Positions 1 to 64,000 of a DNA stretch of 64,000 bases are shown here, piece by piece. The notes beneath the pieces are model-generated. The model was given only the letters and a program-made list of their open reading frames with translations. It searched no databases and was not told where the DNA came from. The translations under genes were made by a program, and so were the position numbers. The first letter of the stretch is position 1. Every line of letters starts with the position of its first letter. The stretch is from Fibrobacter sp. UWB4 (GTDB taxonomy: Bacteria; Fibrobacterota; Fibrobacteria; Fibrobacterales; Fibrobacteraceae): the NCBI RefSeq assembly GCF_002210345.1, contig NZ_MWQI01000009.1:62001-126000 (forward strand), given 5' to 3'.

Positions 1-174
1 CGTGCGTACGAACGCATCAAAAAAGAGACGGAAGATTATTACCGCCGCGTGGTGGCGATTGCGACTGAGGAAGATGAAACGGAACAGGTTTACCGCTTGA
101 ACGTGCAGTTGTTCCCGCTGAGCGAACGCTTGAATAAAAATGAAACGGATTTAAATAAGGACAAAACGAAATGA
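1..174 (+). CDS. TIGR02147 family regulator, C-terminal end (partial)
   Basis: The first 57 codons of the window are open in frame 1 and end at TGA. The peptide carries the family's C-terminal hallmark, T-E-Q-V-Y-R-L-N-V-Q-L-F-P-L-S-E-R-L, nearly identical to the ends of the two complete TIGR02147 proteins here (5265-6146 and 42262-43098). TIGR02147 (DUF4423) is a paralogous family expanded in Fibrobacter, thought to be cytoplasmic and probably DNA-binding; its true role is not established. The stop overlaps the start of the downstream lipoprotein gene (ATGA at 171-174), so the two are probably translationally coupled. The 5' part lies outside the window. Confidence 0.85.
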   Translation, partial: RAYERIKKETEDYYRRVVAIATEEDETEQVYRLNVQLFPLSERLNKNETDLNKDKTK

Positions 175-3083
175 GATGGAATGTGTATAAAAGATTTAGA
201 AATGGCCTTGCAAATGCATTGTCGATTGCCGTGGCGACTGTCTTTATGGCGGGTTGTTCCGATGTTGACGTCGCTGGCGGAGCTTCGGGTGATGCTGGCG
301 TCGTTGCGATTAAGGATCGTGAAATTGCAGGCGTGACGCAGAAGGGGCCGTTTGTTGCGGGGTCTGCGGTGACCGTGCTTGGAATCGATTGCAAGTCGAT
401 GAAGCTCTCGGACGAGCATTTTGAAGGCGAGGTCAAGAGCGAAAAGGGTGACTTTACGGTGGATGATGTTTCACTCAAGTCGTCGTGCGCAGTGCTTGAG
501 GCTACGGGAAAGTACCGCAGCGAAATTACCGGCAAGATGTCGTCGGGTGAAATTACGCTCCATGCGCTGACAGACCTTAAGGACCGCAAGAACGTGAACG
601 TCAATGTGATTACCGAGCTGGAATACGAACGCGTGATGTATCTTGTGACCGAAAAGAAGATGAATTTCGCGGATGCAAAAAAACAGGCCGAAAAAGAAGT
701 GCTTGCAGCTTTCGGTATCGCGGGCAACTTTGATAGTTCCGAAGACTTGAACATTTTCGGAAAGGGTGACGGGAACGCGGCTCTGCTTGCTGTGAGTGTG
801 CTGTTGCAGGCGGAAACGGATGTGGCCGGAATCGAGAAACGCCTTGAAAAGTTTGCGGATTCGTTTGCGGAAACTGGCAAGTGGAATGATTCTTCCGCAA
901 AGACTGCAATTGAAAAGTGGCGAGTTGCCGCTATGGCTGACGGTACTCTTGATTCGATTCGCAAGAATGTCGAAAGCTGGGGCTATGCCGATGAAGCGCC
1001 TGATTTCGAGAAATATATCGAAACCTTCGGTGACTCTGTTACCCTGGGCAGTGAATACGACGCAACTGCAAATACGCTGAAAGACTTGCGCGACGGCCAG
1101 ACTTACAGAACCGTAAAAATCGGCGATCAGGTGTGGATGGCCGAGAACTTGAACTTTGAAACAGCGTTCAGTTCTTGCTACAACGATAGTGCAGAGTATT
1201 GCGAAAAGTATGGCCGGTTGTACACCTGGGCCACGGCGGTGGGCAAGTCGGAGGATGAGTGCGGGGTAGGAAAGGAATGTAATCTGCCATCTGGGAATAT
1301 TCGTGGTGTTTGCCCCGATGGATGGTATTTGCCTAGCGAAGATGATTTTGTGGCTTTAATCAAGGCCGTGGGTGACGAAAAAGGAGCTGGCTCTAAACTG
1401 AAGTCTACCGATGGCTGGAATGACGATGATGGTGAAAGCGGCAACGGCACTGACGCTTTCGGGTTCTCGGCGCTGGCTGCAGGCTTCGGCCATCCGGGTT
1501 ACTATGGCGTGGGTTACACTACGAGCTTCTGGGGTTCTACGGAGTGCGGTAGCGAGGGTGTTCCGGAGACCGGTAACGGCTGCGCGTATGCGATGTACTT
1601 GGACTATGACGATGTCAACGTAAGCTTCAGGGGTTATGCCGCTAAGGACTTTGGGTACTCTGTCCGCTGCGTCAAACGTGATGACGGAACTGTTCCGGCA
1701 TCCAGCAGCGGTTCCGCAAAGGCGGATGCCGGCAGTAAATACGACGCCTCTGCAAATACGCTGAAAGACTTGCGCGATGGCCAGACTTACAGAACTGTAA
1801 AAATCGGTGGTCAGGTATGGATGGCGGAGAACTTGAACTACGAAGTGGAGAATAGTATCTGTTATGAAAATTCCGCGGATAGCTGCGCCAAGTATGGCCG
1901 CTTATACACTTGGGCTGCGGCTATGGATTCCATAAAGACAGGCTGTGGTTATGGAGTGGCTTGCTCGCAGACTTTGCCAGCCCAGGGTGTTTGCCCAAGC
2001 GGCTGGCACTTGCCCAGTAATACTGAATGGAGTGCGCTGATCATGGAAGCGGGTGGACCAATTGTTGCAGGAGTGCATCTCAAGGCTCGGACGGACTGGT
2101 ACAGAACGGGAAGAGGCACGGATGCCTTTGGTTTTACTGCGCTCCCTGCGGGTCTATGGAACAACGATGGCGGTTTTTACAACTCTGTTTACGAAACTCT
2201 TTTCTGGAGTTCTACTGAGGTCGATAGTATCAAAGTGTACACTTTGAACTTGGACTACAGCGAGAAGGGAGCGGGTATAGCCTTCGCTGGTAAGGACTAC
2301 GATGCGCGTTCGGTTCGTTGCTTAAAGAATAATGATTCTGTAGTAAGTAGTTCCAGTAGTTCTGTGGCTTCTAGCAGCAGCGTTAAGATTGCGTTGGCCT
2401 GCAAGTCTCGGTATCAGGATGATTGCAAATATGATACCCTGACTGATGAACGCGACGGCAAGGTTTACAAGACCGTAAAAATCGGCAATCAGGTGTGGAT
2501 GGCTGAAAACTTGAATTATGCGTCCTTGCAACCTACGGATAGTTTGGATTCGACCAGTTTCTGTTACGAGAATGATCCCGATAATTGTGAAGAGGATGGT
2601 CGTCTGTATCTATGGAGCGCGGTCATGGATAGTGCTGCGACATGGAGCGATAATGGTAAAGGCTGCGGTTACGGTGTTGTCTGTTCTCCGACGTTCCCTG
2701 TACGTGGAGTTTGCCCGGCTGGCTGGCATGTGCCGACTCGTGATGAAGTGATAGAATTATTAGATGCTGTTGGTGGAGTAGATGTCGCGGGAGATATGCT
2801 CATATCTGAATATTCAGGTTGTATAGATGAAGTGGATCTTTATGGTTTTTCGTTCCGCCCTACAGGTCGCAAGAGAAGTAGCGGGTACTATGACGATGAT
2901 GGTGAGTATGGGTATATGTGGACAACAACGGATGACTATTGGAATTCAGACGAGTTTTTCCTCAAAAATAACGAACCGTTCGAACTTGTTGCGGCATTCT
3001 CCATGTCGAAAGCGGGAGGCAATCTTGGTATACACGGAGGATACAAAAATATGGGTTTCCCCGTCCGCTGCATCAAGGACTAG
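171..3083 (+). CDS. Large lipoprotein with three FISUMP (Fib_succ_major) domains
   Basis: A 970-residue protein with a lipoprotein signal peptide (lipobox M-A-G-C, lipid Cys near residue 29), so probably an envelope or surface lipoprotein. The mature end begins C-S-D-V-D-V-A-G-G. Residues about 35-300 form a module shared with the proteins at 3108 and 6198 (key stretch Q-K-G-P-F-V-x-G-S-A-V-T-V). Three FISUMP domains follow, starting near residues 304, 531 and 757. Each has Y-R-T-V-K-I-G-x-Q-V-W-M-A-E-N-L-N at its head, G-R-L-Y-x-W in the middle and V-R-C at the end. Serine-rich linkers separate domains 1/2 and 2/3. FISUMP function is unknown; display or ligand binding is an inference. The first 90 or so bases of domains 1 and 2 are almost identical (1048-1140 and 1732-1824), which implies internal duplication. 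The ATG at 171 is used because it overlaps the upstream stop. Confidence 0.9.
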   Translation: MRWNVYKRFRNGLANALSIAVATVFMAGCSDVDVAGGASGDAGVVAIKDREIAGVTQKGPFVAGSAVTVLGIDCKSMKLSDEHFEGEVKSEKGDFTVDDVSLKSSCAVLEATGKYRSEITGKMSSGEITLHALTDLKDRKNVNVNVITELEYERVMYLVTEKKMNFADAKKQAEKEVLAAFGIAGNFDSSEDLNIFGKGDGNAALLAVSVLLQAETDVAGIEKRLEKFADSFAETGKWNDSSAKTAIEKWRVAAMADGTLDSIRKNVESWGYADEAPDFEKYIETFGDSVTLGSEYDATANTLKDLRDGQTYRTVKIGDQVWMAENLNFETAFSSCYNDSAEYCEKYGRLYTWATAVGKSEDECGVGKECNLPSGNIRGVCPDGWYLPSEDDFVALIKAVGDEKGAGSKLKSTDGWNDDDGESGNGTDAFGFSALAAGFGHPGYYGVGYTTSFWGSTECGSEGVPETGNGCAYAMYLDYDDVNVSFRGYAAKDFGYSVRCVKRDDGTVPASSSGSAKADAGSKYDASANTLKDLRDGQTYRTVKIGGQVWMAENLNYEVENSICYENSADSCAKYGRLYTWAAAMDSIKTGCGYGVACSQTLPAQGVCPSGWHLPSNTEWSALIMEAGGPIVAGVHLKARTDWYRTGRGTDAFGFTALPAGLWNNDGGFYNSVYETLFWSSTEVDSIKVYTLNLDYSEKGAGIAFAGKDYDARSVRCLKNNDSVVSSSSSSVASSSSVKIALACKSRYQDDCKYDTLTDERDGKVYKTVKIGNQVWMAENLNYASLQPTDSLDSTSFCYENDPDNCEEDGRLYLWSAVMDSAATWSDNGKGCGYGVVCSPTFPVRGVCPAGWHVPTRDEVIELLDAVGGVDVAGDMLISEYSGCIDEVDLYGFSFRPTGRKRSSGYYDDDGEYGYMWTTTDDYWNSDEFFLKNNEPFELVAAFSMSKAGGNLGIHGGYKNMGFPVRCIKD

Positions 3084-3107
3084 ATTTTAGAAAAGGAAGA
3101 ATAGCTT

Positions 3108-5075
3108 ATGTTCACGGAAAAGAATTCAATTTTTAAGTGGTGTAGTTTCTTTGGGATTCTTGCAATGAGCGCCATGTTCTGGGCGTGTTCCGATAATGTT
3201 GCTGGTGGCGCTTCGGGTGATGCAGGCGTCGTTGCAATCAAGGATCGTGACATTGCGGGTGTTTCGCAGAAGGGACCGTTTGTCACGGGTTCTGCGGTGA
3301 CCGTGCAGGAATTGGACGGCATCACGCTCAAGCAAACTGGCAAGAGTTTCAAGGGAACTATCAAGAGTGACAAGGGCGACTTTGCCATCAAGGATATCAA
3401 TTTGCAATCGCAGTACGCGATTCTTGAAGCTAACGGTTATTACCGTGACGAAATCTCTGGCAAGAAGTCTTCGGGAACGGTGACGCTCCGTGCGCTCACG
3501 GATCTTTCAAACCGCAAGACGGTGAATATCAACTTGCTCACGCATTTGGAATACGAACGTGTGAAGTTCCTCGTGACCGAGAAGAAGAAACCCATTGCTG
3601 AGGCGAAGGCTCAGGCGGACGAAGAGATCCTTGCGGCGTTCGGCATTGAGGGCGATTTCGGGAAGCCCGAAGACTTGAACATCTTCGAATCAGGCGATGG
3701 CAACGCGGCGCTCCTTGCGGTGAGCGTGTTGATGCAAAGCGATATCGATGTGGCGGGGCTTACCGAACGCATGGGCGAGTTTAGCATTGCTCTTGCAGAA
3801 GGTGGCAGCTGGGATGATGCCGATACCAAAACCGCAATTGCGGATTGGGCTTGCGATGTAGACCTTAAGGGATCTCTTGCGAATGTGCGCAAAAATGTTG
3901 AGAGCTGGAAATATGCGGATTCCGTGCCTTTATTCGAAAAGTACGTGACGAACTTCTGGTGGGATAATTACGGTCTCGGTGTTTGCAACGCAAAACGCGA
4001 AAACGAAACCAAGCGTAATGTGAACAAGCTGAGCAAACTGTACAACGAATACTTCGTGTGCGAAAAAGGACTCTGGCATATTCCGGGCGATGATGCGAAA
4101 TTCAGCTCTTCGTCTTGGAGTGGAGGGGCTAGCAGCTTTGGCGATGGGTCGTCGAGTTCGATTTATGATCCGTTTGTCAGCTCTTCTTCGAGTATGCCCG
4201 AAGATACGATTCCGCCTCTTCCTGCGGATCTCGATTTCTTCGATTCGACATATTCGTTCGACGGCTATAGAAGCTTTGGCGAAGGCAAGCAGGAAGTGTG
4301 GTTCCTCACCTCCCCGGGACGACTGGTTAACGACCGTGAAAGACGGGATTCCATCGCGAGTGCGTTGGTAAATCTGATGGGGACGCGTGGATTCGCTTTT
4401 GAAGGCATCATAAATAATGATTCCTTGGATAATGTGAGGTGCGATACGCTGTCGTATGTCTATTCGTTGAAAAAAGAAAACGTAGTCTACAAGATTTCCA
4501 TTACGAAAGAATTAGGTATGGGCATTATGTATGGCTCCAGCTATTTCTTCAAGGTGAAGGTCGTGGTACTGAAAGATGGCTTCGAGGAAATGCCGACGAC
4601 TGATTATAGCTCGATACGCTTCTTTAAGGATTTCCCGGAAGAACTTGCCTTTATGGAAGAATATTCCTCGACGAAGGTCCGTGCAGATTATGATGACGAT
4701 TCCCTTATGATTAGGTGGCAGTTCCGTCGGAACGTCGATTCGACAAAATCGCAGCAGTACCAGTTCCTTCCTGAACTGGCAAAAGAAAAGGCTGCCGAGG
4801 AGGCGTTTGAACCGTTTCTGGAAGCCTTGCCCGATAATGGCTTTACATTTGTGAAGTCGGATTCGTTGGGTCGGAATTCTAATATGAGCGATACGGTTGT
4901 CGTCCGCTATTTTTACGAAATGGAAACGCCTGCCGCGAGGTTTATGCTTCGCGCTGAAGTAGGGACTGTCGGTTATCCGTTTTTTGGAGTGTCGTATACG
5001 TTTAAGTATGGCTATACCGTAGATGTCAATGTCTACTATAAGCAGAAACCGGAACGCAAAGGAAAATCTGAATAA
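3108..5075 (+). CDS. Paralogous lipoprotein without FISUMP domains
   Basis: A 655-residue lipoprotein (lipobox F-W-A-C) whose mature end is C-S-D-N-V-A-G-G. Residues about 25-290 are homologous to the N-terminal module of the flanking FISUMP lipoproteins, but the C-terminal half differs. That half holds a Cys-flanked stretch near residues 290-330, a serine-rich linker (S-S-S-S repeated near residues 325-365), and about 280 residues that I do not recognise. The gene follows the first FISUMP gene after 24 nt and has a good ribosome-binding site (AAGGAAG about 9 nt before the ATG), so it is probably the last gene of that operon. A hairpin terminator follows. This looks like domain replacement on a conserved N-terminal chassis. 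Function unknown. Confidence 0.88.
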   Translation: MFTEKNSIFKWCSFFGILAMSAMFWACSDNVAGGASGDAGVVAIKDRDIAGVSQKGPFVTGSAVTVQELDGITLKQTGKSFKGTIKSDKGDFAIKDINLQSQYAILEANGYYRDEISGKKSSGTVTLRALTDLSNRKTVNINLLTHLEYERVKFLVTEKKKPIAEAKAQADEEILAAFGIEGDFGKPEDLNIFESGDGNAALLAVSVLMQSDIDVAGLTERMGEFSIALAEGGSWDDADTKTAIADWACDVDLKGSLANVRKNVESWKYADSVPLFEKYVTNFWWDNYGLGVCNAKRENETKRNVNKLSKLYNEYFVCEKGLWHIPGDDAKFSSSSWSGGASSFGDGSSSSIYDPFVSSSSSMPEDTIPPLPADLDFFDSTYSFDGYRSFGEGKQEVWFLTSPGRLVNDRERRDSIASALVNLMGTRGFAFEGIINNDSLDNVRCDTLSYVYSLKKENVVYKISITKELGMGIMYGSSYFFKVKVVVLKDGFEEMPTTDYSSIRFFKDFPEELAFMEEYSSTKVRADYDDDSLMIRWQFRRNVDSTKSQQYQFLPELAKEKAAEEAFEPFLEALPDNGFTFVKSDSLGRNSNMSDTVVVRYFYEMETPAARFMLRAEVGTVGYPFFGVSYTFKYGYTVDVNVYYKQKPERKGKSE

Positions 5076-5102
5076 AGTCGCGTTAAAAGGAAAAGTGAAA
5101 AA

Positions 5103-5134
5103 GACCTCGTTAGGAAACTAGCGGGGCCTTTTTT
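5103..5134 (+). terminator. Rho-independent terminator after the first lipoprotein operon
   Basis: GACCTCGTTAG and CTAGCGGGGCC pair around a GAAA loop (some G-U pairs, one mismatch) and are followed by TTTTTT. It lies 28 nt after the stop of the lipoprotein at 3108-5075. Confidence 0.8.
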
Positions 5135-5251
5135 GTATTCCTGGAATACGTGTTTTGTATTCCAAAATGCTAAAATTTGCGTAAATTTTGAGAAAATGGT
5201 AAAATTTGACTAAAAACGCCATTTTTGTATTCCGAAATTTGTGGAAATGTC

Positions 5252-5259
5252 TATATTTG
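5252..5259 (+). promoter_or_regulatory. TATATTTG promoter box, predicted leaderless start
   Basis: TATATTTG matches the Bacteroidetes-type -7 consensus TAnnTTTG. It ends 5 nt before the ATG at 5265 and no Shine-Dalgarno lies between, so transcription would begin at or next to the start codon. This is inferred from sequence only. Confidence 0.5.
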
Positions 5260-5264
5260 TACAC

Positions 5265-6146
5265 ATGAAGGAGATTGTTGAATACACAGACTACCGCAAG
5301 TTCATCCAGGATTACTACGATGAACGCAAGCGCAACTCGGCTTTTACGTGGCGCGAGTTTGCCCGCGATGCGGGATTTTCGTCGGCTGTGTATTTGAAGT
5401 ACGTTTGCGAGGGCAAAAAGAATCTGAGTGTTGGGGCGGCTGGGTCCGTTGCTGCGGCAATGGGGCTTGCCGGGTTCGAGCAAACGTACTTTGTCTTGAT
5501 GGTTTCGTATGCGCATGCGAAAGATGACAAGGCGAGACGTGCCGCGTTCGAGGAACGTTGTGCGCTCGCGCATGCCCACAAGGTGCGTGTGCTCGGGAAC
5601 GAGGAATTTGATTATTTCAAGTCGTGGAAAAATCCGGTGCTGCGCGAGATTGCTCCGCACATGCCGGGTGCAAAGCCTCTTGAAATGGCTCGTAAGTGCA
5701 AGCCGCAGATTTCTGCGGCGGAGGTTTCCGATACGCTTGACTTTTTGGTACGCGCGAAGCTCTTGAAGAAGGACAAGAGCGGAAACTACGAACAGACGGA
5801 CAAGTCGTTATCGATGGGGTCGGTCGATGTTGCGCCTGTGGCGGCCCGCGATATGCAACGCCAGATGGGGGAATTTGCGGTGAAGGCTCTGGACCTGCCG
5901 CTTTCGGAACGTGACATGTCGGGGCTTACCATGGGGCTTACGCGCCGTGCTTATGAAAAAATCAGGAAGGAAATCGCGGATTTTCGCCGCCGCATTGTGG
6001 CGCTCGCGAGTGAAGAGGACGATACGGAACAAGTTTACCGTCTGAATTTGCAGCTGTTCCCGCTGAGCGAACGTCTTGACGATAATTCGGCAAGCTCGGT
6101 TTCGGGTGATGGTGTTGGGAAAAGAAAGGAGAACGGTAATGATTGA
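5265..6146 (+). CDS. TIGR02147 family regulator
   Basis: A 293-residue protein counted from the ATG at 5265. That start gives the family's usual N-terminus (M-K-E-I-V-E-Y-T-D-Y-R), matching the one at 42262; an in-frame GTG at 5241 is less likely. Residues about 5-80 look like a helix-turn-helix region of the Xre sort (F-T-W-R-E-F-A, then S-x-V-Y-L-K-Y-V-x-x-G-K-K-N-L). The C-terminus carries E-Q-V-Y-R-L-N-L-Q-L-F-P-L-S-E-R-L. The family is a Fibrobacter paralogous group (DUF4423) of unknown precise role; control of the adjacent lipoprotein gene is an inference from repeated pairing. A promoter box sits right at the start codon. The FISUMP lipoprotein gene follows 51 nt after the stop, with a possible mini-ORF bridging the gap. 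Confidence 0.88.
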   Translation: MKEIVEYTDYRKFIQDYYDERKRNSAFTWREFARDAGFSSAVYLKYVCEGKKNLSVGAAGSVAAAMGLAGFEQTYFVLMVSYAHAKDDKARRAAFEERCALAHAHKVRVLGNEEFDYFKSWKNPVLREIAPHMPGAKPLEMARKCKPQISAAEVSDTLDFLVRAKLLKKDKSGNYEQTDKSLSMGSVDVAPVAARDMQRQMGEFAVKALDLPLSERDMSGLTMGLTRRAYEKIRKEIADFRRRIVALASEEDDTEQVYRLNLQLFPLSERLDDNSASSVSGDGVGKRKENGND

Positions 6147-6201
6147 TTGGTGTCGGATGCCGGCTCAAGGATTAGAGTTTAAAAAGGAGAAAGAATCGTG
6201 A
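6139..6201 (+). CDS. Possible 20-codon coupling mini-ORF between regulator and lipoprotein
   Basis: ATG at 6139 overlaps the end of the TIGR02147 gene and follows a strong Shine-Dalgarno (AGGAGA, 6127-6132, 6 nt before the ATG). It reads 20 codons (starting M-I-D-W-C-R-M-P-A) and stops at TGA 6199-6201, which overlaps the GTG start of the lipoprotein (6198). It could pass ribosomes from the regulator to the lipoprotein. No homology is recognised, so it may be chance. Confidence 0.25.
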   Translation: MIDWCRMPAQGLEFKKEKES

Positions 6202-9140
6202 AAAAACTTATAAGTAAATCGATTGCTTTGTTTATGGCAATTGTTTTGGCTGGCCTGCTTGCCGCTTGCTCGGATGGAAGAGTTGCTGGCGGCGTCACGG
6301 AAGATGCGGGGCTTGCCATCAAGGACTTGGATGTAGCGGGCTTGGCGCAAAAGGGGCCGTTTGTCAAGGGTTCTGCGGTGACGGTGCAGGGTGTTGACTG
6401 CAAGACGATGAAGTTCACGGAAGAGAAATTCTCGGGGAAGGTCAAGAGCAACAAGGGCGACTTTGACGTTGATGACGTGAATCTCTCGGCATCTTGCGCT
6501 TTGTTCGAAGTGTCCGGCTACTATCTCAATGAAGTTTCCGGTGAAAAGTCTTCGGATAAGTTGACGCTCCATGCGATTACGGATTTGAACGACAGAAAGT
6601 CTGTAAACATCAACGTGCTCACGGAATTGGAATACGAGCGCGTGATGAAGCTTGTCTCCGAAGAGAAGATGTCCTTTGACGATGCAAAAATGCAGGCCGA
6701 AAAGGAAGTCCTCGCGTCACTTGGTGTGATGGACCGTTTTGAATCGTTTGAAGGCATGAGCATTTATGAAAAGGGCGAAGGAAACGCAACTCTCCTTGCG
6801 ACGAGTGTGCTGTTGCAGTCGGATCTGGATGCAGAAAAGCTGGCAGGCCGTATGGATGACATTGCATCGTCCATCACGAAAAACGGCGAATGGAACGACG
6901 AAAAGGCAAAAACGGAAATGGCTGACTGGGCGGCAACCGCAAAGTCCGATGGCAAATACGAAGCGGTTCGCAAAAACCTTGAAAAATGGAGCGGCTCTGA
7001 TGAAATTCCCGAATTTGAAAAGGTCGTAGAAATGTATGGGGCCGATTCTACAATGACGGATTCCCGCGATGGCAAGGTTTACAGAACCGTGAAAATTGGT
7101 AATCAGGTCTGGATGGCGGAAAACCTGAACTTTAAAGTAGACTGCAGTTACTGCTATAATGATTCCGCAGAATATTGTACAAAGTACGGTCGCCTTTATT
7201 CATGGGCTGCTGCGAATAGAGCATGCCCTGACGGCTGGCACTTGCCGACAATGGACGAATTTGATACGTTGTTTGCTGCGGCCGGCGGGGAATCTATAGC
7301 GGGCAAGAAACTGAAGTCCGCTAGCGGCTGGAGAAATGGCGGCAACGGCACGGATGATTTTGGCTTCACTGCGTTGCCCGCTGGCATCAGATACGGCAAA
7401 GAAGTCTACTACAACTACGAGGGCGATCACGCGAATTTCTGGAGTTCTGTAAAGAACGGTAACGATAGCGCGAAATATGTGAACATGTTCTACGATTACG
7501 ATAATGCTCGCCCGCTCGTCCACGATAAGAATGATGGAATGTCGGTTCGTTGCCTGAAGGGTGAATCGACGGCCAAAGTAGAAACTGAGGTTCCTTCCGG
7601 ATGGAGCTGGGATGTGCCCAAGGAATTGCGCTTTAATCCGAATATCAAATATGATACGATGATTGACCCGCGCGACAAGCAGGTGTATAAGATTGTGAAG
7701 ATTTCGCCCAAAGGGAGCGATTATTCACAAGTGTGGATGGCCGAAAACCTGAACTATGCCGATAGCGTCAAGACGCCGAGCTTGAAAGGCCAAAACTGGT
7801 GCTACAATAATGATGAGAAAAATTGTAAGGTAAGCGGTCGCTATTACACTTGGGCGGCGGCGATAGACTCTGTGGCTTTGGCAAACGATTCAAAGAATCC
7901 GCTGAATTGCGGTTATGGCAAGACGTGTGGAATTAATCGCGGAGTGCAGGGAATTTGCCCTGACGGATGGCATTTGCCGACGCTCCATGAATGGGGATTG
8001 TTGAGCGTAGCTCTGGGGAATGCTGGCGTGGCCGGAGATAGCCTCAAGGCGCTGACTGGCTGGGATTACGCCGGAACGGCTGACAATAACGGCGTAGATG
8101 CCTATGGATTTGCGGCGCTTCCGACCGGAAGGATGGTTTCTACATCTAGCTGGAGCAATGTTGGTTCTAATGTTTATTATTGGAGTTCCGAAGAGGATGG
8201 TACGTATGAAGCGCAATATTCGAATATAAACAACATTTATACTAAATTCTATTTGTTCCAAGGTTCAAAAAAATATGGACAGAGTGTACGTTGCATCAAG
8301 GGTGATCCTTCGACTGCAGCGATTAAATCTTCTTCAAGTTCTAGTGTTGACGAAACGAAGTCTAGCAGCAGTTCTGCAAAATTGAGTAGCAGTGCGGCTG
8401 TGTCTAGCAGTAGCTATGTTGTGACGAAAGAATGGAGCTGGGATGTTCCCAAAGAAGCCCGCTTTAATCCGAATATCAAGTACGACTCGATGATTGACCC
8501 GCGTGACAAGCGTGTGTACAAGGTGGTGAAAATCGAAGTGAAAGAAAGGGATTATTCGAAGGTCTGGATGGCGGAAAACCTGAACTATTCTGATAGCGTC
8601 AGGACCCCGAGCTTGAAGGGCAAAAGCTGGTGCTACCGTGACAGTGCAAAATATTGCGAAGTGTCGGGTCGCTATTACACTTGGGCTGCCGCAATTGACT
8701 CGGTGGCGCTTGTCTCTGATACGGTTGCTCCGTTAGATTGCGGCTATGGCAAGACTTGCGAACTTGGCGAGCAACGTATACAAGGAATTTGCCCAGACGG
8801 TTGGCACTTGCCGAATCGCGATGAATGGGGTTGGTTGAGCGTTTACTTAGGGAACGCGGGCGTGGCTGGCGATACCCTCAAGGCTTTGACTGGATGGGAT
8901 TATGCCGGGACAGAAAATAATAACGGCGTGGATGCCTATGGATTTACGGCGCTCCCGACCGGAAGAAGAGTCTCTGAAACTAGCTGGCGTAATATTGGTT
9001 CTGATGTTTATTATTGGACTTCCCAAGAGGAAGATGCGTATGAAGCGCAGTATTCGAACATGAATAACCAATACACCAAATTCTATTTGTACCAAGGCTC
9101 AAAAACTTATGGACAAAGTGTCCGTTGCGTGAAGGATTAA
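6198..9140 (+). CDS. Large lipoprotein with three FISUMP domains
   Basis: A 980-residue lipoprotein starting at GTG 6198, supported by AAAGGAG at 6185-6191 and by the signal peptide that begins there (lipobox L-A-A-C). The mature end is C-S-D-G-R-V-A-G-G. Residues about 30-285 are the module shared with the proteins at 171 and 3108. FISUMP domains start near residues 289, 490 and 767, each with V-W-M-A-E-N-L-N and a terminal V-R-C. A long poly-serine linker (near residues 710-740) separates domains 2 and 3. Domains 2 and 3 are close copies at the DNA level, both headed by W-S-W-D-V-P-K-E, which shows a recent tandem duplication of about 830 bp. It is paired with the TIGR02147 gene upstream. 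Envelope localisation is expected; the molecular function is unknown. Confidence 0.9.
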   Translation: MKKLISKSIALFMAIVLAGLLAACSDGRVAGGVTEDAGLAIKDLDVAGLAQKGPFVKGSAVTVQGVDCKTMKFTEEKFSGKVKSNKGDFDVDDVNLSASCALFEVSGYYLNEVSGEKSSDKLTLHAITDLNDRKSVNINVLTELEYERVMKLVSEEKMSFDDAKMQAEKEVLASLGVMDRFESFEGMSIYEKGEGNATLLATSVLLQSDLDAEKLAGRMDDIASSITKNGEWNDEKAKTEMADWAATAKSDGKYEAVRKNLEKWSGSDEIPEFEKVVEMYGADSTMTDSRDGKVYRTVKIGNQVWMAENLNFKVDCSYCYNDSAEYCTKYGRLYSWAAANRACPDGWHLPTMDEFDTLFAAAGGESIAGKKLKSASGWRNGGNGTDDFGFTALPAGIRYGKEVYYNYEGDHANFWSSVKNGNDSAKYVNMFYDYDNARPLVHDKNDGMSVRCLKGESTAKVETEVPSGWSWDVPKELRFNPNIKYDTMIDPRDKQVYKIVKISPKGSDYSQVWMAENLNYADSVKTPSLKGQNWCYNNDEKNCKVSGRYYTWAAAIDSVALANDSKNPLNCGYGKTCGINRGVQGICPDGWHLPTLHEWGLLSVALGNAGVAGDSLKALTGWDYAGTADNNGVDAYGFAALPTGRMVSTSSWSNVGSNVYYWSSEEDGTYEAQYSNINNIYTKFYLFQGSKKYGQSVRCIKGDPSTAAIKSSSSSSVDETKSSSSSAKLSSSAAVSSSSYVVTKEWSWDVPKEARFNPNIKYDSMIDPRDKRVYKVVKIEVKERDYSKVWMAENLNYSDSVRTPSLKGKSWCYRDSAKYCEVSGRYYTWAAAIDSVALVSDTVAPLDCGYGKTCELGEQRIQGICPDGWHLPNRDEWGWLSVYLGNAGVAGDTLKALTGWDYAGTENNNGVDAYGFTALPTGRRVSETSWRNIGSDVYYWTSQEEDAYEAQYSNMNNQYTKFYLYQGSKTYGQSVRCVKD
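7602..9137 (+). repeat. Intragenic tandem duplication of a FISUMP unit
   Basis: The segments 7602-8300 and 8434-9137 run in register, with long identical or near-identical stretches in both their heads (coding W-S-W-D-V-P-K-E) and their ends (coding G-Q-S-V-R-C). A serine-coding linker lies between them. This is direct evidence of duplication inside one gene. Confidence 0.85.
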
Positions 9141-9190
9141 AAACGTTCTTTGAACTCCTGTACTTGGGAGTTGGAAGGTGTCTAGGAGTA

Positions 9191-9223
9191 GGTCCCGCTA
9201 TGAAAAATGGCGGGATCTTTTTT
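9191..9223 (+). terminator. Rho-independent terminator after the FISUMP lipoprotein
   Basis: GGTCCCGCTA and TGGCGGGATC form a 10-bp stem (with G-U pairs) around a TGAAAAA loop, followed by a T-run. It lies about 50 nt after the stop at 9140. Confidence 0.85.
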
Positions 9224-9285
9224 ACGAGTCGTTTATGACTCACAAAATGTGTAGGCGGAAATCCTGCGTACGGTTGATCGCGGAA

Positions 9286-9316
9286 TGAAAAAAGACCTTG
9301 CGAAAGCAAGGTCTTT
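9286..9316 (-). terminator. Terminator downstream of tRNA-His
   Basis: AAAGACCTTGC and GCAAGGTCTTT form a perfect 11-bp stem around GAAA. On the minus strand the hairpin is followed by a T-run (the A-run at 9288-9293), placing it just 3' of the tRNA. It may act in both directions. Confidence 0.8.
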
Positions 9317-9320
9317 TTCG

Positions 9321-9395
9321 GGTGGATGACCGGACTCGAACCGGCAACATCCAGAATCACAATCTGGGACTCTAACCAATTGAGCTACATCCACC
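9321..9395 (-). tRNA. tRNA-His (anticodon GTG)
   Basis: On the minus strand the sequence folds as a tRNA. The acceptor GTGGATG pairs with CATCCAC, the D-arm contains AGCTCAATTGGTTAGAGT, the anticodon arm is CCAGA-TTGTGAT-TCTGG with anticodon GTG, and the T-arm is CCGGTTCGAGTCCGG. The extra 5' G facing a discriminator C is the hallmark of tRNA-His. The 3' CCA is not encoded. An A-run just beyond belongs to a terminator hairpin. Confidence 0.95.
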
Positions 9396-9412
9396 ATGTA
9401 GCGAGACCAAAT

Positions 9413-9445
9413 ATAAAAAAGCCATCCCAAATTTCAAGGGATGGC
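9413..9445 (-). terminator. Terminator of the small Cys/His protein gene
   Basis: GCCATCCC (9421-9428) and GGGATGGC (9438-9445) form an 8-bp stem. The A-run at 9414-9420 becomes a T-run on the minus strand, downstream of the gene at 9487-9843. It also separates that gene from tRNA-His. Confidence 0.75.
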
Positions 9446-9486
9446 AACAACTTTTTTCCAAAAAATTTGTTTTTAGTGCGCTGCGA

Positions 9487-9843
9487 CTACTTTTTCTGCA
9501 TGATTCGGAGGAAATTTGCACGCTTGAAGTCGTTTCTGTGTTCCATGCAGAAGCGCGGGTAGACGTACTGCTTCGGGAACATGCGGATCGTGAACGTGTT
9601 GTTGCAGCCTTCGAGGCAGCACTTGAATTCCAGGTCCATGGCTTCCGTGTAGTTGTGGCGGAAAATAATGTTCTTGGATTCGATGTTCTCGATATCCTTC
9701 TTTTGCTTTTGGCGCTGCTTGATGTCGCGGTGCAGTTCGCAGTACTTCGCGATCGGGTGACCCCAGAATTCACGGCCGCAGCCGGGTTCCTGGCAGACTT
9801 TGAGCTTGATGCGTTTCTTCTTTTTGTACTTAGGTAATTGCAT
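9487..9843 (-). CDS. Small basic protein with two Cys/His zinc-finger-like modules
   Basis: A 118-residue, strongly basic protein starting at ATG 9843, with GAGG about 6 nt upstream of it. It has two repeats of one pattern. The first is C-x4-C near residues 17-22, then Y-C-x2-H near 34-38. The second is C-C-L-E-G-C near residues 75-80, then F-C-x2-H near 98-102. Each could bind one zinc ion. The N-terminus and middle are lysine/arginine-rich (K-K-K-K-R and Q-R-Q-K-Q-K-K), which would suit nucleic-acid binding. I do not recognise a named family. It is a single-gene unit upstream of tRNA-His with its own terminator; a role in RNA or ribosome biology is only a guess. Confidence 0.7.
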   Translation of the reverse strand: MQLPKYKKKKRIKLKVCQEPGCGREFWGHPIAKYCELHRDIKQRQKQKKDIENIESKNIIFRHNYTEAMDLEFKCCLEGCNNTFTIRMFPKQYVYPRFCMEHRNDFKRANFLRIMQKK

Positions 9844-9979
9844 AGTGACCTCAATTAGTAGTAAAGATAGTAAAAAATGGTGTTTTTGTAAAAATTTTCG
9901 CTTTTGTGAGGGGTGTTTAGGGTCAAATTCGCGAAAAAAAGCGTGTTATATAAGTAGGATCATTTAAAAAAGGAGTCTT

Positions 9980-10840
9980 ATGAAGCTTTTTTGGGTTTTG
10001 GCGGTAGCGGCAGTGATTAACGGCTGCATGTACGTGAGCGGGTCGGCGGAGGGTGAATCGACGATGCATGTGGCGGCAATCGATGTGGGGCAGGGGCTTG
10101 CGGTGCTTCTCGAATATGGCGGGCGCTATGCGATGTACGATTTCGGGCCCGATTCGGTCGGCGTGGTGGATTCGCTTTTGGCGCGCGGGATCGATACGCT
10201 AGAGTGGGTGGTGCTGAGCCATAACCATCGGGACCATATTGGCGGATTTTTGGAGCTTGCGGGGCGGGGCGTTTTTGTGCGGCGCCTGTACGTGGGGCCG
10301 GATACGGCGGGCGGCTTTTTTCGCGATAGCGTCTTGCGGGTGGCGAGAGCGCTTGGAACGCCGGTGGATACGCTATTGCGAGGCGGGAACGTAAGTTTTG
10401 GGGGTGGGGTTAATGGCTCTGCTGACGGGGAATGCCCGCGCTTTGAAGTGCTGTGGCCGGCGAGCTATTTGCGCGTGGGCGAGAATCGTGCGAGTGTGGT
10501 TTTGCTCGGGAAGTTTGGAGCGAGCAAGCTGCTTTTGACGGGCGACCTGGATTCCGTGGGCGAGCGCCATTTGCTCGAGATGAACCCGACGCTTTCGGCG
10601 GAACTTTTGCAGGTGGCGCATCATGGTTCGGCAGGGAGCAATACGTTAAGCTTCTTGTCGCAGGTGTCGCCCAAGTACGCGTTCGTGAGTGCGGGACAGG
10701 GGAATCGCTACGGGCATCCCGCGCCATCTGTTGTGCGCAAATTGAACTTGGTGCTTGGCGATTCTACGAAACTTTACCGCACCGATTTGCAAGGTTCCGT
10801 CCGCTTTGAACTCTCGCCTAGCATGGGCATTTTGCACTAG
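9980..10840 (+). CDS. ComEC-like metallo-beta-lactamase-fold lipoprotein
   Basis: A 286-residue protein with a lipoprotein signal peptide (lipobox I-N-G-C near residue 15), then a metallo-beta-lactamase fold like the C-terminal domain of ComEC/Rec2. The opening D-V-G-Q-G strand is present, and the metal site H-N-H-R-D-H-I-G-G lies at residues 81-89. A G-D-L-D stretch and Q-V-A-H-H-G-S-A-G-S complete the set of metal ligands. The final Y-G-H-P is typical of ComEC relatives. In ComEC this domain is proposed to degrade the non-transported DNA strand; here it stands alone without the channel, so a secreted nuclease or phosphodiesterase is plausible but not shown. The start has an AAGGAG ribosome site. 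The gene appears monocistronic and is followed by a repeat-rich gap. Confidence 0.85.
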   Translation: MKLFWVLAVAAVINGCMYVSGSAEGESTMHVAAIDVGQGLAVLLEYGGRYAMYDFGPDSVGVVDSLLARGIDTLEWVVLSHNHRDHIGGFLELAGRGVFVRRLYVGPDTAGGFFRDSVLRVARALGTPVDTLLRGGNVSFGGGVNGSADGECPRFEVLWPASYLRVGENRASVVLLGKFGASKLLLTGDLDSVGERHLLEMNPTLSAELLQVAHHGSAGSNTLSFLSQVSPKYAFVSAGQGNRYGHPAPSVVRKLNLVLGDSTKLYRTDLQGSVRFELSPSMGILH

Positions 10841-10844
10841 AAAT

Positions 10845-11095
10845 AACTGGATTCTTCCACTATCGCTTCGCTCTAGAGTCAGAATGACGGGAGTCGTGAC
10901 GGTATCGCGATAGGGAAAGTGTCATTCCCGCTTCCGAGCACTGTCATTCCGCACCCCGATGCGGAATCTCCATCTCGTTTGTTGCGCTTTGTCCTCCCGG
11001 ACTCCGTTCCGGGATCGCCATCTCGTCATCCTGAATGAGCATGTTATTCCGCACTCGTCATCCTGAAGGAACGAAGTGACTGAAGGATCCAGTTA
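10845..11095. repeat. Cluster of dispersed GTCATCCTGA-type repeats
   Basis: The 311-bp gap between the genes at 9980 and 11152 holds no gene. It is filled with diverged copies of a dispersed element: variants of GTCATCCTGA or GTCATTCC, paired with GAAGGATCC or GGAATCTCC, in both orientations (for example TCAGAATGACGGG near 10880 and GTCATCCTGAAGGAACGAAG near 11058). Related copies occur near 12950, 36958, 39200, 49670 and 50623, and inside two genes. Internal dyads such as CCGCACCCCGATGCGG can fold as hairpins. Confidence 0.75.
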
Positions 11096-11151
11096 TTTTT
11101 TATATTGCAATTTGTTTCGCATTTTGGGTATTCGCGAGGTTTTCGAGGGTT

Positions 11152-12945
11152 ATGGTTCACAAAATTCACATCCCGGTGATGGGCATTTGCTATACGGCGG
11201 ACACGCCGATTCGTGTAGCGCATTTGGGAATCACGTCGGTAATTTCGCTTGTGGACGATGGACTCCTCGAAGAATACCGCATGGCTTACGCGGAGCGCTT
11301 GGGCCTTGATTTGGGCTCTCCGCAGACAACCCGCATTGGCCGCATCCGTTCGTATCTGGATTTTGTTGCAGACGAAGTAGAGCGCAAGTTTACGCGTCTT
11401 TGTGCTTGCCGCTTTGATGGCGGTAGCGACAAGGACCTTTATTTTCTGATGCTCCCGCTGGATTCCAGACTCCGCGTGGAATACGATGGCATTTTTGCAA
11501 AGACGGGGCTTGCCCGCATTGCGGCCGAGGCTGCGCTTACCGAGAAAATGGAACCGGGTGAAATTCAGGCGAACATCATGGTTGGCTTGAATCATGACGA
11601 GGCCGCGTTCGATGCCGTTCGCGGCTTTACCGCTTCGAAGGTGGCGGGGGCGCTTGTGCTCAGCGCGGGCGTGAACTTGTCCGTCTTCGAAGAAATTGCA
11701 AAGTGCAAGGATTTTTACAGGACGGGTGCAAGATCTCCGAAAAAGAAGATTATCCTGAAAGTCTCGGATTACCGCTCGGCGCTCATCCAGGGCCGCTATT
11801 TGGCAAAGAAGGGTCTGGAAGTTTACGAATACCGCATTGAATCGGGCGTGAACTGCGGCGGTCATGCGTTTTTTGAATCCAAGAAGTTGTTGCTTGAGGT
11901 TGTCCGGGAATTTGTCGAAAAGCGTAAAGAACTTTTCGAAACCACGCGCTCGATGATTGCGAAGTTCGCGGATTCTTGTGATACGGGGGGGAATGCTGCA
12001 AATGCATCAGCGTCAAGTGCCGCGAGCAGTTCTGTTTCGAGTGCCGCGACTGTTCCTGTGCAAGGAATTCTTCCGCCGCCGTCGCCTGCGCGGATTACCG
12101 CGCAGGGCGGGCTTTGCGCCCCCGAAGACATTGCTCAAGTCTTGTCGCTCGGGATTGATGGCGTGGGTGTCGGAACCCCGTTCTTGCTTGTACCGCAGGC
12201 GACCAGCGTTGATAAGGAAACGCGCCGATTGCTTGTGGGCGCAAAGCCCGAAGATGTTTGCATCAGTCATGCGTCACCGCTCGGCATCCCGTTCGTGAAT
12301 CTGCAAACATCGACGGCGGCAAGAATCTGTGAGCAAAAGATTCAGGAATATTTTGCTCCAGAATCAGAAAAGTCCGGGATTCCTGAATTGAAGCCTGGAT
12401 TCCTGTGCCGTCAGCATTACCTTTGCCAAAATATCCCCGGCTTTGACCATCCCGTTTGCATGGCTTCGCGTGAGTACGTGATGCACCGCCTGGCCGAAAT
12501 CGATGCTTTGGAAAAAGAGGATATTGAGGCTTGTCAAATGCGCCCGTACAATGCGGATGTCGAAGAATTGCAAAATGTTTCGCAGGAACGTGGCTTGCTC
12601 GAATCTTCCATTCGTCGAAAGTATGACAAGCTCCGCCGCGTCACGCTTTCGCGTGAATGCATCTGCCGATTCCTCGGGAATGCCGGCCGCGAAGAAATCC
12701 GCGAGAAAAGCCCGTCGCTCCATTACCAGCCGGAATGTGTTGCCGTCGCTCGTGGCTCGCAGCCCGCTCGCACTCGCGAACCGATTACCATTTGCCCGAA
12801 TCCAGACATTGGCTATTTCGATCGCGAGTACACGCTTCTGGAAATGATGCAGCACCTTTATGGCACAGGCCGGCGCCTTACGCCTAAAGACAAACCAAGC
12901 GCCTTCGAGGTCGAAGAACGCTTGCTGAAGAATGTGCTATTGTAA
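11152..12945 (+). CDS. Nitronate monooxygenase-like TIM-barrel protein
   Basis: A 597-residue soluble protein (no signal peptide). The middle resembles FMN-dependent 2-nitropropane dioxygenase/nitronate monooxygenase barrels: G-V-N-C-G-G-H near residues 236-242, a phosphate-binding-like G-G-L-C-A-P-E-D near 319-326, and G-I-D-G-V-G-V-G-T-P-F-L near 333-344. These resemble the family's G-G-H and G-A-D-G-V-x-x-G-T-x-F motifs. An Ala/Ser/Pro-rich insertion (about residues 276-314) splits the barrel. The C-terminal 200 residues have scattered cysteines and no recognised domain. The start is the ATG at 11152 with a GAGG ribosome site. A TATATTGC box at 11101-11108 could be the promoter. The exact reaction is unknown. 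Confidence 0.6.
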   Translation: MVHKIHIPVMGICYTADTPIRVAHLGITSVISLVDDGLLEEYRMAYAERLGLDLGSPQTTRIGRIRSYLDFVADEVERKFTRLCACRFDGGSDKDLYFLMLPLDSRLRVEYDGIFAKTGLARIAAEAALTEKMEPGEIQANIMVGLNHDEAAFDAVRGFTASKVAGALVLSAGVNLSVFEEIAKCKDFYRTGARSPKKKIILKVSDYRSALIQGRYLAKKGLEVYEYRIESGVNCGGHAFFESKKLLLEVVREFVEKRKELFETTRSMIAKFADSCDTGGNAANASASSAASSSVSSAATVPVQGILPPPSPARITAQGGLCAPEDIAQVLSLGIDGVGVGTPFLLVPQATSVDKETRRLLVGAKPEDVCISHASPLGIPFVNLQTSTAARICEQKIQEYFAPESEKSGIPELKPGFLCRQHYLCQNIPGFDHPVCMASREYVMHRLAEIDALEKEDIEACQMRPYNADVEELQNVSQERGLLESSIRRKYDKLRRVTLSRECICRFLGNAGREEIREKSPSLHYQPECVAVARGSQPARTREPITICPNPDIGYFDREYTLLEMMQHLYGTGRRLTPKDKPSAFEVEERLLKNVLL

Positions 12946-13018
12946 ATGCTCAGAATGACGCGGGGCGTTTCCTATTACGTTTTCTTCCTACTTCCTACTG
13001 TCTACTTCCGACTATGTT

Positions 13019-13765
13019 CTAATCCGCAAATCCGATTCTTGCCTGAAAGTGGCATTGCGTCATGTCGTCGGCGTTCATTCCGAAAATATACGCGTGGTGG
13101 TTCGTGTTCTTGAACCGCACAATGTTTACCTTGCCTGCGAGCGGAATCTGTGAGATGTAGTTTATCTGTATCGAACGGATCCTGCGGCTCTTGAGTTCCT
13201 GCGGATCGAGCGAGTTTGTCACCCAGTCCACATAACGGCAGTGGTTCACGTGCTTGTTCATGTCCAAGTCGCTGTACTTTGCGATTTCTGTCGCTACAAT
13301 TTGCGGGTCCACCTGCGGATCCAAAATATCCATCATCTCGGGGAGCGCGTTCTTGCCCGGAATGAGCGGAATCGGGTACGGTGCGTTGGCCGGGTTTTCG
13401 GCCTTGCCTGTCTTCATGTTCACCAGGAGCCACGATGAGGTCGCCTGCGCGATGGAATGCCCCTGCGCATCGAGGATGGAATAATCCTTAAGACAGACTT
13501 TGTCCTTAATAATGTCCTTTGCCCATGTCGAGATGGAGAGCTTCTCGCCCCAGACCGGGTGGTGGTGCATTCGGATTTTCAGTCGCGTGATGACCGTGGT
13601 GTAGCCAGCCCTCATCATCTTCCAGATGCCAAAACCGTTCTGTTCGGCGTCGGCGATGGCTGTTTCTTCCATGAACAAGAAGAGATTTGAAAGCTTGAGT
13701 CGGCTGTGGTGGTCGCAATCCGAGAATCGCACTTCAAAATTTTTGGTAGTGACTTCCGGTTCCAT
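13019..13765 (-). CDS. Acyl-ACP thioesterase
   Basis: A 248-residue protein of the acyl-ACP thioesterase (FatA/FatB-like, hot-dog) family, which releases fatty acids from acyl carrier protein. The N-terminal hot-dog begins V-R-F-S-D-C-D-H-H-S. The C-terminal half has S-D-L-D-M-N-K-H-V-N-H-C-R-Y-V-D-W, which contains the conserved Asn/His catalytic region of the family. The ATG at 13765 is chosen because TGAGGA lies 5 nt upstream; an in-frame GTG at 13777 overlaps that ribosome site. It is divergent from aroA and convergent with the gene ending at 12945. The 73-nt gap to that gene contains CTACTTCC-type repeat units. Probably involved in fatty-acid or lipid supply. Confidence 0.88.
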   Translation of the reverse strand: MEPEVTTKNFEVRFSDCDHHSRLKLSNLFLFMEETAIADAEQNGFGIWKMMRAGYTTVITRLKIRMHHHPVWGEKLSISTWAKDIIKDKVCLKDYSILDAQGHSIAQATSSWLLVNMKTGKAENPANAPYPIPLIPGKNALPEMMDILDPQVDPQIVATEIAKYSDLDMNKHVNHCRYVDWVTNSLDPQELKSRRIRSIQINYISQIPLAGKVNIVRFKNTNHHAYIFGMNADDMTQCHFQARIGFAD

Positions 13766-13841
13766 GTTTTTCCTCACGTGGTTGTGTCCTTTTCGAGCCG
13801 CTTTGGACGTCTTCGAAAAAAAACTGTATGTGATAATAATG

Positions 13842-13849
13842 TATAATTT
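13842..13849 (+). promoter_or_regulatory. TATAATTT promoter box of aroA
   Basis: TATAATTT lies 7 nt before the aroA ATG at 13857. There is no Shine-Dalgarno between box and start, which again suggests a leaderless or nearly leaderless message. Confidence 0.5.
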
Positions 13850-13856
13850 TTATCGT

Positions 13857-15164
13857 ATGAACGAGTTCCAATTCCGCCCTAGTTTTATTCAACTTCCTGC
13901 TTACCATTCTTTTGAGGGGTCTCTTTGCCTGCCCGGGTCAAAGAGCATCACGAATCGCGTTTTTTTGATTTCTGCGCTTGCCGAAGGTACGACGCACCTT
14001 AAAAATTTGCTTAAAAGCGATGATACCCGCTATATGGGGGAGGCGTTGCAGCGCCTGGGCGTGAAAATTGATTTTACGGACGATTTCAAGGATGCCGTTG
14101 TCGTAGGGCATGGTGGCCCGTTTGACGGCCCAAGTCCGTCTATTGAGCTTTTCCTCGGGAATGCGGGGACTGCAATGCGCTCCTTGACGGCGGCGCTCTC
14201 GCTTGGCTGGGGCAAGTTTATCTTGCGTGGCGAAGAACGCATGAGCGAACGCCCGATCCGCGACTTGGTCGATGCACTCCGTACGCTGGATGCTGATATC
14301 AAGTATCTGGAATCCGAAGGCTACCCGCCGGTCCGCATCAAGGCCGATGGCCTCAAGGGCGGCGATGTGAGTGTCCGCGGGAATATTTCGAGCCAGTACC
14401 TCACGGCGCTTCTGATTTGCGCCCCGTACTGCAAGTCTCCGCTCCATATCCATGTGGAAGGCGAATTGATTTCTGCGCCGTACATCGAACTCACGCTCGA
14501 CGTGATGAAGCGATTCGGTGTTGACGTGCGCCATGACGGTCTTACGGATTTCTACGTACCGCAGGGCTGCTACAAGTCCCCCGGTGAATTCTTTGTCGAA
14601 GGCGATGCAAGTTCTGCAAGCTATCCGCTTGCCGCTGCCGCAATTGCCAAGGGCAAGGTACGTGTGCTCGGTGTCGGTAAAGAGAGCCATCAGGGCGATG
14701 TCGGCTTTGCGAAGGTCCTCGAGAAGATGGGCGCAAAGATTGAAATCGGTCCGGACTGGATTGAATGCGATGGCCGCGGTTGTGAACTGAAGGGTCTCGA
14801 CATGAACCTGAACGATATCCCGGATGCGGCGATGACTGTTTCCGTGCTCGCGCTCTTTGCAAAGGGTACGACTACGATTCGTGGCATTGGCAGCTGGCGC
14901 GTGAAGGAAACGGACCGCATTGCGGCCATCTCAGCAGAACTGCAGAAAGTGGGCGCCCGCGTGATCGCCGACATGGATACGATTACGATCGAGCCGCCGG
15001 AACAGTTGCAGCCGGCAACGATCGAAACTTACAATGACCACCGCATGGCGATGTGCTTCAGTCTCGTTTCGCTCGGAGGTGTGCCCATGAAGATTCTTGA
15101 CCCTGCTTGCGTGAATAAGACTTATCCTCATTTCTTTGAAGATTTCGGAAGGCTCGCTCAATGA
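13857..15164 (+). CDS. aroA: 3-phosphoshikimate 1-carboxyvinyltransferase (EPSP synthase)
   Basis: A 435-residue cytoplasmic enzyme of the shikimate pathway. It joins phosphoenolpyruvate to shikimate-3-phosphate on the way to chorismate and aromatic amino acids. Signature elements are L-P-G-S-K-S-I-T-N-R near the start, G-N-A-G-T-A-M-R near residue 100, R-P-I-R-D-L-V-D-A-L near 128, then K-E-T-D-R and N-D-H-R-M-A-M near the end. The length is normal for the family. I take the ATG at 13857; an open frame runs further upstream but overlaps the divergent thioesterase gene. The stop overlaps the ATG of the solute-binding protein gene (ATGA at 15161), so the two are co-expressed. No other aro genes are nearby. 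Confidence 0.96.
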   Translation: MNEFQFRPSFIQLPAYHSFEGSLCLPGSKSITNRVFLISALAEGTTHLKNLLKSDDTRYMGEALQRLGVKIDFTDDFKDAVVVGHGGPFDGPSPSIELFLGNAGTAMRSLTAALSLGWGKFILRGEERMSERPIRDLVDALRTLDADIKYLESEGYPPVRIKADGLKGGDVSVRGNISSQYLTALLICAPYCKSPLHIHVEGELISAPYIELTLDVMKRFGVDVRHDGLTDFYVPQGCYKSPGEFFVEGDASSASYPLAAAAIAKGKVRVLGVGKESHQGDVGFAKVLEKMGAKIEIGPDWIECDGRGCELKGLDMNLNDIPDAAMTVSVLALFAKGTTTIRGIGSWRVKETDRIAAISAELQKVGARVIADMDTITIEPPEQLQPATIETYNDHRMAMCFSLVSLGGVPMKILDPACVNKTYPHFFEDFGRLAQ

Positions 15165-16753
15165 TAAATCTAGCCCAAAAGATAGTTGTCACAGGTTTTG
15201 CACGGCTTGCTTTATGCATCTGCCTTGTGCTTGGCGCCTTTGCTACTGAAGCCGCTGCTTCTGACACGCTGTCGATTTGGGTTATGGATAACGGCCTTGG
15301 ATCGAAGAACGCGATGATTCGTCTTGTGAAAAAGTTCTATCGCGAGACGGGGATTCCCGTAAAGCTGACGTCCTTGACCTGGGGCGAGGCTTTTAACAGG
15401 ATCGCGCAGACATTTGCGGATTCGAATGAGGTTGCCCCGGATGTCATTCAGCTGGGTTCAACGTGGGTCCCGCATTTTGCTGCGGCTGGGCATATTCGTC
15501 CGGTCGATTACCTGATGCCGCAAATTGATTCGGCAAGATTCTTGGGCGAGGGGCTTCGCAGTGCGCATATTTCGGGACGCCCCGAGATGTATGCCGTGCC
15601 GTGGTTTATCGATGTCCGCGGATTCTTTGTAAACGAGCGCCTTTGGCGGGAACTGGGCTTTGAAGATGCCGATATGGACTCGTACTCGCAGTTCTTGGGA
15701 GTGCTGAAAACGATCGCAAGTTCCGATTTGAAAAATGAATCTGGAGTCAAGGTGACTCCGTTTGCGCTCCCGGGCAAGGATGACTGGGCGGGGCAGCAGT
15801 GCATGGCGCCGTTTGTCTGGAGCCACGGAGGCGATTTTGTGGTGCCGTCGGGCAAGGGGTACCGCAGTGCGCTTCTAGATTCGAATACGCTTGTCGGTCT
15901 TGCGCTTTATGCGAAAATTATGGGCGATGCGCAAATGGCGCCTCATAGCTTGTTCGAAAACTCTTCGGATAATGCCGATGGCTTTGTGCGCTCGGAACGC
16001 GTGATCCACTATGGAACGTCGGAACTGATCAAGCAGCTGGAATATTCGGCAGAAGCCGGTGGCCTTGCTAATTCTGCAATCGCGAAAGACGGCATTAAGG
16101 TCCTGGAACTCCCTTCTGGACCGCATGGCAAATTCTCGTTCATGGGCGGGAGCCATCTGGCTCTTGGCAACAAGAAGGATACGTCCAAGTATGCCCTTGC
16201 CGAGCAGCTGCTTGCCTACATGCTCCGTGCAGACAACATCGATGCGTTCTCGCGTCAGGTTGGGTTCTTGCCTGCGGACAGGAGCATTCTCCACATCTGG
16301 AACCGCGACTCGCGCTATTCTAAGATTGTTGCTGGCCTGGAACATAGCCGCAGCTTCCCGAATATCCCGGAATGGGGCGAGGTCGAAAAGATCCTGATTG
16401 ACTTGTCGAATGGCATGGGAACTTTGTTTGTGAATACGAAGAACAAGAAACGCCGCAGTGCAATACTTGCCAAGATGGTTTGCGATGCTAATGCCAAAAT
16501 CAACAAGGTGCTGGATTTCCCGGATACTTTGGATGACTCGGAACGGATGCATTGGGCACAGCAGTTCTTCTTGTATGATTATAAGGAAATTTATCCGAAA
16601 AACTCTGCAAATATTATTGGACGGTATGAACTGCCTTCTGTTGACGAATTTAAGTACAAGCTGGTTTCTTCGAAGTATTTGCTCGCTATTCTGGGTGCAG
16701 GCGTTTTGTTGCTTTGCGTGATTGTGGTGTGCTATAGAAGAAGGAAAAAGTAG
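15161..16753 (+). CDS. Family 1-type extracellular solute-binding protein with C-terminal membrane anchor
   Basis: A 530-residue protein with an N-terminal signal peptide ending near A-T-E-A-A-A-S, then a bacterial family 1 solute-binding fold. It has D-V-I-Q-L-G-S-T-W-V-P near residue 92, P-W-F-I-D-V-R-G near 147, and F-S-F-M-G-G-S-H-L-A near 327. Such proteins capture sugars for ABC transporters. It is unusual in ending with a hydrophobic segment (about residues 505-523) followed by C-Y-R-R-R-K-K, so it is anchored in the inner membrane by its C-terminus. No permease or ATPase gene is adjacent. It overlaps aroA by 4 nt, and the peptidase gene follows after 9 nt. Transport or sensing roles are both possible. 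Confidence 0.85.
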   Translation: MINLAQKIVVTGFARLALCICLVLGAFATEAAASDTLSIWVMDNGLGSKNAMIRLVKKFYRETGIPVKLTSLTWGEAFNRIAQTFADSNEVAPDVIQLGSTWVPHFAAAGHIRPVDYLMPQIDSARFLGEGLRSAHISGRPEMYAVPWFIDVRGFFVNERLWRELGFEDADMDSYSQFLGVLKTIASSDLKNESGVKVTPFALPGKDDWAGQQCMAPFVWSHGGDFVVPSGKGYRSALLDSNTLVGLALYAKIMGDAQMAPHSLFENSSDNADGFVRSERVIHYGTSELIKQLEYSAEAGGLANSAIAKDGIKVLELPSGPHGKFSFMGGSHLALGNKKDTSKYALAEQLLAYMLRADNIDAFSRQVGFLPADRSILHIWNRDSRYSKIVAGLEHSRSFPNIPEWGEVEKILIDLSNGMGTLFVNTKNKKRRSAILAKMVCDANAKINKVLDFPDTLDDSERMHWAQQFFLYDYKEIYPKNSANIIGRYELPSVDEFKYKLVSSKYLLAILGAGVLLLCVIVVCYRRRKK

Positions 16754-16762
16754 TTCGCGATT

Positions 16763-18901
16763 ATGAATAAGTTGTTTAAAGCTGTATTGTTGCTGTTTCT
16801 TGTAGCACCTGTTTTTGCGCACGTGAATGTCGCTCCGTATAAAAGCTACGTCGATTCGCTTTTGCCGGGGACGACCTTTGGAATGTCTGTCCGTTCTGTT
16901 AAAATGGGCAAAGAAATAGGGAATGTGAATGGTAATGAGTTCTTCACTCCGGCAAGTACGCTCAAGACCTTGACGACGGCAGCCGCTATCCATTTTTTGC
17001 CGCTGGACTATGAACCCAAAACAGAAGTTACTGTTCTTGGCGATATTGAAAAGAATACGCTTACGGGTTCCCTTAAAATTCGTGGCGAAGGCGATCCGAA
17101 CTTTTCGGCGAGATATTACGATGATCCGTTTTACATGCTGAATGCGATGGTGGATTCCGTGCGTGCGATGGGAATCGATACCATTGTCGGTCGAATTGAT
17201 CTGGACACGAGCTATTATACGGGACCGTGGAAAGCCGAAAACTGGCGCCGGAATTTTTATGATTCCTGGTATGGTGCCGAAATCGGCCCGCTTGGATTCA
17301 ACGATAACTGTGTGACGATCCGTTTTTGGCCGGGATATTTTCGCGGTGACACGGCAGTCGTGTCGATACAGCCCGATGTCGGATACGTTAAAGTTATCAA
17401 TAACTTGAAGACGGTGAAGGGGCATAAGAAAAAGTGGGTCTATGGAATCGACCCTGTAAAGTCCGTGATTACCCTTGGCGGAACGATTGGCGAAGATGTC
17501 GATTCTGCAAGCATGGTGCTTCCGATTCGCAATCCGATTGGATACTTTAGGGCCGCTTTCATGTATGCGCTCAAGAATCGCGGGATCGTATTTAAAGAAA
17601 GCAATTCTGTCGCATCAGAAACGGAACTCGGGAAGTTCTCGTTCTCGGCGGCGCCACTGCTGAGCTTTCTCGATGAAATCAATCAGCGTAGCCAGAATTT
17701 GCATGCCGAAACGCTTTTGAGAAATCTTGGTGCGCAGATTTCAGGCGAGGGCAGTGTTGAAGGTGGCCGTAAGGCCGAACGCAAGTTCCTTTTGGAGATG
17801 AACCTCAATCCGACAGATTTCGATGTCTGGGATGGCAGCGGCCTTTCTCCCGAGAACAAGGTGAAGCCCTCTACGGTTACGAAAATGCTTGCGAAGATGG
17901 CGCGACATCCGAATGGCGAATATTACATCAATAGTTTTGCAAGTCCCGGCGTTGGCTCTGGTGCTAAGCGCATGATGAATTTGGAAGCTCCGTGGCTTAC
18001 GCGGTTCAAGACGGGCTACATTGCAGAAGTCCATGCGCTGGTGGGCTATATCTATACGATGGATGGCGACACGCTGACGGCGGCGATGTATTTGAATGGC
18101 ACGAATACCAATCCGGACTGCAAGAGCAAGGATGTTCTTGATACGCTTTGGATGCGCCTTATTGGCTACACGAACAACAATTACAACTCTCTTTTGAAGA
18201 TGAAGACGCTGTGGCTCGATGCTCAGGGCGTTTCCGGCCTCAACAAGCGCTTGGACCACTTCTCGAAAATGCTCTTGGGAACGCCTTATAAGCTTGGCCC
18301 GATGGGCGAAGGCCATTTGGACCCGGTTGAAGATAAACCGTTAGTTTATCTAGACTCCGTGGATTGCGTGACGTACCTGGAGCAAGTTGTCGCGCTTGCG
18401 ATGTCGAAAAGCGAAAAGTCTCTGTATCGTCAGTTGCAGCGGCTTCGCTACAAGGGCGGCAAGGTAAGCTACCTTACACGAAAGCATTACCTGCTTGACG
18501 ATTGGGTCGGCGAAGGCAAGTATGCGAAAGTCATCCCGATGGAAGGCGAAGTTTCTGTGACACGCACGATGCCCAAGAAGGAGTTCTTCAAGAATCACAA
18601 CGTCAAATACACGGGCAAGGAGACACCGGTCAAGGTCCGCTATGTGCCACTGGAAAAGGCTGTTGAAATGGCGAATAAGACGTACAAGGGCGCGATGAAG
18701 GTCCTTGGAATGGGAATTGTCGGATCGTCAGAAAATATTGACCTCACGCACACGGGATTTGTAATTTATTATCCGGGGCAAAAGCCGGTGCTGCGCCACG
18801 CCTCATCGCAAAAGAAACAGGTTCTGGAAGTTCCGCTTGCAGAATACTTGCAGACCCGCAAAGTGCCTGGTGTTACCTTCTTCAAGTTTATACAGCATTA
18901 G
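16763..18901 (+). CDS. dacB: PBP4-type D-Ala-D-Ala carboxypeptidase fused to DUF1460 domain
   Basis: A 712-residue exported protein (signal peptide about residues 1-19). Residues about 25-480 are a peptidase S13 (DacB/PBP4) domain with the full penicillin-binding triad: S65-T-L-K68, S310-Q-N312 and K416-T-G418. It would cut or remodel peptidoglycan cross-links in the periplasm. Residues about 490-712 match DUF1460, an N-acetylmuramoyl-L-alanine-amidase-like NlpC/P60-related family, with L-G-T-P-Y-K-L-G-P and the probable active-site stretch D-C-V-T-Y-L-E. The fusion would place two peptidoglycan hydrolase activities on one chain. It follows the solute-binding protein gene by 9 nt, so it probably shares that operon. 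Confidence 0.88.
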   Translation: MNKLFKAVLLLFLVAPVFAHVNVAPYKSYVDSLLPGTTFGMSVRSVKMGKEIGNVNGNEFFTPASTLKTLTTAAAIHFLPLDYEPKTEVTVLGDIEKNTLTGSLKIRGEGDPNFSARYYDDPFYMLNAMVDSVRAMGIDTIVGRIDLDTSYYTGPWKAENWRRNFYDSWYGAEIGPLGFNDNCVTIRFWPGYFRGDTAVVSIQPDVGYVKVINNLKTVKGHKKKWVYGIDPVKSVITLGGTIGEDVDSASMVLPIRNPIGYFRAAFMYALKNRGIVFKESNSVASETELGKFSFSAAPLLSFLDEINQRSQNLHAETLLRNLGAQISGEGSVEGGRKAERKFLLEMNLNPTDFDVWDGSGLSPENKVKPSTVTKMLAKMARHPNGEYYINSFASPGVGSGAKRMMNLEAPWLTRFKTGYIAEVHALVGYIYTMDGDTLTAAMYLNGTNTNPDCKSKDVLDTLWMRLIGYTNNNYNSLLKMKTLWLDAQGVSGLNKRLDHFSKMLLGTPYKLGPMGEGHLDPVEDKPLVYLDSVDCVTYLEQVVALAMSKSEKSLYRQLQRLRYKGGKVSYLTRKHYLLDDWVGEGKYAKVIPMEGEVSVTRTMPKKEFFKNHNVKYTGKETPVKVRYVPLEKAVEMANKTYKGAMKVLGMGIVGSSENIDLTHTGFVIYYPGQKPVLRHASSQKKQVLEVPLAEYLQTRKVPGVTFFKFIQH

Positions 18902-18924
18902 TTTGAATTGCGGACAAAGATATT

Positions 18925-19010
18925 CTAGTTAAGAGTTCTGAGTTACTAGTTACTAGAACGCCATAATATGTAAATCTCTAGTAACTCTTAACTAGTATCT
19001 AGTAACTGCA
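18925..19010. repeat. CTAGTAACTA-type intergenic repeat tract
   Basis: Repeated units of AGTTACTAGTTACTAG and CTAGTAACTCTTAACTAG lie between two convergent genes. Both strands show the same words, so the tract can fold on itself. Similar tracts occur at 25262-25320 and 39237-39268. No gene is present. Confidence 0.75.
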
Positions 19011-19020
19011 CCGAAGGTGT

Positions 19021-19455
19021 CTACAGCAGAGAATCTAGTGCGACGATGGCGACAAGGCTGTGCTCGGTATCGCTGGATTCGAAAATTGTCCATGCGTCGG
19101 GCGCCCACCCGTAGGCGTTTGTCGTGAGTTCGTTGCCCATCGCAATTTCGGCTGCTTCGACTTCTTCCCATTTGATTTTCCCGGCGGGCGCCTTGTAGTA
19201 GCGCAGCATACCAATCGCGTCCATCATTTCGGGATAGTTGTCCACAAGTTCGTAAACACAGTCCTTGTAGCTCTTGCCGCTCACGCGCACGACTTCAAAG
19301 GTCCTGTTGTCCTGAAGGAACTTGGAAAGGTCATCACGGTGCATTTCGATTTTGGCGCCTTCGCCGAAAAATGTTGAAAGTTCGCGGAAAACGTCCGAAT
19401 CCTCTTCGAGAAGCGGCGCGAGCCTCTTGATTTGCGATGTAATTTCTTCTGGCAT
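19021..19455 (-). CDS. Hypothetical acidic cytoplasmic protein
   Basis: A 144-residue protein counted from the ATG at 19455. The frame is open further upstream, but the extra part runs into a dispersed repeat and the N-terminus M-P-E-E-I-T-S-Q is a natural start. There is no signal peptide or membrane segment. The sequence is acidic and rich in helix-forming residues, with a conserved-looking A-Y-G-W-A-P-D-A-W-T-I-F near the C-terminus. I do not recognise a family. A TACTTTTT box lies 4 nt before the ATG with no Shine-Dalgarno, so the message may be leaderless. It is convergent with the S13 peptidase gene and divergent from purA. Confidence 0.6.
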   Translation of the reverse strand: MPEEITSQIKRLAPLLEEDSDVFRELSTFFGEGAKIEMHRDDLSKFLQDNRTFEVVRVSGKSYKDCVYELVDNYPEMMDAIGMLRYYKAPAGKIKWEEVEAAEIAMGNELTTNAYGWAPDAWTIFESSDTEHSLVAIVALDSLL

Positions 19456-19518
19456 ATGTAAAAAGTAGTAAGACTCTAGCGTCGGCCAAGGTATTTTCTT
19501 CGCAGTAGCGCGCAAAAC

Positions 19519-19602
19519 GAGTGTTGCGACGGGCTGCTTGCAGACCGGCATAACCGAGTGAAGCCGCTGACGCCGTAGGCGTCAACTCCGAGCTGGGGCC
19601 CC
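19519..19602. repeat. GTTGCGAC...CATAACCGAG...GAGCTGGGGC hairpin repeat, copy 1
   Basis: This tract shares a framework (GTTGCGAC, CATAACCGAG, a final CTGGGGC/TTGGGGC) with 50656-50713, while the parts between are different hairpins. Here GACGCC-GTA-GGCGTC forms a perfect stem at 19569-19583. It lies in the gap between the 19455 gene and purA. Confidence 0.65.
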
Positions 19603-19670
19603 TCCCGCATAATAGACCTTTTTTTTGCGTTTTTATAGCGAAGCTCTTTTTTCCTAAAAAACATACTTAC

Positions 19671-19678
19671 TATCTTTA
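19671..19678 (+). promoter_or_regulatory. TATCTTTA promoter box of the purA operon
   Basis: TATCTTTA fits the TAnnTTT core seen before other genes here. It would give a leader of about 70 nt that ends in AAGGAA before the purA ATG. Confidence 0.4.
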
Positions 19679-19751
19679 TGGCGAAAAAGGGCTCCAGGGA
19701 GGTACCTTGGGGCAACCGTTTCGATTGTCAAAGAATTAAAACGAAGGAATT

Positions 19752-21035
19752 ATGGCAAATCGTGTTGTTATCGGCTCCCAGTGGGGCGACGAAGGAAAAG
19801 CCAAGGTTGTAGATTTCTTAACGCTCGATGCAGATATTATCGTGCGTTTCCAGGGCGGCGCTAACGCCGGTCACACTGTGGAAGTTGGCGACAAGAAGTT
19901 CGTCTTCCACCTTATTCCCTCGGGCATTATGCACCCGGACAAGATTTGCGTCATCGGTAACGGCGTCGTGCTCGATCCGATCCAGACTCTGAACGAAATT
20001 GCGGACCTCCACACGAAGGGCATCAACCCGGAAGGCCGTCTGTTCATCGCTAACAACGCACACGTCGTGCTCCCGTACCATTCCACCTTGGACAAGGCCA
20101 AGGAAAAGAAGGCCGGCAAGGCTGCTATCGGTACTACGGGGCGCGGTATCGGTCCGTGCTATAGCGACAAGGTGAACCGCATTGGTGTGCGCGTGGGTGA
20201 CCTCATGGACGAACGCGAACTCCGTCCGCGTGTCGAAGCCATGGCCAAGGTTCACAACGAAGAATTCAAGGTGATGTACGACGTTCCTGAAATCGATCCG
20301 GAAGTGGTCATCAAGGACTACCTCGAACTCGGTCAGAAGATCAAGCCGTTCGTCGCCGACGTGAGCGAAATGCTCTACAAGGCAGTCAAGGAAGGCAAGC
20401 GCCTCGTGTTCGAAGGTGCTCAGGGCACTATCCTCGACGTGGACCAGGGAACCTACCCGTTCGTGACCTCCAGCAACACGGTTGCCGGTTACGCAAGCTG
20501 CGGTGCAGGCATTGGCCCCACGGCTATCGACCAGGTTGTCGGTGTCGTCAAGGCTTACACGACCCGCGTGGGTAACGGTCCGTTCCCGACCGAACTTTTG
20601 GACGAAACGGGCGACACGCTCCGCAAGATCGGTAACGAATACGGTGCAACGACTGGTCGTAACCGCCGCTGCGGTTGGTTCGACGCTCCGGTGGTCCGCA
20701 AGGCTGCCGTGGTGAACGGTCTCACGCACCTCGCTATCACCAAGCTCGACGTGCTCGATACCTTCGACACGATCAAGATCTGCACTCACTACGAATGCGA
20801 TGGCGAAAAGATCGAAAACTTCCCGAACCAGCTTTCCAAGGTCGGACGTTGTGTGCCGGTTTACGAAGAAATGCCGGGCTGGAAGTGCGATACCACCAAG
20901 TGCCGCAAGCTCGAAGAGTTGCCGGCTAACGCTCGCAAGTATCTCGACCGCATGGCCGAACTTGTTGGCGTGAAGATCGGTATGATCTCTATCGGTGCCA
21001 AGCGCGACCAGAGTATCATCGTTGATCTGGACTAA
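19752..21035 (+). CDS. purA: Adenylosuccinate synthetase
   Basis: A 427-residue cytoplasmic enzyme that makes adenylosuccinate from IMP, aspartate and GTP in AMP synthesis. The N-terminal P-loop is G-S-Q-W-G-D-E-G-K-A-K-V-V-D, followed by G-G-A-N-A-G-H-T-V. Later come G-T-T-G-R-G-I-G-P, F-E-G-A-Q-G-T-I-L-D-V-D, T-T-R-V-G-N-G-P-F-P-T and T-G-R-N-R-R-C-G-W-F-D, all family hallmarks. The Ala after G-D-E-G-K, where Gly is most common, is a mild variant. The start has an AAGGAA ribosome site. It heads a probable operon with the Crp-like regulator 22 nt downstream. Codon use is strongly biased, as expected for a highly expressed gene. Confidence 0.97.
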   Translation: MANRVVIGSQWGDEGKAKVVDFLTLDADIIVRFQGGANAGHTVEVGDKKFVFHLIPSGIMHPDKICVIGNGVVLDPIQTLNEIADLHTKGINPEGRLFIANNAHVVLPYHSTLDKAKEKKAGKAAIGTTGRGIGPCYSDKVNRIGVRVGDLMDERELRPRVEAMAKVHNEEFKVMYDVPEIDPEVVIKDYLELGQKIKPFVADVSEMLYKAVKEGKRLVFEGAQGTILDVDQGTYPFVTSSNTVAGYASCGAGIGPTAIDQVVGVVKAYTTRVGNGPFPTELLDETGDTLRKIGNEYGATTGRNRRCGWFDAPVVRKAAVVNGLTHLAITKLDVLDTFDTIKICTHYECDGEKIENFPNQLSKVGRCVPVYEEMPGWKCDTTKCRKLEELPANARKYLDRMAELVGVKIGMISIGAKRDQSIIVDLD

Positions 21036-21057
21036 ATAAAGAAAAGGGGAAGATAAA

Positions 21058-21768
21058 ATGGAAACATCCACAGTCGATTTGTTGAAGGGCGTTGAACTCT
21101 TCTCGGAATTAAACGAAGAACAGTTGGGGATGATTGCTAATCTGGTGATCGTCAAGAACTACAATCGTGATGAGACTGTGGTCCTGGAAGGAGACGATTC
21201 TGTACAGGCTTTGTACTTAATCGCTTCTGGATCCGTGCAGGTCTATATGACTGGCATCGATGGTCGTGAAACCATTTTGTCTTTCCTTGAACGCGGGGAC
21301 TTTTTCGGGGAAATGTCGCTGATTGACGGCGAACCCCGATCCGCCTCCGTCCGTACGGTGACCGACGCGAAGTTGCTCGTCATCCACCGTGAATCGTTCC
21401 TCAGCCTCATCCGCAAGACTCCTGAAATTGCAATGGCTCTCATGAGCGAACTTTGCAAGAGGCTCCGCAAGGCGAATAAGCAGATTGGTTCCTTGTCTAC
21501 AATGTCTGTGTCTGGCCGAGTGGCGGGAACGCTTTTGAATTTGATGCAAGAACGTGGTGTTCGTATCCATACAGACAACGGAAACATGGTGACTGTTATT
21601 CACAATCGCCCGACGCAGCAGCAGCTTGCCGATATGTCTGGAACGACCCGCGAAACGGTGAGCCGTATTTGTTCCATGCTGGTGAGAGCGAATGCTATTG
21701 CGATGACCGGCAAGGATATCGTCATTTTTGACGAAGATGCGCTCCAAGAAAAAGCTACTAAGGGCTAA
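21058..21768 (+). CDS. Crp/Fnr family transcriptional regulator
   Basis: A 236-residue protein. Residues about 10-125 form a cyclic-nucleotide-binding-type beta roll, with G-S-V-Q-V-Y-M and F-F-G-E-M-S-L-I-D-G-E-P-R-S-A-S-V near residues 78-98; the latter contains the phosphate-binding-cassette pattern G-E-x-S-x(n)-R-S-A. Residues about 150-225 are an HTH_Crp domain with R-P-T-Q-Q-Q-L-A-D-M-S-G-T-T-R-E-T-V-S-R. There is no Fnr-like N-terminal cysteine cluster, so small-molecule or cyclic-nucleotide sensing is more likely than oxygen sensing by an Fe-S cluster. It lies 22 nt after purA and 15 nt before the PASTA gene. Its targets are unknown. Confidence 0.92.
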   Translation: METSTVDLLKGVELFSELNEEQLGMIANLVIVKNYNRDETVVLEGDDSVQALYLIASGSVQVYMTGIDGRETILSFLERGDFFGEMSLIDGEPRSASVRTVTDAKLLVIHRESFLSLIRKTPEIAMALMSELCKRLRKANKQIGSLSTMSVSGRVAGTLLNLMQERGVRIHTDNGNMVTVIHNRPTQQQLADMSGTTRETVSRICSMLVRANAIAMTGKDIVIFDEDALQEKATKG

Positions 21769-21783
21769 ACCCAAGAATTTGTT

Positions 21784-22545
21784 ATGAATAAAATAAAGTC
21801 GCTTTGGAACAAGGTTAGACAGACCGCCATTTTCAAGGCTTTCGTCATTTGGATTGTTGTTGTAATTGCGCTTGTCTTTATGGTCGATAAGCTTTTGATG
21901 CCTGCATTTGCAGGGGCTTTCGCCAGTACGGGCAAGGTGCCGAATCTCGAAGGCATGACGGAAAAGGCTGCGGAAGCGGCTTTGACTGAGGCTGGTTTTA
22001 AGGTCGAATGGGTCAGCGAAGGCCGCTACAGCTCCCAGGTGCCTGCGGGCATGGTGCTTGTGCAGATGCCGAAGGCTGGACGCACGGCAAAGATTGGCCG
22101 CACGGTGAGACTCACGAAGAGCCTTGGACTGCGCAAGGTTGTTATCCCGGATTTGCGCGGCAAGAGCCAAAAGCAGGCTGATATTTCGCTTGCCCGTGCA
22201 GGACTTGTCAACGGAGGCACGGTCCAGGGCGCTCACCAGAGCATCCCGCGTGGTGCCGTGATCCGTACCATCCCGCTTGCAGGGGATACGGTCCGTGTTG
22301 GCGATACGGTGAAGGTCGTGATTTCGGCTGGCGCTACGACCGGTAGAATTCTGCTCCCCAATTTTGAAGGCATCCTGATGGACGAAGTTTATCCGCAAAT
22401 GGATAAGCTTGGTTTCAAGGTGGGTTCCATTAAGCGTCAGAAGAGTGAAGATGGCGCTCGTCCTGGTTCTGTTATCGAGACGTCTCCGAAGTACGGCGAC
22501 TATCTGAAACCGGGTTCGCGCGTAAACTTTATTATTGCTGACTAG
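21784..22545 (+). CDS. Membrane-anchored protein with three PASTA domains
   Basis: A 253-residue protein with one N-terminal membrane segment (about residues 16-42) and three PASTA repeats outside the membrane (about 56-120, 121-186, 187-253). Each repeat has the pattern V/L-P-D/N-L/F-x-G, then A/D-x6-L-x-x-A/L-G and a closing V-x-V/F-x-I/K. PASTA domains bind peptidoglycan or beta-lactam-like ligands and are usually attached to kinases or penicillin-binding proteins; here they stand alone. The gene sits between the Crp-like regulator and two envelope lipoprotein genes, which suits a cell-wall or division role. That role is inferred. Confidence 0.9.
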   Translation: MNKIKSLWNKVRQTAIFKAFVIWIVVVIALVFMVDKLLMPAFAGAFASTGKVPNLEGMTEKAAEAALTEAGFKVEWVSEGRYSSQVPAGMVLVQMPKAGRTAKIGRTVRLTKSLGLRKVVIPDLRGKSQKQADISLARAGLVNGGTVQGAHQSIPRGAVIRTIPLAGDTVRVGDTVKVVISAGATTGRILLPNFEGILMDEVYPQMDKLGFKVGSIKRQKSEDGARPGSVIETSPKYGDYLKPGSRVNFIIAD

Positions 22546-22565
22546 AACTGTTTCGGGAGCTTTTG

Positions 22566-24479
22566 ATGCGTCGTGTCTTTTTTTCGTGGATGCTTTCTTT
22601 GGGAATGGCGGCTCTGAGCGCTTGTTCTTCTGCACCTGCAAAAAAGGCTGATGCAAGCCCCAAGACTTTGACATCTTCGGATTCCGCCCTCATCCAGAAG
22701 GTTGTCGAATCCAAGAAGGAAACGCCCAAGGTCGAGGTGGACCTTGAAGCGGCCCATGAATTTTTCTTCCTTGCCAAGAACATGGAAATGCGTGGCGACC
22801 AGCGTGAGGCCGATTTCTTCTGGAAGCAGGCTTACAAGGCCGACCCGACGAGCCGTTACTTAGGCTTTGGCGTTGCCGAACGTCTGGTGATTGCCGGCGA
22901 AGATTCCTTGGCTCTCGTCGAAGCGAAGAAGGCTTCTCGGCTCAAGGGTAAGCGTACGGCTGCGCAGTATGCGTTGCTCGCTCGTCTTTACGTGAAGGCT
23001 GGCGAAGCGGATTCGAGCCGCAAGTATTTTGTGATGGGGTTGGATTCCTCGCGCTATCAGGACATGGCACTCCTTTATGATTACAGCCTGTTCCTCGAAG
23101 CTGCCCGCGATGAAAAGGAACTTGTCCGCGTTTATGATATTCTTTTGCCGAAGGTCAATTATATCTCTACGTTGTTCCAGCGCCAGCTTTCGCTCCTCCT
23201 AGACATGGGGAAGGACTCCGCTGTTGTAGATCTTTTTGGCAAGGCCCATGAAGCGACTGGCGACAAGCAGATGCTTTTGCAAAAAGTTCGCGGCCTTATG
23301 GCCATGAAGCGCTTTAAGGAAGCCAGAGCCGTTGTAGATACGCTCACGAGCGCAAAACCCGAAGACGAAGAAATGACGATCATGGTGCTTTCGTCATTGC
23401 CGGGAGATAGCGCCTATGCGTTTGCGCGGAAGAAGTACTTTGAAGATGGCGTTAAGACGCCTGCCGTCTTGTGTTTTATCGGCCAGTACGAATATGACAT
23501 CGACATGCGCGACAGCGCAAAAGTGCATTTGCTGCAGTCCGTCGATAAGTTGCAGGGCCAGCCGAAATATGCAAACCGCGCTTACCTTGGGCTTGTGAAC
23601 ATTTTTGCGAGCGAACAGAATTATGCCGAAGCGATCAAGTACGCCGAAAAGTCCGATTCCGTGTCGAACGGAGATACGCGGATGCTGCTTGCTTCTGTGT
23701 ATGCGCTTGCCGACAAGTACGACAAGGCGTTCCCCTTGCTCGATTCCCTCATGAAATTCTGGGAGACGTGGAAGCCCCTTCCGGGTGTTGTCGATTCTGC
23801 GAATCTGGTTCAGCTGCAAAATGAAGCGCAGATCAAGTATTTGCAGGTGCTCGACATTTATTCAAGAGCGCTCATCGGTGAAGCTTTGGATTTCGAAAAA
23901 GACGTGCGCGCAGATTCTGCAAAGAAAGCCCGTGCCCTTGATAATCGCAGCAGGGCCGAGGTCATGCTTGAAACGTTCTTTGCAAAGGACTCCTCCTATA
24001 ATCGGGTGCGCCTTTCCATGGCCATGAATCTGGAACGCCTCAAGCGCTACGATGAATCTTTCCGCCATTTCGACTTCTTGCTGAAACAGAAGGATTTTTC
24101 TCCGCATGAGTTTGCCTCGATGCTGAATTATTACGGCTATTCGCTTATTGAAATCAACCGGTCGGTCGCAGAAGTCGAGAAGGGCTACAAGCTTGTACTC
24201 GATGCCCTTGTTATTGAAAAGGACGGCGAAGCGAAAGATGCCTACCTGGATTCCAAGGCTTGGGGCCTGTACCGCTTGGGCCGCTTTGACGAGGCTTACC
24301 AGGCGATGCAGTTGATCGACAATAAGAAGATGAGCCGTGATGACGTGTTCTGGGAACATATGGCGGCCATCCAGGAAGCTCTTGGCCTGAAAAAGGAAGC
24401 CAGGAAGTCTTACAGGAAGCTGTTGAAGCTGAACCCGAAGCATCCTGCCGCCTTGAAGTTCTTTGGCAAAAAGAAGTAG
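22566..24479 (+). CDS. Tetratricopeptide-repeat lipoprotein
   Basis: A 637-residue protein with a lipoprotein signal peptide (lipobox L-S-A-C near residue 19). From about residue 55 onward it is almost wholly helical and TPR-like, with repeated A-x3-Y and G-x-Y/F units such as the final K-S-Y-R-K-L-L-K-L-N-P-K-H-P-A-A-L. The ATG at 22566 is favoured over the TTG one codon upstream because GGGAG lies in the usual ribosome-site position. It follows the PASTA gene by 20 nt and precedes another lipoprotein by 6 nt, so the three are likely co-transcribed. Such proteins usually scaffold envelope complexes; the partner is unknown. Confidence 0.88.
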   Translation: MRRVFFSWMLSLGMAALSACSSAPAKKADASPKTLTSSDSALIQKVVESKKETPKVEVDLEAAHEFFFLAKNMEMRGDQREADFFWKQAYKADPTSRYLGFGVAERLVIAGEDSLALVEAKKASRLKGKRTAAQYALLARLYVKAGEADSSRKYFVMGLDSSRYQDMALLYDYSLFLEAARDEKELVRVYDILLPKVNYISTLFQRQLSLLLDMGKDSAVVDLFGKAHEATGDKQMLLQKVRGLMAMKRFKEARAVVDTLTSAKPEDEEMTIMVLSSLPGDSAYAFARKKYFEDGVKTPAVLCFIGQYEYDIDMRDSAKVHLLQSVDKLQGQPKYANRAYLGLVNIFASEQNYAEAIKYAEKSDSVSNGDTRMLLASVYALADKYDKAFPLLDSLMKFWETWKPLPGVVDSANLVQLQNEAQIKYLQVLDIYSRALIGEALDFEKDVRADSAKKARALDNRSRAEVMLETFFAKDSSYNRVRLSMAMNLERLKRYDESFRHFDFLLKQKDFSPHEFASMLNYYGYSLIEINRSVAEVEKGYKLVLDALVIEKDGEAKDAYLDSKAWGLYRLGRFDEAYQAMQLIDNKKMSRDDVFWEHMAAIQEALGLKKEARKSYRKLLKLNPKHPAALKFFGKKK

Positions 24480-24485
24480 GTTCTT

Positions 24486-25262
24486 ATGACCGTGGCTAAG
24501 TACGGCGCCTTATGGCGGGAACTTCTTTTACTTCTTTGTCTCGCATTCTTTTTGACGGGCTGTACCGGCGGAAAGCCGGCTACGGACCCGGTTACATTAA
24601 AGGATCCGGTCCCAGCAGACAGCCTGAAGGCTATATTTTCGCTTACCATTCATTCGCCTGATGGAAAGTCTCACGACCTGGATGCAGTCCTGTTTTCTGT
24701 TCCGAATAAGCGCTATCGTATGGAACTCACGGGTTCTCTCGGCATAGGCGTTGCCTCGCTCCTCTGGTTGCCTGAACGCTGGCAGATGGTTTTCCCGACG
24801 GAGAAAATGTTCATGGAAGGTGCGGGATACATGGTAGGACTCTTTAATGATCCGTCGCTCCCGCTGGTGCATATTCATCAAGTCGCTGGGCTTTTTGACG
24901 GGAAGGTGCTGCCCGAAGGTCTCGAAGAAATTTCTGTGCGCGATTCCGTGAGTTCTGATTCCGCTGTTGTAAAAATTCACGAAGCTCGTGATGCCATGAC
25001 TCGCCATTACATCTATGCCGAAAAAAATGGGGAAGTTCTCTGGCTTGAAACGCTTGGCCGTGACGGCAAAACAGAAAGGTTAAACATTGAAGAGTACAAA
25101 GAATTCTCTGGAGTGAAGACGCCCTCGAATATTTCGTTTGTCCGTGAATCGGAAGCATTCCTCGAACTGCGCGTTAGGCGCGTTTCCCGAGGCAAGCCTT
25201 TTGGTACAGGAACCTGGCGCCTCAATATCCCGAGAGCCTATCAGCGCATCGGTGGGCAATAA
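24486..25262 (+). CDS. LolB/LolA-like lipoprotein (putative)
   Basis: A 258-residue lipoprotein (lipobox L-T-G-C near residue 25). The mature part is predicted all-beta and recalls LolB/LolA or DUF4292-type barrels. An early strand reads I-F-S-L-T-I-H-S-P-D-G, then Y-R-M-E-L-T-G-S-L-G-I-G-V-A-S-L-L-W near residues 77-94, and a later T-R-H-Y-I-Y-A-E-K-N-G near 179-189. In that fold a half-barrel binds lipid acyl chains. It is the last gene of the purA-to-lipoprotein operon, 6 nt after the TPR gene. The LolB relation rests on general sequence shape only, so treat it as a guess. Confidence 0.55.
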   Translation: MTVAKYGALWRELLLLLCLAFFLTGCTGGKPATDPVTLKDPVPADSLKAIFSLTIHSPDGKSHDLDAVLFSVPNKRYRMELTGSLGIGVASLLWLPERWQMVFPTEKMFMEGAGYMVGLFNDPSLPLVHIHQVAGLFDGKVLPEGLEEISVRDSVSSDSAVVKIHEARDAMTRHYIYAEKNGEVLWLETLGRDGKTERLNIEEYKEFSGVKTPSNISFVRESEAFLELRVRRVSRGKPFGTGTWRLNIPRAYQRIGGQ

Positions 25263-25356
25263 CTATTGACTAATAACTATTGACTAATGACTATTGACTA
25301 GTAACCAATAACTAGTAACTTTTTCCTTCCTACTTCCTACTTCCTACTTCCTACTT
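25262..25356. repeat. TAACTATTGACTA and CTTCCTACTTCC simple repeat tracts
   Basis: The 109-nt gap between two genes is almost entirely repeat. TAACTATTGACTAATAACTA-type units (25262-25320) run into four CTACTTCC units (25325-25352). The CTTCCTACTTCC word recurs at 12984-13000. The promoter box of the next gene follows directly. Confidence 0.75.
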
Positions 25357-25357
25357 T

Positions 25358-25365
25358 TATAAATT
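25358..25365 (+). promoter_or_regulatory. TATAAATT promoter box of the large secreted protein
   Basis: TATAAATT ends 6 nt before the ATG at 25372, without a Shine-Dalgarno. A second AT-rich match (TATAAT, 25365-25370) would start transcription inside the gene, so the first is preferred. Confidence 0.4.
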
Positions 25366-25371
25366 ATAATC

Positions 25372-28300
25372 ATGAAGTTAAATGCCAAGTTTTTCGCATT
25401 GTTTTTGGGGGTCCTCTGTTTTGCGTCTTTTGCGCATGCGGTGGACACGCTTGAAGTTTTCGTGCTGCGTGTGCAGTTTAAAAAGGAGTCTCCCGACAAC
25501 TCGCTTACAACGGGTACGGGACCTTTTGACACTGACACGGCCACATACAATCTGGATCCTTCCGGTAGTCGAGGGAATAAGCATTATTGGAGAAAGCATC
25601 TAGATTTTGCGAACTCCTATTATCAGGCGGCAAGCGGTGGTACGCTTGTCATCCGTTCGACGATCTTCCCTGAGGATGGAACGGCCTACGAGCTTGATAA
25701 GACGATGATAGACTACAACCGTACCCAGAAGATGAAAGGCGAAAAGACGGCTGAGTTTGATGAGGCCCGCAGCCGCGATTACTTGCGCTTTGTGTACGAT
25801 GCTGTAATGAAAGCCCATAACTCTGGCAAATCTCCGTTTAAGGTTCCGCTTTCGAAAAACCCGAATACAAAGCGTGCGTTTATGATTGCCCATGCGGGCG
25901 CAAGCAGCCTCCTTGATGGTGGCAGCATGGGGATGAAGGGGGCCAATACTCCAGGCGACATGTTTGACGCCTATATTTCCAGGGCTTTCTGGTCTTTCTT
26001 GCCGGATACGCTTCCGGAAGTTGTGATTGCGAAGGATTCTGTAGACAATGGGCTTGTGCTGAAGGGGGCCTCTATTGACACGCTCCGGACGGTTATGGTC
26101 GTGAGCGAAACGGCATCTCAGGATGGACTCAACTGGGGAATTAACGGTATCGTGGTGAACCAGATTGGGCGCGAAATTGGAATGCCCAATACGTACGATG
26201 CAGTCAAGGGGATATCCCGTTTAGGTTATTTCGATATGATGGACTTTGCAGGTTATAATGCGGGCAACGGGTTCTTCCCGGTGCTTCCTGCGGCTTGGGA
26301 ACGCGCTTACATGGGCTGGTCCCAGGTCAAGGAAGTGCGCCCCACGGCGGGCCATCCGGTGTCGGTTGATATTGCTGCTGCGGGTAGCGGCCTCGGGACT
26401 GAAATCGTGAAAGTCGCCTTGAGCGCTAGTGAATACATCCTGATAGAAAACCGTCAGCGTTCTTGGGACAAGGATGGCTATGTGGAGGTTTACCTCGGCA
26501 AAGCGGAGCAGAACAACGATACGACGGATTTGCGGTCTATTCTTGTCGATAGCTTGAATACCGTTTTTGAAGACAGTGTTTGCACAAAGGGCAAATGCGT
26601 ACCGAACAAGAAAAAGGCGAAGGGCCTTGTGCTTGGCGTGAGCAGCTTTGATGCCGCACTCCCTGCAAGCGGTATTGCCGTGTGGAAGGTGAATGACTGG
26701 TTCTTGCGCGAATCATTGCCGGCTGGGGCCGCAAACCTCTGGCTTGGCGATGACCTTCGTGATCATCAGTATGGGCTTTCGCTTGTGGAATCCGACGGGG
26801 TCCTGAGCATTGGCAAGACTTTCAAGAACGCGATTGGCGAAGATGCCTACGATTTCGGTAGCGGTTCGGACTTGCTTCCGCATGTACGCTATTCGAAAAC
26901 GAAGAAGCCTACGGATACGGTGATGACGATTTCTCCGGATGGTTATGCCAATACGGCGACAACGCAAGGCGGTTATACAGGTATCAAGATTTCTGTGGAG
27001 GTTCCGAAGAAGGCTCGTGTCGAAAAGACGGCGAATGCTTTCATGGGCGATAGCGTCCTGAATTTTGCGGCTCCCATAATTCGCGTGACGATTAGCGTCG
27101 ATGACGGCAGCATCGAGAAATCGAAGTTCCCGAAAAATGTCGGGCTTGCAAATGCGGTGCGCGGTGCCGTGTTTGTCAATTACGAAGATGACGAGACGGG
27201 CAAGGCGATCGTGTTTGCCTCCGAAGATGGAACGCTCCAGGCGATGAACACTCTTGGCGATACGCTTTTCACGGCAGATACGGTGGTGACGCAGAAGTCT
27301 CTTACGCGAAACGGCGCAAAACGGGAAATCCCGCTGTATCGCGTGGGGGCTGGATATGGTCCGCTCGTCGGAATTGCAGGCGATGGAGAACGCGTATACT
27401 CGTTGCATAAGGACAAGCTTGTACGAACCTCGTTCAATGCCGGTGTTCCGATATCGGATGTGATGGATCTGAAGAAGTCTGTTTCGGGCGCTCCGGCAAT
27501 CAAGTCCGTTGAGGCTGGCCCGGTTGTTGCAAATTCTCACCTCTTCTTTGCATCGGATTCGGGATTCTGGACGGTGAATCTGGCCGATGACATGTCGCGC
27601 TCGTTTACATCGACAGAGGGCTTGCATCCGCAGGATTTGGCTCTTTGCAAGGTGGACAAGAAAGATTTCTATGGTGTTGTTGTAGGCGAAGAAGGCAAAA
27701 TCTTCATGCGCAAGTTTACGCTTGAGAATAAGCCTGAAGTGAAGCCGAGCTTTAGCAATCATAAGGCGGGCACGGCGCAGGTGAAGGCTGCGAAAGGCGA
27801 AGTGTTCCGTGTTGCCTGTACGGACCTGGACCGCGATGGTACTGTTGAAGCGGTTGTGCTTGGCAGCCGCGGAACGGTTGCAAGTGTCAAACTTAGCGAA
27901 GGTGGTGAACAGCCTGTTGCATGGACATACGTCTATAGGCGCGGTTCTGCCGGCAAGAGCGGTCTCAGGGATGAACTCTCCGGCATCGCTCTTGGCGATA
28001 TCAATGATGATGGCTATCCTGAAATCGTGTTTCTCGGCGACAATCTCGTTTACGCGCTTGACCGTTTTGGCATTCCGGTAGACGGTTTCCCGGTGACGAT
28101 CAACCGTGGTACTCCTGTTGCTGCTTTCCATAGCGATCCGTTGCTTGTCGATGTCTCGGGCGATAAGATTCCTGAAATTCTCGTGCCGTCGAGCGATGGG
28201 CTTGTTTATGCGTACACAGGCAAGGGCAAGCGCATTTCTGAGCGCTTCCCGATTGCGGCTGGCAGCTTTGAAATGACGGATTCCCTGCAACAGAACATAC

Positions 28301-28800
28301 CGATGAGTATTTTTGTTGCTGATGGTGTCAAGGAATCCAAAGGCCCTGAAATCTATGCGTTCCACAGAAATAATGTAACGGCGTACCGCCTGGACAAGGC
28401 ATCTGACGGTGCCGAAAAGGCAGCTGCAGCATGGGCGCTCCCGGCAGGCGGCAACGAACGCACTGGGTTCTTCGATGCTTCCAGGCTTCCCGACGTTGAT
28501 GCGGTAAAGGCAAAAGACGAAATCAAGGACTTCTTCATTTACCCGAACCCGGTGCGTGGCGGAGATGCGAAGGTCCGTATGGAACTTGGCGCAAAACCGC
28601 AATCGATTAAGCTTGAACTGTACGATATCACTGGCTTGTGCGTGTTCAAGACGAACATCCCGGATGGCATTGCTGGCAAGAACCAGGCTAATCTGGACCT
28701 GCGTAGTCTCGGCAGTGACATTTATACGGCCCGGCTTAAAGTCAAGTTCGAAAGTGGCAAGACAAAGCAGAAGCTTTATCGCGTGGGCGTTGTCCGTTAA
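25372..28800 (+). CDS. Large secreted protein with degenerate M6-type peptidase domain and T9SS-like tail
   Basis: A 1142-residue exported protein (signal peptide about 1-23, ending A-H-A). The N-terminal 330 residues align by eye with M6 (immune-inhibitor-A-like) metallopeptidases. The family pattern H-E-F-G-H-x-L-G-L-P-D-x-Y-D is here N263-Q-I-G-R-E-I-G-M-P-N-T-Y-D, and it is followed by the usual D-M-M-D-F-A-G and P-A-A-W-E-R-A-Y-M-G-W. All three zinc/catalytic residues of the HExxH motif are thus replaced, so it is probably a pseudo-enzyme. The middle has FG-GAP/VCBS-like blade motifs (D-L-D-R-D-G-T-V-E-A and D-I-N-D-D-G-Y-P-E-I). The last 90 residues (I-Y-P-N-P-V-R-G-G, then Y-D-I-T-G, ending K-L-Y-R-V-G-V-V-R) resemble a type IX secretion type A sorting domain. 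Surface binding or adhesion is a reasonable inference. Confidence 0.85.
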   Translation: MKLNAKFFALFLGVLCFASFAHAVDTLEVFVLRVQFKKESPDNSLTTGTGPFDTDTATYNLDPSGSRGNKHYWRKHLDFANSYYQAASGGTLVIRSTIFPEDGTAYELDKTMIDYNRTQKMKGEKTAEFDEARSRDYLRFVYDAVMKAHNSGKSPFKVPLSKNPNTKRAFMIAHAGASSLLDGGSMGMKGANTPGDMFDAYISRAFWSFLPDTLPEVVIAKDSVDNGLVLKGASIDTLRTVMVVSETASQDGLNWGINGIVVNQIGREIGMPNTYDAVKGISRLGYFDMMDFAGYNAGNGFFPVLPAAWERAYMGWSQVKEVRPTAGHPVSVDIAAAGSGLGTEIVKVALSASEYILIENRQRSWDKDGYVEVYLGKAEQNNDTTDLRSILVDSLNTVFEDSVCTKGKCVPNKKKAKGLVLGVSSFDAALPASGIAVWKVNDWFLRESLPAGAANLWLGDDLRDHQYGLSLVESDGVLSIGKTFKNAIGEDAYDFGSGSDLLPHVRYSKTKKPTDTVMTISPDGYANTATTQGGYTGIKISVEVPKKARVEKTANAFMGDSVLNFAAPIIRVTISVDDGSIEKSKFPKNVGLANAVRGAVFVNYEDDETGKAIVFASEDGTLQAMNTLGDTLFTADTVVTQKSLTRNGAKREIPLYRVGAGYGPLVGIAGDGERVYSLHKDKLVRTSFNAGVPISDVMDLKKSVSGAPAIKSVEAGPVVANSHLFFASDSGFWTVNLADDMSRSFTSTEGLHPQDLALCKVDKKDFYGVVVGEEGKIFMRKFTLENKPEVKPSFSNHKAGTAQVKAAKGEVFRVACTDLDRDGTVEAVVLGSRGTVASVKLSEGGEQPVAWTYVYRRGSAGKSGLRDELSGIALGDINDDGYPEIVFLGDNLVYALDRFGIPVDGFPVTINRGTPVAAFHSDPLLVDVSGDKIPEILVPSSDGLVYAYTGKGKRISERFPIAAGSFEMTDSLQQNIPMSIFVADGVKESKGPEIYAFHRNNVTAYRLDKASDGAEKAAAAWALPAGGNERTGFFDASRLPDVDAVKAKDEIKDFFIYPNPVRGGDAKVRMELGAKPQSIKLELYDITGLCVFKTNIPDGIAGKNQANLDLRSLGSDIYTARLKVKFESGKTKQKLYRVGVVR

Positions 28801-28821
28801 TTCCTGAACATGGAGCTAGTT

Positions 28822-29712
28822 ATGCGTTTGAGACATCTGATATCGCTTTGCATGCCGTTTGCATTCATGACGTTTGTGGCATGTACGGCCAGCGGTGACG
28901 CTGTTGAAGGGAAGCAGGTGTTTCCCATAGACACAGATAGTGGTAGCAAGTCTAGCTCGGATTCAAAATCATCTTCGAGCGTCAAGGCTCCGGATATCGA
29001 CCCTACGGTTTTTGGCATGTTTGACTGGGTGAAAATTCCCAAGTCGACGATTACCCGTGGCGTGAATTCATTTGGTGTAAATTCGTTTAGCATAGCAACG
29101 ACCGAGGTTACGCAAAAGGTTTATGAATTTGTCATGGGCGGACTGCCCAAGCAGTCAAAGGCCGGTGACGAAAGGGCCGTTTCTGACGTGAACTGGTATC
29201 GTGCGGCGCTCTTCTGCAATGAATTTTCGAAGCTTGCCGGGCTTGATACGGCTTATGTCTACAAGTCCATTACCGCAGATTCTGTTTTGAAGGATCTGAG
29301 CATCAGGTATTCAGTGGCGTCCATAAGGCTTCCGACTGAAAATGAATGGGAAATTGCGGCCCGTGGCAAAACGACTACAACCTATTACTGGGACAAGGAT
29401 GTGGCCTCCAAGTACGCCTATTACGGACAAAATTCCGGTCCAGATGAAGTGGCTCAAAAAACGCCGAACGCCTATGGACTTTATGACATGGCTGGTAACG
29501 TTGCCGAATGGGTAAATGACTGGTATGACGCTTATCCGAAAAAAGAAAGCGATAACTATACCGGCCCTAAGACAGGCGAATACCGCATAGTGCGTGGCGG
29601 TGGCTGGTCGGACAAGGTAACGGCGTTGGCGCCGAAAGAACGTGAATGGTTGGATCCGGCCCGCTCAAAGACGACTCTTGGCTTTAGACTGGTCTATTCT
29701 ACCGGTTTTTAA
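28822..29712 (+). CDS. Formylglycine-generating-enzyme/SUMF1-domain lipoprotein
   Basis: A 296-residue protein starting at ATG 28822, where GGAG sits about 6 nt upstream; an ATG at 28810 is also in frame. It has a lipobox (F-V-A-C), a serine-rich linker (S-S-S-D-S-K-S-S-S-S), then a sulfatase-modifying-factor domain. The motifs are A-T-T-E-V-T-Q-K-V-Y-E-F near residue 96, L-P-T-E-N-E-W-E-I-A-A-R-G near 173, Y-G-L-Y-D-M-A-G-N-V-A-E-W near 218, and a final R-G-G-G-W-S and G-F-R-L-V-Y. In true formylglycine enzymes paired active-site cysteines are essential; I see no matching pair here, so a binding role is more likely than sulfatase activation. It follows the large secreted protein by 21 nt. 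Confidence 0.88.
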   Translation: MRLRHLISLCMPFAFMTFVACTASGDAVEGKQVFPIDTDSGSKSSSDSKSSSSVKAPDIDPTVFGMFDWVKIPKSTITRGVNSFGVNSFSIATTEVTQKVYEFVMGGLPKQSKAGDERAVSDVNWYRAALFCNEFSKLAGLDTAYVYKSITADSVLKDLSIRYSVASIRLPTENEWEIAARGKTTTTYYWDKDVASKYAYYGQNSGPDEVAQKTPNAYGLYDMAGNVAEWVNDWYDAYPKKESDNYTGPKTGEYRIVRGGGWSDKVTALAPKEREWLDPARSKTTLGFRLVYSTGF

Positions 29713-29745
29713 AGTTTGCGCTCGATAGCCTTCCTTGAAAATTTT

Positions 29746-29753
29746 TAGATTAT
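29746..29753 (+). promoter_or_regulatory. TAGATTAT promoter box, predicted leaderless start
   Basis: TAGATTAT ends 5 nt before the ATG at 29759. There is no Shine-Dalgarno in between. Confidence 0.4.
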
Positions 29754-29758
29754 AGCGC

Positions 29759-30187
29759 ATGAAGTATGCCTATGCGCTGACTGCAATGCTTTGCGGATTT
29801 TTTGTGGGCTGCTCTGAACAGAAGTCGGAGCCGCTTCCTGATTTGCCACCCGTAGAAATTCCTGCGGATGTTTATGGTTTTTATTCGGGGCAAATGCCCT
29901 GTGATTACTGTGACCGTCGCATTGTGGATATGGATTTGCTTAGTGACGGAACGGTTTTGGCTGTGCAAACGACTGTGAAGGGGACTGCCCAAGTCGATAC
30001 GCTTCGCGGAACTTTTGTATATGCCGATAGCATTGTGAAAATGGATCTTTCCGATAAAACAGTCCATTGGGACTTTAAGCGCGATAAGGTCGGCAACCTG
30101 GCCTATATGAAACAGGGAGATGTTTTCCGCGATGCTGATGGTATGAAAGCTGTGATGGTTCGTTTTTATAAAAAGATCAAAAAGTAA
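29759..30187 (+). CDS. NlpE-like small lipoprotein
   Basis: A 142-residue lipoprotein (lipobox F-V-G-C near residue 18). The mature part resembles the NlpE N-terminal domain. It opens G-F-Y-S-G-Q-M-P-C48-D-Y-C51, matching the family's Y-x-G-x-L-P-C-A-D-C pattern with its CxxC, followed by a beta-rich region with D-T-L-R-G-T-F. In enteric bacteria NlpE helps sense surface contact, copper and lipoprotein trafficking defects. No Cpx-type system is visible here. It lies 10 nt before the LytTR regulator gene and probably shares its operon. Function by homology is tentative. Confidence 0.75.
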   Translation: MKYAYALTAMLCGFFVGCSEQKSEPLPDLPPVEIPADVYGFYSGQMPCDYCDRRIVDMDLLSDGTVLAVQTTVKGTAQVDTLRGTFVYADSIVKMDLSDKTVHWDFKRDKVGNLAYMKQGDVFRDADGMKAVMVRFYKKIKK

Positions 30188-30197
30188 GTGAGAGTCT

Positions 30198-30962
30198 ATG
30201 TTTACAGCCCTAATTGCCGATGATGAACCGTTAGCTCGTGTACGCATGCGCTCCTTGCTCGAAGCGTATTCGAGCGAAATTGAAATTTTGGGCGAAGCGT
30301 CCTCTGGGGCGCAGACGATCGATAAAATTCACGAACTCGATCCCGATGTCGTTTTTCTGGACATCCAGATGCCGGACATGGATGCGTTTGAAGTTCTGAA
30401 GACGCTCAACGAAGACGATATCCCGCTGATTGTTTTCACGACGGCGTACGACAACTTTGCTCTTCGCGCTTACGAGGAGAATGTCGTCGATTACCTCTTG
30501 AAGCCGATTGACCCGGAACGCTTGCAGGCGACTATGGCAAAGCTGCGCAAGCGCATGCCTCTTGAAAGTGGGCAGGGCGTTCCTGCCGATTTCTCCTGGG
30601 AAAAGTTCAAGGAAATGATGAGCGTAAGCGGGCTTTACATGCAGCGTTTGCAGGTGAAACAATCCGACCGTATCCTGCTTATCAATATGGACGAGGTGAT
30701 CCGTTTCCAGAGCGAGGAAAAGTATACGACCGCTTACACGACCACGTCGCAGTACGTGATTGACCTTACCCTTGTGGAACTGGAAAAGCGTCTTGATCCG
30801 CGTCAGTTTGTCCGCGTTCACCGAGCGCATCTCGTCGCTATCGACTATATCTCCGAAATCCGGAAGACCGATAGTGGCCATCTCTGTGTTGTGCTTCGCG
30901 ACAAGAACAGGACGCAGATTGCCGTGAGCCGTAATTTTGTTAAGACTGTTAAGAGTCTGTAA
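30198..30962 (+). CDS. LytTR-family response regulator
   Basis: A 254-residue two-domain protein. The receiver domain (about residues 1-120) has D-D-E near residues 8-10, the phosphorylatable Asp at residue 55 (F-L-D-I-Q-M-P-D), T85/T86 in F-T-T-A, and the late K-P in L-L-K-P-I. The C-terminal LytTR DNA-binding domain (about residues 150-254) includes Y-T-T-A-Y-T, L-E-K-R-L-D-P-R-Q-F-V-R-V-H-R-A-H-L-V and I-A-V-S-R-N-F-V-K. No histidine kinase gene is nearby, so it is an orphan in this window. It sits between the NlpE-like lipoprotein and signal peptidase genes (12 nt before the latter), hinting at control of envelope functions. Confidence 0.94.
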   Translation: MFTALIADDEPLARVRMRSLLEAYSSEIEILGEASSGAQTIDKIHELDPDVVFLDIQMPDMDAFEVLKTLNEDDIPLIVFTTAYDNFALRAYEENVVDYLLKPIDPERLQATMAKLRKRMPLESGQGVPADFSWEKFKEMMSVSGLYMQRLQVKQSDRILLINMDEVIRFQSEEKYTTAYTTTSQYVIDLTLVELEKRLDPRQFVRVHRAHLVAIDYISEIRKTDSGHLCVVLRDKNRTQIAVSRNFVKTVKSL

Positions 30963-30974
30963 TTTGGAGTTTTG

Positions 30975-32324
30975 ATGGAACCGACACCTCAGAAAAAGTC
31001 TGCAAAGACATTTCTCAAATCTTTTACGCGTGAAATTATTGTCCCAGTTTTCCTTGCGCTAATCGTTATCCAGTACGTTATTCAGGCGTTCCAGATTCCG
31101 AGCGGCTCGATGGAAGATTCCCTCAAGACCGGCGATTTCCTGCTTGGCCTCAAGTTCACTTACGGTTCCCCGATACCGTTCTCGAACCAGAAATTCCCGG
31201 GATATGCTGAGCCGAAACACGGCGATGTCGTCATTTTCCGCTATCCGGGCGAACCGGAATACCCTGACAACAATCCCAAGCGCTACACGCACCTGTTCAA
31301 TGCGCTCATGCTCGGGAATTACTACTGGGACCACGCTCCTGAAAACGGCCAGCCGCATATTGTGCATTATGCCGATGGCCCGAAGGATTACATCAAGCGC
31401 TGTGTTGCCGTGAGTGGCGATACTGTTGCCGTGCATGGCGGCAAACTTTTCCTGAATGGCAAACGTCAGGACTTGCTCCCGGCATTTGGAAAGTGGACGG
31501 CGAGTGTGCGTACGCTTTCCCCGCGAGACGAAGTCGAAGAGTTCGTCGTGCCTTCCGCAGGCGATACGCTGTATGTCGATTCTCTCCCGATGGTGAAGCT
31601 CTGGTGGCTGCGCTCGCTCGTGGCCCAAGAAAATCCGGATTCCTCTGTGAACCTGGAACTGTCTCTGTTGCGCGATGGTCGTGAAAACAACAATTACGTT
31701 TTCACGGATTTCAGGTTCCCGGTGGAAAATGATCGCGGCCTCTTGCTGAATGCTATGCTTTCCAGGAATCAGACCATGATCCAGCAGCGCCTTACGCTTG
31801 GCGATACGTTGTCTGGTGCGATGCCGTTCAGCTATTTCAGGGAACTTGCAAAGATTGGCTTTTTGCCGATGCTCGATCCGCACGATCCGCAGCTGAATAG
31901 CGGCTTTTCTCGCCTTGTAAGTTACGTGTCCTTTGAAGGCTCGATTCTTCAAGATCTCGAAGGCAATGTGAACCGTTTAAATGCGGTTGCTCCGGCTACG
32001 GAATCTGCAGATTCTGCTGAAGTGCCTGAAAAGAACCATTTTGAAATCAAGCGCAACCTTTACCTGGGTTCCGAAAAGATTGACCGCTATGTCGTGAAGT
32101 ACCCGCAGTTCTTTATGATGGGCGACAACCGTGACAATTCTGCCGATAGCCGTTATTGGGGACTGGTCTCGCTCCGCAACATCCGCGCCAAGGCTTTTGT
32201 CATCTATTTCTCGTTTGAAAATGATGATGGTAAGTTTGCCCTCGGAAACCCGCTCACGTGGTGGCGTATTCCGTTCCGTATCCGTTATACCCGCATTGGT
32301 AAAATTATTGATCTGATTAAGTAA
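30975..32324 (+). CDS. lepB: Signal peptidase I (long form)
   Basis: A 449-residue inner-membrane protease that removes signal peptides from exported proteins. After one N-terminal membrane segment (about residues 20-38) comes the nucleophile motif, I-P-S-G-S45-M-E-D-S-L. The general-base lysine is K141 in Y-I-K-R-C-V-A-V-S-G-D. The closing box is G-D-N-R-D-N-S-A-D-S-R-Y-W-G near residue 386. The protein is longer than most bacterial enzymes because of an insertion of roughly 200 residues between the lysine region and that box. The ATG at 30975 with GGAGT just upstream is preferred to the TTG one codon earlier. The next gene starts directly after its stop. Confidence 0.95.
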   Translation: MEPTPQKKSAKTFLKSFTREIIVPVFLALIVIQYVIQAFQIPSGSMEDSLKTGDFLLGLKFTYGSPIPFSNQKFPGYAEPKHGDVVIFRYPGEPEYPDNNPKRYTHLFNALMLGNYYWDHAPENGQPHIVHYADGPKDYIKRCVAVSGDTVAVHGGKLFLNGKRQDLLPAFGKWTASVRTLSPRDEVEEFVVPSAGDTLYVDSLPMVKLWWLRSLVAQENPDSSVNLELSLLRDGRENNNYVFTDFRFPVENDRGLLLNAMLSRNQTMIQQRLTLGDTLSGAMPFSYFRELAKIGFLPMLDPHDPQLNSGFSRLVSYVSFEGSILQDLEGNVNRLNAVAPATESADSAEVPEKNHFEIKRNLYLGSEKIDRYVVKYPQFFMMGDNRDNSADSRYWGLVSLRNIRAKAFVIYFSFENDDGKFALGNPLTWWRIPFRIRYTRIGKIIDLIK

Positions 32325-34091
32325 ATGAAATTTTCGAGTGTGGCATATTTCTTGGCGTCATGCCTGATGATCGCTGCCTGCGCAACGCAGGTGGCTCCGA
32401 CGGGCGGTCCTGAAGACAAGCTCCCGCCGCGTGTGGCTGGGGTGTCTCCGGCGCCAAAGACTGCGAATCATCCGAATGAACTTTATGTGAAACTGGAATT
32501 TGATGAATGGATCAACGCGTCGATTCCGCGCGGTGCTATTACGATTTCGCCTCCGATTGAAAAGAAGTTGAGGTATGAGGTTCACGGGAAGACGCTCGAA
32601 GTATATTCACGTGCGGAACTTGATACGGGTACGACTTACACTGTGACATTTGCTGGTGGCATCAAGGACTTGCGCGGAAACGCTCTTGCAAAGCCGTTCC
32701 AGGTCGTGTTCTCGACTGGCGCTACGATTGACTCGCTAACGCTGAACGGGCGTGTGATGGTTAGCGATTCCCTTGTCCGCAAAAAATCTTACCCGAGCGT
32801 CGGCCTTTATTTGATGGGGCCGGAACGAGAATCGAAACGCTATCTCGAAAAGTACCGCGATACGGTCACGAGGGTCCTGGATTCCTTGCCGATGCTTACA
32901 AAGGAAGAACCGCTTTACCTCACGGCTGCGGATAGTATTGGAAACTTCTCGTTTACGGGCCTTAAGGCAGGGCGCTATCGAGTGGTTGCTTTTGTGGATG
33001 GAAATGGCAACCACAAGATTGAGCCATCGTCGGAACTTGCGGGCGTCTGGATTTCGGACTTGGCGCTTTCGGAAACGACTCAGGACACGCTCTGGATCCC
33101 GCTTGCTGACATGGACACCTCGCATGTGGAGCTGGAGTCGGTTTCGCAGCCGTTTGCAAATGTTCTCGAGGCGAAGTTTTCGCGCCATGTCTATTTCGAT
33201 TCTGCTTTTGCGGATACGTCAAACTGTTATTTGGCTTCGTCTGCCGATACGCTTTATCCGCAGCTTGTGTATCTTGGTACAGAAAGTGCGCCAAGGTTTT
33301 ATTTTGAACCGAAGCCCAAAGACGATGAGCTGTATAAATTTGTCTGCCGCAATGGCAAGGACTCTTTGTCCAGGGTTCTTGATTCTGCCAGGAATTATGC
33401 GGAAATTGAATGGAAGGAAATGGCGGGGGATACGCTTGCTCCAAAGATCCAGTCTGTGAAGGTCATGGGCAAGGCGAAAAATGCGTTCCCGGATGACTCG
33501 CTGATCGTGATTTACAACAAGCCTGTCCTTGATTCCTTGAAGGATATGTTCTTTATCGTAGAAGGTAAAGATACGACTCAGGTCTCCGTGAAAAAGCTGG
33601 ACCCGGTTCGCTTTGTGGTTGTCCGTGGAGAACCGTGGCCGACGGATTCTAAGTTCAATCTATTGCGTGGGTATTCTGATACGACACTGGCTAAGGCCGA
33701 TAGCAATGGCGTCCGTGATACCGTAATTAAAACAAAGTACGAAAACAAGCTCCAGTTTGAAACTGTATCCAAGTTAAAGTTAGCTTCGCTTGTGGGTAAG
33801 ATTCCTGGTGCGAAGTCTGGTGCGCTAGTTCGTCTAAAATCTGTAGAAACTGGAAAGTTCGAATACGCGAAGTGTTCCCCTTATGGGGTGTTTTCTTTTA
33901 ACGACCTCGTTGAGGGCGGTTACATTATTGACTATTATTATGCTGACGAAGGGACAGATTTGCCAAGTGGCGGGTCTCTGAACCCCTTCAGGTTTGGCTC
34001 AGCTTGGCGAACCCCGATTGATACGTTAAAGATCAAAAGTGGCCCAAACGATTTAGAACAAATGATGCCGAACCTTCCGGCATTGCCTTAA
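32325..34091 (+). CDS. Lipoprotein with bacterial Ig-like (Big_5) domain
   Basis: A 588-residue lipoprotein (lipobox I-A-A-C near residue 19). The mature N-terminus has the P-T-G-G-P-E-D-K-L-P-P-R-V pattern, common in Ig-like lipoproteins of Bacteroidetes and relatives. Residues about 35-130 are a Big_5 (SbsA-like) domain ending T-Y-T-V-T-F-A-G-G-I-K-D-L-R-G-N. The rest is beta-rich, with a probable carboxypeptidase-regulatory-like stretch near 510-545 (G-V-F-S-F-N-D-L-V-E-G-G-Y). The ATG directly follows the lepB stop, so the two are coupled. The DinG gene follows after 13 nt. The function is unknown. Confidence 0.85.
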   Translation: MKFSSVAYFLASCLMIAACATQVAPTGGPEDKLPPRVAGVSPAPKTANHPNELYVKLEFDEWINASIPRGAITISPPIEKKLRYEVHGKTLEVYSRAELDTGTTYTVTFAGGIKDLRGNALAKPFQVVFSTGATIDSLTLNGRVMVSDSLVRKKSYPSVGLYLMGPERESKRYLEKYRDTVTRVLDSLPMLTKEEPLYLTAADSIGNFSFTGLKAGRYRVVAFVDGNGNHKIEPSSELAGVWISDLALSETTQDTLWIPLADMDTSHVELESVSQPFANVLEAKFSRHVYFDSAFADTSNCYLASSADTLYPQLVYLGTESAPRFYFEPKPKDDELYKFVCRNGKDSLSRVLDSARNYAEIEWKEMAGDTLAPKIQSVKVMGKAKNAFPDDSLIVIYNKPVLDSLKDMFFIVEGKDTTQVSVKKLDPVRFVVVRGEPWPTDSKFNLLRGYSDTTLAKADSNGVRDTVIKTKYENKLQFETVSKLKLASLVGKIPGAKSGALVRLKSVETGKFEYAKCSPYGVFSFNDLVEGGYIIDYYYADEGTDLPSGGSLNPFRFGSAWRTPIDTLKIKSGPNDLEQMMPNLPALP

Positions 34092-34104
34092 AGGATGGAT
34101 TAAG

Positions 34105-36822
34105 ATGGTAAAGATTCCAGCATTTGTAGCGCTTGATTTGGAAACGACAGGTCTCGATTTCGAAAAAGATGAAATAATCGAGGTCGCGCTCGTTCGCTTT
34201 GAAAACGGCGAACCGAAGGAAAATCTCGATTTTCTGGTGAAGCCGTCTTCTGCGGAACTCCGACCCTTTATCGAAACGCTCACTGGAATCAACAAGGCTG
34301 ATCTGGAAAATGCTTCGGATTTTGCGACGATTGCAGGCCAGATTTGCTCCTTTGTCGGTTACCTCCCGATTGTCGCGCACAACGCCGTTTTCGATTCCAA
34401 GTTCTTGAAACAGACTTTTACCAAAGTCGGGATCTCTTACGATGCCCACGTGTTCTGGGACTCGCTCACGCTTTCGCGCATTGCCTTCCAGGATGTGCCG
34501 AACCATCGCCTCGATACGCTCGTGCAGGAACTTGGCATTGAACGTAGCCGTGCCCACCGCGCCTTGCCCGATGCCGATGCCTGCGGACGCTTGTTCGTGA
34601 AAGCTCTCGAAAAGATCTCTACGATGGACCCGTGGATCTACGATGCCCTTTCCAAGGTGGCCAAGGGTTCCGGCTACGAGACGCTCTTTACTTCGAACGT
34701 CGAAAAGCTTTCTCCTCCGAAGTATAAGTTGCCCGCAGCTCCTGCTGTGGAAGCTTTGCCCAAGTCCAAGGCTCCGCGCGTAAGCGAGTTCTTCAAGGAA
34801 GGCGGGTTCATCTCGTTTGTCGTCGATGATTACAAGCCGCGCCACAACCAGCAGGATTTTGCCTCGGTCATGGAACGCAACATGTACAAGGGCGGCCTCT
34901 GCGTGCTCGAAGCTCCGACCGGTTCTGGAAAGACTCTGTCTTACCTCATCACCGCCGCGAACAAGGCTATCACGGGTGAACGCGTACTCATCAGTACCGC
35001 AACGCGCACCTTGCAGGAACAGCTCTGGACCGAAGCGATCCCGCAGATTGCAAAAATTTACAATGGCGAACTCCGTCCGGCGATTTTGAAGGGCCGTGAC
35101 AACTACCTTTGCCTCCGCAAGTTCGAAGAACTGCTGATGCACCCGCAAACGCTCCTCTCCGCCGAAGAACGCGATTCCTTCATGGCTCTTATCCCGTGGG
35201 TCCTCACGACCGAAACGGGCGACATCAACGAATGCAATTCCTTTAGCCAGAGCCGCAATCGTGTGCTTTGGTCCAAGCTTTCTTGCAGCGCCTCTTGCTG
35301 TAGCGGCGAAAACCACTCGCATCACGAAAACTGCCCGGCTCTCATCGCAAAGCGCAAGGCCATGAATGCAAACATGGTGCTTGTGAACCATTCGCTCTTC
35401 CTTTCGGATTTGCAGCTCGACTTTGCGTTGCTTCCGGCTTACGAACACATCGTCTTTGACGAAGCGCACCGCCTGCCCGAAATCAGCAATCAGGTGTTTG
35501 GCCGCTCCATCTCGTTCTTCGGATTCAGAAATATCGCGAAGACGCTTGAGCCTTCCAAGGCCGGTGGCGATGGCCTCATTGCAGAAATTGCAAGCCGCAT
35601 TCCGGCAGAACAGCCGGAACTCCACGAACTCTGCGACAAGCTCTGCGAAGCCCTTGGTGAAGCCGAAAAGGCTCTGCACCGCTTCTTCATGAAAATCGGC
35701 AAGAAGCTTGCCAAGCAGAAGAATGGCCGTAGCGGCTTTACGTACACGAATAGCATCCTCGCTGAATACGAAGCGGACCCGGCAACGTTCCTCGAGCAGT
35801 ACAATAATGCACGTGGCTTTGCCGAAAAGCTCGTTGCCGCTACTGCGAACATGGACGGCCTCAAGGGTATCGTGAGTGATCTCGATAGCCGCATGACTGA
35901 AATCAGCCACTTCATCTCGGACTTTGAATTTGTCACAAAGGCGGGCCGCAGTGATTGGGTCTTCTACATGGAAGAACCGTTCAACCCGCATACCATCAAG
36001 CTGCATGCGCTCCCGCTCCACTCCGGCAACGTCTGGAGAGAAAAGTTCTATCCGTGGATCAAGTCTGCAACGTTTACATCGGCAACGCTTTCTGTGCAGG
36101 CTGACCTCACGTACTTCTTGCAGAAGATGGGCATGGACAATTTGCGCTTGAGCAAACAGCCGTTCGTGCGCGTTTACACCGAACAGTCCGACGTGAACGA
36201 TCGCCGTTCCGTGATGGTCGCAAAGTTCCTCCCGAAGCCTTCGGCTCCGGAATTTGGCGATGCCTTGAACGATACGCTTTTGAAGGTGCTCCCGAATGTC
36301 GAAGAAAACACGATGGTGCTCTTCACGAGTGTCGCAACGATGATGAAGGCTCAGGCCGTGCTTGCCCCGGCATTTGCCGAACGCAACAAGCTCTTGCTTT
36401 GCCAGCATGTCGATGGTTCGCTCGATGGCCTTGTGGCGATGTTCCGCAAGGAACGCGGCGCTTGCTTGCTCGGCTGCCAGAGCCTCTGGGAAGGCGTGGA
36501 CTTCCCGGGTGATGCACTCAAGCTGCTCGTTATCACCAAGCTCCCGTTCCCGAACCCAAGCGATCCGCTTGTTGCCGGCCTCACGAACGAGATGAAGGCT
36601 GCCAACAAGAACTTCTTCAAGGATTACTTTATCCCGGAAGCTTACATCGAACTCCGTCAGGGCATGGGTCGCCTCTTGCGCTCCGATTCCGATTCTGGCA
36701 AGGTCCTCATCCTGGACAACCGCGTTGTCCTCGAACGCTACGGCAAGACCTTCGCCCGCATCTGGAATTTCAAGAACCGCATCGCAGGCTCCGTCTCCGA
36801 CATCGAACGCTTCGTGAAGTAA
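34105..36822 (+). CDS. dinG: DnaQ-type exonuclease fused to DinG-family helicase
   Basis: A 905-residue cytoplasmic protein. Residues about 5-175 are a DEDD exonuclease domain (A-L-D-L-E-T-T-G-L-D, then H-N-A-V-F-D, and H-R-A-L-P-D-A-D). Residues about 240-905 are a superfamily 2 helicase of the DinG/XPD type, with Walker A A-P-T-G-S-G-K276-T and the Walker B box D452-E-A-H. The last motif is Q-G-M-G-R-L-L-R near residue 852. Cysteines between these boxes (336, 377, 394, 398, 399, 410) could hold the Fe-S cluster of XPD-like helicases. The enzyme would unwind DNA with 5'-3' polarity in repair or at R-loops. It closes the lepB operon and has strongly biased codon use. Confidence 0.94.
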   Translation: MVKIPAFVALDLETTGLDFEKDEIIEVALVRFENGEPKENLDFLVKPSSAELRPFIETLTGINKADLENASDFATIAGQICSFVGYLPIVAHNAVFDSKFLKQTFTKVGISYDAHVFWDSLTLSRIAFQDVPNHRLDTLVQELGIERSRAHRALPDADACGRLFVKALEKISTMDPWIYDALSKVAKGSGYETLFTSNVEKLSPPKYKLPAAPAVEALPKSKAPRVSEFFKEGGFISFVVDDYKPRHNQQDFASVMERNMYKGGLCVLEAPTGSGKTLSYLITAANKAITGERVLISTATRTLQEQLWTEAIPQIAKIYNGELRPAILKGRDNYLCLRKFEELLMHPQTLLSAEERDSFMALIPWVLTTETGDINECNSFSQSRNRVLWSKLSCSASCCSGENHSHHENCPALIAKRKAMNANMVLVNHSLFLSDLQLDFALLPAYEHIVFDEAHRLPEISNQVFGRSISFFGFRNIAKTLEPSKAGGDGLIAEIASRIPAEQPELHELCDKLCEALGEAEKALHRFFMKIGKKLAKQKNGRSGFTYTNSILAEYEADPATFLEQYNNARGFAEKLVAATANMDGLKGIVSDLDSRMTEISHFISDFEFVTKAGRSDWVFYMEEPFNPHTIKLHALPLHSGNVWREKFYPWIKSATFTSATLSVQADLTYFLQKMGMDNLRLSKQPFVRVYTEQSDVNDRRSVMVAKFLPKPSAPEFGDALNDTLLKVLPNVEENTMVLFTSVATMMKAQAVLAPAFAERNKLLLCQHVDGSLDGLVAMFRKERGACLLGCQSLWEGVDFPGDALKLLVITKLPFPNPSDPLVAGLTNEMKAANKNFFKDYFIPEAYIELRQGMGRLLRSDSDSGKVLILDNRVVLERYGKTFARIWNFKNRIAGSVSDIERFVK

Positions 36823-37134
36823 CCCGCGGCATTGTTACCCCGGACTTGTTCTCTTTGACCACTTAGAGCTTTAGCTCTTACGTGGTCATGATCCGCGAAT
36901 GGGGACGGGGTCGCTTCAAGTTCACTGAGCCCGCCGAAGTGAACAGCTTTGCAATGTGTCATCCTGAGCGAAGTCGAAGGATCCAGAGCATTGTCATGCC
37001 CGCCACCGCGCGGGCATTTCTTATTACTGTCTGCATTTCTCTCGTCTTTCGTCTGTAGCTGCGTAGCAGCGTTCTTTCGTCTATCTCACACCTGTTCACG
37101 TGTGTAGCCCCTTAACTAACGGACCATTTTTTAT
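36823..37134. repeat. Intergenic region with several hairpins and dispersed repeats
   Basis: This gap of about 310 bp has no convincing gene. It contains an inverted repeat built on TGACCAC and GTGGTCA (36857-36888), with an inner AGAGC/GCTCT stem. A GTCATCCTGAGC...GAAGGATCC element lies at 36959-36983. A terminator-like hairpin TGCCCGC/GCGGGCA (36997-37016) is followed by TTTCTTATT. A CTCTCGTCTTTCGTCT tract lies near 37037, with a GCTGC-GTA-GCAGC stem beside it. Confidence 0.65.
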
Positions 37135-37142
37135 TATATTTG
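37135..37142 (+). promoter_or_regulatory. TATATTTG promoter box
   Basis: An exact TAnnTTTG match 22 nt before the ATG at 37165. Here a leader of roughly 17 nt would remain, and it carries a ribosome site (AAGGTG), in contrast to the leaderless genes. Confidence 0.5.
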
Positions 37143-37164
37143 GCACCCTGCTTTAAGGTGCATA

Positions 37165-39060
37165 ATGCTTGATTTAAGTGCTTTTTTTGATGGAATGTCC
37201 AAGCCCTTGCTTCGTAACGCCCATGCCAAGGCGTTCGGCAAAAAGGGCCTTTTGAATAATGCTCTCATCCAGTCCGAAACGCTCTCTTACTATTCCGACA
37301 AGGAACGCGTTGCGGGACTCTTTTCCAAGATGGAATTGTGGCAGCGCCGCTGCCTGAACTTGATTTACAATAGCGGCTCCAGGGGCCTTGCGTTTAATGA
37401 GCTTAGACTGACGGTTCCTGTGAGCAAGAACCGCGAACTCCAGACGTTCCTCCTCACGATGTGCCGTGAATACGTGCTTTACCGCTCTTTTGTGGGTGGC
37501 ACCCCGATTTACATGGGCTTTAACGATTTTATCGGTTGCTTTGACATCAAGCCCGAAGGCGAAATCGACACGGTATCTCCGCTGATTTCTTACCAGAACC
37601 TCTTGGACTGGCATGTTTGCGTCGTGCTCGCGAACGCGAAAAAGAAGCAGCTCCGCATCAACACGAACGGAACGCTCCACCGCCGTGGCCGCCAGATCTG
37701 CGCCGAAGTGTTTACCGCTTCCCGTCACGCTTCTGAAAAGGCCTGCGAACAGGAAATCTCGCTCATCTTCAGCTTCCTTGTACAGAACGGCTGGCTTGAA
37801 CGCGAAAACACCTTCTTGCTCCCGTCCGCATCCGCTATTGACTTTATTCACAAGAACGGCTTCCGCCTCCATCAAGACGTGATTTCCTGGTGGATCAAGG
37901 AACGCTTCCATGGCGACCGCGACCTTTGCGCCCGCCTGCTCACTGGCATTGGCGAAGGCCTCTCCGCAGCTGACGCCGCACAGCTTTTCTGGGTGATGGA
38001 TCCGTCCTACCGCCTGCAAGAAAAGAACAAGGTGTTGCCGTGGGAATTTTTGCCGCGCCCGCTTTGCGAACTCTGGATTTTGGGCCTTGTCGATTTCCGC
38101 ATGGCTCAAGGCAAGGTGACTGCAGTTGTCGTGAGCAAGTCCGGCAAGGACTGGCTCGATACATCTATCGCCTCGATTCCTGAAGCAAACCTCACCGCGC
38201 TCCCGAACTTTGACTTGGTCGTCTCGACCGGCATGGCTCCGCGTGTGCTCTACTCCCTTGCATGCCTTGCGAAGGTCAAGAACGACGAAACGTTCCTCTG
38301 CTTCACGCTCGAAAAAGAAACGTACGTCGCTGGCCTCAAGAGCGGTTTCCCGGAATCCGAAGTCGAAAATCTCCGCAACTGGCTCAAGCCGCCTGAGAAC
38401 GTCTCCTCGACTCTTGCCGAATGGAACGCCTCGTTCTACGGCGCCAAGGTGCGCACCGCCCGACTCCTCAAGGTCGAAAGCAAGGAAGTCCTTAGCGAAC
38501 TTTCCCGCTTCCCGCAGTTCATGGAATGCACCGAAGAATATATTCCGGGTTACGGCTTCATTTTGAATCCGGAACTGGAATCTCGCGCTTTCGAAATTCT
38601 CGAAAACTATGGATTCTTCCCGTATGCAGGTGAATCGACCGAAAACCGCACTCCTGCCGCCCAGGAAGAATGGAAGGCTGAATTCTCGATTGCATGGCCC
38701 GAAGCAAAGAAGATCGACTACGAGCTGCGCGACGAAGCTGACGAAGCTTCTGCCCAGGCGACGATGGATTCTACCAAGTACGGTAGCGTTTACCAGAAGC
38801 TGAGCACGTTCGACCTCGTGAAGGTCCTCCGTTACGCAAAGACCGTGGGCACTCCGCTTGCGGCAAAGATCATGGACAAGACCAAGCGAAACGCAAAGCT
38901 CGAAGAAAAGATGTTCTACGTGCATGCGCTCCACCTCGCGAAATCCCCGTCGATGGTCGAAATCCAGGAAAGCGGCAAGGAAGAGAAGTTCTCGCTCGAC
39001 CTTTCGTTTATTCAGGAAATCAAGGTCCTGAGCAAGAAAGCCTCCGCCCCTCAAGCGTAA
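37165..39060 (+). CDS. Protein with XPB-like helicase-associated (Helicase_C_3) domain
   Basis: A 631-residue soluble protein without Walker motifs. Residues about 345-410 (N-F-D-L-V-V-S-T-G-M-A-P, then F-T-L-E-K-E-T-Y-V-A-G-L-K-S-G) resemble the Helicase_C_3 (XPB/Ssl2-like N-terminal) domain, with its pattern of a P/N-leading strand, a long helix and a Y/F-x-L-T-x-x-S-V/Y segment. The N-terminal 300 residues are helical, probably winged-helix-like, as in other proteins of this group. Such proteins may work with helicases in DNA repair or transcription. It follows the DinG gene but has its own promoter box and ribosome site (AAGGTG). A strong terminator follows. Codon bias is high. Function inferred and weak. 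Confidence 0.65.
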   Translation: MLDLSAFFDGMSKPLLRNAHAKAFGKKGLLNNALIQSETLSYYSDKERVAGLFSKMELWQRRCLNLIYNSGSRGLAFNELRLTVPVSKNRELQTFLLTMCREYVLYRSFVGGTPIYMGFNDFIGCFDIKPEGEIDTVSPLISYQNLLDWHVCVVLANAKKKQLRINTNGTLHRRGRQICAEVFTASRHASEKACEQEISLIFSFLVQNGWLERENTFLLPSASAIDFIHKNGFRLHQDVISWWIKERFHGDRDLCARLLTGIGEGLSAADAAQLFWVMDPSYRLQEKNKVLPWEFLPRPLCELWILGLVDFRMAQGKVTAVVVSKSGKDWLDTSIASIPEANLTALPNFDLVVSTGMAPRVLYSLACLAKVKNDETFLCFTLEKETYVAGLKSGFPESEVENLRNWLKPPENVSSTLAEWNASFYGAKVRTARLLKVESKEVLSELSRFPQFMECTEEYIPGYGFILNPELESRAFEILENYGFFPYAGESTENRTPAAQEEWKAEFSIAWPEAKKIDYELRDEADEASAQATMDSTKYGSVYQKLSTFDLVKVLRYAKTVGTPLAAKIMDKTKRNAKLEEKMFYVHALHLAKSPSMVEIQESGKEEKFSLDLSFIQEIKVLSKKASAPQA

Positions 39061-39080
39061 AAATTGCAATGAATGTGCAC

Positions 39081-39109
39081 AACGCCCTCGCCACTGCGAG
39101 GGCGTTTTT
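39081..39109 (+). terminator. Rho-independent terminator
   Basis: AACGCCCTCG and CGAGGGCGTT form a perfect 10-bp stem around CCACTG, followed by TTTTT. It lies 20 nt after the stop of the gene at 37165-39060. Confidence 0.95.
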
Positions 39110-39189
39110 AAATGTCTCCCCGCACTGAGCCTGCCCCGGACGAGTTCCGGGGTTGCGGGGTCTTCTTTTTGTTGTATAAAAAGTAACGT

Positions 39190-39270
39190 CTGACTTGACT
39201 GGATTCTTTTCGGTTTACACCGCTCAGAATGACGCTGCTAGTAACTATGGACTAGTAGCTAGTAACTAAA
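39190..39270. repeat. Composite dispersed repeat before the CE2-like esterase gene
   Basis: A copy of the GGATTCTT...CGCTCAGAATGACG element (39200-39233) runs directly into CTAGTAACTATGGACTAGTAGCTAGTAACTA (39237-39268). The esterase promoter box lies 7 nt further on. The rest of the 229-nt gap shows nothing else beyond the terminator. Confidence 0.7.
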
Positions 39271-39276
39271 AAATTC

Positions 39277-39284
39277 TATCATTC
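39277..39284 (+). promoter_or_regulatory. TATCATTC promoter box, predicted leaderless start
   Basis: TATCATTC ends 5 nt before the ATG at 39290. No Shine-Dalgarno is present. The match to TAnnTTTG is partial. Confidence 0.4.
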
Positions 39285-39289
39285 CTTCA

Positions 39290-40339
39290 ATGAATTTCGT
39301 CCGCATATTCCTTTTGCTGGGTGCGCTTGCCGCGTACTCTTTCGGAGCATCCTCTTCTATGGAAAACCTTCTGTTCAACGGCCGCTGGGCCCATGATAAC
39401 GGCGTAAGCCGCGCGAGTGCGCCTGCCGCATCCATCACGTTCAACGCCAAGGCATCAAAGATTACGTTCACAGTCGAAGGTCTTTCACGCTGGCGCCTTG
39501 ACCGCGACGGCAAGCCCGTTGAACAGTTCGAAGTCGATGCCAAGGAAGAGTGTGCGATCAAGGTACAGGACGACGGCAATTTCCACAAGTACCGCTTCAT
39601 CAAGATTAGCGAAAGCGGCGTTCCCGAAATCAAGTTCTACGGCATTTCCGTCGATGGTGAATTTGGCGAAGCCCCTAAGCCCTCCAGCCGCCGCATCGAG
39701 TTCATCGGCGATTCCTTTACCGCAGGCTATGGCTGCGAAGGCTCCTCTGCCGAAGACGCGCCCGAGTTTGACAAGACGAACGCCTCCAAGAGCTATGCCT
39801 ACCTCCTCGCAAGCGGTTTCAATGCCGACTACCAGGTGAATGCCTACAGCGGACGCGGGCTTGTGCGCAACTACGACAACATGGTGCCCGAATGGACGTA
39901 CGAACGCCTCTATGATTACACGGTGATGGGTTCCGTGACCTCGTATCCGAAGCCGGAACGCTGGGATTTTGAAAAGTTCCATCCGCAAGTTATCGTAATT
40001 TTTGAAGGAATTAACGATTTTCAGGGTAATCCGCCGTATGCAGATAAAGGAAAATTCAAAAAAGCGTACGCTAAATTGCTCGATAAGCTCCGCAAAGCCC
40101 ACCCCGGTGTAAAATTCTTGCTCGTTTCCACGAAAGTCTGGCCCAACGATGACCTTGCCCCGACCATAAAGTCGATTTACGATGATCAAATCGCTGCCGG
40201 CCACAAGGACTTGGAGTACAAACACGTGCTTACGTCGAATGTCGGCTTACACGGCCATCCTGACACCCACTCCCAGGAAGAACTCGCTAACACTTTGAGA
40301 CCCATAATAGCTCGGCTTGGACGATGGCTTTCGAGATAA
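39290..40339 (+). CDS. CE2-like SGNH carbohydrate esterase
   Basis: A 349-residue exported protein (signal peptide about 1-21). Residues about 25-130 are a beta-sandwich (jelly-roll) domain and residues about 135-349 an SGNH hydrolase, the arrangement of carbohydrate esterase family 2, which removes acetyl groups from plant polysaccharides. The nucleophile is Ser142 in F-I-G-D-S142-F-T-A-G-Y-G. The block G-H323-P-D-T-H327 near the end supplies the catalytic histidine. N-D is seen in G-I-N-D-F, the usual block III. This fits a cell-wall-degrading rumen bacterium. The gene stands alone behind a repeat tract and has a promoter box at the start codon. Confidence 0.88.
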   Translation: MNFVRIFLLLGALAAYSFGASSSMENLLFNGRWAHDNGVSRASAPAASITFNAKASKITFTVEGLSRWRLDRDGKPVEQFEVDAKEECAIKVQDDGNFHKYRFIKISESGVPEIKFYGISVDGEFGEAPKPSSRRIEFIGDSFTAGYGCEGSSAEDAPEFDKTNASKSYAYLLASGFNADYQVNAYSGRGLVRNYDNMVPEWTYERLYDYTVMGSVTSYPKPERWDFEKFHPQVIVIFEGINDFQGNPPYADKGKFKKAYAKLLDKLRKAHPGVKFLLVSTKVWPNDDLAPTIKSIYDDQIAAGHKDLEYKHVLTSNVGLHGHPDTHSQEELANTLRPIIARLGRWLSR

Positions 40340-40365
40340 TTCTCTGTCATTAAAATCCTTTTTTG

Positions 40366-40373
40366 TATATTTG
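40366..40373 (+). promoter_or_regulatory. TATATTTG promoter box
   Basis: Exact TAnnTTTG match, 33 nt before the ATG at 40407 of the diguanylate cyclase gene. Confidence 0.45.
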
Positions 40374-40406
40374 AAACGAGCTGATGCCTAAAATGGATAT
40401 GTGATT

Positions 40407-41738
40407 ATGTCTTCAAAGGTTATGAGAAAAGTTTATGCCCTTTTCAGGATGAATTTCCTGATTATTGTGCTTCTGGTGATTACTGCCGTGGCCATGTTTG
40501 CGTATAGGCATTTCTTAGACGATGTCATGGAGATTAATCTCGGTGAATATCCCTACGTGGTTGCTAGTGCAGATTCCGTTGATGGTGGAACTTCGGCGAT
40601 CTCGATGATGCGTACCGATAGCTCCGTCATAATTGAATACGAACTCCGCGAAGGCTATGCCTACCCGTATGTGGGGATCAAGATTTATCTTGGTGACGGC
40701 AAGACCATGGGCCGTGACCTCTCCAATTACGATAGCGTTTTCGTGTGGCTGAAGCCGCGCAATGAAGGCTCGATCCGTCTTTACATGCGCGGTTACGACA
40801 AGTCTCTTTACCGCAAGAACGACGAAACGTCCCTCAAGTTCAACGAGATTGAATTTACCCCGACGAAGGAGCCGTATCCGGCCGTGTTTGTCCCGCAGGA
40901 ATTCCGCGTGGCGGGCTGGTGGGTCTCCCAGAACGAAATCAATGTCCATAAGGCTCGTGTAGATCTTTCGAACATCCCGCTTATTGAAATCCAGACTGGG
41001 ACGAACGCTCCGCTTGGCTATGGCGGCTGGGAAATCAGGGGCCTGCGCTTTAAGGGCAAGAAGATTTCGCAGGTGGACCTTGTGACGACGCTTGTCGCTC
41101 TCTGGTTTGTCACGTTCCTTATCATCTTGATTATCAGGTTCTTTGACTATAGCCGTGAACGCGCTATCAATAGGAAAAAGCAGGAAGAGTTGAAGAGGAA
41201 CCTCCGCGCTCTCGAAATTGAAAAGAGCGAATACGAAAAGTCCAGCAAGGAAGATCCGCTGACCGGCTGCCTCAACCGTGCTGGCTTTAGCGGTGTGCTT
41301 CTCCGCGAACAGGAAAAGCTGAACCGTACGGGGACGCCTGTCTCGTTCATGATTTTTGACATCGACCATTTCAAGAACGTGAACGACACTTACGGTCATC
41401 TCGTCGGTGACGAAGTCCTCGTGAACCTCGCGAAGCTCGTGCAGGGCATGATCCGCAATACGGACTCGCTCGTGCGCTGGGGCGGCGAAGAGTTTGTCAT
41501 CCTGAGCGATGACACTAGCATCCAGAATGCGGCATTCCTCGCCGAGAAGCTGCGCAAGGCGATCGAAGCTTCGACGCTTATCACGCAGCAGCAGGTGACT
41601 TGCTCCTTTGGTGTGACCGAAATGGTCCCGGGTGAAGATCCGAAGTCGCTCATTGCCCGTGCCGACAAGGCTCTCTATTCTTCGAAGGAGAACGGGCGAA
41701 ACCGCGTGACGGTCGCGACGTTCAGGCGTAGCCATTAG
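40407..41738 (+). CDS. Diguanylate cyclase with periplasmic galactose-binding-like sensor domain
   Basis: A 443-residue inner-membrane protein. Membrane segments lie at about residues 15-34 and 231-250; between them is a beta-rich periplasmic domain that resembles galactose-binding or CBM11-like folds (Y-D-S-V-F-V-W-L-K-P near residues 112-121, and G-G-W-E-I-R-G-L near 206-213). A helical linker follows, then a GGDEF domain (about 275-443) with D-I-D-H-F-K-N-V-N-D-x-Y-G-H and the active site G359-G-E-E-F363. An R-N-T-D inhibitory site lies 5 residues before that motif. It would make cyclic di-GMP in response to an outside ligand, perhaps a sugar; the ligand is inferred from fold only. ATG 40407 is chosen; GTG at 40401 is in frame. 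Confidence 0.9.
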   Translation: MSSKVMRKVYALFRMNFLIIVLLVITAVAMFAYRHFLDDVMEINLGEYPYVVASADSVDGGTSAISMMRTDSSVIIEYELREGYAYPYVGIKIYLGDGKTMGRDLSNYDSVFVWLKPRNEGSIRLYMRGYDKSLYRKNDETSLKFNEIEFTPTKEPYPAVFVPQEFRVAGWWVSQNEINVHKARVDLSNIPLIEIQTGTNAPLGYGGWEIRGLRFKGKKISQVDLVTTLVALWFVTFLIILIIRFFDYSRERAINRKKQEELKRNLRALEIEKSEYEKSSKEDPLTGCLNRAGFSGVLLREQEKLNRTGTPVSFMIFDIDHFKNVNDTYGHLVGDEVLVNLAKLVQGMIRNTDSLVRWGGEEFVILSDDTSIQNAAFLAEKLRKAIEASTLITQQQVTCSFGVTEMVPGEDPKSLIARADKALYSSKENGRNRVTVATFRRSH

Positions 41739-41746
41739 AGGCGTCG

Positions 41747-42118
41747 ATGTTTCGCGTTTGCATTATTCTTGTATCTTCGGTCTTGTGGCTTGTCTCCTGT
41801 TCCAAGCATCCGGAAGAGGATGCCTTCAAGCAGATCCAGCTCCACTGGAATCCTGTGGACGAAGCCACTGAATCGTCGGAACAGAAGGACAAATGTGTGA
41901 TAGACATCACGTCGAAGGTGATGCGCGATCCGGTGGTGCTTGCGTCCAAGCTTGTCGAAATTTCTTACGAAGTCTTTTACCAGCTAGATGAAAAGGGCGC
42001 TCTCGTGTTTAATGGCCTCTGTGGCGACACGCGCTTTAGCGATTTGCCGGAATGTTCCTGGCAGACGACTTGCACTGATGGTTCGGCATCCGTTGTAAAA
42101 TTCCACAACGAACGATAG
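41747..42118 (+). CDS. Small lipoprotein of unknown function
   Basis: A 123-residue protein with a lipoprotein signal peptide (lipobox L-V-S-C near residue 18). The mature part starts C-S-K-H-P-E-E-D and holds four further cysteines in the C-terminal half, which could form disulfides (around C-V-I-D-I, L-C-G-D, C-S-W-Q-T-T-C). No family is recognised. It begins 9 nt after the diguanylate cyclase gene, so the two are probably co-transcribed. Confidence 0.7.
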   Translation: MFRVCIILVSSVLWLVSCSKHPEEDAFKQIQLHWNPVDEATESSEQKDKCVIDITSKVMRDPVVLASKLVEISYEVFYQLDEKGALVFNGLCGDTRFSDLPECSWQTTCTDGSASVVKFHNER

Positions 42119-42261
42119 CGGATTGCCCTAACCTATTGAACTGTATATAGATATCTTTATAGTGGTTCAGACCGCCCGCACTGTCTTGTGAAGGAATGAG
42201 GATTGGGTTTAATATGTTATTCGCATAGTGCGTGAGGAACCGTCTGACGTAAGGATTTTCT

Positions 42262-43098
42262 GTGAAGCCGATTTTTGAATACACTGATTATCGCGAATGG
42301 ATTAGGGATGCTTTTGAAGATTTCAAGAAGCGCAAGACCGTCATATCCTGGCGATACATGGCAATGAAACTCGGTGCAGATCCAGGAAATCTTCTTCGCA
42401 TTTCGCAGGGCAAGATCCACCTTGCCGTGAACTTCATCAAGCCGATGGCGGAATTCTTCGAACTGGATGAAAAGGAAGCCGCCTACTGGTCGGAGCTGGT
42501 TTATTTCGGTCGCGCCAAGAGCGACCAGGAAGCTTTGAACCATTACGAAAAAATGCAGGCGCTAAAGGGCATCCCTTTGAAGCGTCTTGCCAAAAAAGAG
42601 CTTGAATTTTACCGTCATTGGTACTACAACGCTATCCGTTCCGTAATCGGTATTTGTAATTTTAAAGATGATTATGAGGGTCTTGCCGAAAGTTGCACTC
42701 CGGCAATCACGGTTGAGCAGGCTAAGGATGCCATTAAGCTTTTGCATGACCTGAATATGATCTCTGAGGGTAAAGACGGGTACTGGAAAGTGAATGACAT
42801 GTTTGTGAGTACAGGTGGCAACTGGAGATCCGAAGCGGTTCGGACATTCCAGAAGGAGACGATTCGCCTAGCGGGTGAATCGCTTGAAAGACATGCGCCT
42901 CCTCTCCGCGACATTAGCACCGTCACCATGACGTTCAACATGAACGATATCCAGCTCATCCGCGAAAAAATCAAGGAGTTCCGCTCGGACTTGCTGCGCA
43001 TGTCGCAGGATGGCGCGGGTGACGACACGGTATTCCAGCTCAACGTCCAGCTGTTCCCGTTGGCGTTTATCAAGAAGTTGCAGGAGAAGTCAAAATGA
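42262..43098 (+). CDS. TIGR02147 family regulator
   Basis: A 278-residue protein starting at GTG 42262, which gives the family N-terminus M-K-P-I-F-E-Y-T-D-Y-R-E-W; AAGGA lies about 8 nt upstream. Residues about 5-75 resemble an Xre-like helix-turn-helix (I-S-W-R-Y-M-A-M-K-L-G-A, then L-L-R-I-S-Q-G-K). The C-terminus has the family signature V-F-Q-L-N-V-Q-L-F-P-L. Its stop overlaps the ATG of the lipoprotein gene (ATGA at 43095-43098), repeating the arrangement at the left end of the window. The gap before it (42119-42261) contains a TATCTTTATAGT box that could be the promoter. Probable cytoplasmic regulator; target unproven. Confidence 0.9.
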   Translation: MKPIFEYTDYREWIRDAFEDFKKRKTVISWRYMAMKLGADPGNLLRISQGKIHLAVNFIKPMAEFFELDEKEAAYWSELVYFGRAKSDQEALNHYEKMQALKGIPLKRLAKKELEFYRHWYYNAIRSVIGICNFKDDYEGLAESCTPAITVEQAKDAIKLLHDLNMISEGKDGYWKVNDMFVSTGGNWRSEAVRTFQKETIRLAGESLERHAPPLRDISTVTMTFNMNDIQLIREKIKEFRSDLLRMSQDGAGDDTVFQLNVQLFPLAFIKKLQEKSK

Positions 43099-44723
43099 AA
43101 TGGCTAGCCTGCATATTTTCAGCTCTTATGCTTTGGAGCTGCTCGGATAAGGTCGCAGGAGGCCCCGGCAGCGAAACGACGAACGGCATTGCCTACTTGG
43201 GCAATGGCGCTGTGGCGTCTTATGCACGTGTGGCGGTCAGGAGTGTCGATCACACTTCTACGGCCGATAGTGCTACTAATGAAATTGTGAACGCGGACTT
43301 CTACGCGGATTCCCTCGGTAACTTCTCGTTCGAGGCTCCGGAAGGCAAGTACCGCTTGACGATTGTGTATGGCGGTTCTGCCTACACTGGACTTTACTCG
43401 GGCGATACGACCTTGGGCGATGTAAGTCTTGAACCGACGGCCGCACTTGGCGGCTTGGCCGGCATGCCGGAGGATTGTGAATTTGTCTGGGTCGGTGTGC
43501 GTGGCATGGACGTGCTTGTGCGTTCGGATTCGACGGGACACTTTATGCTCTCGCAGCTGCCGTCGAACGACTCGTTGCAAGTGTATTTCTTGCGCGGTGA
43601 CGACAATACAGTTTATGATAACTTGTCTGTAAAGCTTGAGCCGAATGAAACGGAAATGATCGATCTTCAGCCGGAAAAGCAGGATACGCTCTCCGGGAAG
43701 ATTAAGATTGTGGCGGCGGCTAATGGCAAGGCGCTTCCGTTTGCCTCTCTCGCCATTCGTAAGGCGGATGCCCGTGTCGATTCCTTGCATGTGAGCAATG
43801 TCGTTGCCGAGGCGGACGCCTATGCGGATAAGGATGGCGTGTTCGTGATTGATTCGTTGAAGTCTGGCGATTACCGCCTCACGGTGATGCAGTCGGGCTT
43901 TGCGTACTCCAAGGTTCTTACTGCAAAGCAGATTGCAGCGCTTGATACGGTCAAGCTCCAGGAAACGGCGAACTACATGAGCCGTGTCACGCTCCATGCT
44001 GGCGAAAAATTTGCGTGGGTTGGCGTGTATGGTCTTGATGTGATGACGAAGACGAATGAAGAAGGCGTGTTCTCGCTTCCGATGCTACCTGCAAACGATA
44101 CGCTTGAATTTTATGTTGTCGATGGAAATGATAGCTTGTATGTAACAAAGCGCATTGCCCCTTCGAAGGGTTCTGCCGACTTTGACTATCCGTATGTCGT
44201 GATGCAGGACTTCGAAAACGTGAAGGATACCGGAAACTGGTATTTTAGCACGGATTCTGTTGGCTCCAAGATTCTGTCCAAGTCGTTCGATACGGATAAC
44301 GAGCGCAAGTCCAAGGTGTTCCACGGAAAGTACAACCTGGTGGGAACGAATAATATTTATGCTTGGGTTTTGACCGGCATGTTCCTCCGCGACGAAGGTT
44401 GGAACCTCTCCACGCTCGATTCTATTTCGTTCGATGCCAAGGGCTCGGGCCAGATTCGCGTGTCTCTTGAAAACTGGACCCGTGAATCTGAAGTTGCTGG
44501 GCTTTCGCTCAAGGCCGCCTCGGAATGGAAGGACCTGAATTCGCAAAAGTGGACGCATTACGTCGTGAAATTCGATGACCTGTGCTATACCGCCCAGGAT
44601 GTAAGCAACTGCTATATCGCATGGAATACGCTCAAGGACGATGTCCGCCAGCTGCATTTCTTCGTAAGAAATGGAACAGAGTTCTATCTGGACGATATAG
44701 TGCTCTATGGCGCTCTTTTCTAG
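43095..44723 (+). CDS. Lipoprotein with carboxypeptidase-regulatory-like repeats and galactose-binding-like C-terminus
   Basis: A 542-residue lipoprotein (lipobox L-W-S-C near residue 16) whose mature end is C-S-D-K-V-A-G-G, the motif seen in all lipoproteins linked to TIGR02147 genes here. Residues about 28-120 and 200-290 are carboxypeptidase-regulatory-like beta domains (F-S-F-E-A-P-E-G-K-Y-R-L-T and F-V-I-D-S-L-K-S-G-D-Y-R-L-T). Two more short repeats share F-V/A-W-V-G-V-x-G-x-D-V. Residues about 375-542 look like a galactose-binding or CBM11-type jelly roll (D-F-E-N-V, later F-Y-L-D-D-I-V-L-Y). It could bind glycans at the surface. Coupled by a 4-nt overlap to the upstream regulator. Confidence 0.85.
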   Translation: MKWLACIFSALMLWSCSDKVAGGPGSETTNGIAYLGNGAVASYARVAVRSVDHTSTADSATNEIVNADFYADSLGNFSFEAPEGKYRLTIVYGGSAYTGLYSGDTTLGDVSLEPTAALGGLAGMPEDCEFVWVGVRGMDVLVRSDSTGHFMLSQLPSNDSLQVYFLRGDDNTVYDNLSVKLEPNETEMIDLQPEKQDTLSGKIKIVAAANGKALPFASLAIRKADARVDSLHVSNVVAEADAYADKDGVFVIDSLKSGDYRLTVMQSGFAYSKVLTAKQIAALDTVKLQETANYMSRVTLHAGEKFAWVGVYGLDVMTKTNEEGVFSLPMLPANDTLEFYVVDGNDSLYVTKRIAPSKGSADFDYPYVVMQDFENVKDTGNWYFSTDSVGSKILSKSFDTDNERKSKVFHGKYNLVGTNNIYAWVLTGMFLRDEGWNLSTLDSISFDAKGSGQIRVSLENWTRESEVAGLSLKAASEWKDLNSQKWTHYVVKFDDLCYTAQDVSNCYIAWNTLKDDVRQLHFFVRNGTEFYLDDIVLYGALF

Positions 44724-44756
44724 AATTTAGCCCTTTTATGTGCGCCTCGAATTAAG

Positions 44757-44764
44757 TATCTTTG
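44757..44764 (+). promoter_or_regulatory. TATCTTTG promoter box, predicted leaderless start
   Basis: Exact TAnnTTTG match that ends 5 nt before the ATG at 44770. No Shine-Dalgarno lies between. Confidence 0.5.
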
Positions 44765-44769
44765 TGCAC

Positions 44770-45657
44770 ATGCAGTCTATTGAATCAGAAGCAAAAATTG
44801 CTCAGGAATATCTCGCCCGCATCGCAAAGGATGCCGAGGCGAAGTTTGATGAACATCTCCCCCCAGTAAAGGACCGTCCGTGCCGTTTGCACGAGGCTAT
44901 GCGCTATTCCATGTTTGCAGGCGGCAAGCGCTTGCGTCCGGGCCTTGCAAAGGCCACGTTCGACATGTTTGGCGGCAAGGGAGACAAGATTTGGCTTGCA
45001 ACGAGCGCTCTCGAAATGCTCCACACGTTCAGCCTTATCCACGATGACCTTCCGTGTGTCGATAACGACGACTACCGCCGTGGAAAGCTCACGAGCCACA
45101 AGAAGTTTGGCGAAGCCACTGCCGTGATGGCGGGCGACGCTCTCTGCATCCACGCCTTCGAGATGATGGGCAAGACCGGTAACGCAAAGGCCATCGAAGT
45201 CCTTGCTCACTTGCTCGGCACTTACGGCATGATCGGTGGCGAAATGACCGACATCGAATGCGAAGGCAAGACTGTCGATCTCGAAATTGTCGATTACATT
45301 CACTACCACAAGACGGCTGCCCTCATCGAAGCCGCTCTTCTCGTGGGTGCAATGCTTGCTGATGCAAGCGAAAATGATATGGAAATCATCCGCAGCTATG
45401 GCCGCTCCATCGGGCTTGCCTTCCAGATTGTGGATGACATTCTGGACATTGTCTCTACGACCGAAGAACTCGGCAAGGATGCCGGGTCTGACATCGAAAA
45501 GGGCAAGGCAACTTACCCGTCCATCGTTGGATTGGAAAAGTCTAGGGAACGCGCTAGGGAACTCTACGAGGAATCCATCAAGGCATTGGACGGCCTCAAG
45601 TGTGATACCTCCATCCTCCGTTCTATAGCGGCATACATCATCACGCGAGTGAAATAA
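44770..45657 (+). CDS. ispA: Polyprenyl (farnesyl/geranylgeranyl) diphosphate synthase
   Basis: A 295-residue cytoplasmic enzyme that condenses isopentenyl diphosphate with allylic diphosphates. Family motifs are G-G-K-R-L-R-P-G-L, the first aspartate-rich box H-D-D-L-P-C-V-D-N-D-D-Y-R-R-G, A-V-M-A-G-D-A-L, and the second box F-Q-I-V-D-D-I-L-D. The two-residue insertion in the first box (D-D-x4-D) is typical of bacterial FPP/GGPP synthases; product length cannot be decided here. I start at ATG 44770 (M-Q-S-I-E-S-E-A) rather than at a GTG at 44740, because the promoter box lies between them. dxs begins right after its stop, so the two isoprenoid genes are co-expressed. Confidence 0.94.
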   Translation: MQSIESEAKIAQEYLARIAKDAEAKFDEHLPPVKDRPCRLHEAMRYSMFAGGKRLRPGLAKATFDMFGGKGDKIWLATSALEMLHTFSLIHDDLPCVDNDDYRRGKLTSHKKFGEATAVMAGDALCIHAFEMMGKTGNAKAIEVLAHLLGTYGMIGGEMTDIECEGKTVDLEIVDYIHYHKTAALIEAALLVGAMLADASENDMEIIRSYGRSIGLAFQIVDDILDIVSTTEELGKDAGSDIEKGKATYPSIVGLEKSRERARELYEESIKALDGLKCDTSILRSIAAYIITRVK

Positions 45658-47526
45658 ATGGAACTGAAAGACGTAAAGTCGCCTCAGGACTTGAAGCACT
45701 GTTCTGTCGAGGAACTGAACCACCTCGCCACGCAGATCCGCGAGACCATCATTGGTCAAGTGGCAAAGCACGGTGGTCACCTGGCATCGAGCCTTGGCGT
45801 TGTTGAACTGACTCTTGCGCTGCACTACGTGTTCAACGCACCCGACGATAAGATCGTGTGGGACGTGGGGCACCAGGCGTACGTGCACAAGCTATTGACC
45901 GGCCGCTATGACCGATTCGATACCTTGCGCCAGCAGGGAGGCATTTCCGGCTTCCTCAAGAGGAACGAAAGCGTTTACGACTGCTTCGGGGCGGGCCACG
46001 CCACGACGTCTATTTCTGCGGCTCTTGGCTTTGCCGTTGCCCGCGACCATTTCAACCGCAAAAACAACGTGGTCGCTGTCATTGGGGATGGCTCCATGAC
46101 GGGCGGTATGGCTTACGAGGCGATCAATAACGTTGGCGCCTCCAAGCAGAACATGACCATCATCTTGAACGATAACAAGATGAGTATCGCACCGAATATC
46201 GGCGGCTTTAGCAAGTACCTGAACCGCGTGATTTCGGACCCTGTTTACAACAAGATGCGTACCGACCTGGATCGCCTGATGAATCGTTTGCCGGGCATTC
46301 TGGGTTCCCGCTTCCGCGATCTCTTCTTGCAGGTTGAGAATGCGGCGAAGAACGCCGTGAAGCCTGGTCGCTTCTTTGAAGATTTGGGCATCCGCTACTT
46401 TGGTCCGATTGATGGTCACGACATCGATGAACTCGTGATGATTCTTGAACGCGTCAAGCAGCAGCAGGGCCCGTGCCTTGTGCATGTGCTGACCGAAAAG
46501 GGCCGCGGTTTTGACGCTGCCGAAAAGAATCCGACTAAGTATCATGGTTGCGGTGCGTTCGACCCTGAAAGCGGGCTTCCGCTTGCTCCGGGCAATCCGA
46601 ACCCGTCTCTCACGAGCGTGTTTGGCAATACGCTTTTGCAGCTTGCCCGCAAGGACAAGCGCATCATGGGTATCACGGCTGCAATGCCTACGGGCTGCGG
46701 CATGGATATCGTCGCGAAGGAACTCCCGGACCGCGTGATTGACGTGGGCATTGCTGAAGAGCATGCCGTGACGTTTGCGGCGGGCATGGCTTGCGATGGC
46801 ATTGTGCCTGTGGTCGCGATTTACTCGTCGTTCATGCAGCGCGCCTACGACCAGATTATCCACGACATTGCACTCCAGAACTTGCATGTGGTGCTTGTGC
46901 TCGACCGTGCCGGCCTTGTCGGTGCAGACGGTCCGACGCATCATGGCGCCTTTGACTTGTCGTTCTTGCGGACTGTTCCCGGAATGACCATTTTGGCACC
47001 CTCCAACGAAAATGAACTGCGCGACATGTTGACTGCCGCCATCGATATGGAAGGTGTCGTGGCTATCCGCTACCCGAGAGGCACTGCACTTGCTGCAGAG
47101 CTTGTCCCCTCGGAAGGACCGTTCGACTATAAAAGCCCCAAGATTCTTGAGAAGGGCTCCGGCATACTCCTTCTGGGTGCCGGCTTCATGACAAATGAAC
47201 TCAAGAAAACAGCCGCCGTGCTTCGTGAAAACGGATACAACCCGACGCTTGTGGATGCCCGTTTTATTAAGCCGCTCGACCAGGAATGCTACCGTTCGCT
47301 GTTTGATAGCCACAATGTCATTGTGACGCTCGAAGACAATACGAAGGTGGGTGGCTATGGTTCAGCCATTGCGGAACTTTTGTCCGACCTCGGCTATACG
47401 GACAAGAAACTGTACCGGTTTGGTCTTCCGGACAGGTTCGTTGAACAGGGAGAGATCAAGGCTCTCTACAAGATCTTAGAAATTGACGGGGAATCCGTCG
47501 CCAAACAGTTGATGGAAAAACTATGA
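45658..47526 (+). CDS. dxs: 1-deoxy-D-xylulose-5-phosphate synthase
   Basis: A 622-residue thiamine-diphosphate enzyme that makes DXP from pyruvate and glyceraldehyde-3-phosphate, the first step of the MEP isoprenoid pathway. The cofactor motif is G-D-G-S-M-T-G-G-M-A-Y-E-A-I-N-N; other hallmarks are V-W-D-V-G-H-Q-A-Y-V-H-K near residue 65, G-I-R-Y-F-G-P-I-D-G-H-D near 245, G-I-A-E-E-H-A-V-T-F-A-A-G near 362 and Y-P-R-G near 465. The length is normal. It follows the polyprenyl synthase gene directly and overlaps the methyltransferase gene by 4 nt. Confidence 0.97.
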   Translation: MELKDVKSPQDLKHCSVEELNHLATQIRETIIGQVAKHGGHLASSLGVVELTLALHYVFNAPDDKIVWDVGHQAYVHKLLTGRYDRFDTLRQQGGISGFLKRNESVYDCFGAGHATTSISAALGFAVARDHFNRKNNVVAVIGDGSMTGGMAYEAINNVGASKQNMTIILNDNKMSIAPNIGGFSKYLNRVISDPVYNKMRTDLDRLMNRLPGILGSRFRDLFLQVENAAKNAVKPGRFFEDLGIRYFGPIDGHDIDELVMILERVKQQQGPCLVHVLTEKGRGFDAAEKNPTKYHGCGAFDPESGLPLAPGNPNPSLTSVFGNTLLQLARKDKRIMGITAAMPTGCGMDIVAKELPDRVIDVGIAEEHAVTFAAGMACDGIVPVVAIYSSFMQRAYDQIIHDIALQNLHVVLVLDRAGLVGADGPTHHGAFDLSFLRTVPGMTILAPSNENELRDMLTAAIDMEGVVAIRYPRGTALAAELVPSEGPFDYKSPKILEKGSGILLLGAGFMTNELKKTAAVLRENGYNPTLVDARFIKPLDQECYRSLFDSHNVIVTLEDNTKVGGYGSAIAELLSDLGYTDKKLYRFGLPDRFVEQGEIKALYKILEIDGESVAKQLMEKL

Positions 47527-48770
47527 GTGAAGAAGAAAACAAACCGAAGCGTACCGTAAGAATCACGCTTGACCGTAAATTTGGAGTCAGCGAAGCTCCT
47601 GAACGCCGCCCTCGCCGTAACGACGATGACCGCGGTTCCTTTGGCGACAAGCCCTCGTTCCGTGGGGATCGTGGCGACCGTCGTTTTGACCGTGACCGCG
47701 GCGAACGCCGCTTTGATCGTGGTGAACGCCGTTTCGACCGCGACAACCGCGATGAAAACCGCGAAGGCCGTCCGTTCAACCGTGAAGAACGCCGTGGTGG
47801 TGGCCGCTTTGACCGTGACCGCCGTCCGCGCCGCTTTGGCGACAAGCCGTTTAACCGCGGACCGCGCGGTGCCATGAACGCCCCGGTTTACCGCCAGCGT
47901 CCGGAACAGAAGGAAGCTATTGACGAGAACTTGGACGAAGCCGCACTCGAAGCACGCGCTGCCCAGATTGAAGCCGTTGAAGATGCGGGCTCTACACCGC
48001 CGTGGTTCAAGCGCCTCATCGCTTGCACGACCGAAAAGGGTCGCGAACGCGAAGGCAAGTTCCTTGGCGAAGGTGTTCACGTTGTTGAAGAACTCGTGAA
48101 GCACCACCGCGAACTCGTGATTTCTGTTTACGTTGTCGAAGGTTTTGAAAATGAAGAACTCATCGAAGCCATTAACGAAGCCGAAATTACGCTCCATACT
48201 CTTACCGAAGACCAGATGAAGCGCCTCTCTTCGACGATGACGACGCAGGGCATTATCGCTTACTGCAACATCGCAAGCAAGAAGCCGGTCTATGAAACAA
48301 GCCGCAGCGTGCTTACGCTTGTGGACGCCGTGCAGGATCCGGGCAACCTCGGTACGCTCTTCCGCACGAGCCTCGGTTTCAATTCTTCGGGCATGATTCT
48401 CGGTCGTGGTACCGTGAGCCCGTTCAACCCGAAGGTCGTTCGCGGTTCCTCGGGCACGTTCCTCCGCGTTCCGTTTGAATTCGACGTGGATCTCGTGGAT
48501 CAGATCAACTTCTTGCGCAGCAAGGGCTATACCATCATCGCAACGGATTTGCACGCTAAGCAGTCCCTCCGCGAAATCCCGGCTCACAAGCTCCGCAAGA
48601 TGGCTTTCCTCGTGGGTAACGAAGGTGCCGGCACGAACCCGTACTTCATCGAACTTGCCGACGAAACGGTGAAGATTCCGATGAGCAGTGAACTTGAATC
48701 TCTGAATGTGGCTGTCGCACATGGCATTCTCTCTTACGAAGCCGCCCAGATTCAGGAGGAATTGAAGTAA
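47523..48770 (+). CDS. SpoU/TrmH-family RNA 2'-O-methyltransferase with Arg/Asp-rich tail
   Basis: A 415-residue protein. Residues about 20-125 are a low-complexity tail of repeats such as R-R-F-D-R-D and G-E-R-R-F-D-R with R-G-G-G, probably disordered and RNA-binding. Residues about 155-235 are a SpoU substrate-binding domain, and about 260-415 the SPOUT methyltransferase. Its three motifs are D-P-G-N-L-G-T-L-F-R-T-S, L-V-G-N-E-G-A-G and I-P-M-S-S-E-L-E-S-L-N-V-A-V-A. It would methylate a 2'-hydroxyl in rRNA or tRNA, using S-adenosylmethionine at the trefoil knot. It overlaps dxs by 4 nt and pyrF by 1 nt, so it sits inside the operon. The target nucleotide is unknown. Confidence 0.92.
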   Translation: MSEEENKPKRTVRITLDRKFGVSEAPERRPRRNDDDRGSFGDKPSFRGDRGDRRFDRDRGERRFDRGERRFDRDNRDENREGRPFNREERRGGGRFDRDRRPRRFGDKPFNRGPRGAMNAPVYRQRPEQKEAIDENLDEAALEARAAQIEAVEDAGSTPPWFKRLIACTTEKGREREGKFLGEGVHVVEELVKHHRELVISVYVVEGFENEELIEAINEAEITLHTLTEDQMKRLSSTMTTQGIIAYCNIASKKPVYETSRSVLTLVDAVQDPGNLGTLFRTSLGFNSSGMILGRGTVSPFNPKVVRGSSGTFLRVPFEFDVDLVDQINFLRSKGYTIIATDLHAKQSLREIPAHKLRKMAFLVGNEGAGTNPYFIELADETVKIPMSSELESLNVAVAHGILSYEAAQIQEELK

Positions 48771-49657
48771 TGACGTGCTTTTACGATCGCCTTGAACAGC
48801 GTATTGCGAAGTGCGGTAACCCGGTGTGCATGGGCATGGACCCTGTGCTCAAGCTCATTCCGCTCGAAGGCACTCCCGAAGACCGCATCAAGCGCTTCTA
48901 TTCCGACATTTTGGAATGCTGCCTCAAGCGTAACGTGCAGCCGGCCGTCGTAAAGCCGAACAGCGCTTATTACGAATGCGTGAGTGTGCAAGCGATGCTT
49001 GTGTTGCAGCAGCTCATTGCCGATTACAGAAGTGCTGGCATCCCGGTTATCTTGGATGCAAAGCGCGGTGACATTGGTAAGTCCAGTGCCGCCTACGCAA
49101 ACGCCGCTTATGATGTTTACCGTGCAGACGCCGTGACCGTCTCTCCGTGGATGGGTGCCGATTCCGTCGGTCCGTTCATTCGCGAAGATAGCGAAAACGG
49201 TGCCTACGTGCTCCTCCGCACAAGCAACAAGGGTGCTCACGACTTCCAGGATTTGCCTGTTACTCGCAGTGACGATCCGCGCGACGTTGCCGAAGCGTTC
49301 TATTCCGTAGCGGACAAGATTATGGAATGGGATGCTGACAAGGGTTACCTCGGTGCCGTTGTCGGTGCAACCCACCCGGAAGAACTTGAGAAGATTACGG
49401 CTTACACCGTTGCTCACAAACACGAAATCCCGTTCCTCATTCCGGGCGTGTCCATTCCGGGCGTACCGGGCGGTCAGGGCGGCGATGCTAAGACTGTTCT
49501 CAAGGCTATCCAAAACGGTGGCGGCAAGCGCAAGTTCCACGTACTCAACTCGAGCAGTGGCCTGAACTTTGCTTGGCAGCGTAACGATACGCCGGCAAAT
49601 TACGCGAACGATTGCGTCGATGCACTTGAAAAGCTCGCAGAGGCTTGCCTGCTTTAA
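48770..49657 (+). CDS. pyrF: Orotidine 5'-phosphate decarboxylase (type 2)
   Basis: A 295-residue enzyme that makes UMP from orotidylate, the last step of pyrimidine synthesis. It has the longer type 2 form. The catalytic charge network is in V-I-L-D-A-K-R-G-D-I-G near residues 94-104. Other conserved parts are C-M-G-M-D-P near the start, V-K-P-N-S-A-Y-Y-E near 63-71 and I-P-G-V-S near 224. The ATG shares its A with the stop of the methyltransferase gene (TAATG). It is the last gene of the ispA-dxs-methyltransferase-pyrF operon and is followed by a dispersed repeat. Confidence 0.95.
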   Translation: MTCFYDRLEQRIAKCGNPVCMGMDPVLKLIPLEGTPEDRIKRFYSDILECCLKRNVQPAVVKPNSAYYECVSVQAMLVLQQLIADYRSAGIPVILDAKRGDIGKSSAAYANAAYDVYRADAVTVSPWMGADSVGPFIREDSENGAYVLLRTSNKGAHDFQDLPVTRSDDPRDVAEAFYSVADKIMEWDADKGYLGAVVGATHPEELEKITAYTVAHKHEIPFLIPGVSIPGVPGGQGGDAKTVLKAIQNGGGKRKFHVLNSSSGLNFAWQRNDTPANYANDCVDALEKLAEACLL

Positions 49658-49667
49658 TTCTTCTAAG

Positions 49668-49766
49668 ACGTCATCCTGACCCTGGAGCGTAGCGATAGGG
49701 GAAGGATCCAGGGCTTTACTTGATGGATTCTTCGACTACGTGCTTCGCACTTCGCTCAGAATGACG
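49668..49766. repeat. Inverted pair of GTCATCCTGA/TCAGAATGAC repeats
   Basis: GTCATCCTGACCC...GAAGGATCC (49669-49712) faces GGATTCTTCG...CGCTCAGAATGACG (49724-49766). The two arms are partly complementary and could form a long hairpin acting as a terminator-like structure between pyrF and the next gene. Confidence 0.7.
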
Positions 49767-49779
49767 TGATGAGATGTTT

Positions 49780-50607
49780 ATGCGTTATATCCTTAGCTTC
49801 ATAGTTGCCGTTGCGGTGATCGCGCTTGCGTTCCATTACGCGAAGCCGCTTCCTGGCACGAACTTTGATGAATCCTTCTTGCCGAAGGCTTCGTCTGTTC
49901 GCTATGTAGCTGCAGGGCATGATGCATCGGTAGCGGGACTCTTCTGGATCAAGGGTCTCACCGAACTCGGTGAAAGCTACCTCACCGGCAGGGAATATGC
50001 GTATCTTGGTCATGTCGCCGAACTCTCGACGAGCCTCGATTCGCTATTCTACACGCCGTATTATTTTGTCGGTGGCGTGACGCCCGTAGATGCTCCCGAT
50101 ACTTCGGACTTCTCGGTACTCCGCCGTGCGACTCGCGTTTATCCCGAGAACTGGCGCCTTTCGCTTTACTATGCACTCCGCCTTGCTCGTGGCCCGTTCC
50201 CCAACAAGACCGAAGCCGCTAACGTGATGCGCAAGTATTTCGATAGCCCGGATACGACGATTCCTGATCACATCCGCACGATTTACCGCAGCTTTGAACT
50301 TGACTCCATGCAGACCGAGACTGCGCTTGAAACCATCCTGAACGACGTGATGCAGCCGCGTTTCAAGAAATTCCGTGCAAGCTTTTATGCGAAAATCCTC
50401 AAGCTTCTCGGTTACAAGGGCTTGATTGCCGATTACGACAAGGACGAGAATTACCAGAAAGTCAAATATCTTGTTGATGGTATGCTTGAGGGACGCATCC
50501 CGCCGGTTGTCGTTTACAACCGCCTCCTCGCCATGAAAAAAGTCGAAGAACCTGCTGATACAACTAAAGTAAGTGCCGCAGATTCTACAGCTACTGCGGC
50601 ACATTAA
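49780..50607 (+). CDS. Membrane-anchored periplasmic protein of unknown function
   Basis: About 275 residues with one N-terminal membrane segment or signal anchor (I-L-S-F-I-V-A-V-A-V-I-A-L-A-F). The rest has TPR-like helices, for example R-V-Y-P-E-N-W-R-L-S-L-Y-Y-A-L-R-L-A, and a conserved-looking G-H-D-A-S-V-A-G-L-F-W-I-K-G-L near residues 46-60. That block resembles a group of TPR-type proteins in other Gram-negatives that have A-D-Y-Y-W-I. An ATG at 49774 is also possible; both lie just after a dispersed repeat, and neither has a strong ribosome site. Function unknown. Confidence 0.65.
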   Translation: MRYILSFIVAVAVIALAFHYAKPLPGTNFDESFLPKASSVRYVAAGHDASVAGLFWIKGLTELGESYLTGREYAYLGHVAELSTSLDSLFYTPYYFVGGVTPVDAPDTSDFSVLRRATRVYPENWRLSLYYALRLARGPFPNKTEAANVMRKYFDSPDTTIPDHIRTIYRSFELDSMQTETALETILNDVMQPRFKKFRASFYAKILKLLGYKGLIADYDKDENYQKVKYLVDGMLEGRIPPVVVYNRLLAMKKVEEPADTTKVSAADSTATAAH

Positions 50608-50655
50608 TGCTCGCTTTATTGTCACCCTGAGCAAAGCGAAGACAACTCAGAAGGC

Positions 50656-50713
50656 GAGAGTTGCGACAACGCTTGCGTTGTCATAACCGAGCCAAGGAGT
50701 TGGGGCTTTAGCC
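50656..50713. repeat. GTTGCGAC...CATAACCGAG...GAGTTGGGGC hairpin repeat, copy 2
   Basis: Shares its framework words with 19519-19602. Here the first variable part is a perfect inverted repeat (GACAACGC-TT-GCGTTGTC, 50665-50682 with its flanks), and the end GGGGCTTTAGCCC is a second small stem. It sits between convergent genes, preceded by a GTCACCCTGAGC element (50622-50645). Confidence 0.65.
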
Positions 50714-50746
50714 CAATCCAGTCAAATCTCGTAATATAATTTCGAA

Positions 50747-51523
50747 TTATTCTGCGCAGCGTTTAGTGTTGTTGGGCAGTCCCATCAGCTCGAATGCTGT
50801 TTTGCAGCGGTCGAGTAGCTTGCGTGATTCCGAGGGGCTGGACTTGCTTAAGTATTTGCCGCGGTGGTAGAGAATGTTTGCGGTTGTATAGGGCGTATTC
50901 GACTTGACTGATTCGGATTCCGCCTTGCGGTAGATCTTGTCTGCATCGCCCAGGTTCAGCATGTCGGTCAGGCGGGCGTCGGTCCAGTAGTAGATTCCCG
51001 TGTCGTCATCGAGGCGCTTATCAACCATCTTGAGGGCCTGTTTGGCCTTCTTTTCGTTGCGCACACCTGCGTAAGCGATTGCGCATTCCGAATAGAAAGA
51101 TCCTTGCAACTCGTCGGCGAGTTTGTCCAGTTCATCTTCGTTAACGCTCTCGCAAAGCGAAACCGCTTCGCTGTACTTTTCGCTTGCATTTTTCAAGGCT
51201 GTCTTTGCCTTGACGAGCATGATTTTTGTCGAACGGTCCAATCCTTCGGCTTGTACGTAATTCAGTAATGAATCTGCAAGCTCGAAGTCCAGGCTCATGG
51301 TGCGGACTTGGCCCATGGCGATGAATATGCGACCTTCGGATCGTACGTCCGCTTCTTTGCGGCTTGCAACAAGGGCTCTTTCCAGCTGCGAGTACCCTTT
51401 GGCGAATTTGCCTGCCTTAAACGACTTCTGTGCGCGGGCGGCGAGCGTTGCCGATTCTGAGGCAAATGCAGAAATCCCGCTAAGCGCTATGCAAAGGGCG
51501 ATTTTCAGAGATCTCGTTACCAT
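50747..51523 (-). CDS. Periplasmic TPR-like protein downstream of the MCE gene
   Basis: A 258-residue protein with a signal peptide (about residues 1-22, ending S-A-F-A-S). The mature part is helical and repeat-like: A-R-A-Q-K-S-F-K-A-G-K-F-A-K-G-Y-S-Q near the start and later paired-helix units with Ala/Gly spacing, so a TPR scaffold is likely. Its start overlaps the end of the MCE gene by 7 nt, which indicates co-translation. A function in lipid transport or envelope upkeep is inferred from this pairing only. Confidence 0.75.
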   Translation of the reverse strand: MVTRSLKIALCIALSGISAFASESATLAARAQKSFKAGKFAKGYSQLERALVASRKEADVRSEGRIFIAMGQVRTMSLDFELADSLLNYVQAEGLDRSTKIMLVKAKTALKNASEKYSEAVSLCESVNEDELDKLADELQGSFYSECAIAYAGVRNEKKAKQALKMVDKRLDDDTGIYYWTDARLTDMLNLGDADKIYRKAESESVKSNTPYTTANILYHRGKYLSKSSPSESRKLLDRCKTAFELMGLPNNTKRCAE

Positions 51524-52527
51524 AGCGTCTCCACGACAAAGGGAACGGAATCATGCTTTGGAATATTGCTTCTGAAAAGCCACATTTTGGACATGCCGTT
51601 AATCAAGTCGTCGGCACTCTGCAATGTGTTTTCTGTTGTGTTCATGAAGTCTTGAAGGCCGGTCGTGACTGTGCCGAAATCGGTGACAAGGTTATCGACT
51701 CGTCCGACGGTAGAATCCATGGAGTTCAAGAGCGAGGTGACCTGGCCAGGCAGCGGCTTGAAGTCTTCGAGCAAATTGCCTACGTTGTTTGTGACTTCGT
51801 TTGCACGGCTGATGAGCGTCGGAACGTCGGTCTTCATCGTATCAAGCAGGAATGATGTCTTCTTCAGCACATTCTTGCCGAGGTACGTGATTTCGTCAAG
51901 TCGGTAAAGCTGGCGGTTCAGGTTGTCGTATAGGGCGCGGGACCCGAACAATGCACCCATGGTTGTGCCTGTATCAAGAGCCATTGTCACGAGTTCGTCG
52001 GCGGCGTCCACGAGGCGGTTCACGCGGCCCAAAAGTTCGTTTGCCGTTTCAATGACGGTTTCGATATCCTGGGCCTTGCCTGCCGATAGGGTATCTCTGT
52101 CTTCTAGTACGCGGCCTTTATTTTTCTTGATGTCGATATTGATGACACGGGCCGAAATCAGGTTCTGGTCTCGGATGGCAAAAGCTTTCGCGCTGTCGGT
52201 GATGAGTTTCTGGTATTTCTTCTCGATGGTGAATTCCATGAGTGCGCTATCGGATATGGCTCCCGTAGCATCCTGTTTGATAGACACATTGGTTACGCGC
52301 CCGACATCGACACCGCTAATTTGTACGTTCGTTCCTTTTTTAAGGCCCAGCGCCTTTTCGAATGTACTGTAAAGCTTGTATTCTTCCTTGATGATGCCGT
52401 TGGTTTTGTCGTAAAGGTAGTGGTAAAGCACTAGCGAAAAAATCATGATGGCGACAGTGCTAATAACGCCGACCAAAAGGCCGGACATCTCCATCCAGTT
52501 AATCTGTTTTATCTTTTGAAATGCCAT
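51517..52527 (-). CDS. MlaD/MCE family lipid-transport protein
   Basis: A 336-residue protein with one N-terminal membrane segment (about residues 15-37) and an MCE domain (about 40-120) with L-G-L-K-K-G-T-N-V-Q-I-S-G-V-D-V-G-R-V and later R-D-Q-N-L-I-S-A-R-V. The C-terminal 200 residues are helical, with several S/N-x3-L heptad-like repeats, as in other MCE proteins that form a tube or ring. MCE proteins move phospholipids between membranes together with an MlaE permease and MlaF ATPase; neither is in this window. A TATATTTC box ending 9 nt before the ATG leaves only a very short leader. Confidence 0.9.
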   Translation of the reverse strand: MAFQKIKQINWMEMSGLLVGVISTVAIMIFSLVLYHYLYDKTNGIIKEEYKLYSTFEKALGLKKGTNVQISGVDVGRVTNVSIKQDATGAISDSALMEFTIEKKYQKLITDSAKAFAIRDQNLISARVINIDIKKNKGRVLEDRDTLSAGKAQDIETVIETANELLGRVNRLVDAADELVTMALDTGTTMGALFGSRALYDNLNRQLYRLDEITYLGKNVLKKTSFLLDTMKTDVPTLISRANEVTNNVGNLLEDFKPLPGQVTSLLNSMDSTVGRVDNLVTDFGTVTTGLQDFMNTTENTLQSADDLINGMSKMWLFRSNIPKHDSVPFVVETLW

Positions 52528-52593
52528 TGCTTTCGTGAAATATAAATAGATTATATTGTCAAATTGAATTTAATTGTTTTTTTTCGAGGAAAT

Positions 52594-53877
52594 ATGGATT
52601 TTTTTGAATTTTTGAATACTGCCGTGACGCCGTACCATACTGTAGACGCTTTGAAGTCGTTTTTTAAGGCTAATTCTTTTACAGAAGCCGGGCTGGTCGC
52701 AAATTTTGAACCCGCAAGGGCCTATTTCGTGTGCCGAGGGGCTTCTATCATTGCGTTTCGTACGCCGAAGGTGTGGGGTGAATCGTCTCGATTTAGGATT
52801 GCGCTTGCGCATACGGACTTCCCTGCGCTCAGGATCTCGCCGAATCCGGATGGCGTAAATGCGGGCGTGTGTACGCTCCATACGGAGGTCTACGGTTCTC
52901 CGCTTTTCACGAGCTGGCTTGACCGCGACCTTGGCTATGCGGGGATGCTTGCGTACGTGGATGCTGGCAGCTCGACGCTCAAGACGAAACTGTTCCGCGG
53001 GGAAAAGCTTTTCAGGATTCCGCAGTTGGCGGTTCACCTGAACCGTGGCGTGAATCAGGATGGCCTTAAGGTTAATCCGCAAGTTGATTTTAATGCGCTG
53101 TGGGCGGGCGCTCCGGAAAGTAACTCTTCTGAAAAACGCAAGAACTTGTTTGTAGCATCGCTTGAAAAGGAACTCCCTGCGGGAGCACGGCTGATTGACT
53201 TTGACGTGCAGCTGTTTGATGCGCAGCCTGCAAATCGCGGTGGCTTTAATGACGAATGGGTTTATTCGGGCAGGCTCGACAACTTGAGCAGCTGCCATGC
53301 CATTGCCGAAGCTATTGTGGGTGCGAAGCCGGCCGAAAACGATTGCCTTGTCGCCTGTTTCTTCAATAACGAAGAGGTTGGCTCTACCACTCGCGAAGGT
53401 GCCGCCGGCAACTTCTTGAAGTGCGTGTTGGATTCTTTGACTTCGCTCCGCTCCGCTCAGAATGACGAGTCGCACTCGTCTCTCGCCTCTCGTCTCTCGT
53501 CTAGTATCGCTCTCTCCATCGACATGGCACATGCCGAGCACCCAAACCACACGGAAAAACACGAGCCGAATCACGCGCCGCTGTTGGGCAAGGGCGTTGT
53601 ACTTAAGACAAACTCACAAAAACGCTACGCAAGCGATTTGATGAGTTCAGCGCAACTTCGCCTGCTTTGTGAGCATGCGGGAATCCCGCTTCAGGTGTTC
53701 ATCATGCGAAACGACATGCCATGCGGCAGTACAGTCGGTCCGACGGTTTCTGCAAGTCTCGGAATCCCGACGGTCGATATCGGCGAACCTATGCTCAGCA
53801 TGCACAGCATTCGCGAGATGATGGCCGCAAACGACCATGCTGACATGATTAAGCTTGTGGAAACTCTTTACCGCTAA
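52594..53877 (+). CDS. M18 family aminopeptidase with repeat-derived insertion
   Basis: A 427-residue cytoplasmic zinc aminopeptidase of family M18, which removes N-terminal, often acidic, residues from peptides. Metal and catalytic motifs are A-H-T-D-F-P-A near residue 74, G-R-L-D-N-L-S-S-C near 228, N-N-E-E-V-G-S-T-T near 258, the S-I-D-M-A-H-A-x-H-P-N block near 307, and M-L-S-M-H-S-I-R-E near the C-terminus. Between the E-E-V-G-S and D-M-A-H-A blocks about 20 residues (T-S-L-R-S-A-Q-N-D-E, then S-S-L-A-S-R-L-S-S-S) are encoded by a dispersed repeat (53438-53508). The frame is kept. The ATG at 52594 is chosen for its CGAGGA site. The 3' end overlaps the convergent acyltransferase gene by 29 nt. 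Confidence 0.92.
   Translation: MDFFEFLNTAVTPYHTVDALKSFFKANSFTEAGLVANFEPARAYFVCRGASIIAFRTPKVWGESSRFRIALAHTDFPALRISPNPDGVNAGVCTLHTEVYGSPLFTSWLDRDLGYAGMLAYVDAGSSTLKTKLFRGEKLFRIPQLAVHLNRGVNQDGLKVNPQVDFNALWAGAPESNSSEKRKNLFVASLEKELPAGARLIDFDVQLFDAQPANRGGFNDEWVYSGRLDNLSSCHAIAEAIVGAKPAENDCLVACFFNNEEVGSTTREGAAGNFLKCVLDSLTSLRSAQNDESHSSLASRLSSSIALSIDMAHAEHPNHTEKHEPNHAPLLGKGVVLKTNSQKRYASDLMSSAQLRLLCEHAGIPLQVFIMRNDMPCGSTVGPTVSASLGIPTVDIGEPMLSMHSIREMMAANDHADMIKLVETLYR
53438..53508. repeat. Dispersed repeat inside the M18 aminopeptidase gene
   Basis: CTTCGCTCCGCTCAGAATGACG followed by a CTCTCGCCTCTCGTCTCTCGTC tract. The same two units, in the opposite orientation, lie in the gene at 61866. The first unit matches the intergenic repeats at 39200 and 49740. 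Confidence 0.8.
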
Positions 53878-54934
53878 CTTTTCTGCGGTAGAACCCCGCT
53901 AATGGCTGGTTTACAATGGCGCTTAGCGGGGAATACTTTATGGCTAGGTAAATGACTGCGATCAGCGCTACAGAGAACAAAGTCAACGCGCTGGTGAACA
54001 GAGTGTATTTCAGGTCGTTTGCGGGCAGCTTGCTAACGCTTGCCCACCATTCTGGACAGATCTTGACCCTAAAGATGGGGAATGCAAGTATCTGGTGGAA
54101 TGCCAGGAGTGCGAGATTCATCTCGACCGGTTTTGCCAAAATCGGATTTGTGATTCCTCGGCAGATGAGAATAAATCCTAAAGAACCGATAATTGCGTTT
54201 GGAAGCGTGATGTAATACGGAATGTACACGCGATGGAACATTTCGAGATGCCTGTGGCTTAACCCGTAACTGTACTGGCTGATAAAGTAAGTCGCTGTCA
54301 TTAACGCGACTCCTATGATCAGTGCCCGCAGCCGCACCTTTGTCAAGAAATTATACAGCCCTGAAAGTTTCTGGTGGCGGAACGCAAATCCTAGGTATGT
54401 GAAAACCGTTCCGAAAAGTGCAGCGTCAAAATTCCAGACTAAAGGGACATTGTGAAACTGGTTGAATAAAATCCCGACGCCAAGAAGCAAAAGCGACAAG
54501 ACTCCCATGATTGCAAGCTTGCCTTTGGCTAGGTGGTGAAAACCGAAAAGTATGATATCCGTGAAAAACAATGCCGGCAAGAACCAGATGGCGAACAATC
54601 GAATTTGATTGATGACATTTGCGATGCCGATAAGCAAAAAATGGTCCGGGATGGGGTTGTTCAGAAACCATTTGACGAACAGATCCGCTAGGACGCACAA
54701 AATTCCAAGTCCGAACATCGGGATGATGTAACGCCTAAGCTTTGTCGTGAGAAAATCGCCAAATTTCTGATTTTCAATCCTCAGCGTCATTCCGTTCAGG
54801 ATAAAGAACACCGGCAGGTGGAACGCGAATGCAAACGCGACAAAGTTACTTTCTTTGGTCCCATGCGCGAATACGACCAAGATCATGGCTAAAAATTTTG
54901 CGACATCGATGTATTCAATTCTTTTGGGCTTCAT
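53849..54934 (-). CDS. Membrane acyltransferase (acyltransferase 3 family)
   Basis: A 361-residue integral membrane protein with about ten hydrophobic segments. The start M-K-P-K-R-I-E-Y-I-D-V-A-K-F-L-A-M is typical of acyltransferase family 3, and the conserved histidine lies in V-V-F-A-H-G near residue 24; R/K-rich loops and F-H-L-P-V-F-F-I-L-N-G also fit. Such enzymes add acetyl or other acyl groups to surface sugars. The frame is open upstream to 55051, but the extra part is not membrane-like and overlaps the AT-rich region, so the ATG at 54934 is preferred. It is convergent with the aminopeptidase gene and overlaps it by 29 nt. The acceptor is unknown; the nearby glycan operon is a candidate source. 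Confidence 0.85.
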   Translation of the reverse strand: MKPKRIEYIDVAKFLAMILVVFAHGTKESNFVAFAFAFHLPVFFILNGMTLRIENQKFGDFLTTKLRRYIIPMFGLGILCVLADLFVKWFLNNPIPDHFLLIGIANVINQIRLFAIWFLPALFFTDIILFGFHHLAKGKLAIMGVLSLLLLGVGILFNQFHNVPLVWNFDAALFGTVFTYLGFAFRHQKLSGLYNFLTKVRLRALIIGVALMTATYFISQYSYGLSHRHLEMFHRVYIPYYITLPNAIIGSLGFILICRGITNPILAKPVEMNLALLAFHQILAFPIFRVKICPEWWASVSKLPANDLKYTLFTSALTLFSVALIAVIYLAIKYSPLSAIVNQPLAGFYRRKVSGKEFPQA

Positions 54935-55438
54935 GGCGGATCTTTGTAGAGGTAACTTGTGAAAATATAGACTTTTCCCGAGAAATGCATGAATCCGTTT
55001 GATTGTTTCCGCGTATATCAACGGAAATGCCAAGACGGAATGTCCTGGCATTGAGTGTGGAGTTTGTAAGTTGCTGATCTTTCAAATCAATGTCCTGGGA
55101 CATTTTTGATAGAATTTAAAGACTTGGTTGTTTTTGCCTCTTTTGATGCAAAAGTCTGAATGTTTTCATGTTGTTTTGCTGTGTTTATAAATTTAATAAC
55201 AAATTATCTTAAATGCTTTAATTATTTGTGTAAAATGATACTTTACGTGTAAGAACTTGTTTGTGATTGTTGCTTGATTTATATGTAAATAAAAATAAAC
55301 ATGAGCGAGGGAGGTACTCTAAAAAATTGAGCCTGAATAATTAAGATCTTGCTCTGTTGATTGATGAAAGTACTGTATTGCAGCCTTTCAAATGCGACTT
55401 AGAAACTTTGTTTTAGAACAATTGTTATTATTGCACCC
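54935..55438. other. AT-rich intergenic region with paired AATGTCCTGG sites
   Basis: About 500 bp without a supported gene, visibly richer in A/T than its surroundings, especially 55105-55438. It holds two copies of AATGTCCTGG exactly 50 nt apart (55039-55048 and 55089-55098). The second is part of a palindrome ATGTCC-TG-GGACAT (55090-55103) and the first is part of AATGCCA/TGGCATT (55026-55052). These could be operator sites for the acyltransferase gene to the left, or for the GtrA operon to the right. Confidence 0.5.
55426..55433 (+). promoter_or_regulatory. TATTATTG promoter box, predicted leaderless start
   Basis: TATTATTG ends 5 nt before the ATG at 55439 of the GtrA gene, with no Shine-Dalgarno in between. 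It would drive the four-gene glycan operon. Confidence 0.45.
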
Positions 55439-55891
55439 ATGCAAAACGAAACATTTATTGAACAACTCTGGAAAAAAATGCCGCGTTCGTCCTTGATTGG
55501 ACAGTTCGTGCGATACTTGGTGACGGGCGGGTTTGCCTTTGTGGTCGATTTCTTGCTATATGCTTTTTGCCTTTACGAGCTGAATTGGCATTACTTGGTC
55601 GCAAATTTGGTTGGACTGGTTGCTGGGCTTGTCATCAATTACGTCATGAGCGTGGCTTGGGTCTTTTCGGAATGCAAACGTGTTCTTGAAGACCGAAAAA
55701 CTGTTGAATTTGGTGTATTTGCGATAGTTGGAATTATTGGAGTTGGAATCAATGAATTGCTGATGCTCTTGATGGTGGGGATGCTGGATGCAAATGAGAT
55801 GAAATCGAAAATTGTAGCAGCCATCTTGGTTTTGGTGTGGAATTTTGGAGCCCGAAAGATGGTGCTTTTCCGAGAACGGAAAGCCGTTTAA
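55439..55891 (+). CDS. GtrA family membrane protein
   Basis: A 150-residue integral membrane protein with four predicted transmembrane segments (near residues 20-40, 45-65, 85-105 and 120-138). It matches the GtrA family (Q-F-V-R-Y-L-V-T-G-G-F-A-F-V-V-D near the N-terminus; N-Y-V-M-S-V-A-W-V-F near residue 67; F-G-A-R-K-M-V-L-F-R at the end). GtrA proteins are thought to flip lipid-linked sugars (such as undecaprenyl-phosphate-glucose) across the inner membrane for glycan decoration. It is first in an operon with an FAD oxidoreductase and two GT-C-like transferases, which use such lipid-linked sugars. Confidence 0.92.
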   Translation: MQNETFIEQLWKKMPRSSLIGQFVRYLVTGGFAFVVDFLLYAFCLYELNWHYLVANLVGLVAGLVINYVMSVAWVFSECKRVLEDRKTVEFGVFAIVGIIGVGINELLMLLMVGMLDANEMKSKIVAAILVLVWNFGARKMVLFRERKAV

Positions 55892-55921
55892 AAGTTTTAG
55901 GATTGTAGGAAGGATAAAATA

Positions 55922-57568
55922 ATGACAGAACGTAATTTTACGAAAATTGCTGTAATTGCTGGTGCTGGCCCTGCGGGTTTGACTGCGGCGCTTGAACTTT
56001 TGCGTACGACAGATGTAAAACCTGTGATTTTTGAAGCGGAAGATGTTGTTGGCGGTATTTCGCGGACGGCGCGTTACAACGGCAACCGTATGGATATTGG
56101 TGGCCACCGCTTTTTTAGCAAGAGCGATACAGTAATGGACTGGTGGCAGGGGATTCTCCCGCTGCAAGGATCTGCGAGCAAGGATGATATAGCGATTGGT
56201 CGTTCGGTTCCGCTTGTAGAGGGTGGCCCTGATCCTGAGCAGACGGACTACGTGATGCTTTGCCGCAGCCGCCTTTCCCGAATTCTTTTCTTGCGCAAGT
56301 TGTTTGATTATCCGGTAAGCCTGAATGGCGACACGATCCGCAATCTCGGACTCTGGCGCATGATGAAAATCGGCCTCAGCTACCTCAAGGTGCAGCTACT
56401 GCCTGCGCGCAAAGAAAAAAGTCTCGAAGATTTTATGATCAACCGCTTTGGCGTGGAACTTTACCGCACGTTCTTCCGCGACTATACCGAGAAGGTGTGG
56501 GGCGTACCGTGCAGCAAGATTAGCCCGGACTGGGGCGGTCAGCGCATCAAGGGCCTTTCGATTACGAAGACTGTAATTCATGCGGTGAAGCAGATTTTTG
56601 CAGGCAAGAAAAAGGCCGAATCTGGGGATGCCAACGGTGCCGATATACGCCAGAAGGATACGGAGACTAGCCTCATCGGTCAGTTTCTTTACCCGAAATT
56701 TGGCCCGGGACAGCTTTGGGAAACGGTCGCCGAAAAGGTCCTGGAACTCGGTGGCGAAATCCGCATGAACTCCAAAGTCGTAGGCGTGAATCGCGATGCC
56801 CAGGGCAAGACTGTTGAAAGCGTCGTTGTCGAAAGCCGTAACGCAGGTGGCGATATCGTGACGGAATCCGTTCCTTGCGATTATTTCCTCTCGACCATGC
56901 CGGTGAAGGAACTTGTTGCCGCAATGGACAGCGAAAAGAATCCTGTGCCTGCGGAAGTTCGCCGCGTTTCCGATGGCCTGGTGTACCGTGATTTTATTAC
57001 TGTCGGCCTGCTTCTGGATAAGCTTGAAATCAAGAATCCGGCGAAGCCTGGCACACCTGAAAGCAAGCTCAAGTTCGTTGCCGACAACTGGATTTACGTG
57101 CAGGAATCCGACGTGAAGCTTGGCCGCATCCAGATTTTCAACAACTGGAGCCCGTACCTGGTCGCAGACCCCGAAAAGGTCTGGATTGGCCTTGAATATT
57201 TTGCGACCGAAGGTGATGAAATGTGGCGCATGCCCGATGCAGACTTCATCAAGTTCGCCATTGCGGAACTGGATAAGATTGACGTTGCAAAACCTGAATC
57301 TGTGCGCGATTCTGTTGTATTTCACATCAAGAAGGCTTACCCCGCTTACTTTGGGACTTACGGTGAATTCGGCAAGGTGCGTGACTACGTGGACCCGATC
57401 GAAAACTTGTTCCTCATGGGGCGCAATGGCATGCACAAGTACAACAACATGGACCATAGCATGCTTGCCGCCATGGAAGTTGTGAAATGCATTCGTGAGA
57501 ATAGTACCGACAAGACTGCCCTTTGGAATGTGAACAGCGAAGAAGAATACCACGAAGGTAAAAAGTAA
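55922..57568 (+). CDS. NAD(P)/FAD-dependent oxidoreductase, amine-oxidase-like
   Basis: A 548-residue flavoprotein with an N-terminal Rossmann fold ([14 protein letters not shown], residues about 14-27), a glutamate after the second strand, and the G-G-H-R-F-F-S-K loop near residues 60-67. A C-terminal [16 protein letters not shown] block fits the second FAD-contacting part. The family resembles protoporphyrinogen oxidase and UDP-galactopyranose mutase proteins and often sits next to glycosyltransferase and GtrA genes. The substrate is not known; a sugar-nucleotide or lipid-linked sugar modification is a guess from context. It starts 30 nt after gtrA with an AGGA site; the next gene shares one base with its stop. 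Confidence 0.85.
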
Positions 57569-59301
57569 TGCGGAAATTCGTTAGACGGGATCTGCCCCTG
57601 ATTTTGGGGATGGCGCTTTTTGTCCTCATGTCGTATGCGTTCAATCCCGAAATCAAGAATGTTGTACTGCATAGGAACGGGACCGATTTGGAAACCGCCT
57701 TGCCGGTCAGCATTCCGATGGCGTCAGGGGAGAATTTTTCCATTGACATGGATGTTTCCGCAGGCTTTGCAAGTGACTTTTACTTGAACATCCATCCAGA
57801 TGACTGCGTTATAGAACTTGTCGTCAACGGCGTTAAATTCCCGGTTGAAAGTTATCCTGGCTATTGCAGCTGGAATCGGGGATTTGTGCTCGACAAGGCT
57901 GAAATAGTGAAGAACCTTGGCAAGGACGTTTCTTATTTCCATGTCAGGATGTCTTTGCGGAATGGCGGCGGCCTGGGCGGCCTTACGGCGGTCATCAATG
58001 GCGGCGGGTTCATGCTTGGATTTTTCACGGTAATGTTCTTTGTGCTGCTTGGAACCTTGATTTTCTCGGTGGGATCGCGTTTCAACATCAAGCGCAGCTT
58101 GCTTGTAATTTTCTTTATCGGGCTTCTGCTGCGCGTGGGTTATGGTCAAGAGACATTTTATGACCAGCGCGGTCACGATGTTGGCGGGCATGTGCATTAT
58201 ATGAAGATTATCGCGGAGCAGAATCGAATCCCTTCGTCGAATGAATGCTGGACCTGCTATCATCCGCCGGTGTATTTTGTCTTGAGCGCTGGCGTCTGGA
58301 AGATGGCGAACCTGGTGCAATGTGCCCCGCAAAATGCCGTCAAGTGGTTTGACTTGCTCATATCGCTTGTGGCACTTGGATTTGGACTTGCCTGCCTCAG
58401 GAATATACTGGAAGGGGCGCCTCTTTTTGCTGCGGCTCTGTTGTGGAGCGCGTGGCCAAGCTTTATTCTTGCTTCGCCGAGGCTTGGAAACGATATACTC
58501 TTTTATGCGATGCATGCTGTTGCCTTGTGGGGCTGCCTTAAGTATATTCGCACGGGATTCGGAAAGTATTTCATCGTCGCTGTCGCCGCTTCCTTTATTG
58601 CGTATTGGACGAAATCGACTGCAGTCGTGACTTTTGGGGTTCTTGGGATTACGGCCTTGCTTCAGCTTTTCAAGAATCCGCGTACGTGGAGCCGCTCGGA
58701 ACGTGTTGCCGCAGGTCTCTTTGTTGCGGCTTCTGTTGCGGTGGCATGTGTGGCGTTGACGCACGATGTCGTGGGGAATGCTGGCGGTAATGACAATTCG
58801 GTACTTGTTCGCAACAATCCCGGGAACTTCCTGTTCTTTGATTTGCGCACATTCTTGACGCAGCCTTATACGGACCCGTGGCACGATGAACTTGGACGCC
58901 AGTTTTTCTGGAATTACCTTGCAAAGACGTCCCTGTTTGGCGAATTCAAGTTGCTCGAATCGCCAAAGGGCCTTTGGCTTGCATCGATCGTAAGCGCATG
59001 CTTTGTGGCCCTTCTGGGCTTTGGCCTTCGCGGATTCTGGAAATCCAGATGGGACAAGGTGCAGGTGGTTATCGCTGCACAGGCGTTCCTTTTCTTTGCC
59101 GCGATGATTGCCCTTCGCCTGAAATATCCGTTCTCTTGTAGCAATGATTTCCGCTACATTGTGCCGGTTCTTTTGAGCTGCCTGCCTTGGGTGGGTTATG
59201 GCTTTTGTGGTGATGGCGTCTCGCGCAAATTGAAAGTGTGTGGCTGGATGGTTACTTTGGTTTTTGTTGTTTGCAGTTCCATTTTAATGATGAGTTTATA
59301 G
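57568..59301 (+). CDS. GT-C-type membrane glycosyltransferase
   Basis: A 577-residue integral membrane protein. Residues about 10-30 are membrane-spanning, residues about 35-140 are a soluble, probably periplasmic, beta-rich domain, and the rest has about ten further hydrophobic segments. After the third segment comes Y-D-Q-R-G-H-D-V-G-G-H, a loop with an acidic residue of the type found in GT-C enzymes (PMT/ArnT-like, GT39/GT83), and then the typical H-P-P-V-Y-F. Such enzymes transfer sugars from polyprenyl phosphates outside the inner membrane. It overlaps the oxidoreductase gene by one base and ends 1 nt before the next GT gene. Donor and acceptor are unknown. Confidence 0.82.
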   Translation: MRKFVRRDLPLILGMALFVLMSYAFNPEIKNVVLHRNGTDLETALPVSIPMASGENFSIDMDVSAGFASDFYLNIHPDDCVIELVVNGVKFPVESYPGYCSWNRGFVLDKAEIVKNLGKDVSYFHVRMSLRNGGGLGGLTAVINGGGFMLGFFTVMFFVLLGTLIFSVGSRFNIKRSLLVIFFIGLLLRVGYGQETFYDQRGHDVGGHVHYMKIIAEQNRIPSSNECWTCYHPPVYFVLSAGVWKMANLVQCAPQNAVKWFDLLISLVALGFGLACLRNILEGAPLFAAALLWSAWPSFILASPRLGNDILFYAMHAVALWGCLKYIRTGFGKYFIVAVAASFIAYWTKSTAVVTFGVLGITALLQLFKNPRTWSRSERVAAGLFVAASVAVACVALTHDVVGNAGGNDNSVLVRNNPGNFLFFDLRTFLTQPYTDPWHDELGRQFFWNYLAKTSLFGEFKLLESPKGLWLASIVSACFVALLGFGLRGFWKSRWDKVQVVIAAQAFLFFAAMIALRLKYPFSCSNDFRYIVPVLLSCLPWVGYGFCGDGVSRKLKVCGWMVTLVFVVCSSILMMSL

Positions 59302-59302
59302 C

Positions 59303-61045
59303 ATGTTCATGTACAAATACCGAAACAACTTGAAGCTATTCCTCTTTTGGGGAATCATTTGTTTGCTTGCGAATATGGTCTGTACTGCCGGTTCGGCCTA
59401 TGATGGGGATCAGGGCTACTGGGCTGGCTGGGTGCAGCAGCTGATGGACCGTGGCTTTGGCGGTTTTTCTGGAAACTATCCGCCGCTTTATGTCCTGTGG
59501 CTTTGGGTTGTTGCAAAAGTCCATTCCTTGTTTGGAGTTGCTGTCGGTAAGACATTTTTCTTGAAGTTCATTTGCCTTTGGCCGGTTTTCTTTGCACACC
59601 TTTTCCTTGTCGATTGGCTTTGCCGCCTTGTGGGTAGGTTTAACTATCCGCAATGGAAAAAACACCTGCTGATTGCCTTTGTGGCGCTGAATCCGGCATT
59701 GCTGCTGGATGGGCCTGTCTGGGGTCAGGTGGATCTGTTCCCGGTGCTAATCGCTGCTCTTGCGATCTATTGCGTGTACCGTCCGCGCTATATCTTCCTT
59801 GCTTCGATGCTGTATGTGCTTGCGCTGTTGTCAAAGTTCCAGATGATTGCGTTCTTGCCGATTTTCGGTGGCTTGTTTATTCGCAACTGGAAAACTTCCT
59901 GGAAGGGCCTCCCGCTTGCTGTTGCTGGGGCCGCCTTGGTGCTCTTGCCTTTTGTTGTCGGCGGAAACTTGCAGCCGATGCTTTCTAGGGCCTATATCCA
60001 GACGATGAGCCAGTATGCATACGCCACTTACAATGCTGCGAATATGTGGTTTCTCCTCGTTGGAAATGTTGCGCCCGATAATGTTCCGATCTGGGGCGTC
60101 AGTGCCGATGGCCTTGGCTTCTTGTTGAAACCGATTGTTTTAGGAAAAATCCTTTTTGTCATTATTTCTGTTTTTACTTTGGTCAAGTCAATCCTGTGCA
60201 AGAATTTGCGAACAGCGTTTGCCCTTGCCGCTTTGAATGGCCTTGCGTTCTTTGTGCTGCTCCCGGGCATGCATGAACGCTATCTGACCTATGCGGTTCC
60301 GATGGCTCTTTGCTGGTTTGTACTTGACTTGCGCCGTGGTGGAATTCCGTGCTTGCTCATTTCGCTTGTCTCTGCGCTGAATGTGAACATGATCAATTCG
60401 TTCCGGGGATCGGATGTTTGGATGATCATTTCTGTAATGGCGTGTGCGGCTTTGGTCATTTCGCTTTTGGTAATTGCGGCTCCGAAATGGGCAAATGCAG
60501 TTGTGAATGCTGCTAGCCGGGTTTCCTTGCCGTCCTGGCTGCCTTATGTAATGCTGTCGGTTGTTGTTCTGATTGAAGGTGGAATCCTTGCTTATCGCAG
60601 CCGCCCGGTTCTTCCGCCCAAAGGCGATAATATTGTCCTCTTGACGAGCTTGAACTGGATTAAGACGGAACAGAGCTATAAGAGTCCGCAAATAAATAAA
60701 TCCGTGGATTTTCATGACCTTGTTGCTGGAAACAGAATCTACAAGTTCGGTATTGGGGCCCATGCTGCGTCAAAAATTCTTATGGAACTTCCCGAGAATG
60801 CGGATACGTTGTTCGTGGGCGCAGGAATCGATGCGGAATGCCGTGATGATGGTAGCGCTATATTTATTATCAACGTGGATGAAAAAGAAGTATGGCGAAG
60901 CGGCCTTATGCGTGGACGTGGCGACGTTGCGCTTGTGCAAATTCCCTTGCAAGGCGCCTCCAAGCTTGAACTCGAAACCGACCCGGATGGCTCCAATAGC
61001 TGCGACCATACGGACTGGCTGAACGGATATATCAAATTGAGATAA
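59303..61045 (+). CDS. GT-C-type membrane mannosyltransferase-like protein fused to NPCBM domain
   Basis: A 580-residue protein. Residues about 10-420 contain roughly ten membrane segments and resemble GT-C transferases of the mannosyltransferase type: Y-D-G-D-Q-G-Y-W near residues 33-40 (acidic loop), Y-P-P-L-Y near 56-60 and L-L-D-G-P-V-W-G-Q-V-D near 134-144. Residues about 440-580 match an NPCBM/NEW2 domain (Q-S-Y-K-S-P-Q-I-N-K-S-V-D, then G-I-G-A-H-A-A-S, V-G-A-G-I-D, and C-D-H-T-D-W at the end), a carbohydrate-binding beta-sandwich usually seen in secreted glycosidases. The fusion may guide the transferase to its glycan acceptor. It closes the operon that begins with gtrA. Confidence 0.85.
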   Translation: MFMYKYRNNLKLFLFWGIICLLANMVCTAGSAYDGDQGYWAGWVQQLMDRGFGGFSGNYPPLYVLWLWVVAKVHSLFGVAVGKTFFLKFICLWPVFFAHLFLVDWLCRLVGRFNYPQWKKHLLIAFVALNPALLLDGPVWGQVDLFPVLIAALAIYCVYRPRYIFLASMLYVLALLSKFQMIAFLPIFGGLFIRNWKTSWKGLPLAVAGAALVLLPFVVGGNLQPMLSRAYIQTMSQYAYATYNAANMWFLLVGNVAPDNVPIWGVSADGLGFLLKPIVLGKILFVIISVFTLVKSILCKNLRTAFALAALNGLAFFVLLPGMHERYLTYAVPMALCWFVLDLRRGGIPCLLISLVSALNVNMINSFRGSDVWMIISVMACAALVISLLVIAAPKWANAVVNAASRVSLPSWLPYVMLSVVVLIEGGILAYRSRPVLPPKGDNIVLLTSLNWIKTEQSYKSPQINKSVDFHDLVAGNRIYKFGIGAHAASKILMELPENADTLFVGAGIDAECRDDGSAIFIINVDEKEVWRSGLMRGRGDVALVQIPLQGASKLELETDPDGSNSCDHTDWLNGYIKLR

Positions 61046-61131
61046 GCCCGTTGCCTTTTTATCGGTTCTTTTTGTATATTCTTTGCGTTGATTGAATTTT
61101 TATGGCGTAATACCTGTAATGAAGGCGTGAA

Positions 61132-61866
61132 ATGCGATTTTTTTGGACTGCTTTCCTGATTTTTTCTGTATCGCTTTGGGCGCGGCCCATCAACGATGGC
61201 AATAAGCTCTTTGCCGCTGGCGATTATGCCGGTGCGCTCGAAATGTACATGAAGGCCCGCGAAGCGGAACCCGCAAATCCGCTTTTGTTCTACAACATTG
61301 GAACATGCCAGTACAAGCTTGGCAATTTTGAAGAAGCCAAGAAGGAACTCGAAAGCGCCGTGCGCATGCCGGACAAGAATATGGCCGCGAAGGCGGCGTA
61401 CAACTTGGCAAATACGCATTTCCGCGTGGGCGAGAAGGCTCAAGAGCCGAGTGCCCGCATTGCGGCCTGGCGTGAATCGGTCGCTTATCTGAAAAAGGCG
61501 ATTGACCTCGATAACGATTTCGAAAACGCCAAGAAAAACGTCGAAATTGTCCAGCGCAAGCTGAAAGAAGAACTCGACAAGCAAAAAGAAAACAAGGACC
61601 AGAACCAGGATCAGAACGACCAGAAACAACCTCCGCTGAGCGATAAAGCAAAGCAGGTCCTGGCTCGTGCGCTCCAGCTCTGCAAGGATGGCAAGTACGC
61701 CGAAGGCAAACAGATGCTCGAGAACCTGATTGCCGAAGATGAAACCGCAAGCCAGTTGAGCGGTCACGTGCAGCGCATTGACGACGTCATCGAAATCAAG
61801 GCCGGCCGTAAGCCCAAGACGAAGATTGACGCCAGCAACACCGACAACGACCTGGAGGTGATCTAA
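61132..61866 (+). CDS. TPR protein of the Bat operon type (BatE/BatC-like)
   Basis: A 244-residue exported protein (signal peptide about 1-18). Residues about 20-135 hold TPR repeats (G-N-K-L-F-A-A-G-D-Y-A-G-A-L-E-M-Y; N-P-L-L-F-Y-N-I-G-T-C-Q-Y-K-L-G; A-A-Y-N-L-A-N-T-H). Then come an acidic Q/N/D/K stretch (near residues 150-167) and another helical pair. The build resembles TPR proteins of Bat (aerotolerance) operons. Those operons also carry von Willebrand-domain proteins and a MoxR ATPase, which are not in this window. The stop overlaps the start of the next gene (TAATG). The overall arrangement is suggestive, not proof. Confidence 0.75.
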   Translation: MRFFWTAFLIFSVSLWARPINDGNKLFAAGDYAGALEMYMKAREAEPANPLLFYNIGTCQYKLGNFEEAKKELESAVRMPDKNMAAKAAYNLANTHFRVGEKAQEPSARIAAWRESVAYLKKAIDLDNDFENAKKNVEIVQRKLKEELDKQKENKDQNQDQNDQKQPPLSDKAKQVLARALQLCKDGKYAEGKQMLENLIAEDETASQLSGHVQRIDDVIEIKAGRKPKTKIDASNTDNDLEVI

Positions 61867-62642
61867 TGGCTATGCTGAGACGAAAGACGTGGTTCGACAG
61901 GCTCACCAACCTTGACGAGAGACGAGAGAATGGTGTCATCCTGAGCGGAGCCGTTAGGCGGAGTCGAAGGATCTCTGTAGCTTTGGGTTTTGTATTGGTT
62001 TGTGCAATTTCAGCATTCGCGGCTCCGAAATCGGCTTCTGCCTACTATGGCGATGCTGCGTTCCAGTACATTGAAAACCGCTTGCCGACTGCAGAAATCA
62101 CTTGCAACGAAGGCTTGCAATACTACCCGAACGATCAGAAATTGCAGATGCTCCTCGACCGCATTCACGAGGCGAAGGACGAGCAAAAGAACGAAAATAA
62201 GAAGAACGATCCTAAGAACGACCAGAATCAAGACCAAAATAATCAGGATCAGAATCAGGACAAGCAGAACCAAGACCAGAATAAAGATCAGCAGAACCAG
62301 GATCAGAACCAGAATCAGAATGGCGACCAGAGTTCTTCTAGTGCCCAGAATGACCAGAACCAGGATCAACAGAATCAAGGTCAGAACGGTCAGTCTAGCA
62401 GCAGCCAGGGTGCTAACAGTTCCGATAGCAATGGCGGTGCCGGAGAGCAGCAACAGCCTGAACAGTCCGAAGGCAATTCCAGCGACAGTAACGGCGGTGA
62501 ACCAGAACAACAGCCGCTTCAACCTGGTGAAATGTCTCCCGAAGAGGCCGCCCAGCTCCTCAAGGATTTTGACGAACAGAACGGCGAACGCAAGCCCTGG
62601 AAACCCATCCGCGGCCAAGTCCGTCCGGCTAAGGATTGGTAA
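61866..62642 (+). CDS. BatC-like protein with Asn/Gln/Asp-rich repeats and a repeat-derived N-terminus
   Basis: A 258-residue protein. Residues about 1-35 are encoded by dispersed repeats (61914-61977). After them comes a normal signal-peptide core (A-L-G-F-V-L-V-C-A-I-S-A-F-A-A). Residues about 60-100 are TPR-like. Residues about 105-180 are a highly repetitive D-Q-N-Q/K-N-Q-D tract with S-S-S-S islands, and the C-terminus has M-S-P-E-E-A-A-Q-L-L-K-D-F-D, which resembles the end of BatC-like proteins. The Arg-rich n-region of the signal peptide (R-R-S-R-R) is read from the repeat. The start overlaps the stop of the upstream gene. It is probably periplasmic or envelope-bound; the original start may have been lost. 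Confidence 0.75.
   Translation: MAMLRRKTWFDRLTNLDERRENGVILSGAVRRSRRISVALGFVLVCAISAFAAPKSASAYYGDAAFQYIENRLPTAEITCNEGLQYYPNDQKLQMLLDRIHEAKDEQKNENKKNDPKNDQNQDQNNQDQNQDKQNQDQNKDQQNQDQNQNQNGDQSSSSAQNDQNQDQQNQGQNGQSSSSQGANSSDSNGGAGEQQQPEQSEGNSSDSNGGEPEQQPLQPGEMSPEEAAQLLKDFDEQNGERKPWKPIRGQVRPAKDW
61914..61977. repeat. Dispersed composite repeat at the 5' end of the BatC-like gene
   Basis: GACGAGAGACGAGAGA (61914-61929) followed by GTCATCCTGAGCGG...GTCGAAGGATCTCT (61935-61976). The reverse complement of the same pair is found in the M18 aminopeptidase gene. It encodes residues about 17-37. Confidence 0.8.
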
Positions 62643-62648
62643 GGCTTG

Positions 62649-62987
62649 CTAGAAAGACCAGTAAATGCAGAAACCGCCCAAGACTGTCAACCCGATACCA
62701 GCGGCAAGGCCGATTCTGGCTCCAGATTTGTCGTAGCCGGATTCATCGTCAGTTCCAAGGATTGCTGTTGCAAAAGCTGAGACCACTATTCCGCTAAGAA
62801 AAAGCTGGACCGAAAAGAAACGTGCCAAATAAATCATCCCGTCGGTCGATTCTACGACTTCTTCGGTAGCGGCCATTGATCGGTCTTCTTTTTCGGCATA
62901 AACCATTGGCGGGTGTAATGAGACCGTCGCAAAGCTCTCTGCGGTCAATAGCGAAATACTCAAAATTATGGCGACCAAAAATTTCAT
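62649..62987 (-). CDS. Small membrane protein of unknown function
   Basis: A 112-residue protein with a signal peptide (about 1-20, ending S-F-A-T), two hydrophobic segments near residues 55-75 and 90-110, and a short polar loop between (D-D-E-S-G-Y-D-K-S-G). No family is recognised. It is convergent with the BatC-like gene, only 6 nt apart. A TATATTCC box sits 4 nt before the ATG and there is no ribosome site, so it is another probable leaderless gene. Confidence 0.65.
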   Translation of the reverse strand: MKFLVAIILSISLLTAESFATVSLHPPMVYAEKEDRSMAATEEVVESTDGMIYLARFFSVQLFLSGIVVSAFATAILGTDDESGYDKSGARIGLAAGIGLTVLGGFCIYWSF

Positions 62988-62991
62988 GCAC

Positions 62992-62999
62992 GGAATATA
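62992..62999 (-). promoter_or_regulatory. TATATTCC promoter box (minus strand)
   Basis: On the minus strand TATATTCC ends 4 nt before the ATG at 62987. No Shine-Dalgarno is present. Confidence 0.4.
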
Positions 63000-63182
63000 A
63001 TATTTTCTGTTGTTACTTTATGGGTGAAAAGTTCTCGGAGGAAAGCCTGATGTTGTGTGTGGAATGAGTTTTTTATGCATAAAGCTCGTTTTTGAGGTGT
63101 ATAAAGTGCCTTTTTTTATCCATTTTCGGCAAAAAAGATATATATTGATATAACCTGCCTAAAAAACGTGGGGAGTTAAAAA

Positions 63183-64000
63183 ATGGATTTTGATAATCTT
63201 TTGTCGCACTATAAGGCAAAGGCTTGCGTTGTTTCTGTTGAATTTTTCCCAGATGGAACATATGGGAATATTCGTGTGGTTGCAGGCAACAAGGCGCATT
63301 GCGACGACATGGCAGGGCTGAATCATCCGTTTGAGCCTGGATGCCCGTATGAGGCGTGCTTCCCGAAGAACCCGAATTTTGAAGATCATTGTTACCGCTG
63401 CGTACATGATGGGAAGCCTCTGCATGCTTACGTGGACCTTTACATGATGGACCTCTGGCTCAACATGTTCCTCCTTCCGTTGGATTCCGACCAGGAAAAT
63501 GTTGGGTATTGCCTTTATTGTTATGAAGTGGCGCCCAAGGCGGATTCTTCGGCAATGGCGGATATCTCTGCGGATATCGCTGCCGATGTGCTCAAGGCTT
63601 GTATCAAGTTGCGCGGCTCGGATGATGTTAAGAAGGCGTTCCAGGAGGTCGCAGAAGACATTTGTGATATTTGCGGTTCCGGGCATTGCTGCATTTTGTT
63701 GACCGATGAGGAAAAGCGCAGTTGCACTGTGTTTTCTGATGCGCTCCGTGAAGGGGCCGATGCCGTGCCGATGGATCACTATCTTGAAGGCTTCTATGAA
63801 ATAACGGAAACATGGTCAGAAATGTTGGACGGCAGCACTTGCATCATCGTAAAAGATGAACATGATATGGAAAATTTGCGCAAGCGGAATCCTGTTTGGG
63901 GGGCTTCGCTTGATGAAGCGAATATTTCGAGCCTTGTGCTTTTCCCGCTTCGTCATGGCAAGGATCTTCTGGGCTATATGTGGGTGCTGAATTTCGATGT
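63183..64000 (+). CDS. GAF-domain-like signalling protein, N-terminal part (cut by window end)
   Basis: Open from ATG 63183 (ribosome site GGGGAG 8 nt upstream) to the end of the window, 272 codons. No signal peptide or membrane segment is seen. Residues about 1-120 form an unrecognised domain with several cysteines in G-C-P-Y-E-A-C and H-C-Y-R-C (a possible metal site near residues 55-80). Residues about 150-272 resemble a GAF sensory domain (C-C-I-L-L-T-D-E-E near 180, F-P-L-R-H-G-K-D-L-L-G-Y-M-W-V near 254). An output domain such as GGDEF or a phosphatase would be expected beyond the edge but cannot be seen. Upstream, GATATATATTGATATAA (63138-63154) may be the promoter region. Confidence 0.7.
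   Translation, partial: MDFDNLLSHYKAKACVVSVEFFPDGTYGNIRVVAGNKAHCDDMAGLNHPFEPGCPYEACFPKNPNFEDHCYRCVHDGKPLHAYVDLYMMDLWLNMFLLPLDSDQENVGYCLYCYEVAPKADSSAMADISADIAADVLKACIKLRGSDDVKKAFQEVAEDICDICGSGHCCILLTDEEKRSCTVFSDALREGADAVPMDHYLEGFYEITETWSEMLDGSTCIIVKDEHDMENLRKRNPVWGASLDEANISSLVLFPLRHGKDLLGYMWVLNFD

Follow-up and report, generated by a model that had tools for sequence, protein, structure and literature searches.

Several described systems share features with the gene pairs considered here. The regulator family TIGR02147, or Fsuc_second (Pfam DUF4423, PF14394), carries a label that says only "paralogous family", and a literature search yielded no account of its function, DNA sites or partner, nor any functional description for a family present in 31 intact copies in one genome. 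Among the papers searched, none names TIGR02147 and a single one DUF4423. The enterococci provide a precedent for pheromones derived from lipoprotein signal peptides (PrgX/cCF10). The PrgX/TraA systems have in common with our loci the connection between a regulator and a lipoprotein, but the regulators here are not TPR proteins and the signal peptide is not conserved. The HigBA-type systems are similar in the XRE HTH, the palindromes in the own promoter (conserved here, with a putative operator role) and the overlapping downstream gene; they differ from our pairs, where the downstream product is an exported lipoprotein of large size and the regulator has an additional winged helix and C-terminal domain. 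SusE, SusF and the SGBPs of the Bacteroidota consist of a lipid anchor, a beta-sandwich stalk and a carbohydrate-binding tip, as predicted here. However, our cassettes have no visible SusC/SusD transporter pair, and a coupled HTH protein stands in place of the HTCS or ECF/anti-sigma system.

The FISUMP domain (Fib_succ_major; TIGR02145, PF09603) is regarded as putatively cellulose-binding and as a possible cohesin analogue (PMC4704652), and in F. succinogenes S85 peptides of one FISUMP protein were present on cellulose but absent on glucose (PMC4619616). The control of the plant-cell-wall machinery of Fibrobacter was named as an unanswered question in the genome paper of F. succinogenes S85, which also found recognisable regulators scarce near cellulase genes (PMC3079729). 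The cassettes described below offer testable regulators, candidate operators and accompanying surface proteins.

The window, that is, the whole analysed stretch of 64,000 nucleotides, contains three regulator–lipoprotein cassettes with the following features.

1..174, + strand: 3' end of the regulator 1 gene (TIGR02147/DUF4423); the gene starts upstream of the window, and the TIGR02147 match is at 61320-62126 on G000:C9
171..3083, + strand: lipoprotein 1, overlapping regulator 1 by ATGA, with three FISUMP domains
255..308, + strand: lipidated Cys of lipoprotein 1 and degenerate N-terminal motif VAGGASGDAGVVA
3108..5075, + strand: second lipoprotein of cassette 1, with the same motif (Cys at 3186, motif at 3198-3236) and no match in Pfam
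5105..5126, + strand: terminator-like hairpin followed by a T-run, separating cassettes 1 and 2
5135..5149, + strand: putative operator O1, palindrome GTATTCCTGGAATAC, retained by the majority of 19 similar cassettes
5154..5168, + strand: putative operator O2, TTTGTATTCCAAAAT, from the comparison of similar cassettes
5222..5237, + strand: putative operator O3, TTTTTGTATTCCGAAA, promoter-proximal, from the repeat test and similar cassettes
5265..6146, + strand: regulator 2 (TIGR02147, 293 aa), with predicted XRE/HigA-like HTH, winged helix and C-terminal helices, the fold being borrowed from the regulator 3 model
6139..6201, + strand: mini-ORF of 20 codons, overlapping regulator 2 and, by GTGA, lipoprotein 2
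6198..9140, + strand: lipoprotein 2, with a GTG start, its own AAGGAG and three FISUMP domains (Cys at 6267, motif at 6282-6320)
9190..9218, + strand: terminator-like hairpin at the end of cassette 2
42136..42170, + strand: imperfect inverted repeat 5' of regulator 3, shared in similar form by close relatives only; its operator role is uncertain
42262..43098, + strand: regulator 3 (TIGR02147, 278 aa), from the profile match and predicted structure
43095..44723, + strand: lipoprotein 3, overlapping regulator 3 by ATGA, with lipid anchor, motif, predicted beta-sandwich stalk and C-terminal CBM11-like domain
43140..43193, + strand: lipidated Cys of lipoprotein 3 and full motif VAGGPGSETTNGIA

Both terminator-like hairpins come from a consensus scan and are matches to the consensus, nothing more.

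We consider it likely that such a cassette is an autoregulated, translationally coupled unit for a tagged, polysaccharide-binding lipoprotein. The first gene would encode a cytoplasmic regulator with an XRE-type HTH and a winged helix, which would bind palindromes or half-sites specific to its gene in the promoter of the unit, raising or lowering its own expression. The product of the second gene is probably a surface-exposed lipoprotein in which the lipid anchor is followed by a short, conserved tag, a stalk of beta-sandwich type and, as head, a carbohydrate-binding or FISUMP domain. A ribosome ending the regulator may re-initiate on the lipoprotein at the ATGA-like junction, and by this restart a single regulated mRNA would determine the levels of both proteins. 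Dozens of paralogues would provide for the display of varied lipoproteins binding plant polymers, each with its own switch.

All three regulators of the window belong to TIGR02147 by HMM score. Regulators 2 and 3 score 332 and 356 bits, respectively, while the window fragment of regulator 1 scores 42.6 bits and the complete protein, continued beyond the window, 347.6 bits; the curated NCBIfam cut-off, exceeded by the complete regulator 1 and by regulators 2 and 3, is 50 bits over about 270 positions. The C-terminal half matches PF14394 with 107 and 110 bits in regulators 2 and 3 and with 29 bits in the fragment of regulator 1, the cut-off being 30. The predicted model of regulator 3 features an XRE-type, HigA-like HTH, a winged helix and long C-terminal helices. 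A structure search of the PDB with this model gave no match to TPR repeats, and neither this search nor the Pfam scan recognised a ligand-binding domain of known type. The regulator was hence not assigned to the RRNPP quorum-sensing family, whose members have a C-terminal domain of TPR repeats. No plasmid homologue of regulator 3 was found, nor, by sequence, a solved structure for regulator 3 or lipoprotein 3.

The HigA-like HTH, together with the gene overlap, the palindromic operator-like sites and the large number of copies, would suit a toxin–antitoxin system, with an autoregulator followed by an overlapping toxin gene. However, the partners are exported lipoproteins of 226-980 aa with binding domains rather than small toxins of the HigBA type, and the Pfam scans produced no match to a toxin family, so that this explanation is hardly credible.

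Among the 31 intact TIGR02147 genes of this Fibrobacter genome, 30 are followed by a lipoprotein gene whose start is between -20 and +51 nt relative to the stop of the regulator. In the background, a 0.8 Mb sample of the same genome without TIGR02147 and with home-made gene calling, 10 of 392 same-strand pairs have a lipoprotein as second gene, at distances between -62 and +53 nt (Fisher p = 3e-36). The lipoproteins were called by a home-made sequence-rule lipobox, not by SignalP, and by this rule the signal peptide and the lipobox Cys are present in all 30 partners used. The 4-nt overlap occurs at 10 of the 30 regulator–lipoprotein junctions versus 20 of the 392 background pairs (p = 8e-6). 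Thus the genome-wide survey that the first-pass annotation had named as able to refute its reading, run here against a sampled background, does not refute it and places the coupling well above that of ordinary operons, and the ATGA overlaps it had reported are indeed found at 171-174 and 43095-43098. The pairing noted there is real; its loci, on the other hand, are not independent as had been claimed, regulators 1 and 2 being 79% identical, and since the cassettes are paralogous, they do not constitute independent evidence of coupling. The further proposal of that annotation, by which the stoichiometry of the two proteins counts and the lipoprotein is a sensor or anti-regulator, goes beyond what the survey shows and is conjectural.

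The same paralogy, along with a correlation between regulator and ectodomain distances (r = 0.41), would be accounted for by the repeated duplication of an ancestral cassette, with the overlap a functionless relic of the inherited operon layout. What makes this improbable is that the linkage extends across genera and to a second phylum despite the divergence of signal peptides and ectodomains, and that the partner is kept in reversed and divergent arrangements. TIGR02147 is spread through the phylum Fibrobacterota, where 113 of the 120 genomes and 33 of the 35 genera have it, and Fibrobacter of the rumen type has about thirty copies of the two-gene unit. Further loci are coupled in 81 cases out of 89, with 40 at -4; the next set comprises 95 regulator–lipoprotein junctions, 74 of them at -4, many being orthologues. 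The coupling is found phylum-wide and also in a second small phylum. The phylum to which a Bdellovibrionales-labelled genome belongs has five genomes only, and the survey accordingly stops short of Bdellovibrio itself. The tagged lipoprotein is situated upstream of the regulator in L114 and divergently from it in L150, the partnership being kept in both, while the regulator clades L043 and L094/L095 have no tagged partner.

The junction of cassette 2 is atypical. The 20-codon ORF does overlap both neighbours, as had been noted, but the linking role proposed for it is unsupported: in other genomes, 19 cassettes resembling this one lack it between regulator and lipoprotein, and a functional linker is rejected on this ground. 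Its start is at -8, matching the position of the lipoprotein start in three paralogous cassettes, and by this comparison it is probably a decayed former start.

The partner lipoproteins have a common motif past the lipidated Cys, about AGG.SETTNG, although about half of the tags in this genome are degenerate. The tag distinguishes regulator-linked from unlinked lipoproteins (p = 3e-10). In a DNA-pattern search of 17 genomes, all 17 tag matches in a lipoprotein context were situated 62-122 nt past a TIGR02147 stop, and seven genomes without TIGR02147 had no match in this context. Since in the searched genomes the tag adjoins TIGR02147 only and the pairing is phylum-wide, the two-gene unit is probably a genuine, hitherto undescribed regulatory partnership. 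The literature search, which found no description of the pair, agrees with the earlier surmise that the relation may be undescribed.

In lipoproteins of the Bacteroidota, surface-export signals are located directly past the lipidated Cys, and the tag occupies the same position. It could therefore be a sorting, processing or assembly signal of a dedicated envelope pathway, merely co-expressed with a regulator that senses a cytoplasmic metabolite. This reading, to which the independence of tag variation from regulator divergence also points, is a serious one even if somewhat short of probable, and is compatible with the cassette model. However, a general sorting signal would be expected on unlinked lipoproteins as well, and none of 44 sampled in this genome exceeds 4.2 bits for the tag; this, together with the TIGR02147-free genomes, disfavours the general version.

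In orthologous cassettes, identity is 67-99% for the regulator, 45-100% for the first 22 mature residues, 31-99% for the ectodomain, which thus diverges rapidly, and 7-97% for the signal peptide. In the majority of divergent orthologue pairs, the tag segment is the best-conserved part of the lipoprotein. A pheromone formed from a signal-peptide fragment and bound by the regulator, as in PrgX/cCF10, would be consistent with the lipoprotein gene coming after the regulator. It is nevertheless very improbable, since the signal peptide is usually the least conserved part of the pair, down to 7%, being 7-47% identical where the regulators are 78-88% identical, and the predicted fold is non-TPR.

A further layer, also compatible with the cassette model, would be feedback: the regulator may read the tag on the unexported lipoprotein or on a processed fragment, the promoter being controlled by the export state or the lipoprotein supply. 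We regard this as possible, with a good deal less than even confidence. Such feedback is favoured because in the searched genomes the tag is exclusive to TIGR02147 neighbours, whatever the ectodomain and throughout the phylum. Further, the tag is conserved above its flanks among orthologues, lies in a predicted disordered segment past the anchor (pLDDT <50, residues 1-27), as would a short linear motif, and is retained in the reversed and divergent arrangements; the failure to recognise a ligand-binding domain in the regulator is also in line with it. On the other hand, the tag is outside the cytoplasm once the lipoprotein is exported, the cassette has no obvious transmembrane go-between, and the clades without a tagged partner do not fit. 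Moreover, among paralogues the tag distance does not follow the regulator distance when the ectodomain is accounted for (partial Mantel r = -0.015). This gives no support to paralogue-specific recognition of the tag, and hence specificity would need action in cis; given translational coupling, the feedback would indeed work in cis.

More specifically, TIGR02147 and the SETTNG-tagged lipoprotein could form a new signalling pair, the tag on the nascent or precursor lipoprotein being recognised by the regulator whose translation immediately precedes it, a proposal that we make tentatively. If it is true, the cell senses the making and export of a given surface polysaccharide-binding protein, and the dozens of pairs with private operators would be a repertoire of surface-display switches in the Fibrobacterota. 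A short lipoprotein tag exclusive to one regulator family is a rare clue to a link between regulator and lipoprotein across the envelope.

The heads of the partners are of several types: FISUMP, LamG, CBM4_9, pectate-lyase/beta-helix and predicted CBM11-like. FISUMP, found above the cut-off in three copies each in lipoproteins 1 and 2, is thus one type of several, whereas the cassette is defined by the regulator and the tag; profile scans did not detect it in lipoprotein 3 or in the 3108-5075 lipoprotein. The predicted model of the lipoprotein 3 head matches the CBM11 structure 1v0a (E = 2.5e-7, TM-score 0.69 by target) at the fold level only, and the structural matches of the lipoprotein 3 model include SGBP-B of B. 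thetaiotaomicron. Partners of this type can bind sugars of the plant wall, and the ligands may be polysaccharides.

The promoters of the cassettes bear repeated or palindromic words, and as these are paralogue-specific, they indicate autoregulation. The repeats are more similar within genes than between genes (p = 4e-4, n = 31; p = 0.008 for 28 non-redundant genes), with the reservation that the operator windows were picked after inspection and that the test including other genomes may be inflated by base composition. The inverted-repeat version is only suggestive (p = 0.08), and shuffling gene by gene, which gave a weak result for direct repeats with p < 0.05 in 4 of 31, is superseded by the within-versus-between test. 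Several paralogues lack a clear promoter repeat, and the inverted repeat upstream of regulator 3 is conserved locally only. The three putative sites O1–O3 are retained in most of the 19 cassettes similar to cassette 2. In one of the loci, L330, all three are jointly altered to ATGTTC, the same word as in the paralogue L037, and the HTH of both L330 and L037 has FSWH instead of FTWR.

The three cassettes of the window each have a TIGR02147 regulator gene (ending at 174; 5265-6146; 42262-43098) followed by a lipoprotein gene (lipoproteins 2 and 3 at 6198-9140 and 43095-44723). The ATGA overlaps of the two genes described in the first-pass annotation are present at 171-174 and 43095-43098, exactly as noted there, and the 20-codon ORF said to join regulator 2 to its lipoprotein was found at 6139-6201. 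By profile scores, the window regulators match both TIGR02147 and DUF4423. Terminator-like hairpins lie on both sides of cassette 2, and across the cassettes the genes 3' of the lipoprotein are mostly unrelated or on the opposite strand.

The genome itself (G000, 3.58 Mb), whose nearest named relatives are MAGs of Fibrobacter (F. succinogenes by label in several cases), has 35 TIGR02147 matches, with 31 intact genes and the following copies (C, contig):

G000:C1:810698-811219, broken copy interrupted by a stop
G000:C14:46310-46693 with G000:C3:7-483, gene apparently split across two contig ends

The downstream neighbours of the intact genes were surveyed, with starts picked by ribosome-binding site. 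In 30 of 31, a lipoprotein gene starts at -20 to +51 nt from the regulator stop; the overlap is exactly 4 nt in ten cassettes and of some kind in 17. The background is a sample of 0.8 Mb from elsewhere in this genome, free of TIGR02147, in which home-made gene calls gave 392 same-strand neighbour pairs. Compared with it, the cassettes are enriched for tight lipoprotein neighbours (10 background pairs, Fisher p = 3e-36), for four-base overlaps (20 pairs, p = 8e-6) and for overlap of any kind (58 pairs, p = 6e-7). This genome-wide survey, named in the first-pass annotation as a possible refutation, does not refute the coupling: against the sampled background, the lipoprotein overlap is far above the operon level. 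Contrary to that annotation, the loci are not independent: the cassettes are paralogues, so the counts cannot be read as separate signs that the layout is under selection.

TIGR02147 is present in 113 of 120 Fibrobacterota genomes (33 of 35 genera). At further loci the lipoprotein starts within -23 to +15 nt in 81 of 89, with a 4-nt overlap in 40; another set yielded 95 regulator-lipoprotein junctions, with a 4-nt overlap in 74 and many orthologues among them. The same arrangement occurs in members of a small second phylum, found via a record labelled Bdellovibrionales. Some Fibrobacterota genomes (G109, G015, G018) have 60 to 88 first-look TIGR02147 candidates, 19 per genome being scored; going by these candidates, the regulator expansion there is very large.

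The partner lipoproteins have a common motif after the lipidated cysteine, near AGG-SETTNG (G 83%, E 71%, N 87%), here called the tag. When trained solely on sequences from other genera, a profile tells linked lipoproteins of the own genome apart from unlinked ones (p = 3e-10), about half of the tags there being degenerate. A degenerate-DNA search for the tag, run without bias over 17 genomes, placed all 17 of its matches in lipoprotein context 62-122 nt past a TIGR02147 stop; the other nine lie outside intact lipoproteins, and in the seven genomes without TIGR02147 no lipoprotein has a match. Among orthologues of a cassette, conservation is usually higher in the tag region than in the preceding signal peptide or the following ectodomain, and the 27 lipoprotein 3 orthologues retain GPGS(E/I)TTNG, while the linker from the cysteine to this string varies in length. 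Lipoprotein 1 is followed within its unit by another tagged one (3108-5075), which has no Pfam match; their common N-terminal region suggests duplication within the operon.

The layout is not universal. At locus L114 the tagged lipoprotein is directly upstream of the regulator, and at L150 it is upstream on the minus strand, divergent across the putative operator of an orphan-clade regulator, which argues that the partnership outlives a change of layout. In the sequence around the L043 and L094/L095 clades no tagged partner is in view. L043 (G000:C3:250616-251431), L271, L245 and L144 form a conserved regulator clade that lacks a downstream tagged lipoprotein and keeps a GTTGT-N6-ACAAC palindrome.

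In the regulator model (pLDDT 85.5, pTM 0.60) an XRE/HigA-like HTH and a winged helix are combined with long helices in the C-terminal part; a structure search gave no full-length match. In the lipoprotein 3 model (pLDDT 81.3, pTM 0.64) the anchor and tag are disordered; there are beta-sandwich domains, and for the C-terminal domain the top structural match is the CBM11 from Clostridium thermocellum (E = 2.5e-7). Domains of other partners include FISUMP, LamG, CBM4_9, pectate-lyase/beta-helix and carboxypeptidase-regulatory-like ones. FISUMP is putatively cellulose-binding and high-copy in Fibrobacteres (PMC4704652), one such protein was detected on cellulose and not on glucose (PMC4619616), and the S85 genome paper called cellulase regulation unanswered (PMC3079729). 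In the literature searched, with most subscription journals outside its scope, TIGR02147 is not mentioned, which does not prove novelty, and DUF4423 is mentioned in one paper, on a Bdellovibrio proteome.

The best-supported picture is that of an autoregulated, translationally coupled unit that would display a tagged polysaccharide-binding lipoprotein, probably surface-exposed. Feedback of the lipoprotein on its regulator would explain why the tag occurs solely beside TIGR02147 regulators; a dedicated envelope pathway for tagged lipoproteins is at least as likely. Tag variation does not track regulator variation once the ectodomain is accounted for, which disfavours paralogue-specific recognition.

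Promoter regions of the paralogues contain repeated words differing from paralogue to paralogue, and the distal and proximal stretches of one promoter are more alike than those of different promoters (p = 4e-4, 31 genes; p = 0.008 for 28 non-redundant genes); in a larger cross-genome set base composition may inflate the result. Most of 19 similar cassettes retain three putative sites of cassette 2:

5135-5149, putative site
5154-5168, putative site
5222-5237, putative site

At L330 all three such sites are changed to ATGTTC, matching paralogue L037, and both regulators have FSWH instead of FTWR at the HTH start. Other regulator groups have conserved upstream palindromes, e.g. GTGGACAAAAATGTCCAC and GTTGT-N6-ACAAC. 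From these sequences we infer that the regulators bind the repeats and palindromes as putative operators.

The 20-codon ORF (6139-6201, plus strand) starts at -8 from the regulator 2 stop, exactly where the lipoprotein begins in three paralogous cassettes. Its ribosome-binding site is good, but it terminates out of frame; lipoprotein 2 now starts at GTG with its own AAGGAG. Sequence comparison found the ORF in none of the 19 similar cassettes. Most simply, it would be a decayed former start, possibly still serving as a ribosome relay to lipoprotein 2.

At L047 (positions 1941-1997 of the locus; contig C1 of G000, upstream of the match at 278521-279330), the 7-bp unit AATGACT is repeated about eight times directly before the regulator start, possibly a slippage-prone, phase-variable promoter.
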